DNA of 41,311 bases, taken from positions 1 through 41,311 of the forward strand of contig JAGBHP010000032.1 of assembly GCA_017935435.1 (NCBI GenBank), read 5' to 3'. The notes under the pieces were generated by a model. The model searched no databases and had not been told where the DNA came from. It saw only the letters and a list, made by a program, of their open reading frames with translations. The DNA is from Clostridia bacterium. Its GTDB lineage: Bacteria; Bacillota; Clostridia; UBA1381; UBA9506. Position numbers and translations under genes: made by a program. Below are positions 1-41,311 of the stretch, in pieces (position 1 is the first letter of the stretch; each line of letters starts with the position of its first letter).

Positions 1-77
1 ATAACGAGAAAAGGATTAAAGAGAAACTTGGGTGGATGAGTCCGGTTGAGTATCGACTCAACACCTTGGCTGCATAA
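1..77 (+). CDS. IS3-family transposase (OrfB), C-terminal end, cut by window start
   Basis: Only the last 24 codons are inside the window. They read NEKRIKEKLGWMSPVEYRL and then NTLAA and stop at TAA 75-77. The pattern (Y)NxxRI..KLGxMSPxxYR is the conserved tail of the DDE integrase domain of IS3-family transposases (IS150 and IS3 groups). The rest of the element lies upstream of the window, so it cannot be said whether it is intact. The downstream inverted-repeat end at 118-141 fits this assignment. Confidence 0.85.
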   Translation, partial: NEKRIKEKLGWMSPVEYRLNTLAA

Positions 78-80
78 AAA

Positions 81-111
81 TAGCGTAGCAGTCATTAAAA
101 CTACTACGCTA
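81..111 (+). terminator. Terminator-like hairpin at end of the IS3 element
   Basis: TAGCGTAGcAGT and ACTACTACGCTA pair with one mismatch around a 7-base loop, four bases after the transposase stop codon. No long U tract follows, so it may be a processed 3' end or a barrier to readthrough. Confidence 0.5.
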
Positions 112-117
112 TAAAAA

Positions 118-141
118 GTCTAACTTTTTGGGGTCACATCA
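118..141. mobile_element. Right terminal inverted repeat of IS3-family element
   Basis: GTCTAACTTTTTGGGGTCAC followed by ATCA matches the usual right end of clostridial IS3-family elements (GTCxAACTTTTTGGGG...). The insertion boundary is therefore near 141. The left end and the target duplication are outside the window. Positions 142-273, between the IS and the next gene, show nothing recognisable. Confidence 0.7.
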
Positions 142-273
142 TATCTGCAGGACTTTTTATTTGTATAATTTATCAATTGCTGCTCATATTCGCCACAGGA
201 AACGACCTTATAGTGTCGAGTAATCCTGATTTTTACTATAAAATTAAATATTTAGTGTCATTTTGGCTATAAG

Positions 274-1377
274 CTAACATAATAACTTTAAAACAAGTGC
301 TGCGATTTTGTTTGAAACAGGACGTAATTTCTCAACAAGCAATTCGCAGCCTTTTTTTATTCTTAACAGCTTAAATAGTAATAGTCTTAAATAATCTATT
401 AATGCACATATAAGAAATATGATAGCTGCGGCTAAGAGAGCATATATCACCAATAAAACAACGTTTAGTGAAGCAAAATTTGCAAACGCCTTGCTTAAAA
501 TATTATGCCAAACATAGTGTTCGGTGTGTATTACATATATACCAAATGTAAGTGGCGAAAAGAACATAATAGCTTTTTTGGCAGATGTGCTTTTAACACT
601 AACTTTCGAAAATATAAATAACAACATTATAGCTGATAACAACGTTGTCGGATATATGTAAGTAATCAGCGTTGATTTTAAAATATTTGAGTATTTGCTA
701 AATACTGCCAATGCTGCACACAGAATAAAAATTATAATATATTTCGGCTTTTTATCAGGAATTTCATCAGAAAACAGTCTTATGCAACCGCCAAGTAAAT
801 ATAACATCATAAGCCAAATTGTTGAATATCCCCACGAGGTTTTAAAAACATCAATATCTAAAACATATGGCATAATTGAGAATACAACAATAATTGTTGC
901 GGAAAGCAGTTTCGCTTCTTTTTTAGACAAACTCAACAAAAGCTTATTCATAAACGGCATCAAAAAGAATATGCCAAAATAAGCTGCAAAGTACCAACAT
1001 GCTTTAGCTGAAAATGGATTGAGCGCTGCTAATATATCCTTTGCAGTAGCTGTATCGGGCACAAAAAAGTAAAAAAGTGTTGTAGATAAAACCATGTAAA
1101 ATATTACCATCAGGGTCAAATTTATTATATTTGAATATTTGTGTTTTGATTTTACTCCCACATACCCTGAAATAAGAGCATAACAATTCACTGCACAATA
1201 TGCAGCCGCTTCAAAAAACCAGGATACAAAATAGTTAACTGAATTTTTTTCACATGCGTTTAATATTCCACCATGCCCGAAAACATGAAGCAAAACAACC
1301 ATATACATAGTAAAAATTCGCATTAAATCTATGCCGTAGATTCTATTGTCATTTGAAAACGATAAATTTGTACTCAT
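274..1377 (-). CDS. Membrane acyltransferase (acyltransferase-3 family)
   Basis: This 367-aa protein is predicted to transfer acyl (probably acetyl) groups onto cell-surface sugars. It has about ten hydrophobic segments. The N-terminal motif NRIYGIDLMRIFTMYMVVLL, followed by HVFGHGG, is typical of acyltransferase-3 (WecH/OafA) proteins, with the conserved Arg and Asp before the first membrane helix and the catalytic-type His at its end. The start ATG lies just after the wecB terminator in the same orientation. WecB and TagO next door suggest that the acceptor is a wall polysaccharide or teichoic-acid linkage sugar, but this is context only. The exact substrate cannot be read from the sequence. 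Confidence 0.85.
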   Translation of the reverse strand: MSTNLSFSNDNRIYGIDLMRIFTMYMVVLLHVFGHGGILNACEKNSVNYFVSWFFEAAAYCAVNCYALISGYVGVKSKHKYSNIINLTLMVIFYMVLSTTLFYFFVPDTATAKDILAALNPFSAKACWYFAAYFGIFFLMPFMNKLLLSLSKKEAKLLSATIIVVFSIMPYVLDIDVFKTSWGYSTIWLMMLYLLGGCIRLFSDEIPDKKPKYIIIFILCAALAVFSKYSNILKSTLITYIYPTTLLSAIMLLFIFSKVSVKSTSAKKAIMFFSPLTFGIYVIHTEHYVWHNILSKAFANFASLNVVLLVIYALLAAAIIFLICALIDYLRLLLFKLLRIKKGCELLVEKLRPVSNKIAALVLKLLC

Positions 1378-1395
1378 AAAATTTTCCCTTCCCTT

Positions 1396-1422
1396 AAAAA
1401 AGAGCCGCCGAGCAGCTCTTTT
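1396..1422 (-). terminator. Intrinsic terminator of the tagO-wecB operon
   Basis: Read on the minus strand, AAAAGAGC and GCTCTTTT pair around a 9-base loop and are followed by more T residues. It lies 14 bases after the wecB stop codon and separates the operon from the acyltransferase gene. Confidence 0.75.
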
Positions 1423-1436
1423 ATCATAATTTATAA

Positions 1437-2588
1437 TTAATATTTAAAATTTTCAGGTTTTTCTTTTTTTACGCCGAAGTAATAGAGTATTGCGTCTGTT
1501 ATTCTTTCTGACGCTTTACCGTCGCCGTAGGGGTTAACTGCGTGCGACATTTTATCATAGGCTTCGTTGTTTTCCAAAAGCTCGTTTGCAAGCTTTATGA
1601 TATTTGCTTTATCTACGCCTGCAATTTTTACGGTGCCTGCATCAACTGCCTCAGGGCGTTCTGTTTCGTTACGCAGAACGAGGACGGGCTTTCCAAGTGA
1701 CGGAGCTTCCTCCTGGAGTCCGCCCGAATCTGTCATTACCATAAACGAGCGAGCCATTAAATTATGTAATTCTTCAACATCAATCGGGTCAATCAGGTGA
1801 ATTCTTTCGTGACCGCCCAAAATATCAAAAGCGACCTCACGAACTGCAGGATTTAAGTGAACGGGATAAACAACCTCGGTATCGGGGTGATTATTTACCA
1901 CATCTAAAATAGCTGAGCAGATGTTTTTAAGCGGCTCACCTAAATTTTCACGTCTGTGCGCAGTCACAACGATTATGCGCTTAGCGCCAAAATCAAGCTT
2001 CTTTAAGGTTTCGTCTTTAAATTCATAGCTATCCGAAACTGTATTTTTAATTGCATCAATTACGGTATTTCCCGTAACATAGATGAGATTTTCGTCTATC
2101 GCTTCTTTTAAAAGGTTATTTTTGTTGTTTTCGGTAGGTGCAAAATAGATGTCAGAAAGCTGAGTTGTGAGCTTTCTGTTCATTTCCTCAGGGAACGGAG
2201 AGAATTTATCGTAAGTTCTGAGGCCTGCTTCAACGTGACCCACACGTGTATGGCAGTAAAAAGCGGCTAAAGCACCTGCAAACGTTGTAGAAGTGTCGCC
2301 GTGAACCAAAACAATATCAGGCTGAGTTTTTAAAATAACTTCTTCCAAACCGCAAACAACCTTTGTTGTAATTCCTGACAGCGTCTGCTTTTCTTTCATT
2401 ATATCAAGGTCAAAATCCGCCTTAATATTAAATCTTTCCATAACCTGATCGAGCATCTGTCTGTGCTGTGCGGTAATGCACACAATTGACTCGATTTCAG
2501 GTCTTTTTTCCAGCTCTAAAACGAGCGGGCACATTTTTATCGCTTCGGGTCTTGTACCAAATACGGTCATAACCTTAATTTTTTCCAT
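1437..2588 (-). CDS. wecB: UDP-N-acetylglucosamine 2-epimerase (non-hydrolysing)
   Basis: This enzyme interconverts UDP-GlcNAc and UDP-ManNAc, the donor for wall teichoic acid linkage units and similar polymers. The 383-aa protein shows the family motifs in order: GTRPEAIK (about residue 11), HGDT, HVEAGLRT, FPEEMNR, VTAHRRENLG and DSGGLQEEAP. Start ATG 2588 was chosen because residues upstream in this frame are lysine-rich non-homologous sequence and because AGGAAAAG lies just upstream. Only one base separates this ATG from the tagO stop (TAA-A-ATG), so the two genes are translationally coupled. The common B. subtilis names for this enzyme are mnaA or yvyH. Confidence 0.96.
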   Translation of the reverse strand: MEKIKVMTVFGTRPEAIKMCPLVLELEKRPEIESIVCITAQHRQMLDQVMERFNIKADFDLDIMKEKQTLSGITTKVVCGLEEVILKTQPDIVLVHGDTSTTFAGALAAFYCHTRVGHVEAGLRTYDKFSPFPEEMNRKLTTQLSDIYFAPTENNKNNLLKEAIDENLIYVTGNTVIDAIKNTVSDSYEFKDETLKKLDFGAKRIIVVTAHRRENLGEPLKNICSAILDVVNNHPDTEVVYPVHLNPAVREVAFDILGGHERIHLIDPIDVEELHNLMARSFMVMTDSGGLQEEAPSLGKPVLVLRNETERPEAVDAGTVKIAGVDKANIIKLANELLENNEAYDKMSHAVNPYGDGKASERITDAILYYFGVKKEKPENFKY

Positions 2589-2589
2589 T

Positions 2590-3693
2590 TTACTTTTCCT
2601 CGTTTTCTTTATTTTCGTTATTTTCTTCGTTTTCTTTAAAATTAAACATATTGTTTGAACCCATATTAATAACCATAACCGCAAAGACGAGAACGGAAAT
2701 TATCAGAATAAGCGCACGTGTAAAACCACCGAAAAGCATAAGTATTGCACTTATTGCGAGCATAATTGAAAGTCCGTAAAGGATGATAACCGATGTTCTC
2801 TGCGAAAAGCCTTTGTCTATAAGCTTGTGGTGCAAATGACCTCTGTCGGGTGACATAGGCGACTGACCTTTTAAAATTCTTCTTATGATTGCAAAAAGTG
2901 TGTCAAAAATGGGAAGTCCTAAAACGAGCATAGGAACAGCAAAGGCAACATATGTTTTAAATGGCCCCTGAATTGATATGCAGGCGAGGATAAAGCCTAA
3001 AAATGTTGCGCCTGTATCTCCCATAAATATTTTTGCGGGGTTAAAGTTATAAGGCAAAAATCCAAAGCAGGCACCGGCGAGTGCTGCTGCAAGCACAACG
3101 AGCGAGCCTGTTACATTGTGCTGGAGCAAAAGAATTGACAAAAGCGCAACAGAGGCGATAGAAGAAACTCCTGCGGCGAGGCCGTCTAAGCCGTCAATTA
3201 AGTTCACTGCGTTTGTAACGCCGACAATCCAGAAAATACTAAAAGTAATTGAAATCCACTCGGGAAGCCTTATAAGCTGGTCAGGCGAGAATGGATTTGA
3301 AATTGCAAAAACTCTTACATCGAGCAGTACGGGAATTGCCGCAGCTAAGATTTGAATAACAAACTTAAATTTTGCACTCAGCGGCTTTAAATCGTCAAAT
3401 ATACCCAAAATAACAATTATAATACTGCTTAAAAGTATGCCGATTAAGCCCTTATTTATTGCGCCCGACGGCAGAAAGAAATCTGCAAAGCACAAAACGC
3501 TTATTAAAAAGCCGAGGAAAATCGCAAGACCGCCCAAAAGCGCCATCGGCTTTCGGTGCATACGTCTGTTATCCTTCGGAACGTCAACCGCACCGATTTT
3601 AAATGCAAATTTTTTTACAAAAGGTGTTGCCGCAAATGCAATTATAAATGCAACAACAAACGAAAATACCACACTTATTCCGTTAATATTCAT
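2590..3693 (-). CDS. tagO: Undecaprenyl-phosphate GlcNAc-1-phosphate transferase (TagO/WecA family)
   Basis: This polytopic membrane enzyme transfers GlcNAc-1-phosphate from UDP-GlcNAc to undecaprenyl phosphate, the first step of teichoic-acid or related glycopolymer synthesis. The 367-aa protein shows the PNPT-family motifs DNRRMHRKP, GVTNAVNLIDGLDGLAAG (catalytic Asp pair), FMGDTGATFLGF and the C-terminal DRGHLHHKLID. About ten hydrophobic helices are visible. The ATG at 3693 follows AGGAG at a good distance. An upstream in-frame extension reaches into the promoter and was rejected. It forms an operon with wecB from a consensus sigma-A promoter. Confidence 0.95.
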   Translation of the reverse strand: MNINGISVVFSFVVAFIIAFAATPFVKKFAFKIGAVDVPKDNRRMHRKPMALLGGLAIFLGFLISVLCFADFFLPSGAINKGLIGILLSSIIIVILGIFDDLKPLSAKFKFVIQILAAAIPVLLDVRVFAISNPFSPDQLIRLPEWISITFSIFWIVGVTNAVNLIDGLDGLAAGVSSIASVALLSILLLQHNVTGSLVVLAAALAGACFGFLPYNFNPAKIFMGDTGATFLGFILACISIQGPFKTYVAFAVPMLVLGLPIFDTLFAIIRRILKGQSPMSPDRGHLHHKLIDKGFSQRTSVIILYGLSIMLAISAILMLFGGFTRALILIISVLVFAVMVINMGSNNMFNFKENEENNENKENEEK

Positions 3694-3732
3694 AAGAAAT
3701 TTCTCCTGCAATTTATTTATAGTATTATGGAA

Positions 3733-3761
3733 ATTATATCCCAAATCCGCCTTTTTGTCAA
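3733..3761 (-). promoter_or_regulatory. Sigma-A promoter of tagO-wecB
   Basis: On the minus strand TTGACA (3761-3756) and TATAAT (3738-3733) are both perfect and are separated by 17 bases. Transcription should start near 3726, giving a leader of about 33 bases with the AGGAG ribosome binding site. The rest of the 3694-4021 gap is A+T-rich and holds only this and the opposing promoter. Confidence 0.85.
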
Positions 3762-3915
3762 TATTTTCATACATTTATTTGAAGTACAACAGTTTTACAA
3801 TCAAATAGTTGTATTTTTTATTCTGTGCAAAAAATATGATTAGTACACAAAAAAATGTGGTATATATTTATATAAGTTTGTTTATTGCTTTTTTTATTTA
3901 CATATACAGATTTTT

Positions 3916-3945
3916 TTGACATTTGAATACGGAATTTTTTAAAAT
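3916..3945 (+). promoter_or_regulatory. Promoter of the EF-G-like gene
   Basis: TTGACA (3916-3921), an 18-base spacer and TAAAAT (3940-3945) on the plus strand. The leader to the start at 4022 is about 70 bases and A+T-rich. Confidence 0.6.
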
Positions 3946-4021
3946 TTTTCACGGTCAGTTCACTCTTTTGATGGTTGATTTTTTAAAAATTTACTATATA
4001 TTTTAAACGGAGGGATGTACA

Positions 4022-6085
4022 ATGAAGGATTATCCGATATCTAAGGTTAAAAATGTGGTGCTTTTGGGTCACGGCAGAGCCGGCAAAACATCACTGTCTG
4101 AAGCTATGCTTTTCTGCGCAGGAAGCTTAGAGCGTATGGGCTCTGTTCAGTCAGGCTCTACTGTCAGCGACTATGATGCAGAAGAAATTAAACGATTGTG
4201 TTCTATTAATATGTCACTTTTGCCTATCGAATGGCTTGATACAAAAATTAATTTCATTGATACACCCGGATATTTTGATTTTGTGGGTGAGCACTTAGAG
4301 GGCGTTTCTGCAGCTGACGGCGCAGTTTTAGTTATAAGCGGTAAGTCGGGAATAAGCGTAGGCACAGAAAAAGCCTGGGAAATATGTCAGAAAAATGAAC
4401 TCCCTTTATGTATTTTTATAAATAAATTAGATGATGAAAAAGCTGATTATCACAAGGTTTTAACTCAGCTAAAGGACGTTTTCGGAAAAACGATAGCTCC
4501 GTTTTTAGTGCCGATTAAAAACGGCGATAAAATTGACGGCTTTGTAAATGTTGTTGATATGACTGCAAGAAAATTTGAGGACGACAAGGTTATAGAAATC
4601 CCCGTGCCAAGCGGAATGGATGACGAAATTAACCCTGTTCGTGAGATGATTATTGAAGCAGTTGCAGAAACAGATGAAGCTTTGATGGAAAAATATTTTG
4701 CAGGAGAAGAATTTACTCCCGAAGAAATTTCGAGTGCTCTGCGCCACGGAACAAAAAGACGTTATATCGTTCCTGTGCTTTGCGGAAGTGCTACTAAAAA
4801 CCAGGGCACACGTCTGCTTTTAGACGCAGTTTCAAAATATATGCCATCTCCTGACTTCAGAGGAGAGGTTTTAGCAAACGATAAAGACGGAAATCCCGTT
4901 GAAATTCTTCCATCAGAGGAAGGCTCGCTTGCGGCTCAGTGCTTTAAGACGATTTCTGACCCGTTTATAGGAAAGCTTTCGTTTATTAAGGTTTACCGCG
5001 GCTCGCTTAAAAAGGACAGTTCTGTTTATAACGCAAACAAAGAGGTTATGGAAAAGATTGGAAAAATTCTCTCAGTATGCGGTAAAAAACAGACTGAAAT
5101 AAATGAAATTAAAGCAGGCGATATTGGCGTTGTGCCGAAACTTTCATATACAAGAACGGGCGATACGCTTTGTATTCAGGGAGATTACATAAAATTTGAT
5201 GAAATCGACTTCCCGAAACCTGTTATGTCAATGGCAATTCTGCCTTCTGCAAAAGGTGATGAAGAAAAAATCGGCGCAGGACTCAATAAGCTTGTTGAAG
5301 AAGACTCCACCCTTTCGGTTTATATAAACAACGAAACACATCAGCAGATTATTTCGGGCGTAGGCGAACAACACTTAGAGGTTATTTCGTCAAAGCTTAA
5401 AAATAAATTCGGCGTAAACGCTATTTTGGAAGCTCCGAAAATTCCGTACAGAGAAACTATAAAGAAGAGCGTAAAAGTGGAAGGAAAGCACAAAAAACAG
5501 TCAGGCGGACACGGTCAGTACGGTCACGTATGGATTGAATTTGAGCCTTGCGATTCTGACGAGCTCATTTTTGCAGAAAATGTGTTTGGCGGTGCAGTTC
5601 CCAAAAATTTCTTCCCTGCGGTTGAAAAAGGTCTGCGTGATGCAATGGTTTCAGGCGTGCTTGCAGGCTTCCCTGTTGTTGGTCTTAAAGCAACTTTATA
5701 TGACGGCTCATATCACGCAGTTGACTCATCTGAAATGGCGTTTAAAACTGCGGCACAAATCGCTTATAAAAACGGTCTTCCGCAGGCAAGCCCTGTTATT
5801 TTAGAGCCTATCGGAACGCTTGTTGTAAACGTTCCTGAGTCATATATGGGTGACCTTATGGGTGATATTAACAAGCGCCGTGGAAGAGTACTCGGAAGCG
5901 AGCCTTTAAGCGGAGGCAAGGTCAGCATAACTGCAGATGTTCCAATGGCTGAAATGGCAAAATTTGCAACAGATCTTCGTTCAATGACACAGGGCAGAGG
6001 AAGCTTTACCTTTGATTTTTCTTCATATGAACAAGCTCCCGAGCATATCGCACAAAAGGTTATCAGTGAAAACAAAAAAGACTGA
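4022..6085 (+). CDS. Elongation factor G-like translational GTPase (EF-G paralogue)
   Basis: This 687-aa protein has the five-domain layout of EF-G. The GTPase domain carries GHGRAGKTS (P loop), DTPG and NKLD. The domain IV region has SGGHGQYGHVWIEF, and an EF-G C-terminal domain V follows. The P loop differs from the AHIDAGKTT of canonical EF-G and matches the EF-G-like subfamily often called FusA2, which usually coexists with a separate housekeeping fusA. A ribosome-related role, such as translocation or rescue under stress, is likely but cannot be fixed from sequence. It is not a clear TetM-type tetracycline protection protein. The ATG follows GGAGGG. It is transcribed alone, ending at a strong hairpin. 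Confidence 0.9.
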   Translation: MKDYPISKVKNVVLLGHGRAGKTSLSEAMLFCAGSLERMGSVQSGSTVSDYDAEEIKRLCSINMSLLPIEWLDTKINFIDTPGYFDFVGEHLEGVSAADGAVLVISGKSGISVGTEKAWEICQKNELPLCIFINKLDDEKADYHKVLTQLKDVFGKTIAPFLVPIKNGDKIDGFVNVVDMTARKFEDDKVIEIPVPSGMDDEINPVREMIIEAVAETDEALMEKYFAGEEFTPEEISSALRHGTKRRYIVPVLCGSATKNQGTRLLLDAVSKYMPSPDFRGEVLANDKDGNPVEILPSEEGSLAAQCFKTISDPFIGKLSFIKVYRGSLKKDSSVYNANKEVMEKIGKILSVCGKKQTEINEIKAGDIGVVPKLSYTRTGDTLCIQGDYIKFDEIDFPKPVMSMAILPSAKGDEEKIGAGLNKLVEEDSTLSVYINNETHQQIISGVGEQHLEVISSKLKNKFGVNAILEAPKIPYRETIKKSVKVEGKHKKQSGGHGQYGHVWIEFEPCDSDELIFAENVFGGAVPKNFFPAVEKGLRDAMVSGVLAGFPVVGLKATLYDGSYHAVDSSEMAFKTAAQIAYKNGLPQASPVILEPIGTLVVNVPESYMGDLMGDINKRRGRVLGSEPLSGGKVSITADVPMAEMAKFATDLRSMTQGRGSFTFDFSSYEQAPEHIAQKVISENKKD

Positions 6086-6104
6086 TATTTTTAAAATATG
6101 GCTT

Positions 6105-6133
6105 AAAGTGGCAGCGTAAAAACTGCCACTTTT
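6105..6133 (+). terminator. Intrinsic terminator after the EF-G-like gene
   Basis: AAAGTGGCAG and CTGCCACTTT pair perfectly around an 8-base loop. A TTG in the rlmD frame lies at the end of this hairpin, which is one reason the more upstream rlmD starts were rejected. Confidence 0.8.
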
Positions 6134-6185
6134 GTCACGTAAGATGAAATTTTCGTTTAAAACAATTAAAACAGGAGATAAAAAA

Positions 6186-7565
6186 GTGCTTATAAAAAAC
6201 AAAATTTACGAAACAGAAATAACTTCATACACATCAGAGGGCAGCGGAGTAGGAAGAATTGATGGGATTGCCGTTTTTGTTCCTATGGCGTCTTGCGGTG
6301 ATGTTTTAAGGGTGAAAATTATAAAAACTGCCAAAACCTACGCAGTTGGCAAGATAGAAGAAATTATAAAAAAATCACCGCACCGCACAGATGCGCCTTG
6401 TGCTTTTTACGAAAAGTGCGGAGGCTGTACGCTGATGCACGAAAGCTATGCTCATCAGCTTGAGATAAAAAAACAACAAGTTGAAGATGCGCTTGTGCGC
6501 CTTGGCGGATTTAAGGATATATGCGTAGAAGATACGCTATCTTCTTGCGTTCCGCAATTTTACCGCAATAAAATGGTTTTCCCGATTGGCGGAGAGAAGG
6601 GAAATGCAATTGGCGGTTTTTATGCACCCAAAAGCCATAGAATTATCCCTTTAAATAGTTGTCTTTTGGGCGAAAAACTCGCAACAGACGCACTTTGCGC
6701 CGTTTTAAAATATATAAACGAAGAAAAAATTGCGCCTTATAATGAAGAAACCCACACGGGCACAGTCCGCCGTCTTATGATTCGTACTGCAAAAAATACG
6801 GGCGAAGCAATGGCGGTAATTTCAGTAAAAAATGAAAAGCCTATAAATAAAGAAAAGCTTATTAAGGCACTTTTGGATATACAAAACGAAAAATATCGCT
6901 TCGTGAGCATTGTGATAAACGTAAATAAGGAAAAAAATAACCTCGTTTTAGGGGACAAAAATATTGTCATTTATGGTAAAGAAAGCATTACCGACACGCT
7001 TTTGGGAATTAAATTTAAAATTTCACCTCATAGCTTTTTTCAGGTAAATCCCGTTCAAACGGAAAAGCTTTACCAAAAGGCAATTGAATTTGCCTCGCTT
7101 TCAGGAAAAGAAACTGTTTTAGACCTCTATTGCGGCGCGGGCACAATAAGCCTTGCGTGCGCTGAAAATGCAAAAAAGGTTATAGGTGTTGAAATTGTCA
7201 GTGAAGCAATTTCTGACGCTCAGTTTAACGCTGAAAATAATAATATTAAAAACGCAGAGTTTATTTTGGGAGAAGCTGAAAAAATTGCTCCCTCTTTAGC
7301 TAAAGACGGAATTAAACCCGATGTTATTATAGTTGACCCGCCACGAAAAGGTTTAGATGACGGCGCAATCGGCGCAATCGGCGAAATGATGCCTAAACGC
7401 GTGGTATATGTTTCGTGTAATCCGTCAACCCTTGCCCGTGACCTTAAAAAATTAACTGAGTTCGGATATAAAATTGAAAAGGTACAACCTGTTGATATGT
7501 TCTCACAAACTGCGCACGTGGAGTGCGTCGTGCGACTTTGTCGCAACGAGCACTCATCGATATAA
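6186..7565 (+). CDS. rlmD: 23S rRNA (uracil-5)-methyltransferase, RlmD/RumA family
   Basis: This SAM-dependent enzyme makes 5-methyluridine in 23S rRNA. An N-terminal TRAM RNA-binding domain (about residues 3-60) is followed by iron-sulfur cysteines in CAFYEKCGGC. The methyltransferase core has DLYCGAGTISLACA for SAM, DPPRKGLD, and the catalytic cysteine in YVSCNPSTLARDL. Start GTG 6186 has AGGAG eight bases upstream and begins directly at the TRAM domain. TTG 6132 sits in a terminator and ATG 6144 lacks a site. The family normally ends HVECVVLL plus a few residues. Here the last residues (RLCRNEHSSI) come from a hairpin at the head of a repeat array, so the 3' end looks overwritten. Confidence 0.93.
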   Translation: MLIKNKIYETEITSYTSEGSGVGRIDGIAVFVPMASCGDVLRVKIIKTAKTYAVGKIEEIIKKSPHRTDAPCAFYEKCGGCTLMHESYAHQLEIKKQQVEDALVRLGGFKDICVEDTLSSCVPQFYRNKMVFPIGGEKGNAIGGFYAPKSHRIIPLNSCLLGEKLATDALCAVLKYINEEKIAPYNEETHTGTVRRLMIRTAKNTGEAMAVISVKNEKPINKEKLIKALLDIQNEKYRFVSIVINVNKEKNNLVLGDKNIVIYGKESITDTLLGIKFKISPHSFFQVNPVQTEKLYQKAIEFASLSGKETVLDLYCGAGTISLACAENAKKVIGVEIVSEAISDAQFNAENNNIKNAEFILGEAEKIAPSLAKDGIKPDVIIVDPPRKGLDDGAIGAIGEMMPKRVVYVSCNPSTLARDLKKLTEFGYKIEKVQPVDMFSQTAHVECVVRLCRNEHSSI

Positions 7566-7731
7566 ATCTCTTGCGAGATTTTTGATATATCCTGACGGAT
7601 TCGATATGTGCAAAGCACTCGATATGTTTCCTTCGGAAACGAGATTTATATCATATCGAAACCGAACAAAGTGAGGCTATATCGAATTTTGCGAAGCAAA
7701 ATATATCGAACACGCAGAGCGTGTATATCGA
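7522..7731. repeat. Array of small hairpins with ATATCGA-like linkers at the rlmD 3' end
   Basis: The stretch is a chain of short inverted repeats: GAGTGC...GCACTC with inner GCGAC/GTCGC (7522-7556), AAATCTCttgcGAGATTT, GTGCaaaGCAC, GTTTCcttcGGAAAC, ATTTTGCgaaGCAAAAT and ACACGCagaGCGTGT. Most are separated by ATATCGA or its complement. The arms differ in sequence while the stem-loop size is kept. The first hairpin encodes the end of RlmD. Function is unknown. It could be an integration scar at rlmD, whose 3' end is a known insertion site for integrative elements in Firmicutes, or a stack of RNA structures in the rlmD 3' UTR. Confidence 0.75.
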
Positions 7732-7747
7732 CAAAGGAGAAATTATA

Positions 7748-7816
7748 ATGGAAGAAAATAAAAGTACGTTACGAGAAGAAACAATTGCTTCTGTGACTAC
7801 TGCAAATCTGTTATAG
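7748..7816 (+). CDS. Short ORF of 22 codons after the hairpin array, possible gene remnant
   Basis: ATG 7748 is preceded by AAAGGAG at a good distance, and the frame reads MEENKSTLREETIASVTTAN plus LL before TAG. The good initiation site suggests the start of a former gene. The stop abuts the target duplication of mobile element I. No family was recognised. It may be translated by chance only. Confidence 0.3.
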   Translation: MEENKSTLREETIASVTTANLL

Positions 7817-7824
7817 ATTACTTA

Positions 7825-7903
7825 GCTATAACTCGATTTTTGGTGAAACGGACTTTTCGCTCTAATCTCGCAGAGAAACTGAATTTCAGATGTCTTTTTA
7901 CAT
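7825..7903 (+). repeat. Left terminal inverted repeat of element I
   Basis: It shares CTATAACTCGATTTT, AATCTCGCA.AGAAA and ATGTCTTTTTA with the corresponding end of element II (25799-25720 read on the minus strand), and more weakly resembles the opposite ends of both elements. Confidence 0.75.
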
Positions 7904-7930
7904 AATATGTTAGGGTTTTGTAAAAAGATG

Positions 7931-7959
7931 TTGAAAAAATATAAAATATGTTATATAAT
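7931..7959 (+). promoter_or_regulatory. Promoter of the candidate type I toxin mRNA
   Basis: TTGAAA (7931-7936), 17 bases, TATAAT (7954-7959). The start would be near 7966, giving a structured leader of about 100 bases before the toxin start codon. Confidence 0.75.
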
Positions 7960-8066
7960 GTTTTTGTCGGGAAATCCGGCAAAAGGTAAGACTGAAAACA
8001 GTGTAAAAGCTGGGCGGTTATGCCACCTTGTTCCTATACTTATAGTTAGGATGGGAGGTGGTTGTT

Positions 8067-8141
8067 ATGGGAAAATACATATTAAGAATTATATTTTTAA
8101 CTGTTGTGTTTTTGATAGCACTTACAAAAAAAGTAAGATAG
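8067..8141 (+). CDS. Candidate type I toxin: 24-aa hydrophobic peptide
   Basis: The peptide is a single hydrophobic helix with a basic tail (MGKYILRIIFLTVVFLIALT then KKVR), the usual form of membrane-acting type I toxins. A very strong ribosome binding site (GGGAGGTGG, 8053-8061) lies just upstream, but the leader can hide it: CCACCT (8023-8028) pairs with AGGTGG (8056-8061), closing an inner TCCTA/TAGGA stem (8032-8036 with 8047-8051). The stop codon lies inside the shared terminator at 8135-8169. An opposing RNA with its own promoter overlaps the 3' end. The layout resembles Fst- or TxpA-like modules; membership of a named family is not established. Confidence 0.7.
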   Translation: MGKYILRIIFLTVVFLIALTKKVR

Positions 8142-8213
8142 CCCCCACCGACCAAGTTAGGGCTATCTTTTAGTTCGTTCTTGGCATAACCGTTTGAGGT
8201 CTTGCCTTTTTCT
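8123..8213 (-). ncRNA. Candidate antisense antitoxin RNA of the type I module
   Basis: A perfect minus-strand promoter, TTGACA (8248-8243), 17 bases, TATAAT (8225-8220), predicts a start near 8213. The transcript runs to the shared hairpin and its minus-strand T run (8135-8123), about 90 bases, and is complementary to the end of the toxin mRNA. It contains CGGTTATGCCA (8192-8182), which also occurs in the toxin leader (8015-8025) in the same sense of each RNA. This shared 11-mer may mark matching loop structures. The RNA is inferred, not observed. Confidence 0.65.
8135..8169. terminator. Bidirectional terminator shared by toxin and antitoxin RNAs
   Basis: AAGATAGCCC and GGGCTATCTT are perfect 10-base arms around a 15-base loop. 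Plus-strand readout continues TTTT, minus-strand readout continues TTACTTTTTTT. Confidence 0.85.
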
Positions 8214-8219
8214 ATATTC

Positions 8220-8248
8220 ATTATACTTAATAAAATCTATTTTGTCAA
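8220..8248 (-). promoter_or_regulatory. Promoter of the candidate antitoxin RNA
   Basis: TTGACA (8248-8243) and TATAAT (8225-8220) on the minus strand are both perfect with a 17-base spacer, stronger than the toxin promoter, as expected for an excess antitoxin RNA. Confidence 0.8.
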
Positions 8249-8280
8249 CTGTTTTGGAAAACTTTATAAAATTATGCTTG

Positions 8281-8354
8281 AAAGTGCTGTTTTTTCCTTC
8301 TTGGGGGATATCCACCAGACGGAGATAACCTAAACAGGGCACTATGCTGAAAAT
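8281..8354 (+). repeat. Conserved promoter-upstream block, copy 1 (element I)
   Basis: It starts AAAGTGCTG, has GGGGATATCCACCAGAcGGA in the middle (around the palindrome GGATATCC) and AACAGGGCACTATGCtGAAA at its end. The same block occurs in element II at 25314-25240 on the minus strand. In both it lies directly upstream of a TTGAC-N-N17-TATAAT promoter driving the cargo gene. It may bind a regulator or be part of the mobility machinery. Confidence 0.75.
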
Positions 8355-8366
8355 ACAGTAAACCCG

Positions 8367-8395
8367 TTGACGGAAGTATGAAAAGGTGTTATAAT
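8367..8395 (+). promoter_or_regulatory. Promoter of the GIY-YIG-like cargo gene
   Basis: TTGACG (8367-8372), 17 bases, TATAAT (8390-8395); predicted start near 8402, giving a leader of about 40 bases to ATG 8442. Confidence 0.8.
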
Positions 8396-8441
8396 TCATA
8401 TATAGAAAACTTGACAAAATATTACATAAAAGGACTTAACT

Positions 8442-9056
8442 ATGAGAGATAAAATTATAAGAATAAATTGGAATAAGGCATTATCACTTGAAGACGCAAT
8501 AGAAAGTGATTTATCAAACACACAAGGGTTATATTACATAAGCAGAGTTTTTGGAAGTAAAGAAACTAGTTTGTATTTGGGAATTGCAACACAACATAAC
8601 ACTATAAGAAATAGATTAAAAAGTCACAACTGGCTTAATCAGTACAGAGGTAGAATTTATGTAAGATTAGGACATATTATATATCCCAAAAATCCTGATG
8701 CAAGTATAATTGACCATGCTGAAAGTGCCATTTTATATGAGCAAGGGGATGTATTTTTCGAAAACACAAGTAAAACAAAATCCTATTCTTATACAGATTT
8801 ATACAGAATTGAGAATGAGGGAGATATTTTTGAGTTAAAGCCAAGAATAAGAATGCATGACCACGAAGAATATGCTTCGGAAACAGAAAAAATGTGGAAT
8901 CACCCTGCTTCTTTACTTTATAGGTGGAGAAATGACCCCAACCCTGTTAGGACTTCTGGAAAGGGGCATCCTGATGGAAAAAAACTAGAGATTAGAAAGA
9001 TAGCAGAAGAAGATAGAGAAGAATATTTAAGAGAAAGATTTGGTTTAAAAGATTAG
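8442..9056 (+). CDS. GIY-YIG-like nuclease-fold protein, cargo of mobile element I
   Basis: This is a 204-aa soluble protein. Residues about 28-110 fit a GIY-YIG core: GLYYI and YLGIA stand for the two motif strands, the following helix has IRNRLKSH (Arg and His), a later helix has HAESAIL (catalytic-type Glu), and ENTSKTKSYSY would supply the Asn. The C-terminal 80 residues are charged and unfamiliar. The assignment rests on motif reading only. The ATG follows AAAGGA. The gene sits alone between the element's conserved promoter block and its own terminator. It could act in DNA cleavage, in host defence, or simply be passenger DNA. Confidence 0.65.
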   Translation: MRDKIIRINWNKALSLEDAIESDLSNTQGLYYISRVFGSKETSLYLGIATQHNTIRNRLKSHNWLNQYRGRIYVRLGHIIYPKNPDASIIDHAESAILYEQGDVFFENTSKTKSYSYTDLYRIENEGDIFELKPRIRMHDHEEYASETEKMWNHPASLLYRWRNDPNPVRTSGKGHPDGKKLEIRKIAEEDREEYLRERFGLKD

Positions 9057-9064
9057 ATTATATT

Positions 9065-9096
9065 AACTGGGTATGATAAAAACAATACCCAGTTTT
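9065..9096 (+). terminator. Terminator of the GIY-YIG-like gene
   Basis: AACTGGGTAT and ATACCCAGTT pair perfectly, followed by TTATTA. It lies just inside the right end of element I, as the cargo terminator does in element II. Confidence 0.75.
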
Positions 9097-9100
9097 ATTA

Positions 9101-9164
9101 TATCAAAATCAATTTTTTTACGAAATCGGGACAAAAATTATTCCGCAGAAAATAATGTTATAGG
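9101..9164 (-). repeat. Right terminal inverted repeat of element I
   Basis: Read on the minus strand it begins CCTATAACATTATTTTCTGc and closely matches the right end of element II at 24568-24633, which begins CCTATAACTTTATTTTCTGt. Both continue GGAATAATTTTT and then an ATTTCG...AAATTGATTTT tail. Confidence 0.8.
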
Positions 9165-9179
9165 CTTACTTAGAAAATA

Positions 9180-9208
9180 TTGACATTCCCTAAATTGTGG
9201 ACTATAAT
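9180..9208 (+). promoter_or_regulatory. Promoter of the isomerase-AraC-CBM9 operon
   Basis: TTGACA (9180-9185), 17 bases, TATAAT (9203-9208), both perfect. The -35 box lies only 8 bases after the target duplication of element I, so sequence upstream of the promoter was replaced by the insertion. Confidence 0.85.
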
Positions 9209-9255
9209 TATAATGTATGCATAACAAGTTTTTATAAAATTTTCGGAGGAAAATT

Positions 9256-10080
9256 ATGAATATAGGAGTAAGAGCGCACGACATTAGTGCGCAAAACATA
9301 CCGGAGCTTTTCAGCAAAATAAACAAAATGGGTTTTGGCAGTGTTCAGCTTGCTTTAAAGAAATCTGTTAAAGAATTTGATTTATCGAGCGGTAGCTTTA
9401 GCCCCGGGCTTGCAAAATATTTTAAGGATGCGCTTACAAAAAACAACATTTGCGTAAGCGTGCTTGGAAGCTACATAAACCCCATAAATCCCGATGATGA
9501 AGAACGGGAAAACGCACTTTCTTTTTTTGAAGAGAATTTAAAATATGCAAAATATATTGGTGCTGACGTGGTAGGAACGGAAACGGGTTGTTTAGATACG
9601 CCTGAAAAAACGCATGGTGAAGAAAATTATCAGGTGTTTTTGTCTTCTATGAAAAGACTTGTTAAAACTGCGGAAAAGCTTGGTGTTTTTATAGCCATTG
9701 AGGCGGTAAGCTCGCATACGATAAATAACCCCAAGAAGATGAAGCACTTTTTAGATGACATTGATTCTCCTAATGTTTTGGTTATTTTAGATACGGTAAA
9801 TATGCTGAACTTAGATAACTACAAGGAGCACGAAAAGGTTATAGATGAAGCGTTTGAGCTTTATAAGGATAAAATTGCGGTAGTTCATTTAAAGGATTTC
9901 AGGTTTGAAGACGGTCATCTTTTAAGAACTATTCCGGGTGAGGGCGAATTTAACTTTGATTATCTTTTTAAAACGCTCAAAAAGCATAAACCGCATATTT
10001 CGATGCTTATGGAAGAAAACAAGGAAGAGGATATTTTAAGAGGAAAAGCAAACTTAGAAAAATTATTTGAAGAAGCTTAA
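9256..10080 (+). CDS. Sugar phosphate isomerase/epimerase-like TIM-barrel protein
   Basis: This 274-aa protein is of the xylose-isomerase-like TIM-barrel superfamily (AP endonuclease 2 fold). It shows metal-site type residues at the ends of successive strands: Glu in FIAIEAVSSHTINN, Asp in VILDTVNML, His in VVHLKDF and Glu in MLMEEN. The ATG follows CGGAGGA. It is first in a three-gene unit with an AraC regulator and a CBM9-like protein, which suggests use or sensing of a plant- or host-derived sugar. The substrate cannot be named. Confidence 0.85.
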   Translation: MNIGVRAHDISAQNIPELFSKINKMGFGSVQLALKKSVKEFDLSSGSFSPGLAKYFKDALTKNNICVSVLGSYINPINPDDEERENALSFFEENLKYAKYIGADVVGTETGCLDTPEKTHGEENYQVFLSSMKRLVKTAEKLGVFIAIEAVSSHTINNPKKMKHFLDDIDSPNVLVILDTVNMLNLDNYKEHEKVIDEAFELYKDKIAVVHLKDFRFEDGHLLRTIPGEGEFNFDYLFKTLKKHKPHISMLMEENKEEDILRGKANLEKLFEEA

Positions 10081-10101
10081 AAAGGAAAGGGGGCAGGCGG
10101 A

Positions 10102-11268
10102 ATGCTTGAAAATTTGACAGCGCTTTCATTTGCAAATTACGGAAAAATTGTCCGTGAGGGCTTTGAACACGCCATTTCGCTTGCAGGATATTCTTTTTTT
10201 AAGCAAAGAGAGGTTACAGAAAAGAAGTTTAATTGTCTTTTTATAAACGAAGAGGACAAGACTGTTTTAGATATTTTTGAGGGCACGGCAATTCTTTTAA
10301 TCGGCTATGATAAGGAAAATCTTGAAGCATTTCTCCTCGATAAAACTATAATAATAAACCCGGGCGCATATTACTGCGTTATGCCTCTTTTGCGCTCTGC
10401 GATGATTTCAACGGCAACTACATCAAGGCAGAAAATAGTTGAGGTTACACCGCAGTACAGACCCGAGGCGGTCACGGCAGAAATTGAGCCGACGCATATT
10501 TATACTCTTTTTTATCACGAAAAGGAAAGAGGCTTCCGCTCAAAGCGTGAATCGCACTATATATGGGAGATTACCTTTGTTGATAAAGGAAATATGTATA
10601 ATGTAGCGGGTGATACGACGTATTTTATGTCGCAGGGCGATATTATGATTTTTATCCCTAATCAGCCACACGAGCAATATGCTGATGCCGATGTTTCAAC
10701 GTGCTATGTAACGCTTTCGTTTGAAATGGATTTTGCCGAAACAGATATTTTTGACGGGCAGATTTTTCACGCCGACCAGCTTATGCGTGACTTGATTGCG
10801 AAAATAATTGAAGAGGGCAGAGAAAGTAAGCTTTACAGTAACGATTTAATGCTTTGCTATTTAAAAGAGCTTATCATAAGGCTGATAAGAAGTAAAAAAA
10901 TCGAAAATTACGTGCGTCACGCCGATGTTATTGCAAAAAATGCGGTGGAAAATGATATCATTGCGCTTGCTAAAAGCTATGTTGAAAAAAATCTGTTTTC
11001 ACCTGTTAATGTTTCGCAAATAGCAAAGAGTATACCTGTTTCGGACAGCTATTTGTCGAGCCTTTTTAAGAGGAATATGGGCGTTTCGCTCGTTTCTTAC
11101 ATAAATAAACAAAAGCTTGAAAAAGCCAAGGATTTAATAAGAGAGGGTGCACTTTCGTTTACCCAGATTGCGCAAAGCTTAGGCTATGGAAGTGTTCATT
11201 ATTTCAGCACAAAATTTAAAAAAGAGTATGGAATAACGCCGACGGAATATTCCAAGGCGATTGAGTAG
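10102..11268 (+). CDS. AraC-family transcriptional regulator with extra N-terminal domain
   Basis: This 388-aa regulator ends in a typical AraC double helix-turn-helix (about residues 285-385), including VNVSQIAKSIPVSDSYLSSL and the closing FSTKFKKEYGITPTEYSK. Before it lies a cupin-like sensor (about 160-240, with HYIWEITFVDKG and GDIMIFIPNQPHEQY). The first 150 residues form an additional domain not usual for this family and not recognised. It starts 21 bases after the isomerase gene behind a purine-rich site and overlaps the preferred upstream frame of the next gene. It likely controls this operon in response to a sugar. Confidence 0.88.
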   Translation: MLENLTALSFANYGKIVREGFEHAISLAGYSFFKQREVTEKKFNCLFINEEDKTVLDIFEGTAILLIGYDKENLEAFLLDKTIIINPGAYYCVMPLLRSAMISTATTSRQKIVEVTPQYRPEAVTAEIEPTHIYTLFYHEKERGFRSKRESHYIWEITFVDKGNMYNVAGDTTYFMSQGDIMIFIPNQPHEQYADADVSTCYVTLSFEMDFAETDIFDGQIFHADQLMRDLIAKIIEEGRESKLYSNDLMLCYLKELIIRLIRSKKIENYVRHADVIAKNAVENDIIALAKSYVEKNLFSPVNVSQIAKSIPVSDSYLSSLFKRNMGVSLVSYINKQKLEKAKDLIREGALSFTQIAQSLGYGSVHYFSTKFKKEYGITPTEYSKAIE

Positions 11269-11281
11269 AAAGGATGTTCAT

Positions 11282-11887
11282 ATGGAGTACAGAGTAGCAA
11301 AAACAGAGGTTGTAAACCCCGACATTAATTCTAAAGAATGGGATAAAGCAGATGTTGGTCATATCGCCTGCGTTCCGTGGGAGGGCTATTGTGAGCCTCC
11401 TAAAACAACATTTAAGCTTTTAAGAGGACCTAAAGGCATAAGCGTTTTAATGCATACCGACGAAAAGGATTTAAGAGCAGAGGTTACAAAGGAAAACGGC
11501 GAAATCTGCGATGACAGCTGTATGGAATTTTTCTTTAAGCCTGACCCGTGGGATGTAAATTACTTAAATTTTGAAATTAACCCCAAGGGCGTTATGCATT
11601 TGGGACTCGGCAAAGACAGATATGGAAGAACTCTAATCGACGAGCCGAGAAGCACGTTTTCAATTGAAACAATCCCAAATGACGGCGATTGGACACTTAA
11701 ATACTATATTCCCGATAGTTTCCTCTTAAAATATTTCAAAAAATTGCATAATGTTTGCCGTGCAAATTTCTATAAGTGCGGTGAGGAAACAGGTCATTCA
11801 CATTATGCAACATGGGCAATGGTGGAAAGCGAAGAGCCTGATTACCATGTGGCTGATTTCTTTGAAAAATTGAGAATTGAGAAGTAA
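11282..11887 (+). CDS. CBM9-like carbohydrate-binding protein, no signal peptide
   Basis: This 201-aa protein resembles the CBM9-like domains found at the ends of xylanases and as stand-alone proteins. Features are NSKEWDKADVGHI near the N terminus, FKLLRGPKGISVLMHTDEKD, DDSCMEFFFKPD and NYLNFEINPKGVMHLGLG. It has no signal peptide, so it may act inside the cell. ATG 11282 was chosen because AAAGGATG precedes it; a longer frame would overlap the araC end. Its position in the isomerase-AraC operon supports a carbohydrate role. Confidence 0.75.
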   Translation: MEYRVAKTEVVNPDINSKEWDKADVGHIACVPWEGYCEPPKTTFKLLRGPKGISVLMHTDEKDLRAEVTKENGEICDDSCMEFFFKPDPWDVNYLNFEINPKGVMHLGLGKDRYGRTLIDEPRSTFSIETIPNDGDWTLKYYIPDSFLLKYFKKLHNVCRANFYKCGEETGHSHYATWAMVESEEPDYHVADFFEKLRIEK

Positions 11888-11897
11888 AAAGGAATTA

Positions 11898-11942
11898 AAA
11901 ACCTCTGTGATACGTTACATGATTTGGTATCGCAGAGGTTTT
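11898..11942. terminator. Bidirectional terminator between CBM9-like and XRE genes
   Basis: AAAACCTCTGtGATAC pairs with GTATcGCAGAGGTTTT. The arms resemble those of the hairpin at 14988-15048, so this may be a repeated terminator type in the genome. Confidence 0.85.
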
Positions 11943-11949
11943 ATTTTAT

Positions 11950-12282
11950 TTATTCCCGGGTAAGTTCCTTTTGTGCAGACAGCGCATAAACTGCGCCATA
12001 AATTATGTTCTGGTTATCATTGTCAAGAGAACGATACATTTTTAAAACATCAGATTCTTTTTTTGAAAGGTCAGAGCTCTGAACGTCGGTAATTCCGAGA
12101 AGATAGTCAGCGGAAACATTATAAAATTCAGAAAGCTTAACAATGGTTTGTATGTCCGGCTCGTTTCTGCCTTGCTCATAATAACCATAAGCACTTTTTG
12201 AAATATTCAAAAAATCAGCTATATCTTTTTGTAGCAATCCTTTTTCTTTGCGTAGTAATTTTAATCTTTCATATGTTTTCAT
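11950..12282 (-). CDS. XRE-family transcriptional regulator
   Basis: This 110-aa protein has an N-terminal HTH_3 domain (residues about 5-62: LKLLRKEKGLLQKDIADFLN, SKSAYGYYEQGRNEPDIQTI, SADYLLGITD) and a short unrecognised C terminus that may serve dimerisation. The ATG has only a weak GGTGAG site, suggesting low expression. It is divergent from a secreted-protein gene with a strong promoter. ACAAC-N7-GTTGT and TTGTT...AACAA dyads lie between the genes, so it is probably an autoregulator and repressor of that promoter. Confidence 0.88.
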   Translation of the reverse strand: MKTYERLKLLRKEKGLLQKDIADFLNISKSAYGYYEQGRNEPDIQTIVKLSEFYNVSADYLLGITDVQSSDLSKKESDVLKMYRSLDNDNQNIIYGAVYALSAQKELTRE

Positions 12283-12325
12283 ATCTCACCAACCAAATTG
12301 ATTTTATATAAAAAACCCTATTAAT

Positions 12326-12354
12326 ATTATACCTTTATTGATAACTTTTTTCAA
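12326..12354 (-). promoter_or_regulatory. Promoter of the XRE regulator gene
   Basis: On the minus strand TTGAAA (12354-12349), 17 bases, TATAAT (12331-12326). ATTGA-N9-TCAAT overlaps the -35 box and could be an operator. Confidence 0.65.
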
Positions 12355-12388
12355 TGACAGGACTCTTTAAACAACATATCAAGTAAAA

Positions 12389-12474
12389 ACAACGTATAAT
12401 TGTTGTAAAAATACGAAAAAACTTGAAAAAAACTAAAATTTGTTATTGACAAACAACAAAACGTGGTTTATAAT
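12389..12474 (+). promoter_or_regulatory. Operator-like dyads and strong promoter of the secreted-protein gene
   Basis: ACAAC-N7-GTTGT lies near 12391-12407 and a second TTGTT...AACAA dyad overlaps the -35 region near 12440-12457. The promoter is TTGACA (12446-12451), 17 bases, TATAAT (12469-12474), both perfect. The dyads suggest control by the divergent XRE protein. Downstream, the leader (about 12481-12568) can form two hairpins, GTCGG...CCGAC and GATaGTTG...CAACcATC. Confidence 0.6.
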
Positions 12475-12568
12475 GTATGAAGTAAGAAGTCGGTTTAGTG
12501 TCCGACAAGGGATAGTTGTTTATTGCAACCATCTAAAAACTTTATTATTATACAAGGAGGCATAAATT

Positions 12569-13828
12569 ATGCAGAAAAAACGAATGACAGCGGCAATTGT
12601 TACTGTTATTCTGGTACTCAGCTCACTCAGCGTTTCCGCAGAGTGGTTAAGTGCCGGCTATGACACCACAGACCTCAGCAATATCGGAAAGATATATAAC
12701 GAGGCTATTGGTGGAAAGTACACAAGCAATACCAGAATTGACAAACTTTCCGAAAAAGACATTGTTTGGAAAGCGGAGGGTTACGAGCTTGCATATCCTC
12801 ATGCTGGATATGACAGATTGTATCTTGAAGGTAATGCACAGGAAATTACAAGATACAATAACCTCTTCCCACAATGGGAAACACGTTTTGCTGATTATTT
12901 CTGGGAATTATATGGAGAACACAGAATTTATCAGCGTCAGCAGACCAATATCCCCGGAATTGGATGGAAATGGGATTACAGTGATGATGAAGCTATTGAC
13001 GAAAAACTTTTTGTTCCGACAAACCGTTATGCAACAGCTTTAGAATCTTTTGAGGTGTATGGAGTTGGACCTTTTGATTTAAACGGCTACGTGGTTTGTA
13101 ACGAAAAAGTTAAAAAAATGTACGCTCGCTTTGGTGTGGATAACGAAATTTTCAACATCATTCCCGGCACAAAAGAAATTGAACCGGGCACATTTTTCAG
13201 CAGTACAAATTTGAGTAGAAAAAATTCAGATGGACACTACATTGTATCTGACGAGGAAATTGCAGATAATGCAGGTGTTATTGTATCTAAATTTTTAACA
13301 GGTCCGTCTTATAGAGGAGATTCTGCTAAAAAAGACGTTGCAGCTGAATATTTAAAACACGGCGATAAGTGGATGTGGGATAATGATACATTAAAATATG
13401 GCGGTGCAAAAATTAGCTGGACAAAACCGACATACGAAATGAAGGAACCTTACAAAATGTTTGAATATCTCGTAATCAACGGCCTTATATTTGACGGACG
13501 TAATGACCTTCCAAGAATTTACAGATATACAGGCGGAAAAGCTACTCCTAATGTTGAATGGAAATATGCTTTTGCTGAAGCTGAATATCCTTATTCTGTA
13601 ATTGAATTTAAATATATCGATGGTAAGCTTGCATATGAAAACGGAGAACCGGTTTACAGAATGCCTACCGGCGAATATGCAAACTCATATGTAAAAACAA
13701 CTGACAAAGAAATTCAGATTTGGCTTAAAGATGATAACAATGATGTTATGATAGCAAGTGTTCCGAGAACATCAACGACCGGATATTACGGTGGATATGT
13801 TGGCGGTGCAAGCTTCGTAGCTAACTGA
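12569..13828 (+). CDS. Secreted protein of unknown function
   Basis: This 419-aa protein has a clear signal peptide: KKR near the start, a hydrophobic stretch to about residue 22, and SVSAEW as the cleavage region. The mature part is rich in Tyr, Trp and acidic residues, with PQWETRFADYFWELYGEHRI, IPGIGWKWDY and a Gly/Tyr-rich end TGYYGGYVGGASFVAN. No LPXTG, SLH or choline-binding motif is visible and no family was recognised. The ATG follows AAGGAGG. A consensus promoter, an XRE regulator next door and a polysaccharide deacetylase downstream suggest a regulated extracellular or envelope role. Confidence 0.8.
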   Translation: MQKKRMTAAIVTVILVLSSLSVSAEWLSAGYDTTDLSNIGKIYNEAIGGKYTSNTRIDKLSEKDIVWKAEGYELAYPHAGYDRLYLEGNAQEITRYNNLFPQWETRFADYFWELYGEHRIYQRQQTNIPGIGWKWDYSDDEAIDEKLFVPTNRYATALESFEVYGVGPFDLNGYVVCNEKVKKMYARFGVDNEIFNIIPGTKEIEPGTFFSSTNLSRKNSDGHYIVSDEEIADNAGVIVSKFLTGPSYRGDSAKKDVAAEYLKHGDKWMWDNDTLKYGGAKISWTKPTYEMKEPYKMFEYLVINGLIFDGRNDLPRIYRYTGGKATPNVEWKYAFAEAEYPYSVIEFKYIDGKLAYENGEPVYRMPTGEYANSYVKTTDKEIQIWLKDDNNDVMIASVPRTSTTGYYGGYVGGASFVAN

Positions 13829-13838
13829 TATTAAAAAA

Positions 13839-13870
13839 ATGAACCGATGCTAAATAAAGCATCGGTTCAT
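13839..13870 (+). terminator. Terminator of the secreted-protein gene
   Basis: ATGAACCGATGC and GCATCGGTTCAT are perfect 12-base arms around an 8-base loop, followed by TTCG rather than a U run. The 13871-14046 stretch holds no clear gene; a minus-strand frame there reads like a short protein fragment. Confidence 0.7.
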
Positions 13871-14046
13871 TTCGTAAGAGGTGTTAACGCAAAAACCATG
13901 TTAGCCTCCGGGGGATTTAATTGCACCGCTGATTTTTGATGTCATAAGGCATGAAACGGCGATGTATATAATTTCCATCATACGTCTTATCAGCCCACGA
14001 TAAGAAGCGTTTGCATTTCTTGTTACTATTTGTGGGCAGAAAGGTT

Positions 14047-14805
14047 ATGGAAATTAAAATGAGAATAATCTGCACGGTACTTATTTTTTTTATGCTGACA
14101 ATTAATAATATGCCAGCAAATGCTATTGGAGAGGACACATATTCTCCGCTCGTTTTAATGTATCACAGAATTTCTGACAGTGAGGAAAAAGATGCATTTA
14201 CGATTTCTGCTAAAGAGTTTGAAAATGATATAAAATTTTTAAAGGAGCAGGGATATATTTTTTTAAAGGCAGGGGAGATAGAAAAACACGTAAACGCAAC
14301 GAAAAAATCGGTTGTTATAACTTTTGATGACGGGTATGAAAGTGATTATAAAATTGTTTTGCCAATTTTGGAAAAATATAATGTGGTGGCTACTTTTTTT
14401 ATAATAGGCTCACTTATAGGAAAAGATGGTTATCTGACCGCCTCGGAACTTAAAAATTTAAGTCGTTCGGATTGCGTTCAGATAGGTAACCACTCATACA
14501 GCATTCACAATCTTAAATTTCAAGATGTTAAAGGTATGTATTTTACTGCACCGGATAAAATTATATCAGATTTTGAATTAAACCGCAAACATTTAAAAAC
14601 GATTACAGACAACGATGTTACTATTGTATCATATCCGTATGGACTTTATGGAAAATATGTAGATAACGAGTTAAATAAAACAGGGTCAATTACCTTTTCG
14701 AGTGATGAGAATATAAGCAAAAGCTCTCCTTTCGGGAGATTTAACAGGTCGACTGATTTATCTGCCGAACAAATAATAAAAAAACTGCAAAATAAACAAA
14801 ATTGA
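14047..14805 (+). CDS. Polysaccharide deacetylase (CE4, NodB-like), exported
   Basis: This family removes acetyl groups from chitin-like or peptidoglycan sugars outside the cell. After a signal sequence (IICTVLIFFMLTIN...NA) come VLMYHRIS, VVITFDDGYESDY with the metal and base aspartates, ATFFIIGS, and GNHSYSIHNL. In the last motif the second His is one position later than in the common HSxxH form, as in a known sub-branch with HTYDxH. ATG 14047 and ATG 14059 are both possible; neither has an ideally spaced site. The protein lacks a long extra domain (about 250 aa). Confidence 0.85.
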   Translation: MEIKMRIICTVLIFFMLTINNMPANAIGEDTYSPLVLMYHRISDSEEKDAFTISAKEFENDIKFLKEQGYIFLKAGEIEKHVNATKKSVVITFDDGYESDYKIVLPILEKYNVVATFFIIGSLIGKDGYLTASELKNLSRSDCVQIGNHSYSIHNLKFQDVKGMYFTAPDKIISDFELNRKHLKTITDNDVTIVSYPYGLYGKYVDNELNKTGSITFSSDENISKSSPFGRFNRSTDLSAEQIIKKLQNKQN

Positions 14806-14987
14806 GTTTGATTTCCATATTTATCACTTTTTTTATAAATTAAATATTTTTTACTATCAATAGATTTTTAATTTAATATATTAATCTGCTATTAAAGGAA
14901 CATGTTAAAATTTTAGATAAAAAATAAATTAAGATTTTGAAACACAATCTACTGCAAGGTAGTTATATGGGTTTAGGGTAGAAAAAT

Positions 14988-15048
14988 AAAACCTCTATGA
15001 TATTTTGATATACAGACTTTAAGCTGTATGTTATATCATAGAGGTTTT
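14988..15048. terminator. Long inverted repeat between deacetylase and Mn catalase genes
   Basis: AAAACCTCTATGATAT pairs perfectly with ATATCATAGAGGTTTT around a 29-base middle, and the minus-strand gene ends at 15073. The 13-mer TTATATGGGTTTA occurs on both sides (14963-14975 and 15048-15060), so the hairpin may have arrived as a small insertion. Positions 14806-14962 are A+T-rich with nothing recognised. Confidence 0.65.
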
Positions 15049-15072
15049 TATATGGGTTTATTAAATATTCAT

Positions 15073-15744
15073 TTAATTATTAAAAGAAGGTTTTGAAACG
15101 TCTTTTTCTGTCGGGAAATTTCCGGCAGGGGAAGGCTCTGACATACTAAAATACATTCTTGCGGCTTTTGTTGTGCCAAAATCACGGTTAGAGCCTGTAT
15201 TCTGGACTTTATTAAAGGCTTCACGGAAGAGTGCGTTGTGGGCTTCTTCACGGTTTAAGAGAAAGTCAATTGTTTGTCTTACCTTTTTATCATCTATTTG
15301 TCTGTACAGATATTCGTATACAACCTTTGCACGTTGTTCAGACGCTATATTTGATAATAAATCTGCGCATAAATCTCCTGTTACAGTTACATAATCGCCT
15401 GTCCAGGAATATCCTGACGCATTTATAAGCCCTGGATTTAGTCCAAGCTGTACGTGGGTCTGTATTTCGCCCGAAGGAACCTTGCTTGCGTCAACGTCGT
15501 GACCGTTTAAAAGGTTTATTGTCTGGGCAATCATCTCTAAATGCCCTAATTCTTCTGCTGCAATATCTAAAAATAAGTCCTTTATCTCAGGGTCTTTTAT
15601 TCTAAAGCTCTGTGACATATATTGAAGAGCCGCTTTCAGTTCACCATTACCGCCGCCAAGTTGTTCCTGCAAAAGTGCAGCATATTGCGGATTTGGTCTT
15701 TCAATTTCAACCGGATGAAATAACATTTTTTCGTGCTTAAACAT
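15073..15744 (-). CDS. Manganese catalase family protein (CotJC-like)
   Basis: This is a four-helix-bundle di-manganese protein that breaks down hydrogen peroxide; in spore formers CotJC is a coat-associated member. The expected ligand pattern is visible: Glu in GGGNGELKAALQYMSQSF, ExxH in AAEELGHLEM, Glu in ASEQRAKVVYEYL, and ExxH in NREEAHNALF. Length is 223 aa. ATG 15744 is preceded by GAGGTGT at a good distance; the in-frame GTG three codons earlier overlaps that site and was rejected. cotJA and cotJB are not adjacent, so the coat role is uncertain. Confidence 0.9.
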   Translation of the reverse strand: MFKHEKMLFHPVEIERPNPQYAALLQEQLGGGNGELKAALQYMSQSFRIKDPEIKDLFLDIAAEELGHLEMIAQTINLLNGHDVDASKVPSGEIQTHVQLGLNPGLINASGYSWTGDYVTVTGDLCADLLSNIASEQRAKVVYEYLYRQIDDKKVRQTIDFLLNREEAHNALFREAFNKVQNTGSNRDFGTTKAARMYFSMSEPSPAGNFPTEKDVSKPSFNN

Positions 15745-15840
15745 AAAATACACCTCGTTTTAATTTAGAATATATGTATATTTTCTGCAAGGAGGTATAT
15801 TTTATTCAAAATGAAAAGCTTTTTGCAGACTTTTGGAAAC

Positions 15841-15876
15841 AAAAAACTGCTGTGCAAAATGCACAGCAGTTTTTTT
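15841..15876. terminator. Bidirectional terminator, end of gdhA
   Basis: AAAAACTGCTGTGC and GCACAGCAGTTTTT pair perfectly around a 5-base loop with runs of A and T on both sides. It ends the minus-strand gdhA transcript. Confidence 0.85.
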
Positions 15877-15897
15877 AAAACTAATATAAATCTAAAA

Positions 15898-17250
15898 TCA
15901 AACTACGCCGTAAGCCATCATAGCGTCAGCAACTTTTATGAAGCCTGCGATGTTAGCGCCTGCAATGAGGTCATCGCCCAAGCCGTATTCTTTAGCGGTA
16001 TTGATTGAAACTTCAAAGATATTTTTCATGATGCCTTTGAGTTTTTCATCAACTTCTTCAGCTGTCCAGCTGTAACGCATAGAGTTCTGTGACATTTCAA
16101 GACCTGAAACTGCAACACCGCCTGCGTTAACTGCCTTTGAAGGAGCAACGATTACGCCGTTTGCTTTAAGGTAAGCAACTGCTTCGTTGGTTGTAGGCAT
16201 ATTTGATACTTCAACGTAGTATTTGATGCCGTTAGCAACGATTTTTTCAGCTTCCTTAACGTCAACTTCATTCTGAGTTGCGCAAGGCATAATGATGTCA
16301 ACCTTTACACCCCACGGCTTCTCGCCTGCATAGAAGGGAACGCCGAATTTATCAGCATAATCCTGAACTCTGTTGCGGCATGATGCACGCATTTCGAGAA
16401 GGAAGTTAATCTTTTCTTCTGTGTTTATGCCGTCTTCGTCATATATGTAGCCGTCAGGACCTGAGATTGTAACAACCTTACCACCAAGCTCTGTAACCTT
16501 TTTAACAGTACCCCAAGCAACGTTACCGAAGCCTGAAACAGCAAAGGTTTTGCCCTTAATATCATCACCGTAGTATTTTAAAAGCTCGCAAGCATAGTAA
16601 ACAGCGCCAAAGCCTGTTGCTTCAGGACGAATGAGCGAACCGCCGTAGGGGCGACCTTTACCTGTTAACACGCCTGTAAATTCGTTTCTGAGTCTTTTGT
16701 ACTGACCAAAGAGGTAACCGATTTCTCTTGCACCAACACCGATGTCACCTGCAGGAACGTCAGTATCTGCGCCAATGTGTTTTGCAAGCTCTGTCATAAA
16801 GCTCTGGCAGAATCTCATAACTTCGCCGTCAGATTTTCCGTTGGGGTCGAAGTCACTTCCGCCCTTACCGCCGCCCATAGGCAGACCTGTAAGTGAGTTT
16901 TTGAATATCTGCTCAAATCCTAAGAATTTGATAATACCTTCATAAACTGAGGGGTGAAATCTTAAGCCGCCCTTGTAAGGACCGATTGCACTGTTATACT
17001 GAACTCTGAAGCCGCGGTTAACCTGAACAACGCCATTATCGTCTACCCACGGAACTCTGAATTTAATAATTCTTTCAGGTTCAACAATCATTTCGATGAT
17101 ACCTTTTGTGAGGTATTCGGGTTTTTTAGCCACAACGGGCTCTAAAGATTCTAAAACTTCACGTACAGCCTGATGAAATTCAGGTTCTGCAGGGTTACGT
17201 TTTATAACCTTTTCCATAATTTTTTCTAATTCCGGATTTTTAAATGCCAT
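15898..17250 (-). CDS. gdhA: Glutamate dehydrogenase (probably NADP-specific, hexameric)
   Basis: The enzyme interconverts 2-oxoglutarate plus ammonia and glutamate. The 450-aa length fits the 450-aa class I hexameric family. Visible motifs are GPYKGGLRFHPSV, LPMGGGKGGSDFDPNGKSD with the catalytic lysine, PAGDIGVGAREIG, and the dinucleotide fold VSGFGNVAWGTVKK. The coenzyme preference is inferred from family similarity. ATG 17250 follows AGGAGG. A minus-strand promoter TTGAAA (17320-17315), 17 bases, TATTAT (17297-17292) precedes it. The rest of 17251-17488 is A+T-rich spacer. Confidence 0.95.
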   Translation of the reverse strand: MAFKNPELEKIMEKVIKRNPAEPEFHQAVREVLESLEPVVAKKPEYLTKGIIEMIVEPERIIKFRVPWVDDNGVVQVNRGFRVQYNSAIGPYKGGLRFHPSVYEGIIKFLGFEQIFKNSLTGLPMGGGKGGSDFDPNGKSDGEVMRFCQSFMTELAKHIGADTDVPAGDIGVGAREIGYLFGQYKRLRNEFTGVLTGKGRPYGGSLIRPEATGFGAVYYACELLKYYGDDIKGKTFAVSGFGNVAWGTVKKVTELGGKVVTISGPDGYIYDEDGINTEEKINFLLEMRASCRNRVQDYADKFGVPFYAGEKPWGVKVDIIMPCATQNEVDVKEAEKIVANGIKYYVEVSNMPTTNEAVAYLKANGVIVAPSKAVNAGGVAVSGLEMSQNSMRYSWTAEEVDEKLKGIMKNIFEVSINTAKEYGLGDDLIAGANIAGFIKVADAMMAYGVV

Positions 17251-17291
17251 TTACTCCATCCTCCTAAATTTGTTTTGCTTTTTTCATTAAT

Positions 17292-17320
17292 ATAATACTA
17301 TATTATGAAATTTTTTTCAA
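17292..17320 (-). promoter_or_regulatory. Promoter of gdhA
   Basis: On the minus strand TTGAAA (17320-17315), 17 bases, TATTAT (17297-17292), about 45 bases upstream of the start codon. Confidence 0.6.
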
Positions 17321-17488
17321 CTAAATTTTCATAATTCTTGCTTATTTAGCAAATTTCATTAAAAAATGACAAATTTTTCAAGCAAAATTCGTTGGAAATA
17401 AGAAAAATATGAAAAAGTCTGTTAAAAAAAATACAAAATTCAGCTAAACGGCAAACACAAAAAATTGCATCTGCCGTTTTATGTGATT

Positions 17489-18448
17489 TTACATAGAAAG
17501 CATTTTTGCTACTCGAACAAATTCATCGTCAAAATCTTTTTTCATATTAAGACCTTCTAAGATGTCATAGTCAACAATTTCATCACGCTTTACGGCAACA
17601 ACACGGTTTCCGATGCCTTTCTTTAAAAGCTCAACAGCGTGAATACCCATTCTTGTTGCGGTAACACGGTCACGAACTGTCGGGCTTCCGCCACGCTGAA
17701 TGTGACCTAAAATAGTAGCTCTTGTTTCAATACCTGTTTCGTCTTCAATCTTTTTTGCCATTGCGATTACATCGCAGATGCCTTCTGAAACAACGATTAA
17801 GTTAAATTCTTTACCGTTTTTCTTACCTTTTTTAATGTTTTCGATTATTTCGTTTAAATCATATTCTCTTTCAGGTACGATAGCAGCTTCAGCGCCGCAA
17901 GCAACAGCGATTGTTGCAGCGATATAGCCTGCACCGTGACCCATAACCTCAATGATTGAGCAACGCTCATGCGAACGACAGGTATCACGGATTCTGTCGA
18001 TAGCGTCTTTAGCAGTGTCAAGTGCCGTATCGTAGCCTATGCAGTATTCTGTGCATGAAATGTCGTTATCAATTGTAGCAGGAACGCCGATTGTAGGAAT
18101 TCCGTGAAGGCTTAAATCACGTGCGCCACGGAAAGAACCGTCACCGCCGATTACAACAAGACCTTCAATGCCCATTTTCTTAGCGTTTTCTACACCCTTT
18201 AATACGCCTGCTTCTTCTTTAAACTCAAGACATCTTGCAGTTTGAAGAAAAGTACCGCCACGGTGCAGAATATCGGATACACTCTTAGGCTCCATCAAAA
18301 ACATATTATTATTTAAAAGACCGGAATAGCCTTTTCTGATTGCAACAACCTCAAGACCTGCGCTCATTGCGCTTCTTGCAACTGCACGAACTGCTGCGTT
18401 CATTCCCGGGGCATCTCCACCGCTGGTTAAAACACCTATTCTTTTCAT
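17489..18448 (-). CDS. pfkA: 6-phosphofructokinase, ATP-dependent type
   Basis: The enzyme phosphorylates fructose 6-phosphate at the committed step of glycolysis. The 319-aa length and numbering match the E. coli enzyme. GGDGS (101-105) with Gly at 104 marks the ATP-using type, PATIDNDI carries the catalytic Asp127, and Arg72 and Arg162 are present. Position 171, normally Arg in EVMGR and part of the active site, is His here (EVMGHGAGY). The ATG follows AAAGGTGAT. It lies 53 bases after a small ORF and 295 bases after thrS in the same direction, so it may be cotranscribed with them. Confidence 0.95.
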   Translation of the reverse strand: MKRIGVLTSGGDAPGMNAAVRAVARSAMSAGLEVVAIRKGYSGLLNNNMFLMEPKSVSDILHRGGTFLQTARCLEFKEEAGVLKGVENAKKMGIEGLVVIGGDGSFRGARDLSLHGIPTIGVPATIDNDISCTEYCIGYDTALDTAKDAIDRIRDTCRSHERCSIIEVMGHGAGYIAATIAVACGAEAAIVPEREYDLNEIIENIKKGKKNGKEFNLIVVSEGICDVIAMAKKIEDETGIETRATILGHIQRGGSPTVRDRVTATRMGIHAVELLKKGIGNRVVAVKRDEIVDYDILEGLNMKKDFDDEFVRVAKMLSM

Positions 18449-18501
18449 AATATCACCTTTCCTTATCTAAAACAATAATTTCATAACGGCAAAATGAGGG
18501 A

Positions 18502-18699
18502 TTATAAGCTTTCGTTTATAATGCACTCATGAGCCTCATTAAGCTCTGATTCGGGTACTAAAATTTCATAACAGCCGTATTTTTCGTCTGCGTTTGTGTT
18601 TATAGCTCTGACCTTAACCAAAAGTCCATGCGCCAAAATAAGCTCTTTGATTTTTTCCGCAGTTTCAAGCGATTGCGCAACATAAACAACCATCCACAT
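18502..18699 (-). CDS. Small conserved protein, DUF2007-like (uncertain)
   Basis: This 65-aa protein starts MWMVVYVAQSLETAEKIKEL and ends VPESELNEAHECIINESL. The pattern, a beta strand, a helix after SLETAEKI, a strand (LVKVRAI) and a final helix after VPESEL, resembles the ferredoxin-like fold of DUF2007 putative signal-transducing proteins. ATG 18699 follows AAGGAGAG at a good distance; the longer frame was rejected. It lies between thrS and pfkA, with gaps of 44 and 53 bases. Function unknown. Confidence 0.75.
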   Translation of the reverse strand: MWMVVYVAQSLETAEKIKELILAHGLLVKVRAINTNADEKYGCYEILVPESELNEAHECIINESL

Positions 18700-18743
18700 A
18701 ATGAAGCTCTCCTTTTTAAAATGCCCACACATTTATAATTTTA

Positions 18744-20681
18744 TTAGCGGATTCTTTCTTTTATTTCTTTCATTAAATCTTCAATGAATTTTTCTTTATT
18801 AACAGCGCCCATATCTCCATTTTTACGTGAGCGAACTGCAACCTCGCCGTTTTCCATTTCTTTGTCGCCGATAACCAACATATAAGGCACCTTTTCAAGC
18901 TGAGCCTGACGGATTTTGTAGCCGATTTTTTCGTTCCTGAGGTCAGCTTCAACTCTTACGCCGAGAGCAATAAGCTCGTCACGGATAGCTTTTGCATAGT
19001 CTGCATGTGCATCAGCGATAGGAAGAATTTTAACCTGAACGGGAGCAAGCCATGTCGGGAATGCGCCTGCATATTTTTCAATCAAGAGCGCAAGTGTACG
19101 CTCGTAGCATCCAATTGATGTTCTATGAATAATATATGGGTTTTTCTTAGAACCGTCACGGTCAATATATTCCATACCGAATTTTTCAGCAAGAAGCTGG
19201 TCAACCTGTAAGGTAATTAAGGTATCTTCTTTTCCGAAAACGTTCTTTATCTGAATGTCAAGCTTAGGACCATAGAATGCCGCCTCGCCAATACCGATTT
19301 CATAAGGAATTTCCAAATGGTCGAGGATTTTCTTCATGATGCCCTGAGCTTCATCCCACTGCTCGGGTGTGCCGATGTATTTATCTGAGTCATCAGGATC
19401 CCACTGTGAGAATCTATATGATACATCCTCGTAAAGACCCAAGGTTTTAAGCATAAATATTGCAAGCTCTAAGCAGTTTTTAAACTCATCTTCAAGCTGT
19501 TCGGGCAGACACATTAAATGTCCTTCTGAAATTGTGAACTGACGAACACGGATTAAGCCATGCATTTCGCCTGATGCTTCGTTTCTGAAAAGTGTTGAGG
19601 TTTCAGCGTAGCGAAGCGGTAAATCACGATAGCTTCTCATTTCATTTAAATATGCCTGATACTGGAAAGGACACGTCATAGGACGAAGTGCAAAAACCTC
19701 TTTATCGGTATCTTCATCGCCCATTACAAACATACCGTCACGGTAGTGATCCCAGTGACCTGAAATTTTGTAAAGGTCGCTTTTTGCCATTAAAGGTGTC
19801 TTGGTAAGAAGCCATCCACGCTTTTGTTCTTCATCTTCAACAAATCTTTGAAGAGTTTGAATAACTCTTGCACCTTTAGGAAGAAGAATCGGAAGACCCT
19901 GACCGATTGAATCAACAGTTGTAAAGAAACCAAGCTCACGGCCAAGCTTATTGTGGTCACGCTTTTTAGCCTCTTCCATTTTTTCCAGATGCTCATCTAA
20001 ATCTGCTTTTTTGGTGTAAGCAGTACCATAAATTCTCTGAAGCATTTTGTTATTTTCATTACCTCTCCAGTAAGCACCTGCAATTGAGGTAATTTTAAAT
20101 GCTTTAATTTTTCCTGTTGACGGAATATGAGGACCTGCACAAAGGTCAACAAAATCGCCCTGCTTATAAAGCGAGATTGTTTCGCCTTCGGGAAGGTCAC
20201 GTATTAATTCAACCTTATAGTCTTCGCCTTTTTCAGTAAAGAAAGCGATAGCTTCATCTCTTGGCAGAGTAAATCTTTCAAGCTTTAAGTCCTCTTTTAC
20301 GATTTTCTTCATTTCAGCTTCGATTTTTTCGATTACCTCAGCGGTAAAGGAAACATCGCAATCAAAGTCATAGTAAAAGCCGTTTTCAATTGCAGGACCA
20401 ATTGCAAGTTTAGCAGAAGGATATAAACGCTTAACCGCTTGAGCTAAAACGTGCGATGTAGTGTGGCGAAGCGCATCCCTGCCCTTCTGATCATTAAAGG
20501 TAAGAATATTTACCTCTGCATCATGATCAAGCACTGTGGTCAAATCGGTAGTGACTCCGTCTACCTCAGCAGCAAGTGCCGCACGTGCTAATCCATCACT
20601 GATCGTTTTTGCAACATCTAAAAGCGACAGACCATTTTCAAATGATAATTTACTGCCGTCTTTGAGCGTAACGTTAAACAT
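18744..20681 (-). CDS. thrS: Threonyl-tRNA synthetase
   Basis: The enzyme attaches threonine to tRNA-Thr. The 645-aa protein has all expected parts in order: TGS domain (1-60), editing domain with RHTTSHVLAQAV and CAGPH, class II core with the zinc-site Cys in MTCPF and His residues in EGHLM and IHRTSIG, motif 2 FRNEASGEMHGLIRVRQFT, motif 3 around GCYERTLALLIEKY, and a C-terminal anticodon-binding domain. The ATG follows GGAGGAGAG. The leader is only about 45 bases, with no T-box structure, unlike many Firmicutes thrS genes. Confidence 0.98.
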   Translation of the reverse strand: MFNVTLKDGSKLSFENGLSLLDVAKTISDGLARAALAAEVDGVTTDLTTVLDHDAEVNILTFNDQKGRDALRHTTSHVLAQAVKRLYPSAKLAIGPAIENGFYYDFDCDVSFTAEVIEKIEAEMKKIVKEDLKLERFTLPRDEAIAFFTEKGEDYKVELIRDLPEGETISLYKQGDFVDLCAGPHIPSTGKIKAFKITSIAGAYWRGNENNKMLQRIYGTAYTKKADLDEHLEKMEEAKKRDHNKLGRELGFFTTVDSIGQGLPILLPKGARVIQTLQRFVEDEEQKRGWLLTKTPLMAKSDLYKISGHWDHYRDGMFVMGDEDTDKEVFALRPMTCPFQYQAYLNEMRSYRDLPLRYAETSTLFRNEASGEMHGLIRVRQFTISEGHLMCLPEQLEDEFKNCLELAIFMLKTLGLYEDVSYRFSQWDPDDSDKYIGTPEQWDEAQGIMKKILDHLEIPYEIGIGEAAFYGPKLDIQIKNVFGKEDTLITLQVDQLLAEKFGMEYIDRDGSKKNPYIIHRTSIGCYERTLALLIEKYAGAFPTWLAPVQVKILPIADAHADYAKAIRDELIALGVRVEADLRNEKIGYKIRQAQLEKVPYMLVIGDKEMENGEVAVRSRKNGDMGAVNKEKFIEDLMKEIKERIR

Positions 20682-20727
20682 TTCAAACTCTCCTCCATTA
20701 TAAAAAATAATATTTACCTAATTTATT

Positions 20728-20756
20728 ATTTTATATTTTTTATGCGTTTAAGTCAA
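20728..20756 (-). promoter_or_regulatory. Promoter of thrS
   Basis: On the minus strand TTGACT (20756-20751), 17 bases, TAAAAT (20733-20728). Confidence 0.7.
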
Positions 20757-20846
20757 GTATTTTTAAGAAATGTTATGAAATTTATGCAACTTTTTTCTGC
20801 ATTTTACGACAGAAGTTAAATTTTTTTGGATTTTTTAAAATAATAC

Positions 20847-20875
20847 TTGAAAAGTCCAAGAATTTTTGATATAAT
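20847..20875 (+). promoter_or_regulatory. Promoter of the XRE-S24 regulator gene
   Basis: TTGAAA (20847-20852), 17 bases, TATAAT (20870-20875). CTTG-N7-CAAG spans the -35 box and could be an operator for self-control. The leader before GGAGGGG and ATG 20901 is very short. Confidence 0.7.
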
Positions 20876-20900
20876 AGTTTTGCAAGGAGGGGAAATAGTT

Positions 20901-21554
20901 ATGGATAGTTTTGGACAAAATCTTAAAAGTCTTAGAAAACGCAAAGGTCTTACTCAGCTTGAGCTTGCTAAAAAGCTTGGTGTGCAGAAAACGACCGTTT
21001 CAAATTATGAAACCTCCGTTTCATCACCGCCTAAAAATGTCCTTGTCGAAATTGCAAGGTTTTTTGATGTAAGCCTGGATGAACTTTTGGGTGCAAGGGA
21101 GGAAAAACCTGCACAAAACAGTTCATTTGTATTGAAAGAAGGAAAAAATAACCTTTATTCGCAGAATAAAACAGTTAAAATATTTTCGGAAATCTGTGAC
21201 AGGTCGGAAATCGCGAATATAAGAAACGGCGTTGCGTCTGTAAGCTTTTCAGACCTCGGCAGCGGCGAGTATTTTGGACTTGTGCAAAAAGACGGAGCAC
21301 TTTCGGCACGTGGGATATCGGAGCGCGACTATATTATTTTTAAAACTATGCAGGTTGTTTCAAACGGCGATTTGGTCGCAGTTTCAGTTGATGAAAAACC
21401 CGCAGTGGTCGGTGTTTTCCATGAAACCGAAAGCGAAATCGGTATAATTCCGCCGACTGTAACGCCCGTGAGCCTGCCTATGTTTTTCCCTAAAAAATCA
21501 GGTAACGTAAAAATACTCGGTAAAGCGGTAAAAGCGGTAAAAAATACGATATGA
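20901..21554 (+). CDS. XRE regulator with S24 (LexA/CI-like) domain lacking the catalytic pair
   Basis: This 217-aa protein has an N-terminal HTH_3 (QNLKSLRKRKGLTQLELAKK, then QKTTVSNYE) and a C-terminal S24-like fold, as in LexA and phage CI repressors. Aligned by eye with CI, the nucleophile Ser in GNSM falls at Ala in DGAL, and the general-base Lys falls at Val in PAVVGVF. Self-cleavage is therefore unlikely and the domain may only dimerise or bind a ligand. ATG 20901 follows GGAGGGG; an upstream in-frame ATG overlaps the promoter. Target genes are unknown. Confidence 0.85.
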   Translation: MDSFGQNLKSLRKRKGLTQLELAKKLGVQKTTVSNYETSVSSPPKNVLVEIARFFDVSLDELLGAREEKPAQNSSFVLKEGKNNLYSQNKTVKIFSEICDRSEIANIRNGVASVSFSDLGSGEYFGLVQKDGALSARGISERDYIIFKTMQVVSNGDLVAVSVDEKPAVVGVFHETESEIGIIPPTVTPVSLPMFFPKKSGNVKILGKAVKAVKNTI

Positions 21555-21569
21555 AAATCAAATATACTT

Positions 21570-21621
21570 AAATAAACCTAAAAAAGTTTGCCGCAAAAGG
21601 CAAACTTTTTTAGGTTTATTT
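21570..21621. terminator. Very long bidirectional terminator hairpin
   Basis: The arms, beginning AAATAAACCTAAAAAAG (21570-21592) and ending CTTTTTTAGGTTTATTT (21599-21621), are perfect over 23 bases around a 6-base loop. It ends the XRE-S24 transcript on the plus strand and the DUF1540 transcript on the minus strand. Confidence 0.9.
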
Positions 21622-21625
21622 GAAG

Positions 21626-21805
21626 TTAAGCACCAGTCTTTGGACGGAAGGTTTTACATTCTACGCTGCACTGCTGAACGGGGTCTGCTGTGCAAACTTC
21701 GATTGAAGAAGCCTCACATTTTGTTTCTCCGCTGTGGTATTCACAGTTTGATACTGTACATTTAATTCCCTCAATTGGCTTATCTGTTTTACAAGCACAT
21801 GACAT
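21626..21805 (-). CDS. DUF1540-family cysteine-rich small protein
   Basis: This 59-aa protein has eight cysteines: CACKTD, then the IKCTVSNCEYH...CEASSIEVC block and QCSVECKTF. The CxxxxCxYHxxxxxCxAxxIxVC pattern is the DUF1540 signature, common in spore-forming Clostridia and likely metal binding. ATG 21805 was chosen because AAAGGATG precedes it at a workable distance; an earlier ATG abuts that site. Function is unknown. Confidence 0.85.
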   Translation of the reverse strand: MSCACKTDKPIEGIKCTVSNCEYHSGETKCEASSIEVCTADPVQQCSVECKTFRPKTGA

Positions 21806-21889
21806 AATAAAAAACATCCTTTCTTGGTTTGCTTTGCGAAATGCTCGCTAAAATTATTATGAACAAATAGTGCTTTTTTATTCAAAAAA

Positions 21890-22942
21890 TTAAATTTCAA
21901 TTAACTCTTTTTCCGAGGAGGTAAGATTTAAAATTCCGCCGTCTTTAATTACAACCAAATCTTCAATGCGCACGCCGCCGAAATTTTCAATATAAATTCC
22001 GGGCTCTACTGTCATAAGCATATTTTCTTTTAAAACGACATCGCTTTTAGGTGAGCACGATGGGAGCTCATGCACCAAAAGACCAAGGCTGTGACCAAGT
22101 CCGTGACCGAAATTTTCGCCATAGCCTGCATTTTTGATGATATCTCTTGAAATTTTATCCACGTCTTTTGCGCATATACCTGCTTTTAAAACCGAAAGTG
22201 CGGCTTTTTGTGCTTTAAGAACGGTTCTATAAATTTCCTTTTGTTTTTCGCTTGCTTTTCCCAAAACGACAGTTCTTGTCATATCGCTTACGTAGCCGTC
22301 AAAAACACAACCAAAATCAAAGGTTATAAAATCGCCGTTTTCGATTTTTTTATCGCTTGCAGCACCATGCGGCATAGCAGAGCGCACACCGCTTGCACAG
22401 ATTGTTTCAAAAGAAAGGGCGGATGCGCCTTTTTTTCTCATAAAAAATTCAAGCTCTAAGGCAAGGTCTATTTCTTGCACGCCTTCTTTTATAAATTTTA
22501 AAATGTGCGAAAAGCCTTCGTCGGCAATTTTTGCCGCAATGCGAATTTTTTCAATTTCATCTTCGGATTTTATCATTCTTACTTTTTCTATTATCGTGCT
22601 TATTCCCTCAAATTCTACGCCATCTAACTTACTTTTAAGGTTGTTAAAATAAAAACACGTCATGCTTTTTTCAAGGTAGCCGATTTTTTTTACATTTTCT
22701 GATTTTAAAACGGCAGATACAGGCGTTTTTGCAATGTTTACCATTTCGTAATCCACAGCTTCTGCTGCCGCCTGAATAAAATACCTCGAATCCGTTACGA
22801 TGTATCTTTTGTTTTTCGTTATCACAAGATATGAATCATCACCTGTAAATCCGCTTAAATAAAATATTTCAGGCTGTGCGGAAATGAAAAGCACATCACA
22901 ATCTGTGTTTTTAAAAATTTCATTTATTCTCTTTGTATACAT
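21890..22942 (-). CDS. M24 family Xaa-Pro aminopeptidase
   Basis: This metallopeptidase removes an N-terminal residue before proline. The 350-aa protein has a creatinase-like N-terminal domain and a pita-bread catalytic domain with all five metal ligands: Asp pair in FDFGCVFDGYVSDMTRT, His in FGHGLGHSLG, Glu in VEPGIY and Glu in GVRIED. ATG 22942 follows GGAG by eight bases; an upstream in-frame ATG lacks a site. In many Clostridia this gene precedes efp, which is not seen here. Upstream (23003 on) lies a repeat cluster. Confidence 0.93.
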   Translation of the reverse strand: MYTKRINEIFKNTDCDVLFISAQPEIFYLSGFTGDDSYLVITKNKRYIVTDSRYFIQAAAEAVDYEMVNIAKTPVSAVLKSENVKKIGYLEKSMTCFYFNNLKSKLDGVEFEGISTIIEKVRMIKSEDEIEKIRIAAKIADEGFSHILKFIKEGVQEIDLALELEFFMRKKGASALSFETICASGVRSAMPHGAASDKKIENGDFITFDFGCVFDGYVSDMTRTVVLGKASEKQKEIYRTVLKAQKAALSVLKAGICAKDVDKISRDIIKNAGYGENFGHGLGHSLGLLVHELPSCSPKSDVVLKENMLMTVEPGIYIENFGGVRIEDLVVIKDGGILNLTSSEKELIEI

Positions 22943-23002
22943 TTTAAAATCTCCATTTTCTTTTTTATTTATAAAGCTATATAATGTAGTCAATGTAACC
23001 AT

Positions 23003-23521
23003 AGTTTTTGCGGCGTGCGTTGTAGGAGCGGTTTATGAACCGCCTGCGTGCAAATCGTGATTTGTCCCTACGATGAAACCGTTAGTTTTCTGGCATGATT
23101 GTAGGGAACGGGCTTGCTCGCTTGCGTAGGTAATTTTTTCGGCAGGAGCAAGCCCCTGCCCTACAATATCAAATGCACAACCGAAAGGTAAATTGAAATT
23201 TAGCTTTCGGTTATGATTTTGACTCGTAGGGGCGGGTCTTTAGTGCCCGCCCGATACAATTCGTTTGCAGATTTTGCGGGAGGGCATGGAAACCCTCCCC
23301 TACAATAGCAACCATCAGGTAGTGCGTTAAATTGGAAATTATGTTATTAATGTGTGGTCGTGTTGTAGGGTGCGGCGATTTTCGACGCACCGCAAAACCG
23401 CACAAACGGAACGTCGGCAAGCGCCGTTCCCTACAATCGCACAACCAAATGTTACTACAATAAATTCCAATTTATATTTTTGGCACTATTAGGCATCTTT
23501 AATATAAGATTTAGATGCAAA
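23003..23521. repeat. Cluster of GC-rich palindromic repeats
   Basis: No gene is visible. One complete unit spans 23327-23474, with TTAAATTGGAAATT at the left end and TAAATTCCAATTTA at the right. Another end, TAAATTGAAATTTA, is at 23189-23202. Inside are short GC-rich inverted repeats next to TTGTAGGG or CCCTACAA, such as GCGGGtctttagtgCCCGC and GGAGGGcatggaaaCCCTCC. The family recurs at 28320, 39139, 40128, 40520 and 40830. It looks like a small non-autonomous (MITE-type) element. Confidence 0.8.
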
Positions 23522-24463
23522 TCAGCAAAATAATTCTTTGGCTATATCTATAAGTTTACGCATTGCATTTGAGCAATACTTATTGTTTCTGTGTGCGATA
23601 TACAGTGTTCTTTCGTCAATTCCCTCTGCAATTTTATATAACACGACATTTTCCCGATAGCCTCCATATTTAAAAAAGGTGTCAGTTATAAAGCATAAGC
23701 CTATGCCCGAATCTGCGAGGGCGTATGATATATTGAGCTGGTCTACGCTAAAAATAATTTTTGGCTCTATGTTTTCTTTTTGAAAGATTTTCAAAGAACG
23801 GCTATACATATCATTCTCTTCTTTTAATAATATGTATTGTTCATATCTAAATACATTAATAGAAACAGGCTCGACGCTATCTAAATCGACGGTAGAATCA
23901 CGGATGCATTCAGGTTTAATCTGATATTTTTCAAGACCTTTATTTATTTTATAATCTTTTGGAACGCAGAGAAAAATTTTTTCTTTGCAAAGAGCATACT
24001 TAGTCAATTCATTTGTATCATCGAGGTTATCAACGATAATATCTACCTCACCGTTTAACAACATTTTAGTCAGATTATATGAGTTAGCCTCCATAAGCTT
24101 AATCGAAATATTGGGATGCAAAGAGTGAAATTTCGTTATAATTTTAGGCAAAATATATGATGTAACATAGTTTGAGCCGCCAACTGTAATATTGCCGAAA
24201 TCAAGATTATAAATATCAGAAAGCTTATTTTGGAAATCATTTTCAATATTTAAAATCTGCTCAGCTGCAGCTATATATTCTTTTCCGACTTCGGTAAGCT
24301 CAATTCCATGTCCTGTTCTTTCAAATAACGGTGCCCCTATTTTATTTTCCGTGTTTTTAATTGCGGCACTAAGCGAGGGCTGAGATATAAAAAGTTTTTT
24401 TGATGCATTTGTAAAGCTCTGCTCTTTGTATAACTCATAAACATATCTCCACTTGCTAAACAT
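23522..24463 (-). CDS. LysR-family transcriptional regulator
   Basis: This 313-aa protein has the N-terminal winged helix (residues 1-60: KEQSFTNASKKLFISQPSLS, AAIKNTENKIGAPLFERTGH) and a C-terminal type 2 periplasmic-binding-like effector domain (about 90-300). The ATG follows GAGGAGA. Its promoter lies in a palindromic region that also contains the mirror-image promoter of yitT, so the two genes were divergent neighbours before element II inserted between them. It probably controls its own promoter and that of yitT. Confidence 0.93.
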   Translation of the reverse strand: MFSKWRYVYELYKEQSFTNASKKLFISQPSLSAAIKNTENKIGAPLFERTGHGIELTEVGKEYIAAAEQILNIENDFQNKLSDIYNLDFGNITVGGSNYVTSYILPKIITKFHSLHPNISIKLMEANSYNLTKMLLNGEVDIIVDNLDDTNELTKYALCKEKIFLCVPKDYKINKGLEKYQIKPECIRDSTVDLDSVEPVSINVFRYEQYILLKEENDMYSRSLKIFQKENIEPKIIFSVDQLNISYALADSGIGLCFITDTFFKYGGYRENVVLYKIAEGIDERTLYIAHRNNKYCSNAMRKLIDIAKELFC

Positions 24464-24515
24464 ATACTTCTCCTCGTTATAGTTTTTTTCTATAATTTTT
24501 ATTAATTTTAAGTAT

Positions 24516-24552
24516 TTGACTATATTGTAACACGGATTTATAATAGAGTCAA
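24516..24552. promoter_or_regulatory. Overlapping palindromic promoters of lysR and yitT
   Basis: Plus strand: TTGACT (24516-24521), 17 bases, TATAAT (24539-24544), start near 24551. Minus strand: TTGACT (24552-24547), 17 bases, TACAAT (24529-24524), start near 24517. The whole 37-bp core is an imperfect palindrome (TTGACTaTATTgTA...TAtAATAgAGTCAA). The plus-strand start leads directly to TTAATGGA, the target duplication whose second copy now forms the yitT ribosome binding site at 25800. Confidence 0.75.
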
Positions 24553-24567
24553 CAATTAGTTAATGGA

Positions 24568-24633
24568 CCTATAACTTTATTTTCTGTGGAATAATTTTTT
24601 TGTTGAGATTTCGCAGAAAAATTGATTTTTACA
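24568..24633 (+). repeat. Right terminal inverted repeat of element II
   Basis: It begins CCTATAACTTTATTTTCTG, continues GGAATAATTTTT and ends GATTTCGCAGAAAAATTGAT plus TTTTACA. It is the closest match in the window to the right end of element I (9164-9101, minus strand). Confidence 0.8.
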
Positions 24634-24641
24634 TAAAGAAA

Positions 24642-24668
24642 ATGGGCAAAGTTTGTAACTTTGCCCAT
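24642..24668 (-). terminator. Terminator of the element II cargo gene
   Basis: ATGGGCAAAGTT and AACTTTGCCCAT pair perfectly around a 3-base loop. Read on the minus strand, TTTTCTTT follows, so it ends the 24687-25148 gene. Confidence 0.8.
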
Positions 24669-24686
24669 CATACAAATAACTATTTA

Positions 24687-25148
24687 TTATGTACTTGAGT
24701 GTGAATTGTTTTTTCGGTACTTTATATAGCAACCAACATTACTAATAACAAACAAGCAAATCCAAACACCTATGTATATAGGAGACAAAACAATTTTATC
24801 CATATTCGGCAATATAAACATAGTAGGAATTGATATAAATGGCAAGAAAAACATTTGAGGAATAAATCCAATAACATTATCAAAATATCCATTTATTGTT
24901 AATTCTTGATACAACACCAATCCGAGCATTAGCAAACCAAATGAACATAAGATAATTGATTGCACTACGGAATTATATTTAGAAGTTGCCACCTTAAATG
25001 ACAAGTAACCCCATAAAATTAAAACTAACAAATCTATTAAAACCATAACAAATCCGGATATGGGTAATAATGGCATAAGATAATTTTTTACTATGCCAAG
25101 AATAAGTGGGAATACTCCAACTGAAAATAACTTTAACATATATTTCAT
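24687..25148 (-). CDS. Small integral membrane protein, cargo of mobile element II
   Basis: This 153-aa protein has four to five hydrophobic helices (FSVGVFPLILGIV, FVMVLIDLLVLILWGYLSF, SIILCSFGLLMLGLVLY, MFFLPFISIPTMFIL, IYIGVWICLFVISNVGCYI) and a short basic tail. No family was recognised. The ATG follows AAGGAG by eight bases. It is the only gene in element II and uses a promoter and upstream block equivalent to those of the GIY-YIG-like gene in element I. Immunity, transport or a passenger role are all possible. Confidence 0.75.
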   Translation of the reverse strand: MKYMLKLFSVGVFPLILGIVKNYLMPLLPISGFVMVLIDLLVLILWGYLSFKVATSKYNSVVQSIILCSFGLLMLGLVLYQELTINGYFDNVIGFIPQMFFLPFISIPTMFILPNMDKIVLSPIYIGVWICLFVISNVGCYIKYRKNNSHSST

Positions 25149-25199
25149 AGTGCCACTCCTTTTCTCAAATATTCACTCCATTTCCTATATTCTACCTAA

Positions 25200-25228
25200 A
25201 TTATAGCAAAAACACACCCAAAAGTCAA
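25200..25228 (-). promoter_or_regulatory. Promoter of the element II cargo gene
   Basis: On the minus strand TTGACT (25228-25223), 17 bases, TATAAT (25205-25200). Confidence 0.8.
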
Positions 25229-25239
25229 CCATTTTGCCA

Positions 25240-25314
25240 ATTTTCGGCATAGTGCCCTGTTGTGGCAAGTTCCTTCTGGTGGATATCCCCGAAGGAGGTA
25301 AAAACCAACACTTT
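25240..25314 (-). repeat. Conserved promoter-upstream block, copy 2 (element II)
   Basis: Read on the minus strand it has AAAGTGTTGG, then GGGGATATCCACCAGAaGGA and AACAGGGCACTATGCcGAAA, the counterpart of 8281-8354. The best-conserved parts are the two 20-base stretches, and the spacing to the -35 box is similar. Confidence 0.75.
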
Positions 25315-25445
25315 TATTATATTTGCCTATTAATTTTTCTGAAAAACTATGTTTTTTAAGGAGTAAAATCGATAAAAAATTAGGTTCGGAAAATCTTCCG
25401 GGAAAAACCGACACCTATAAATGACACTTTTGAGTTAGATTAACC

Positions 25446-25567
25446 AAAGCCTTCCCCTTGAGGGGAAGGTGGGTTGCGGAGCAACTCGGATGAGGTGGAA
25501 ATAAACGCCACAAGTGGCTACACCTCACCACCGCCTACGGCGGAGCCTCTCCTCAAGGAGAAGCCTT
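25446..25567. repeat. GC-rich interspersed repeat nested in element II
   Basis: It starts AGCCTTCCCCTTGAGGGGAA and ends CTCCTCAAGGAGAAGCC, with inner inverted repeats (GTTGCggaGCAAC, GAGGTG...CACCTC, CCGCCtacGGCGG). A related fragment is at 41177-41201 (GCCTCCCC...GGGGAGG). It inserted into or evolved within the variable part of element II. The rest of 25149-25816 is element ends, the conserved block and A+T-rich DNA. Confidence 0.7.
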
Positions 25568-25719
25568 TTACTCGTAAAACAAATGATATCTACAGTTTTT
25601 ATAATTCTTCAATCTCTTTTTAGAAAAAACAAAAGAGATTTTATAAAACTTTTGATAGATTTTATAAAAACTCTAATATTGTTTATAGTATACGAAACTT
25701 TGCAACAACACTAATTATG

Positions 25720-25799
25720 CATATAAAAAGACATTTACAATTTAATTTCTTTGCGAGATTTCAACGAAATTTCAATTTCACAGAAAATCGAGTTATAGG
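25720..25799 (-). repeat. Left terminal inverted repeat of element II
   Basis: Read on the minus strand: CCTATAACTCGATTTTCTGT, then GAAATCTCGCAAAGAAA and ATGTCTTTTTATAT. It matches the left end of element I (7825-7903). Confidence 0.8.
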
Positions 25800-25816
25800 T
25801 TAATGGAGGTTTTATT

Positions 25817-26674
25817 TTGTTAAAAAAATGTATTAGCTTATTTCAAATATCCATGCTTGCCGCTATATCTGCGCTAAATTATTGTATTTTTGTTTTTCCT
25901 AACAAATTCGCTCCTGCAGGGATAGATGGAATTTGCACAATGATACAGGATACTTTAAATATAAATATGGGATATCTTTCATTAATTGTAAATGTTCCGC
26001 TGATTATTATTGCTTTTATTATGCTTAACCGCGATTATGCAATAAAAAGTTGTATATATGTTTTCATATTCTCAGTTTCGGTCATTATATTTAAGGAAAT
26101 CGATATTTCAAAATTATATTATTTTACTGATACAGGAACGAGCACCGTTCTTGCACCGATAATATCGGGTGTTATAAGAGGCATAATATATGTACATACG
26201 CTTAAATTAAATGGTTCTGCCGGCGGAGTTGATATAATTTCATCTGTAATTAAAATTAAAAAACCGCATTTGAATTTTATGAATAACATTTTTATAATAA
26301 ATACATTAATCGCTATCTCATCATTCTGGGTTTACGGCATGAATATAGAGCCTGTCATATGCAGTATAATCTATGCATATATAAGCAGTTACACATGCAA
26401 TTATTTGCAAAACAAAGAGCGTGAAAATATAAAATATGAAATTATTACAAAAATGCCTGACAAAATCATAGAATACATAAATCGTGAATTACATCAAAAA
26501 GCAACGGTTATTAAAGCTAAAGGAGCTTTTTCAGACGAAGAAACATGCGTAGTCTTATGTATAATAGAAAAAACTTACGCCCCGTTTTTAGAAAAATTTC
26601 TTTTGGATTTTCCCAATTGTGTAACATTTAAAAGTTATGCAACAGACTCAATATCAGGAGTTACTTACAAATAA
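25817..26674 (+). CDS. YitT-family membrane protein with C-terminal DUF2179 domain
   Basis: This 285-aa protein has five to six hydrophobic helices in the first 200 residues, with the family's GIDGICTMI and GSAGGVDIISS signatures. A soluble DUF2179 domain of about 80 residues follows (from KYEIITKMPDKIIEYINREL onward). The family is often regarded as a transporter; the substrate is unknown. Start TTG 25817 follows GGAGG by seven bases. That site overlaps the right target duplication of element II, and the original promoter now lies 1.2 kb upstream, so expression may be lost or altered. Confidence 0.9.
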   Translation: MLKKCISLFQISMLAAISALNYCIFVFPNKFAPAGIDGICTMIQDTLNINMGYLSLIVNVPLIIIAFIMLNRDYAIKSCIYVFIFSVSVIIFKEIDISKLYYFTDTGTSTVLAPIISGVIRGIIYVHTLKLNGSAGGVDIISSVIKIKKPHLNFMNNIFIINTLIAISSFWVYGMNIEPVICSIIYAYISSYTCNYLQNKERENIKYEIITKMPDKIIEYINRELHQKATVIKAKGAFSDEETCVVLCIIEKTYAPFLEKFLLDFPNCVTFKSYATDSISGVTYK

Positions 26675-26686
26675 ATTTTTACATAT

Positions 26687-26723
26687 AAAGACTTTCCATT
26701 ATTATGCTTATTGGAAAGTCTTT
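26687..26723 (+). terminator. Terminator after yitT
   Basis: AAAGACTTTCCA and TGGAAAGTCTTT pair perfectly and a run of T residues follows. Confidence 0.85.
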
Positions 26724-26795
26724 TTTTAGTTATTATACACTCTTTATCTCTTGTTTTTCATAAAATTTCAACATAGCACATAAAATATTTTTGAG

Positions 26796-27263
26796 GTGAT
26801 TACAATTTTAAAACTAAAAAAATACCGTGTAGAGATACTTTTTTTGATATTTTTATTCCTTATTTTTCTGCTTTGGGGACGAATTTTATTTGCTGAATTT
26901 ACAAAAAATGATTCAGGTGAAAAAATGTACTCAGCAAAAGACAGGGTTAGTCGCATCAAAGAATACGGCTGGGACGTGCTCCAAATGAGCGAAAAGGAGC
27001 AGGAAATGGACATTCCGCAGGAATTTGACAGAATATGGGAGGATTATAATAGATTGCAAAAAGCAAGCGGATTTAACCTTGAAAAATATAAAGGAAAAAG
27101 AGTAAAAAAATATACATATAGTGTGCTGAATTTCCCCGTTAAAACTCAGGAAGAGATACTTATAAATATTTTAGTTGCGGATGGAATTTTAATTGGGGGT
27201 GACTGTATGAGCCCGAAGATTTCGGGGTTTATAATTCCGCTTGATAAAAGATATGCGCCGTAA
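26796..27263 (+). CDS. DUF4830-like single-pass membrane protein, unusual start
   Basis: This is a protein of about 155 aa with one N-terminal hydrophobic helix (VEILFLIFLFLIFLLWG) and an extracytoplasmic part. Its end (YKGKRVKKYTYSVLNFPVKT, EEILINILVADGILIGGD) fits DUF4830, found in spore-forming Clostridia. The GTG at 26796 has no ribosome binding site because it lies inside the strong GAGGTGAT (26793-26800). The in-frame ATT at 26805 is well placed after that site and may be the true start, as AUU is in infC. It precedes spoVAD by about 55 bases. Confidence 0.7.
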   Translation: MITILKLKKYRVEILFLIFLFLIFLLWGRILFAEFTKNDSGEKMYSAKDRVSRIKEYGWDVLQMSEKEQEMDIPQEFDRIWEDYNRLQKASGFNLEKYKGKRVKKYTYSVLNFPVKTQEEILINILVADGILIGGDCMSPKISGFIIPLDKRYAP

Positions 27264-27320
27264 GAGTAAATCGGGCGTATTTTCATATACTAAAGAAAAA
27301 GGAAAGTGAGTTGTTTTATT

Positions 27321-28322
27321 TTGAAAAAGTCAGGTCAAACAATATTTTTAAAAAATAAACCGAAAATTATTGCAAGCGCAGCAATTGTGGGGGCAAAAGA
27401 GGGTCAAGGCCCGATAGGAAACTGCTTTGACAGGGTTTTAGATGACGTTTTGTGGGGAGAAGAATCGTGGGAAAAGGCAGAAAGCAAGTTTTTGACTGAA
27501 ACGGCAAAAACAGCAATCGAAAAGGCGGGTATTACACCAAATAAAATAGACTTTATGTTTGGCGGCGACCTTTTAAATCAATGCATAAGCACAAATTACG
27601 CCGCACGAACGCTTAATATTCCCTTTTTCGGATTGTACGGCGCATGCTCAACTATGTCGCTTTCTATGCTTTTGTCAGCGATTACCGTAAGCTCAGGCGC
27701 AGCTAAAACGTGCGCTGCGATTACATCAAGTCATTTTTGCTCAGCTGAAAAACAGTTCCGTTTTCCGCTTGAATACGGCGGTCAGCGCACCCCAACTGCT
27801 CAATGGACAGTTACAGGCTCGGGGTGCGCTATTATTTCAAGTGAGGGCGAAGGCCCCGAAATTAAAGAGCTTACCGCAGGCAAAGTCACAGATCTGGGCG
27901 TTACGGATTTGAACAATATGGGTGCAGCAATGGCACCTGCTGCTGCCGATACTCTTTGTGCGCATTTTATGGACACGAAAAAGACACCTGATGATTATGA
28001 ATTAATATTGACGGGAGATTTAGGTCAGGTCGGAAGTGAGCTTTTAATTGAGCTTATGAAAGAAAACGGATTCGATATCAGCAGAAATCACAACGATTGC
28101 GGAAATCTGATATTTGATTCCGAATCTCAGGATACACATGCAGGCGGAAGCGGATGCGGATGCTCGGCGAGCGTTTTTTGCGGATATATTGCGCCGCTTC
28201 TTGCAAAAAAAAGAATAAAAAATGTTCTGTTTATGGCAACGGGTGCTCTTATGAGCCCTACAAGCGTTCAGCAAGGCGAATCTATTCCCGGAATTGCACA
28301 TGCAGTAAGTATAGACGCATAA
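27321..28322 (+). CDS. spoVAD: Stage V sporulation protein AD-like (thiolase fold)
   Basis: SpoVAD binds dipicolinic acid and acts with other SpoVA proteins in its uptake into the forespore. The 333-aa protein has the thiolase-like signatures LYGACSTMSLSMLLSA, THAGGSGCGCSASVF and the final MATGALMSP...SIPGIAHAV. TTG 27321 gives the usual N terminus (KKSGQTIFL); GTG 27306 is too close to the purine-rich site. spoVAC and spoVAE are not next to it, which is unusual. The TAA stop lies inside a TAAATTGGAATTTA repeat end, so the last residues were set by a repeat insertion. Confidence 0.9.
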   Translation: MKKSGQTIFLKNKPKIIASAAIVGAKEGQGPIGNCFDRVLDDVLWGEESWEKAESKFLTETAKTAIEKAGITPNKIDFMFGGDLLNQCISTNYAARTLNIPFFGLYGACSTMSLSMLLSAITVSSGAAKTCAAITSSHFCSAEKQFRFPLEYGGQRTPTAQWTVTGSGCAIISSEGEGPEIKELTAGKVTDLGVTDLNNMGAAMAPAAADTLCAHFMDTKKTPDDYELILTGDLGQVGSELLIELMKENGFDISRNHNDCGNLIFDSESQDTHAGGSGCGCSASVFCGYIAPLLAKKRIKNVLFMATGALMSPTSVQQGESIPGIAHAVSIDA

Positions 28323-28468
28323 ATTGGAATTTACACCATTAAAGGTTGTGGTCATGTTGTAGGGACCGGCCTCCCGGACGGTCCGCCAAAATCTGTACAA
28401 ACGGACAGTCGAGGACGCCTGTCCCTACAATAGCACAACCATTAGTTACTACGTTAAATTCCAATTTA
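28320..28468. repeat. Palindromic MITE-like repeat whose end supplies the spoVAD stop codon
   Basis: TAAATTGGAATTTA (28320-28333) and TAAATTCCAATTTA (28455-28468) bound a 149-bp unit. Inside, TTGTAGGGACCGGCCTCCCG and CCCTACAA face each other. The first three bases are the spoVAD stop. A partial second unit (TTGTAGGGCAGGGG...) follows to about 28560. The remaining 28561-28616 is A+T-rich. Confidence 0.8.
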
Positions 28469-28616
28469 CCTTTCGGTTATGCTTTGAAATTGTAGGGCAG
28501 GGGCCTGCTCTTGCCGAAAAACATACAAACGCACAACGAACAAACTCGTTCCCTGCAATGAAATTATATAAAGTTTTTAATACGCATAATAAATAAAGTG
28601 ATTTATATGTATTTTC

Positions 28617-28645
28617 TTTACAATAAAGGAATTTTGTGTTAAAAT
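28617..28645 (+). promoter_or_regulatory. Promoter of the first yfhO paralogue
   Basis: TTTACA (28617-28622), 17 bases, TAAAAT (28640-28645). The second paralogue has the same boxes and spacing, so the promoter was duplicated with the gene. Confidence 0.7.
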
Positions 28646-28679
28646 ACTTTTATTAAATAATATAGCGGAGGAATTTTAG

Positions 28680-31313
28680 GTGGAACACGTTGAAGATATA
28701 AAGACAGGGGTTATGGAATCGGAAACAGAAATGGAAAATGAAGTTTTCGTTTCTAACGAAATTGAAGCAGAAGAGGAAAAAAAGGTGCCAAGGGGCGCAT
28801 TTTCGTCGCTTAAACTCAATAAATTCATTATATACGGACTTTCTTTTTTGCTTCCGTTTGTCGCAATGGTTATAATTTATGCGACTTTCGGTGTTTATCC
28901 GTTTGGCGAAAAGACGGTGCTTGCATTTGACCTTAGTGCGCAGTTTTCTATATTTTTAGATTATTTCAGGCGTGTGCTTTTAGGCGAGGAAAGTCTTTTT
29001 TATGCTTTTTCTAAAGGTATGGGCGGAAATATGTACGGTCTTTTTACTTACTATCTATCGAGTCCGTTTTCGCTTTTGATGATTTTCTTTTCTCAGGAAA
29101 CGCTTCCTGAGGCGATAGCTTTTATCATCACTATTAAAATCGCCTGCGCAGGACTTACTTTTTCGATTTTCTTAAAAAACATCTTTAAAAGAAGCGATTT
29201 AGCCGTTGTAGCATTTTCGTGTATTTATGCACTTTCGGGATATATGATGCAGTATTCGATGTGCATTATGTGGTTAGACGGCGTAATCTGGCTTCCGATT
29301 ATACTTTTGGGAGTTGAGCGGATTTTAAAGGGAAAATCGGGAATTTTATTTGTATTTTCCTATGCGGTTTCTATGATTTCAAGCTACTACACAGGCTACA
29401 TTAACACAGTTTTTGTCGTTTTGTGGTTTTTTAGCCGTTATTTTACGCAAAACGAAAAAATTGACATAAAAGACCTATTAAAAAAGGTCTTAACAATAGC
29501 TTTATGGGGCTTAGTCGGTCTTTTGATAAGTGCTGTAATCTTAATCCCCGGTTTTATGGACATTTTAAACGGAAAGCTTTCGTGGGACAAGGCAACATCA
29601 AACGTTCCGAAGCAAATTTTAAGTCATAATATAACAAAACTGCCCGCTCAGCTTTTTACGGCACAGTTTACCGAATTTATGAATAAAGCATATCCGCCTG
29701 TTTTCTGCAGTATGCTCTCAGGCGTGTTTACATCTTTTTACTTTTTAAACAAAAGCATAAAAAAGCGTGATAAAATTGTTACTGTTTGCATGTTCTTCAT
29801 CTTTTTACTTAGCTTTTTTATAATCCGTATTGATATGATATGGCATATCTTCCAGTATCCGAACGGTTTTCCGTACAGATATGCTTACTGCTTCTGTCTG
29901 TTTTGTATTTATACGGCTTTTAAAGGCTTTGATGCAAAGGAAAAAGCGGATGCAAAAACGGCAATAGTTGCATTTTTGGCATATATAATTATAATTGCGG
30001 ACAAGTTTATTTTTGAAAATGCTTCTCTTGCAAATAAAACTAATGCGCTAATTAGCATTGGATTTATACTTGTTTACGGAATTATCGTTTTCTTTATGTA
30101 TTTTTCAAAGAAGAAATTCAGCTCTCTTTTAAGCGTCATTCTTTTGGCGGTGTTATTTGCAGAGCTTACTTTAGGCGGTTCGCTTACGCTTACTGCGCTT
30201 AGCGGAAAGGTTACCTATAAGCCCAAAGGTGAATTTGTAAAGTTTAATAAGGATATGCACGAGGTAGATGATTTTATTGCAGGCAGAACAAGGGAAAAAT
30301 TTATCCGTTGGGACAAAACCTTTGGTCCGACAAGAAATGACAGCTTAATGACGGGCAACAGCTCTACGACATCGTTTGTTTCCAATTTTAACGGAAACCT
30401 TATGTGGATTTATGATAAAATCGGTCTTTTGTATTCCTCTATCGTAACAAGATATGACGGCTCTACAATTATTACTGACAGTATTCTCGGTATGAATTTT
30501 ATTGTTTCTGAAAAGCCCGTAAACGATGAATATAGCGAAATAAAAACGCTTGAAGGCAGAAATATATACAGAAATAATTATGCTCTTCCCTTGGGCTTTG
30601 CGGTAGATGATGATATTCTTACAGACCTTGAATATACGGAAAATTATCTTGAAAATCAGGATATTTTGGCAAGGGCACTTTTAGATAGCGATGAGCCTTA
30701 CGGAATGAATATCGGGGAAATAGAAAAGAAAGGAACAAAGCTTTCATTTACTGTAACGGAAGACGGCTTATACTACGTAAGCTTAATAAGCAGATATACA
30801 GGTACGAAGTTTGAAATGACCAAAAACGGCGAAAAAATTGATGACTTATATAATAACGGAAGTGCAAAAACGCATTGCCTTGGATATTTTAAAGGCGGTG
30901 ATGAGATTACGCTCACGCTTTCTAAGGAAAGCTTTATAAAAGAGGCGAAAATTTATGGCTTTAAGCCTGAAAAAATTAAGGAAGACTTGCTCAGAAAAAA
31001 AGAAGATGCACGCTTTTTAGTTACAGAGAAAAGAAAAACAGGTTTGAGTGCAGAAGCAGAGCTAAAAGATGGCGAAGTGCTGTTTACCACCATTCCTTAT
31101 GAAAAAGGGTGGGAGGCAACGGCAAACGGCGAAAAGGTTGAGGTAAAAAGCGCTCAGCACGGCTTTTTGGCGCTTGAGCTTCCCGCAGGAAAATATGATA
31201 TTGAGTTTAGCTACCACGTACCAGGTCTTAAAATTTCGTTTGTAATTTCGATTGTTTCACTTCTTGGTGTTATAATTTATGCCTTTATGAAAAAAGCAAA
31301 CAGTAAAAAGTAA
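28680..31313 (+). CDS. YfhO-family membrane protein, copy 1 (probable lipid-linked sugar transferase)
   Basis: This 877-aa protein has a charged N-terminal tail, then about 12 hydrophobic helices (residues 45 to about 510) and an extracellular C-terminal part ending in one helix. The family (YfhO/GtlB, GT-C-like) is linked to glycosylation of teichoic acids in Firmicutes. Visible features are DLSAQFSIFLDYFRRVL, SKGMGGNMYGLFTYYLSSPF and the membrane-proximal FTTIPYEKGWEATANG. Start GTG 28680 follows GCGGAGG by eight bases. It is followed by a strong terminator and a paralogue, and the last 264 bases of coding DNA are almost identical between the two. Confidence 0.88.
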   Translation: MEHVEDIKTGVMESETEMENEVFVSNEIEAEEEKKVPRGAFSSLKLNKFIIYGLSFLLPFVAMVIIYATFGVYPFGEKTVLAFDLSAQFSIFLDYFRRVLLGEESLFYAFSKGMGGNMYGLFTYYLSSPFSLLMIFFSQETLPEAIAFIITIKIACAGLTFSIFLKNIFKRSDLAVVAFSCIYALSGYMMQYSMCIMWLDGVIWLPIILLGVERILKGKSGILFVFSYAVSMISSYYTGYINTVFVVLWFFSRYFTQNEKIDIKDLLKKVLTIALWGLVGLLISAVILIPGFMDILNGKLSWDKATSNVPKQILSHNITKLPAQLFTAQFTEFMNKAYPPVFCSMLSGVFTSFYFLNKSIKKRDKIVTVCMFFIFLLSFFIIRIDMIWHIFQYPNGFPYRYAYCFCLFCIYTAFKGFDAKEKADAKTAIVAFLAYIIIIADKFIFENASLANKTNALISIGFILVYGIIVFFMYFSKKKFSSLLSVILLAVLFAELTLGGSLTLTALSGKVTYKPKGEFVKFNKDMHEVDDFIAGRTREKFIRWDKTFGPTRNDSLMTGNSSTTSFVSNFNGNLMWIYDKIGLLYSSIVTRYDGSTIITDSILGMNFIVSEKPVNDEYSEIKTLEGRNIYRNNYALPLGFAVDDDILTDLEYTENYLENQDILARALLDSDEPYGMNIGEIEKKGTKLSFTVTEDGLYYVSLISRYTGTKFEMTKNGEKIDDLYNNGSAKTHCLGYFKGGDEITLTLSKESFIKEAKIYGFKPEKIKEDLLRKKEDARFLVTEKRKTGLSAEAELKDGEVLFTTIPYEKGWEATANGEKVEVKSAQHGFLALELPAGKYDIEFSYHVPGLKISFVISIVSLLGVIIYAFMKKANSKK

Positions 31314-31318
31314 CACTT

Positions 31319-31356
31319 GGCGGTACATTAAAATTATTGCATTTTAATGTACCGCC
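31319..31356 (+). terminator. Terminator after yfhO copy 1
   Basis: GGCGGTACATTAAAAT and ATTTTAATGTACCGCC are perfect 16-base arms around a 6-base loop followed by TTTTT. Confidence 0.92.
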
Positions 31357-31382
31357 TTTTTATAAAGATGCATAGTATCTTC

Positions 31383-31411
31383 TTTACATTATGGAGTTTT
31401 TATGTTAAAAT
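31383..31411 (+). promoter_or_regulatory. Promoter of the second yfhO paralogue
   Basis: TTTACA (31383-31388), 17 bases, TAAAAT (31406-31411), matching the promoter of copy 1. Confidence 0.7.
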
Positions 31412-31446
31412 ATTCCTGATTAAGTAAAATATCGGGGGAATATTAA

Positions 31447-34053
31447 GTGGAACTTACAGAAAAGATAAAAGTAAATAGCGGAAAAACAGGAGAAGAGGGG
31501 ACAAAGGAAACAACTGTAAACCCAGATTTGTTGCCAAAGGAAAAAAATAGGATTTTTGTACATATCCTTGCGTTTTTGCTTCCTTTTCTTGCTATGATTA
31601 TAATATATGCATTTTCGGGAGTATATCCTTTTGGTGAAAAAACGGTACTCACCATTGATATTAATGAACAGTATTCTATCTTTTTAGATTATTTCAGACG
31701 AGTGCTTTTAGGGGAAGAAAGCCTTTTTTATGCTTTTTCTAAGGGCATAGGTGGAAATATGTATGGTCTTTTTACATACTATCTTTCAAGCCCGTTTTCA
31801 TTTTTAATGATTTTCTTTTCACGGGAAACTTTGCCTGAGGCAATAGCTTTTATTATTGCGCTTAAAACAGCTTGCGCAGGTCTTACTTTTTCAATTTTCT
31901 TAAAAAAGATGTTCAAAAAAAGCGATTTATCTATTGTTATATTTTCGTGCATTTATGCGCTTTCAGGATATATGATGCAGTATTCAATGTGTCTTATGTG
32001 GCATGACGGAGTAATTTGGCTTCCTATTATTCTTTTAGGTGTTGAGCGTATTTTAAAGGGAGAATCAGGACTTTTATTTGTTTTTGCATATGCAGCATCG
32101 ATGATTTCAAACTATTATACAGGGTACATGAACACAATTTTTGTTGCTTTGTGGTTCTTTAGCCGTTATTTTGCACAAAATGATAGAGTTGATGTAAAAG
32201 ACCTTGTAAGAAAAGTTTTGACGATAGCTTTTTGGGGAGTAGTTACTCTTTTGATAAGTGCGGTAATTATAATTCCGGGATTTTTGGATATTTTAAGCGG
32301 AAAGCTTTCATGTGAAAAACTAATATCTATTGCTCCTAAAAAGATTTTAACTAACAATATAACTATGCTACCTAAACATTTATTTATAGGGCAGTACGAC
32401 TCTTTATACAACAGCGGAAATCCTGCTATATTTTGTGGCATGATGTGTGGTATTTTAGTATCTGTGTTTTTCTTCAGCAGTAAAATAACGATTAGAAAGA
32501 AGATTGCCACAGCAGTTGTTTACGCAATTTTCTTTTTGAGCTTTTTTATTATGAAAATCGACATGATATGGCATATTTTTCAATATCCTAACGGATTCCC
32601 TTTCAGATACGTGTATACGTTTAGCTTGTTTAATATTGTAACGGCATACGAGGGATTTATTTCACTTAATAAAAATCCGAGAAAACTTACTGTTGCAGCT
32701 TTTTCGGTATATCTTTTTATTGTGCTGGATCGCATTATTTTTCTAAGCGGTACAATTAAAAATCAAAGTCTTGTGTATATAAGCTTTGTATTTATTGCGA
32801 TATATGCAACATTAATATTTTTGATGATTTTTTCCAAAAAGGACCTGAAAAAAATCGTATGTTCTTTAATTTTAATTGCTACTTTTGTTGAACTTACATT
32901 AAACGGATATTCTATAATGGCAGGAATTGATAAAAGTTTTCATTACAAAACAAAGACCAGTTATAATGAGTTTATGCAACAAATGGATGATATTAATGAA
33001 TTTGTGAAGTCGCGCACAAATGAAAAGTTTTTCAGGTGGGACAAAACGTTTAGCAGAACGCGCAATGATGGCTTGTTACACGGATATAACAGCGTTACTT
33101 CTTTTATTTCCACGTTTAACGGAAATACGATATCTTTTTTTGATAGAATGGGATTGCTTCATTCTCCGATTACAACTCGCTATGATGGCTCTACTATTGT
33201 TACAGATGCACTTTTGGGTATAAAGTTTATAGCTTCGGAAAAGCCTTTAAACGATGAATATGAAGAAATTAAGAGCTTTGATAAATACAAAATATATAGA
33301 AACGCAAACGCTTTGCCTTTAGGTTTTACGGCAAATGAAGATGTTTTAAAAGAGGCAGAAGATGTGCCTTCTTGTATGGAAAATCAAAATTTATTTGCCC
33401 AAGCTATTTTTGGAAAGAATTATGGCATTCCTGTTGAGGATGTAGATATAAATGGAACTTCGTTTACCTGTACCGTGCCCGAAGACGGATTGTACTATAT
33501 GAGATTTCTAAACAGATACGTACATTTAGATGTTGAGTTTAGTGTAAACGGCGAGGAAATAGATTATCCATATGATAATAATGCGAAAAAAATATTTTGC
33601 CTTGGTTATCGCAAAGCAGGAGATGTTATAACGGCAACCATAACTAAAGAAGATGTTATGAAAAGAGTTATAGTTTATGGCTTTAAAAACGATGAATTTA
33701 AAAATGATTGCATGGAAAAAGTAAAAAATCCAGGTTTTAAAATAAATGAAATAAGAAAAACAGGTTTGAGTGCAGAAGCAGAGATAAAAGATGGCGAAGT
33801 GCTGTTTACCACCATTCCTTATGAAAAAGGGTGGGAGGCAACGGCAAACGGTGAAAAGGTTGAGGTAAAAAGCGCTCAGCACGGCTTTTTGGCGCTTGAG
33901 CTTCCCGTAGGAAAATATGATATTGAGCTTAGCTACCACGTACCAGGTCTTAAAATTTCGTTTATAATTTCGATTGTTTCACTTCTTGGTGTTATAATTT
34001 ATGCCTTTATGAAAAAGAGGAGTTTAAAAAATGATAATTGGAACGGGAATTGA
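31447..34053 (+). CDS. YfhO-family membrane protein, copy 2
   Basis: This 868-aa protein has the same plan as copy 1: hydrophobic helices from about residue 35 to 500, DINEQYSIFLDYFRRVL, SKGIGGNMYGLFTYYLSSPF, MSRYDG-like TTRYDGSTIVTD, and FTTIPYEKGWEATANG near the end. Start GTG 31447 follows GGGGGA. Most of the gene has diverged clearly from copy 1, especially the extracellular part (about residues 515-760), whereas the final 264 coding bases match with only five differences. The end overlaps the acpS start by 23 bases. Different acceptors or sugars for the two copies are plausible. Confidence 0.88.
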   Translation: MELTEKIKVNSGKTGEEGTKETTVNPDLLPKEKNRIFVHILAFLLPFLAMIIIYAFSGVYPFGEKTVLTIDINEQYSIFLDYFRRVLLGEESLFYAFSKGIGGNMYGLFTYYLSSPFSFLMIFFSRETLPEAIAFIIALKTACAGLTFSIFLKKMFKKSDLSIVIFSCIYALSGYMMQYSMCLMWHDGVIWLPIILLGVERILKGESGLLFVFAYAASMISNYYTGYMNTIFVALWFFSRYFAQNDRVDVKDLVRKVLTIAFWGVVTLLISAVIIIPGFLDILSGKLSCEKLISIAPKKILTNNITMLPKHLFIGQYDSLYNSGNPAIFCGMMCGILVSVFFFSSKITIRKKIATAVVYAIFFLSFFIMKIDMIWHIFQYPNGFPFRYVYTFSLFNIVTAYEGFISLNKNPRKLTVAAFSVYLFIVLDRIIFLSGTIKNQSLVYISFVFIAIYATLIFLMIFSKKDLKKIVCSLILIATFVELTLNGYSIMAGIDKSFHYKTKTSYNEFMQQMDDINEFVKSRTNEKFFRWDKTFSRTRNDGLLHGYNSVTSFISTFNGNTISFFDRMGLLHSPITTRYDGSTIVTDALLGIKFIASEKPLNDEYEEIKSFDKYKIYRNANALPLGFTANEDVLKEAEDVPSCMENQNLFAQAIFGKNYGIPVEDVDINGTSFTCTVPEDGLYYMRFLNRYVHLDVEFSVNGEEIDYPYDNNAKKIFCLGYRKAGDVITATITKEDVMKRVIVYGFKNDEFKNDCMEKVKNPGFKINEIRKTGLSAEAEIKDGEVLFTTIPYEKGWEATANGEKVEVKSAQHGFLALELPVGKYDIELSYHVPGLKISFIISIVSLLGVIIYAFMKKRSLKNDNWNGN

Positions 34054-34405
34054 CATAACTGAAATTGCGAGGATAGAAAAGCTTCTTGAAAAAGGCGGAT
34101 TTACCGAGAGGTTTTTTACAGAAAAGGAAAACGGGTATTTTGCAAAAAGAAAATTTGCGCCACAAACGGTAGCGGGCGTGTATGCTGCAAAGGAAGCATT
34201 TTCAAAAGCTTTGGGCACAGGTGTGCGCGGGTTTAACTTAAAAGATGTAGAGGTGCTTTATACCGAGTTTGGCAAGCCTTACATTGTCCTTTCGGGCGAG
34301 GCAAAAAAAATAGCTGAAAGGTGCGCTATTAAAAAACTTTTTGTTTCCATTTCTCACAGCGACCTCTATGCTGTATCGAGCGTTATTGCAGAAGGAGATG
34401 ACTAA
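34031..34405 (+). CDS. acpS: Holo-[acyl-carrier-protein] synthase
   Basis: The enzyme transfers 4'-phosphopantetheine from CoA to the acyl carrier protein. The 124-aa protein has IGTGIDITEIARI with the metal-binding Asp, the FTEKENGYFAKRK region, VAGVYAAKEAFSKALGTG, and VSISHSDLYAVSSVI. The ATG follows GAGGAG inside the yfhO copy 2 end. It runs into nnr with a one-base gap. Confidence 0.96.
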   Translation: MIIGTGIDITEIARIEKLLEKGGFTERFFTEKENGYFAKRKFAPQTVAGVYAAKEAFSKALGTGVRGFNLKDVEVLYTEFGKPYIVLSGEAKKIAERCAIKKLFVSISHSDLYAVSSVIAEGDD

Positions 34406-34406
34406 G

Positions 34407-35903
34407 GTGTTAACTGTAAATTCTGATGAAATGAAAAAAATAGAGGAAAGAACCTTTAATGATTTTTGCGTTCCCTCGGTTGTTTTAATGGAGAATGCGG
34501 CGCATGGATTTTTTGACGCTCTAAAAAGTGAAACAGGATGTGTTTCGGGAAAGAAAATCGCAGTATTTTGCGGAAAAGGCAATAACGGCGGCGACGGCTA
34601 TGCTATCGCAAGATATTTATTTAATGCAGGAGCATATATTACGGTTTTCAGGCTTTGCGATGAAGAAAAAATAAAGGGCGATGCTAAAACCAACTATGAA
34701 ATCATCAAAAAAATGAATATTACAATAAAAGAAAATCCTTGCGATTTAAAAAACTGCGACATAATTATTGATGCAATTTTCGGCATCGGCTTTTATGGAA
34801 AAGCCGAAGGTAAGGAAAAAGAGGCGATTGAGCTTATAAATGAAAGCAAAGCCTTTACGGCAAGCGTTGATGTTCCAAGCGGTATATGTGTATCAGACGG
34901 AAAAGTAGATGGTGAGGCAGTTTTTGCAGATTTAGTTGTGACATTTGGCTTTTATAAGACGGGATTATTTTTGTATCCTGCTAAGGAATATGCAAAAAAA
35001 GTGGTTTGTTGTGATATTTCGATACCCAAAAATATCGCAGATTCTGGCGGTAAAACCTTCCTTTTAGATAAAGATATTTTGAAGCTTTTGCCCGAAAGAA
35101 AGGCAAATTCACATAAGGGAAGCTTTGGAAGGGTTTTGTGTTTGGCAGGGTCTGAAAAATATACGGGTGCTGCCTACCTATGCGCAACTGCGGCACAAAA
35201 AAGCGGCGCAGGGTTAGTTACGTGTGCGGTGCCTGAGTGCGCTTATGAAATTTTAGCGTCGAAATTTACAGAGGTTATGACGCTTGCGCTTGCAAAAGAC
35301 ATAACTTTGGCGCAGGAAACTATAAAAGACTTTGCAAAAGACGTACTGCTTGTAGGTTGTGGTATGGGAAGAAGCGAATATGCAAAAAATATTATTTTAA
35401 ATACAATAGAAAGTACAGACGTGCCGTGCGTAATTGATGCAGACGGATTAAATGCACTTATCGGGCATTTGGACTTGCTTAAAAAAAGAAAAAATGCGAC
35501 CATTTTAACTCCGCATATTAAAGAATTTGCCCGTCTTTTAGACGTCAGCACAGAAGAGGTTTTAAATAACCGATTGAGCCTTGTTTGTAGCTTTGCAAAA
35601 GAATATGGTGTGGTTTTGGTTTTAAAAAGTGCAGATACTGTTATCGCTTTGCCTGACGGAAAGGTGTTTATTTGTGCTTATTCAAACTCGGGTCTTGCAA
35701 AGGGCGGAAGCGGAGATGTTTTGGCAGGAATTTGTGTTTCTTTGCTTGCGCAAAGTGTGACGGCAGAAGCCGCTGCGTGCGCTGCGGTTTATCTTCACTC
35801 ACGTGCAGGTTTTTTTGCAAAGGAAAATTTAGGTGAATATTTTATGACGGCAACCGATATAATTAAATATCTGCCAATGGCGTTTGGCGAAAAAGATAAT
35901 TAA
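34407..35903 (+). CDS. nnr: Bifunctional NAD(P)HX epimerase / ADP-dependent dehydratase
   Basis: This enzyme repairs hydrated NAD(P)H. The N-terminal YjeF-type epimerase (about 1-210) has GKGNNGGDGYAIARYL, DAIFGIGF and ASVDVPSGI. The C-terminal dehydratase (about 225-495) has HKGSFGRVLCLAGS, YTGAAYLCATAAQKSGAGLV, VIDADGLNAL, LTPH and GLAKGGSGDVLAGI. Start GTG 34407 lies nine bases after AAGGAG; an ATG at 34398 abuts that site and overlaps acpS. It is the common acpS-nnr pair of Clostridia. Confidence 0.95.
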   Translation: MLTVNSDEMKKIEERTFNDFCVPSVVLMENAAHGFFDALKSETGCVSGKKIAVFCGKGNNGGDGYAIARYLFNAGAYITVFRLCDEEKIKGDAKTNYEIIKKMNITIKENPCDLKNCDIIIDAIFGIGFYGKAEGKEKEAIELINESKAFTASVDVPSGICVSDGKVDGEAVFADLVVTFGFYKTGLFLYPAKEYAKKVVCCDISIPKNIADSGGKTFLLDKDILKLLPERKANSHKGSFGRVLCLAGSEKYTGAAYLCATAAQKSGAGLVTCAVPECAYEILASKFTEVMTLALAKDITLAQETIKDFAKDVLLVGCGMGRSEYAKNIILNTIESTDVPCVIDADGLNALIGHLDLLKKRKNATILTPHIKEFARLLDVSTEEVLNNRLSLVCSFAKEYGVVLVLKSADTVIALPDGKVFICAYSNSGLAKGGSGDVLAGICVSLLAQSVTAEAAACAAVYLHSRAGFFAKENLGEYFMTATDIIKYLPMAFGEKDN

Positions 35904-35921
35904 TTTTTCGGAAGTGATTTG

Positions 35922-36539
35922 TTGAAAAAAATAAGTCTGTTTTTTACTTTACTTATGATGTGCCTTGCACTCAGTTCGTGTTCGGGGATTACAATGCTTT
36001 CGGACAGCGATGCAGATACCTACGCAAAAATTCACAAGCGGTATATACAGATGCCCTCTTACTGTGCCGATGTAAAAATAACGGTTTTGGGCAACAAAAC
36101 GCAAAAAACGTATCAGGCAAAGCAATACTATCTTTCGCCTGATAAAATGATGCTTGATTTTTCAGGTGGATTAAAAATTATTTTTGCAGGGGATAAGGCA
36201 AAGGTAATAAGCGGAGAAAATTCTGAAGAGTTTCACGCAAGCGATGACGTTAATTATCTTTTTGTGAATGAATTTTTTGAGCTTTATTATCGCTCACAGG
36301 ATACTGCCGTTTCGACGCAAAATCATGATGACGGCGGAAGCACCTTTTTAGAAACAGAACTTATAAACCAAACCTCGCACAGATATAAGGCAGTTTTAAA
36401 AGTTAACAATAAAACGCTTAATCCCGAAAGGCTAACTGTGCGTGATTTGGGCGGAAATGATGTGATTTGCGCAGATTTTTCAAGTTTTTTATACAACGCA
36501 AAAATTGCGGAGGAGATTTTTACAGATAACGGAGGCTGA
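35922..36539 (+). CDS. Lipoprotein, LolA/outer-membrane lipoprotein carrier-like
   Basis: This protein of about 205 aa has a lipobox (LALSSC, Cys near residue 20), so it is anchored to the outer face of the membrane. The mature part (YAKIHKRYIQMPSYCADVKI, QYYLSPDKMMLDFSGG) resembles the beta-rich LolA-like fold seen in Firmicutes lipoproteins next to alr. TTG 35922 lies five bases after GGAAGTG; TTG 35919 is also possible. It ends two bases before alr, so the two are coexpressed. Function unknown. Confidence 0.8.
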   Translation: MKKISLFFTLLMMCLALSSCSGITMLSDSDADTYAKIHKRYIQMPSYCADVKITVLGNKTQKTYQAKQYYLSPDKMMLDFSGGLKIIFAGDKAKVISGENSEEFHASDDVNYLFVNEFFELYYRSQDTAVSTQNHDDGGSTFLETELINQTSHRYKAVLKVNNKTLNPERLTVRDLGGNDVICADFSSFLYNAKIAEEIFTDNGG

Positions 36540-36541
36540 AA

Positions 36542-37717
36542 ATGACAGAAGAAAAAAGAAGAGCGTGGGTTGAAGTTGATTTAGACGCTTTAAAGAAAAA
36601 TTTTGAAAACATAAAAGCAAAGCTTAAAGAAAGCACTAAAACAATGTGCGTTGTAAAGGCGGATGCCTATGGACATGGCTACGCTGAGGTTTCCAAAACG
36701 CTTTCAGCGTGCGGTGCTGACTGCTTTGCGGTTGCAACCATAGAAGAAGCTGTTCAAATGCGAAAAGCAGGAATTGATAAGGATATCTTAATTTTAGGAT
36801 ATACCGAAAAAAGTGCGGCGCACGATTTGGTTTATTATGATATTACGGCAGCGGTTTTTGATTACGAATGTGCCGAAAACCTCTCACTTGAAGCAAAGTC
36901 GCAGGGAAAAACAGCAAAAGTTCACATAAAAATTGATACGGGTATGACAAGAATCGGATATAGCATCACGGAAGAAGCGGCAGACGAGATTATAAAAATT
37001 ACAAAGCTTGACTCGCTTTTTGTTGAGGGAATGTTTTCTCATTTTTCAAAGGCTGACGGGTACGATAAAACTTATAGCGCATATCAGTTTTATAATTTTA
37101 TGCAAATGGATGAAATGCTTAAAAGCAGAGGCTTTTGCGTTCCTGTAAAGCATATCGCAAACAGTGCGGCGATTATGGAAATGCCCGAATATCAGCTTGA
37201 TATGGTTCGCCCGGGGATTATTCTTTACGGAATATATCCGTCGGATGAGGTGGATACAGAAAATTTAGAGCTTACGCCTGTTATGTCGATAAAAGCGCAT
37301 ATTGCAAGGGTTCGTGAGGTTGAAAAAGGTACTCTTGTAAGCTACGGCGGTACATACAGTGCAAAAAAAGATGACGAAAAAATTGCAACTGTTCCGATTG
37401 GCTATGCCGATGGATATACAAGAATTTTTACAGGTAAGACAAAAATGATTGCAGGCGGCAAAGCTGTTCCTGTTGTAGGAAGAATTTGTATGGATCAATG
37501 TATGATTGATGTTTCTTTAGTCCATAATATAGATGTCGGCGACGAGGTTATTGTTATGGGAAAAGAGGGTGATATCGATATCGGTGCGGATTATCTGGCA
37601 GAAAAAGCAGGAACGATAGGCTACGAAATTGTATGTATGGCAGGCAAACGCTTAAAAAGGCACTATATACAAAATGCTGAAACAAAAAAAGTACTTAATT
37701 ATCTTGAAAAATGGTAA
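36542..37717 (+). CDS. alr: Alanine racemase
   Basis: This PLP enzyme makes D-alanine for peptidoglycan. The 391-aa protein has the PLP lysine in VVKADAYGHGYAEV (near residue 39) and the catalytic Tyr region SYGGTYSAKKDD, with ATVPIGYADGYTR after it. The ATG follows CGGAGG. It is followed by mazEF, the order known from Bacillus subtilis. Confidence 0.97.
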   Translation: MTEEKRRAWVEVDLDALKKNFENIKAKLKESTKTMCVVKADAYGHGYAEVSKTLSACGADCFAVATIEEAVQMRKAGIDKDILILGYTEKSAAHDLVYYDITAAVFDYECAENLSLEAKSQGKTAKVHIKIDTGMTRIGYSITEEAADEIIKITKLDSLFVEGMFSHFSKADGYDKTYSAYQFYNFMQMDEMLKSRGFCVPVKHIANSAAIMEMPEYQLDMVRPGIILYGIYPSDEVDTENLELTPVMSIKAHIARVREVEKGTLVSYGGTYSAKKDDEKIATVPIGYADGYTRIFTGKTKMIAGGKAVPVVGRICMDQCMIDVSLVHNIDVGDEVIVMGKEGDIDIGADYLAEKAGTIGYEIVCMAGKRLKRHYIQNAETKKVLNYLEKW

Positions 37718-37727
37718 AATTTTTGCG

Positions 37728-37757
37728 TTGACATATTGCTACAAAAAAAGCTATAAT
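37728..37757 (+). promoter_or_regulatory. Promoter of mazEF
   Basis: TTGACA (37728-37733), 18 bases, TATAAT (37752-37757). Confidence 0.75.
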
Positions 37758-37840
37758 ATATATGCAGATAATATTCATAAAAACAGCAAAAATTAAGACG
37801 TAAAACGCAGCTAAAAAAAGGTGAATGGAGGCGTAGGATT

Positions 37841-38116
37841 TTGTCTCAGCTAAAAAAAGTACTGATTACCGTTCCCGATACACTGCTTAGGCAAGTTGAT
37901 AGCTTAGCAAGCGATGAAAAAGTTAATCGCAGCGAGTTTGTCCGCGAGGCAATGAAAATGTATATCAAAGAAAAAGAAAAGGCTGCTCTGCGTGATAAAA
38001 TGAAGCAGGGCTATAAGGAAATGGCTCAGATTAATCTGAGTATAAGCCAAATGTGTTTCGAGGCGGAAAATGAAGCATTTTCCCGCAGTGAGGAAAAAAT
38101 TGCGGAGTGTGAGTAA
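37841..38116 (+). CDS. mazE: Antitoxin MazE/NdoAI-type (ribbon-helix-helix)
   Basis: This 91-aa protein is the labile antitoxin of a type II module. Residues 5-45 form a ribbon-helix-helix ([38 protein letters not shown]), and the acidic C terminus should bind and block the toxin. Start TTG 37841 follows GGAGG by nine bases. The toxin starts two bases after its stop codon. Confidence 0.88.
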
Positions 38117-38118
38117 TT

Positions 38119-38469
38119 TTGGTCGTAAAAAGAGGAGATATATTTTATGCTGATTTAAGCCCTGTTGTCGGTTCGGAGCAGGGCGGTACAAGACCTGTTT
38201 TGGTTGTGCAGAATGATGTGGGCAATAAATTCAGCCCGACTGTCATTATTTCTGCGATTACTTCTAAAATAAACAAGGCAAAGCTTCCTACTCATATTGA
38301 AATCAGTGCCGAAGATTACGGACTTTCAAAGGATTCTGTAATTCTTTTGGAGCAGGTGAGGACAATTGATAAAAAACGCTTGAGAGAAAAAATAGGAAGA
38401 CTTGATGACGAGCTTATGGAGGAGGTAAACTCAGCACTTTCTATAAGCCTCGGTCTTATTGATGTGTAA
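38119..38469 (+). CDS. mazF: mRNA interferase MazF/EndoA-type toxin
   Basis: This 116-aa endoribonuclease is expected to cut mRNA at short sequence sites. It has [40 protein letters not shown], the Thr/Ser-containing IISAITSKI, and [13 protein letters not shown]. The TTG start overlaps the mazE end region, giving coupled translation. The position after alr is the one seen for chromosomal EndoA in Bacillus. Confidence 0.95.
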
Positions 38470-38524
38470 AATAACTATAATATTAATTGGTTGGTTAAAA
38501 CTGACGTTTAGGGAGGACATAAAA

Positions 38525-39004
38525 ATGAACAAAAGAAAAAAAGGCTTGGTAGCTTCTGTAATCATTATTATAAGTGTTTTGCTTGCGGCAGTAGCTTTTG
38601 CGGCAGAACCCGGCTCGGGAGATGACCCGCTCGTTACAAAAAGCTACATAGACAGTTTAATCAGCGAGGTTAAGAGCTATGTAGATGAAAAAGTAAATTC
38701 GGGCGGTGCAAAAGAAGAGAATGAGGTTATTTCAACTGGTGAAGGCTTCAAAATCGTAAGACTGGCTCAAGGTCAGAGAATTACCTTCGGTGAAAGCACA
38801 GAGCTTATTGTCCGTATGGGTAAAGGTGCGGTTATCGCCTCCGAAAAAGGCGGAATTGCAGATGTTACCGCAGGTGTAGATTTGGCACAAAGCGAAACTA
38901 CAAGCGCAAACCACCTTTTAATCGTGCCCGTGGGCGACGGAAGAGGCTTTGAAGCCTTAGAAGACGTCATTGTTATGGTTAAAGGCAGTTATCAGATTAA
39001 TTAA
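38525..39004 (+). CDS. Small exported protein of unknown function
   Basis: This 159-aa protein has a signal peptide (KRKKGLVASVIIIISVLLAA VAFA, cut before AEPGSG). A short helical stretch follows (TKSYIDSLISEVKSYVDEKV), then a beta-rich domain (FKIVRLAQGQRITFGESTEL, VRMGKGAVIAS, GIADVTAGVDL, HLLIVPVGDGRGF). The type is common near mazEF in Clostridia but has no known function. The ATG follows GGAGGA. A strong terminator ends the unit. Confidence 0.75.
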   Translation: MNKRKKGLVASVIIIISVLLAAVAFAAEPGSGDDPLVTKSYIDSLISEVKSYVDEKVNSGGAKEENEVISTGEGFKIVRLAQGQRITFGESTELIVRMGKGAVIASEKGGIADVTAGVDLAQSETTSANHLLIVPVGDGRGFEALEDVIVMVKGSYQIN

Positions 39005-39013
39005 ATAGTAACT

Positions 39014-39042
39014 AAGAGGCAGAGAAATCTGCCTCTTTTTTT
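39014..39042 (+). terminator. Terminator of the alr-mazEF region
   Basis: AAGAGGCAGA and TCTGCCTCTT pair perfectly around a 4-base loop, followed by TTTTT. Confidence 0.9.
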
Positions 39043-39138
39043 GTGGGGATAATTTATATGATGCAGGTTTAAATCATTTTAATATTTTGGTCGGGCGGAA
39101 ATAAACGCCCCACACAAAACCAACCGATAGATAAGATG

Positions 39139-39344
39139 TTAGATTGGAATTTATGCAATTAAAGGTTGAGGTGAGTGTTGTAGGGGACGGCCTCCCGGAC
39201 GTCCCTTTTGCATTGAATTCATGCGTATTTCAACGGGACGTCCATGAGGACGTCCCCTACGACATAACCGTTAATTTTCTCGGGAGGGCACAGAGACCCT
39301 CCCCTACGATATCTAATCATAACCAAAAGTTAAATTACAATTTA
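39139..39344. repeat. Palindromic MITE-like repeat whose end supplies the SLOG stop codon
   Basis: The ends are TTAGATTGGAATTTA (39139-39153) and TTAAATTACAATTTA (39330-39344). Inside are TTGTAGGGGACGGCCTCCCG...GGGACGTCC and GGAGGGcacagagaCCCTCC modules. The right end encodes the final Lys-Leu-stop of the SLOG gene. Positions 39043-39138 carry a broken copy (GGTCGGGCGG...) with no gene. Confidence 0.8.
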
Positions 39345-39829
39345 TCGTTACAAACATTTACAGTTTCAACTTTTTTTCTTTGAGCATACAAAATGGTATT
39401 TTTAGTGCCGCCGCTTATGCCGCAGTATGCGCTGATTACACGAGCAGAGTTATCTACCATATAACAATTTCTTATTTGAAAACAACTTTTAGAGTAATGC
39501 TCACACACGAATTTTACAAAATCTGCTTCATTTAAAATTTTATTATATTTTTCCTTTTCGCTTATTTCCCATCTTTTTTCAAAACCCTTATAAGGAGAAG
39601 CGCATATAAGTTTGATTTGTTCATTATTTTTTCTTTCATCGAGTACAATTTCAGCTGCCCACATATCTACACCACGAGCCATACCTGAAATAAAGGTTGT
39701 AAAGCCATCGTTTATTGCATCTTTTATTGCAAGCCTTAGTCTTTGTTTTATTTCTTCTTCGCTCATTCCTATTTTTTCAGGTCTATGACCTGTAAAACAG
39801 CATCTGTGTAGTCTTTTTGTGTTTTCCAA
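39335..39829 (-). CDS. SLOG-superfamily protein, DUF1273/YpsA-like
   Basis: This 164-aa protein has CCFTGHRPEKIG near the N terminus, FISGMARGVDMWAAEIVLDE in the middle, and a later SARVISAYCGISGGT. These are the signatures of the DprA/LOG-like nucleotide-binding fold (DUF1273, YpsA). The family is thought to bind nucleotides or related ligands; the biochemical role here is unknown. Start TTG 39829 follows GGAGGG by seven bases. Directly upstream lies the terminator of a structured RNA, so expression requires readthrough of it or another promoter. Its last codons are in a repeat end. Confidence 0.88.
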   Translation of the reverse strand: MENTKRLHRCCFTGHRPEKIGMSEEEIKQRLRLAIKDAINDGFTTFISGMARGVDMWAAEIVLDERKNNEQIKLICASPYKGFEKRWEISEKEKYNKILNEADFVKFVCEHYSKSCFQIRNCYMVDNSARVISAYCGISGGTKNTILYAQRKKVETVNVCNDKL

Positions 39830-39845
39830 AATAATCCCTCCAAAT

Positions 39846-40058
39846 TAAAAAAGTGTGTGACCTCATTCGAAGCCACACACTGAAAAACGCTAACTCCGAA
39901 TGTTGTCACACAATCTAAAATTCATTCCGATTTATAAATAAATAGTAAATCCGGCAAACGAAAATAGAGCTCGCATTTTTACCAAAAGTAAAAACACCAG
40001 ATCTACTATTCCCAATTTATAAAATTAGAATACATTATTTAATTTTAGATTATGTGAC
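39846..40058 (-). ncRNA. Structured RNA, copy 1: rod-like domain plus 3' pseudoknot-terminator
   Basis: A minus-strand promoter (TTGTAA 40093-40088, 17 bases, TATACT 40070-40065) predicts a start near 40058, the first base of an 18-bp closing stem (40058-40041 with 39922-39905, one G-U). Inside is a 14-bp stem (40010-39997 with 39954-39941) and a short hairpin with TTTTTAC/GTAAAAA arms. At the 3' end CATTCGGAG pairs over nine positions with CTTCGAATG in the loop of the terminator (AGTGTGTG/CACACACT, 39881-39874 with 39859-39852), an H-type pseudoknot. A T run ends it. It leads into the SLOG gene, so it may also act as an attenuator: the closing-stem strand TTGTGTGAC could pair instead with the terminator arm GTCACACA. 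Confidence 0.7.
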
Positions 40059-40064
40059 GAATTT

Positions 40065-40093
40065 AGTATAACACAATTTTTTTATCTTTACAA
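40065..40093 (-). promoter_or_regulatory. Promoter of structured RNA copy 1
   Basis: TTGTAA (40093-40088), 17 bases, TATACT (40070-40065), seven bases before the closing stem. Confidence 0.65.
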
Positions 40094-40127
40094 CCTTTTT
40101 GTTAAATTTTAAAATGTTGTATATAGA

Positions 40128-40336
40128 TTAGGATTTAACACATGAATTGGTGGTCATGTTTGTAGGGGAGGGTCTCTGCGCCCTCCCGAAAAATATTATC
40201 GCAAGCGAGCAAGCCTGTTTCCTAAAATTGAGATATGAAACTAATGGCTTTGTTGTAGGGATGTTTGTTTTTACTCTGCTATTCGTTTGTGCAGATTTTA
40301 GCGGACCGTCCGGGAGGCCGGTCCCTACAAATTAAA
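40128..40336. repeat. Palindromic MITE-like repeat between the two structured RNAs
   Basis: It contains TTTGTAGGGGAGGGTCTCTG and CGCCCTCCC at one side and GGACCGTCCGGGAGGCCGGT plus CCCTACAA at the other, closely related to the units at 40520 and 40830. No gene is seen. Confidence 0.7.
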
Positions 40337-40479
40337 AAATGCGTGACACTACCTGAAAGTAGAGCCACGCACAAAAAACGCAGGGACTCTCTTTCAAAAT
40401 GCACCACACATCTATTAAATCAAACACTTACAACTATATAAGAGAATGACGAAAGAAGAGTGTACGCTTTTTATGTGGT
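40334..40479 (-). ncRNA. Structured RNA, copy 2: same architecture, shorter
   Basis: A minus-strand promoter (TTGATA 40514-40509, 17 bases, TATAAT 40491-40486) predicts a start near 40479, at the closing stem CACCA-c-CACAT (about 40483-40473) with ATGTGTGGTG (40411-40402). At the 3' end TGAAAGAGAG (40396-40387) pairs with CTCTaCTTTCA (40364-40354) in the loop of the terminator TGCGTG/CACGCA (40371-40366 with 40345-40340), followed by TTTTTT. GCGTTTTT lies between the first pseudoknot strand and the terminator in both copies, and both end TTTTTTAATTTG. No gene follows; a repeat begins there. Confidence 0.7.
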
Positions 40480-40485
40480 GGTGTA

Positions 40486-40514
40486 ATTATATCATACAAT
40501 ATTGTTTTTATCAA
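40486..40514 (-). promoter_or_regulatory. Promoter of structured RNA copy 2
   Basis: TTGATA (40514-40509), 17 bases, TATAAT (40491-40486). Confidence 0.75.
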
Positions 40515-40519
40515 GTGTT

Positions 40520-41161
40520 TTAAATTGGAATTTAATGCGCTGAATGATTGGTCATGTTTGTATGGGAGGGTCTCTGTGCCCTCCCGAAAAATATTATCGC
40601 AATCGAGCGAGCCTGTTTCCTAAAATTGAGATATGAAACTAATGGCTTTGTTGTAGGGATGTTTGTTTTTGATCTTCTATGCGTTTGTACAGATTTTAGC
40701 GGACCGTCCGGGAGGCCGGTCCCTACAACATAACCGCCAGTTTTCGGCGCAATTGTACGGGTAAATTACAACTTGCCTGCGGGCGGGCGCAGAGACCCGC
40801 CCCTACAAAACCAACCGATAAATAGAATGTTAAATTGGAATTTAACGTAAGGATGTTTGGTTGTATTTTGTAGGGAATGGATTTATCCATTCCGCCTGTA
40901 TTATTGTTAATAGCGGAAGGCATAAATGCCTTCTCTACAACTCTCGCCACAAAACTAATGGCTTTATTGTAGGGGAGTTTGTTTTTGCTCTGCTATTCAT
41001 TTGTGCAGATTTTAGCGGACCGTCCGGGAGGCCGGTCCCTACAACATAAGCGCAAGTTTTCGGCGCAATTGTATGGGTGAATTACGACTTGCCTGCGGGC
41101 GGGCGCAGAGACCCGCCCCTACAAAACCAACCGATAAATAGAATGTTAAATTGGAATTTAA
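40520..41161. repeat. Tandem array of palindromic MITE-like repeats
   Basis: TTAAATTGGAATTTAA occurs at 40520-40535, 40830-40845 and 41146-41161, making two units of 310 and 316 bp. They share long near-identical stretches (for example the GGACCGTCCGGGAGGCCGGT and GCGGGCGGGCGCAGAGACCC parts) but differ in the first module (GGGAGGGtctctgtgCCCTCCC in one, GGAATGGatttatCCATTCC in the other). No gene is present. Confidence 0.8.
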
Positions 41162-41216
41162 CTGTCGGTTGGGCGTAGCCTCCCCTGTGTAAGGGGAGGT
41201 GGGCAGATTATAATAT

Positions 41217-41311
41217 CAAGTGCAACATGAAAAAAATAAATAGACTTCATAATAACTCTAGTGTAAAATGTAGTTTACCACAACAAACATAAACACGGAG
41301 GTTAGTATGAA
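41217..41311 (+). mobile_element. Probable IS30-like element start and first codons of its gene, cut by window end
   Basis: AAGTGCAACATGAAA near 41218 resembles the end of IS30-family elements (GTGCAACxTGA type). The following stretch (ACTCTAGTGTAAAATGTAGT, then TTACCACAAC) leads to CGGAGG and ATG 41307, of which only five bases are in the window. The gene product cannot be read, so the family assignment is tentative. Positions 41162-41216 hold a fragment of the GCCTCCCC/GGGGAGG repeat. Confidence 0.4.

Follow-up and report, generated by a model that had tools for sequence, protein, structure and literature searches.

Judged by sequence comparison, the two RNA genes c1 and c2 belong to a large, uncatalogued, multicopy family of knotted RNAs of ~165 nt in gut Clostridia. 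Our preferred reading, to which we assign a probability of about 0.6, is that this family consists of class-wide ~165-nt RNAs with their own promoter and an intrinsic terminator, and that the members that lead genes, c1 included, act as riboswitch-like transcription attenuators. Patterns of sequence evolution support a closing stem (P1), a second stem (P2), a pseudoknot (B:C), the terminator (T) and, in leaders, an alternative hairpin. The two genes lie in tandem on the minus strand of the window (the whole 41,311-nt stretch of DNA analysed here), c2 at ~40485-40330 and then c1 at ~40058-39841, with c1 directly upstream of a ypsA-type SLOG gene (39829-39335, minus strand). Their features are as follows.

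40486..40514, minus strand: c2 promoter, TTGATA-17-TATAAT with a TG-extended -10 box (11/12)
40473..40483, minus strand: c2 P1, 5' strand, bulged; partner 40402-40411
40451..40472, minus strand: c2 core segment B (AAAAAGCGTACACTCTTCTTTC); c2 has no 5' strand of P2
40402..40411, minus strand: c2 P1'
40373..40395, minus strand: c2 X5 plus linker, forming pseudoknot strand C (GAAAGAGAGTCCCTGCGTTTTTT)
40340..40371, minus strand: c2 terminator, with T5 at 40371-40364, X3 at 40364-40354 (CTCTACTTTCA), T3 at 40349-40340 and the U-tract at 40339-40328
40065..40093, minus strand: c1 promoter, -35 TTGTAA, 17-nt spacer and TG-extended -10 TATACT (9/12)
40041..40058, minus strand: c1 P1 closing stem, 5' strand GTCACATAATCTAAAATT, at the predicted transcription start (from the fold and covariation in relatives)
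39997..40013, minus strand: c1 P2, 5' strand (from the c1 fold)
39966..39980, minus strand: c1 core segment B (AAAAATGCGAGCTCT), conserved, located in the P2 loop and pairing with C (comparative)
39941..39954, minus strand: c1 P2, 3' strand (from the c1 fold)
39905..39922, minus strand: c1 P1', the 3' strand of the closing stem and also the antiterminator base, pairing with T3
39894..39902, minus strand: c1 X5 (CATTCGGAG), whose GGAG belongs to pseudoknot strand C
39883..39897, minus strand: c1 pseudoknot strand C (GGAGTTAGCGTTTTT), partner of core B (comparative)
39852..39881, minus strand: c1 terminator, with T5 at 39881-39872, X3 at 39872-39864 (CTTCGAATG) and T3 at 39862-39852
39841..39852, minus strand: c1 U-tract TTTTTTAATTTG
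39335..39829, minus strand: downstream gene for a 164-aa YpsA/SLOG-family protein (Pfam YpsA, E 4.7e-24; Shine-Dalgarno GGAGGG at 39841-39836)

The sequence-only reading had proposed two paralogous structured RNAs, each with a promoter, a closing stem and a terminator, and the promoter sites, shuffling controls and homologues bear this out. Both promoters are of the sigma-70 type; promoter-like sites across the c1/c2 region as a whole showed no excess over chance. The c1 closing stem comprises 18 bp (40041-40058 with 39905-39922) and that of c2 ~10 bp with a bulge. Set against 200 dinucleotide shuffles each, c1 has a z of -9.7 and c2 one of -4.6, and no shuffle folded as well. The 3' order X5-T5-X3-T3 is seen in c1 and c2 as claimed, and the linker GCGTTTTT and tail TTTTTTAATTTG are both conserved. 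c1 and c2 are not equivalent copies: c2 is a reduced copy without the P2 5' strand that its close relative L010 has. A candidate third copy in the window (22392-22556, plus strand; 22.9 bits, E 0.11) falls within a coding frame and was taken as a chance match.

The surroundings in the window contain direct repeats of ~190-210 nt (40143-40335, 40541-40733 and 40857-41049; 40636-40846 and 40952-41162). These carry GC-rich palindromes (GGGAGGCCGGTCCC) and take up the intergenic stretch from c2 to c1 as well as the region upstream of c2. Elsewhere on the plus strand are adjacent genes for paralogous YfhO-type membrane proteins (28680-31313 and 31447-34053) and, right after an alanine racemase gene, a ribbon-helix-helix protein with a PemK/MazF-like toxin, probably a toxin-antitoxin pair (37841-38469).

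Homologues of the downstream YpsA/SLOG protein are present in relatives. In one genome of the same family, an RNA alignable with c1 and c2 lies directly upstream of a 70%-identical ypsA orthologue. A covariance model built from these three RNAs (R1) gave 67 matches, spread over 16 of 20 genomes from that family; the matches share a sharp core made up, in order, of (G)GUAAAAAUGCAUGCUCUAUUUUC, P1', (C)GGAG-linker-GCAUUUUU and the terminator. A second model (R2), built from a 27-sequence alignment (A6) and holding P1, P2 and T with no pseudoknot pairs, found members in at least 76 of 95 genomes of the order, with at least 28 copies in the best genome. In the class-wide sample, at least 77 of 291 genomes, belonging to 20 families, had members. 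Among 249 genomes sampled across the phylum, the sole R2 match was the window's own genome, with none outside the class. That genome, 67% complete, holds ~8 members, and tandem copies were frequent in the order and class searches. Most of the named records that contain one core variant are metagenome-assembled gut Clostridia from ruminants and other animals. The association with ypsA, kept in the second genome, favours the attenuator reading; most other ypsA homologues are without the RNA, which counts against it, and most copies lead other genes, so ypsA was rejected as the defining partner.

The high copy number, up to at least 28 per genome, and the repeat-rich surroundings in the window might suggest a functionless decaying repeat or mobile element. 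We regard this as so improbable as to be nearly negligible: strong compensatory evolution over at least 20 families of a class contradicts it, promoter geometry is conserved, and the flanks are mostly not repeated along with the RNA. An initial 16-mer scan of viral sequence gave 26 exact matches. No plasmid matched the family, no viral contig matched the core pattern and a single unannotated phage record, unverified, did match; a mobile-element origin was rejected on these grounds.

Searches of Rfam 15, in which membership is defined by a covariance-model score at or above the family's gathering threshold, gave 0 matches over the whole window and only spurious matches in the c1/c2 region at E up to 10. 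Across 20 whole loci they returned one unrelated tRNA and nothing else, and in six loci at a relaxed threshold, together with the region around a distant member, nothing matched the RNA itself. Membership of a catalogued family such as drum or skipping-rope had been raised as a point to check; with cmscan, the RNA matched none, and neither model appeared among the Rfam matches for the window, the 20 loci, the six loci or the distant member's region. Likewise, the family matches no Rfam model for 6S RNA, tRNA, tmRNA, T-box or other catalogued RNAs. One locus (L087) carries an inverted pair of sub-threshold matches to Gut-1 RNA, at 867-948 (plus strand) and 969-1039 (minus strand), with 41.3 and 38.7 bits against a threshold of 50. 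A literature search, with subscription papers outside its reach, found no description of the family; a machine-made catalogue (e.g. PMC8040213) could list it under a number. The family is uncatalogued, and its unusual part is a dual life as leader and free-standing RNA with its own promoter; it is otherwise like orphan riboswitches.

Four helices are supported by A6: P1, P2, the pseudoknot B:C and the terminator T. In this alignment 95.8% of cells are paired, 25 of 41 pairs have changed on both sides, and 122 cells are doubly changed compared with 35 in shuffles; sliding the partner strand lowers pairing to 29-54%. A further alignment, A7, comprises 60 R2 matches from elsewhere in the order and class, a few of which A6 also contains; it gave 97.0% paired overall, 296 doubly changed cells compared with 73.5 after shuffling, and 28-56% paired in the slid controls. 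P1 is 99.2-99.3% paired over the two alignments, with double changes among relatives, and P2 is 83.6-93.5% paired. Homologues with compensatory changes, looked for by covariance-model search, are abundant, and the objection that there might be none therefore falls away. A structured conserved core backed by covariation, as in riboswitches, is present.

The conserved pseudoknot B:C joins the P2-loop core (AAAAAUGCAUGCUC) to the X5/linker region (GAGCuAUGCAUUUUU). The pseudoknot proposed earlier was right in that X5 and the linker take part; their conserved partner is core B in the P2 loop rather than the terminator, with B:C heavily covarying and paired in 95.8% of cells in A7 and 95.8-98.9% over A6 and A7. 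The strongest conserved partner of X5 is thus a core segment ~70-90 nt upstream rather than X3, and the U's of the linker pair with the invariant A5 of the core. Since R2 contains no pseudoknot pairs, B:C was not fitted by the model. The A5/U5 part of B:C varies never or hardly and so gives no covariation evidence, but its GC-containing part does covary. A local hairpin A:B (GUGUAUUUUU with AAAAAUGCAU) was considered as a conserved alternative; it is 91.8% paired, and we make no claim for it because its covariation in compact members hardly exceeds that of shuffles.

The sequence-only reading had also held that X5:X3 pairing is maintained despite sequence change. This is upheld in the 68 leaders, where each leader's own duplex averages -7.03 kcal/mol compared with -4.71 +/- 0.22 for permuted partners, in a test that only partly removes shared ancestry. 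X5:X3, which pairs mainly in copies leading genes, continues into P1':T3 to give one long hairpin, P1'-X5 / X3-T3. In L010 this hairpin joins GUGUGUAGC-AACCUU-CGGAGAG with CUCUaCCG-AAGGUU-GGCUACGCAC, and in c1 it joins GUGUGAC-CAUUCGGAG with CUUCGAAUG-GUCACAC. As the hairpin excludes both P1 and the terminator, it would be an antiterminator. For P1'+X5 with X3+T3, the 68 leaders have a duplex energy of -15.96 for their own partners compared with -12.40 +/- 0.31 for permuted ones, with the same partial removal of shared ancestry. This complementarity is greater in leaders than in 31 free-standing copies (Mann-Whitney p = 3e-4), and P1':T3 alone is significant in leaders (p = 0.002) and not in free-standing copies (p = 0.38). 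The control alternative helix, P1(5'):T5, was not significant. In constrained folds of c1, c2 and L010, which leave out the pseudoknot, the terminated and antiterminated states lie within 3-10 kcal/mol of each other; the omitted pseudoknot would tip the balance towards termination. For leaders, in which complementarity exceeds permutation, terminator and antiterminator structures are predicted to exclude each other, as in riboswitches. Some leaders, such as those of genes for the 78-aa MNIKVELL proteins, lack antiterminator complementarity.

These results bear on the original proposal of a static H-type pseudoknot, X5:X3 within the intact terminator and perhaps with a triplex. X5:X3 does pair in c1, c2 and many leaders, but the helix does not stop there: the P1':T3 pairing into which it extends competes with T5:T3 and excludes it, so that a pseudoknot built into the terminator is not supported. 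In c1, a 9-bp X5:X3 helix in an intact terminator would leave 1-2 nt for the spanning loop, which seems sterically implausible. The X5/linker region has a better conserved partner in B, and in many members the terminator loop is short and UUCG-like, with X3 scant or absent. We consider the static form very unlikely and prefer to see X5:X3 and the complete terminator as alternative states, not as parts of a single pseudoknot present at one time.

The transcription unit appears to be the same throughout the family. Of 114 distinct members, 107 have a -10 box upstream (25% of shuffled sequences have one); the best box is 5-6 nt before P1 in 83, and a TG extension is present in 84. From this fixed -10-to-P1 geometry, the RNA of both leaders and free-standing copies is predicted to run from P1 to the terminator. 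By an automatic rule (leaders have a Shine-Dalgarno sequence and an open frame downstream), which leaves a few assignments doubtful, the 114 comprise 68 leaders, 31 copies facing a convergent gene, 14 of other kinds and one left unjudged. The 68, like c1, form a 5' leader directly before a start codon, which in the 68 is usually 14-130 nt past the U-tract and behind a Shine-Dalgarno sequence. The 31, and c2, have the form of free-standing small RNAs, with their own predicted promoter and terminator and no downstream gene. Genes behind leaders include those for BspA-type leucine-rich-repeat secreted proteins, SLH S-layer proteins, copper-amine-oxidase N-domain proteins, YpsA/SLOG proteins, DUF4177-like proteins and several short uncharacterised proteins. 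At L089, L107, L208, L220, L224 and L205, in several genera, the RNA is followed by a conserved 77-78-aa protein (MNIKxELLxNYISDFI...); the one tested had no Pfam match, and the leaders of these genes show little antiterminator complementarity.

The free-standing copies raise the possibility, which we find doubtful, that the family is primarily a free-standing small RNA, acting in trans or binding protein, with gene-leading copies as read-through accidents or secondary uses. The promoter at a fixed distance in both kinds of copy would fit this, as would the tandem arrays, whose copies seem to have their own promoters (c2 and c1; L216), and the ~27% of examined members that face a convergent gene and have none to control; both also count against a general attenuator. 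Some free-standing copies lie beside homologous genes in two species (MutY-like, L092/L112; MgtC-like, L095/L122; named by eye), which suggests selection. This account is at odds with the 68 members placed close ahead of genes with a Shine-Dalgarno sequence and with the greater antiterminator complementarity of leaders. A copy of the 3' half (P1'+X5+C, without the 5' half) accompanies 10 of 45 non-leaders compared with 2 of 68 leaders. Such copies lie on the opposite strand, in the 3' region of the convergent gene just beyond a shared bidirectional terminator, and were noted downstream of L092, L095, L112, L124, L131, L132 and L082; they could pair in trans with core B.

Under the attenuator reading, the folded core (P1 + P2 + B:C) would hold P1' and the GGAG of X5, so that T5:T3 could form and transcription would halt before the gene. 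Once the core opens, P1'+X5 would capture X3+T3, blocking the terminator and allowing the gene to be transcribed. Because many copies are placed switch-like just ahead of a gene, they may sense a signal; folding of the core might be controlled by a bound ligand (a metabolite, ion or protein), which would then turn the gene off. The leader genes are varied and hence no single pathway points to a ligand. Free-standing members would act, if at all, as discrete small RNAs.

Alternatively, the same attenuator might need no small ligand and be switched by a protein that binds RNA or by an RNA acting in trans, along the lines of LicT/RAT-type antitermination. The varied regulon and varied P1 sequence around a conserved core are compatible with this arrangement, but the core is pseudoknotted, aptamer-like and ~165 nt long, and known ribonucleic antiterminator hairpins are much smaller; we judge it unlikely. 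Like terminator/antiterminator riboswitches (e.g. SAM-I, THF, ZTP and preQ1), the family has a leader position, a conserved pseudoknotted core closed by P1, a P1 3' strand shared with the antiterminator, an intrinsic terminator just before the gene, and tandem copies. Unlike them, it has no Rfam match or assigned ligand, has its own promoter with P1 at the predicted start, includes many free-standing copies facing convergent genes, and has a regulon rich in secreted surface proteins; its tandem copies, unlike those of ordinary tandem riboswitches, seem to carry separate promoters. The raiA motif (ModT RNA) is similarly structured, conserved in Clostridia and able to be free-standing (PMC11706538), whereas the present family has many copies per genome, leads genes through a predicted switchable terminator and is matched by no model in cmscan of Rfam 15. 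It also resembles the Rfam orphan RNAs Clostridiales-1, Gut-1, drum and skipping-rope in occurring in gut Clostridia, free-standing or near terminators, but none of these matched it, even at E up to 10 in two small regions.

As a tentative extension of the attenuator reading, it is possible that these RNAs form a new riboswitch-like class of Clostridia, in which leaders of surface-protein, SLOG and small-protein genes and free-standing small RNAs use the same promoter-P1 module, at up to at least 28 copies per genome, to respond to one common signal. Free-standing copies might then titrate the ligand or act in trans on leader copies or on neighbouring 3'-half copies in 3' UTRs.

Present in about a quarter of sampled class genomes, and often many times per genome, the RNA would be among the commoner orphan regulatory RNAs that gut Clostridia carry. 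The proposed switch is defined precisely enough that a single reporter with a handful of compensatory mutants could test it. Since the RNA leads genes for secreted leucine-rich-repeat, S-layer, copper-amine-oxidase-like and SLOG proteins, knowing its signal would reveal what controls the surface of these bacteria.
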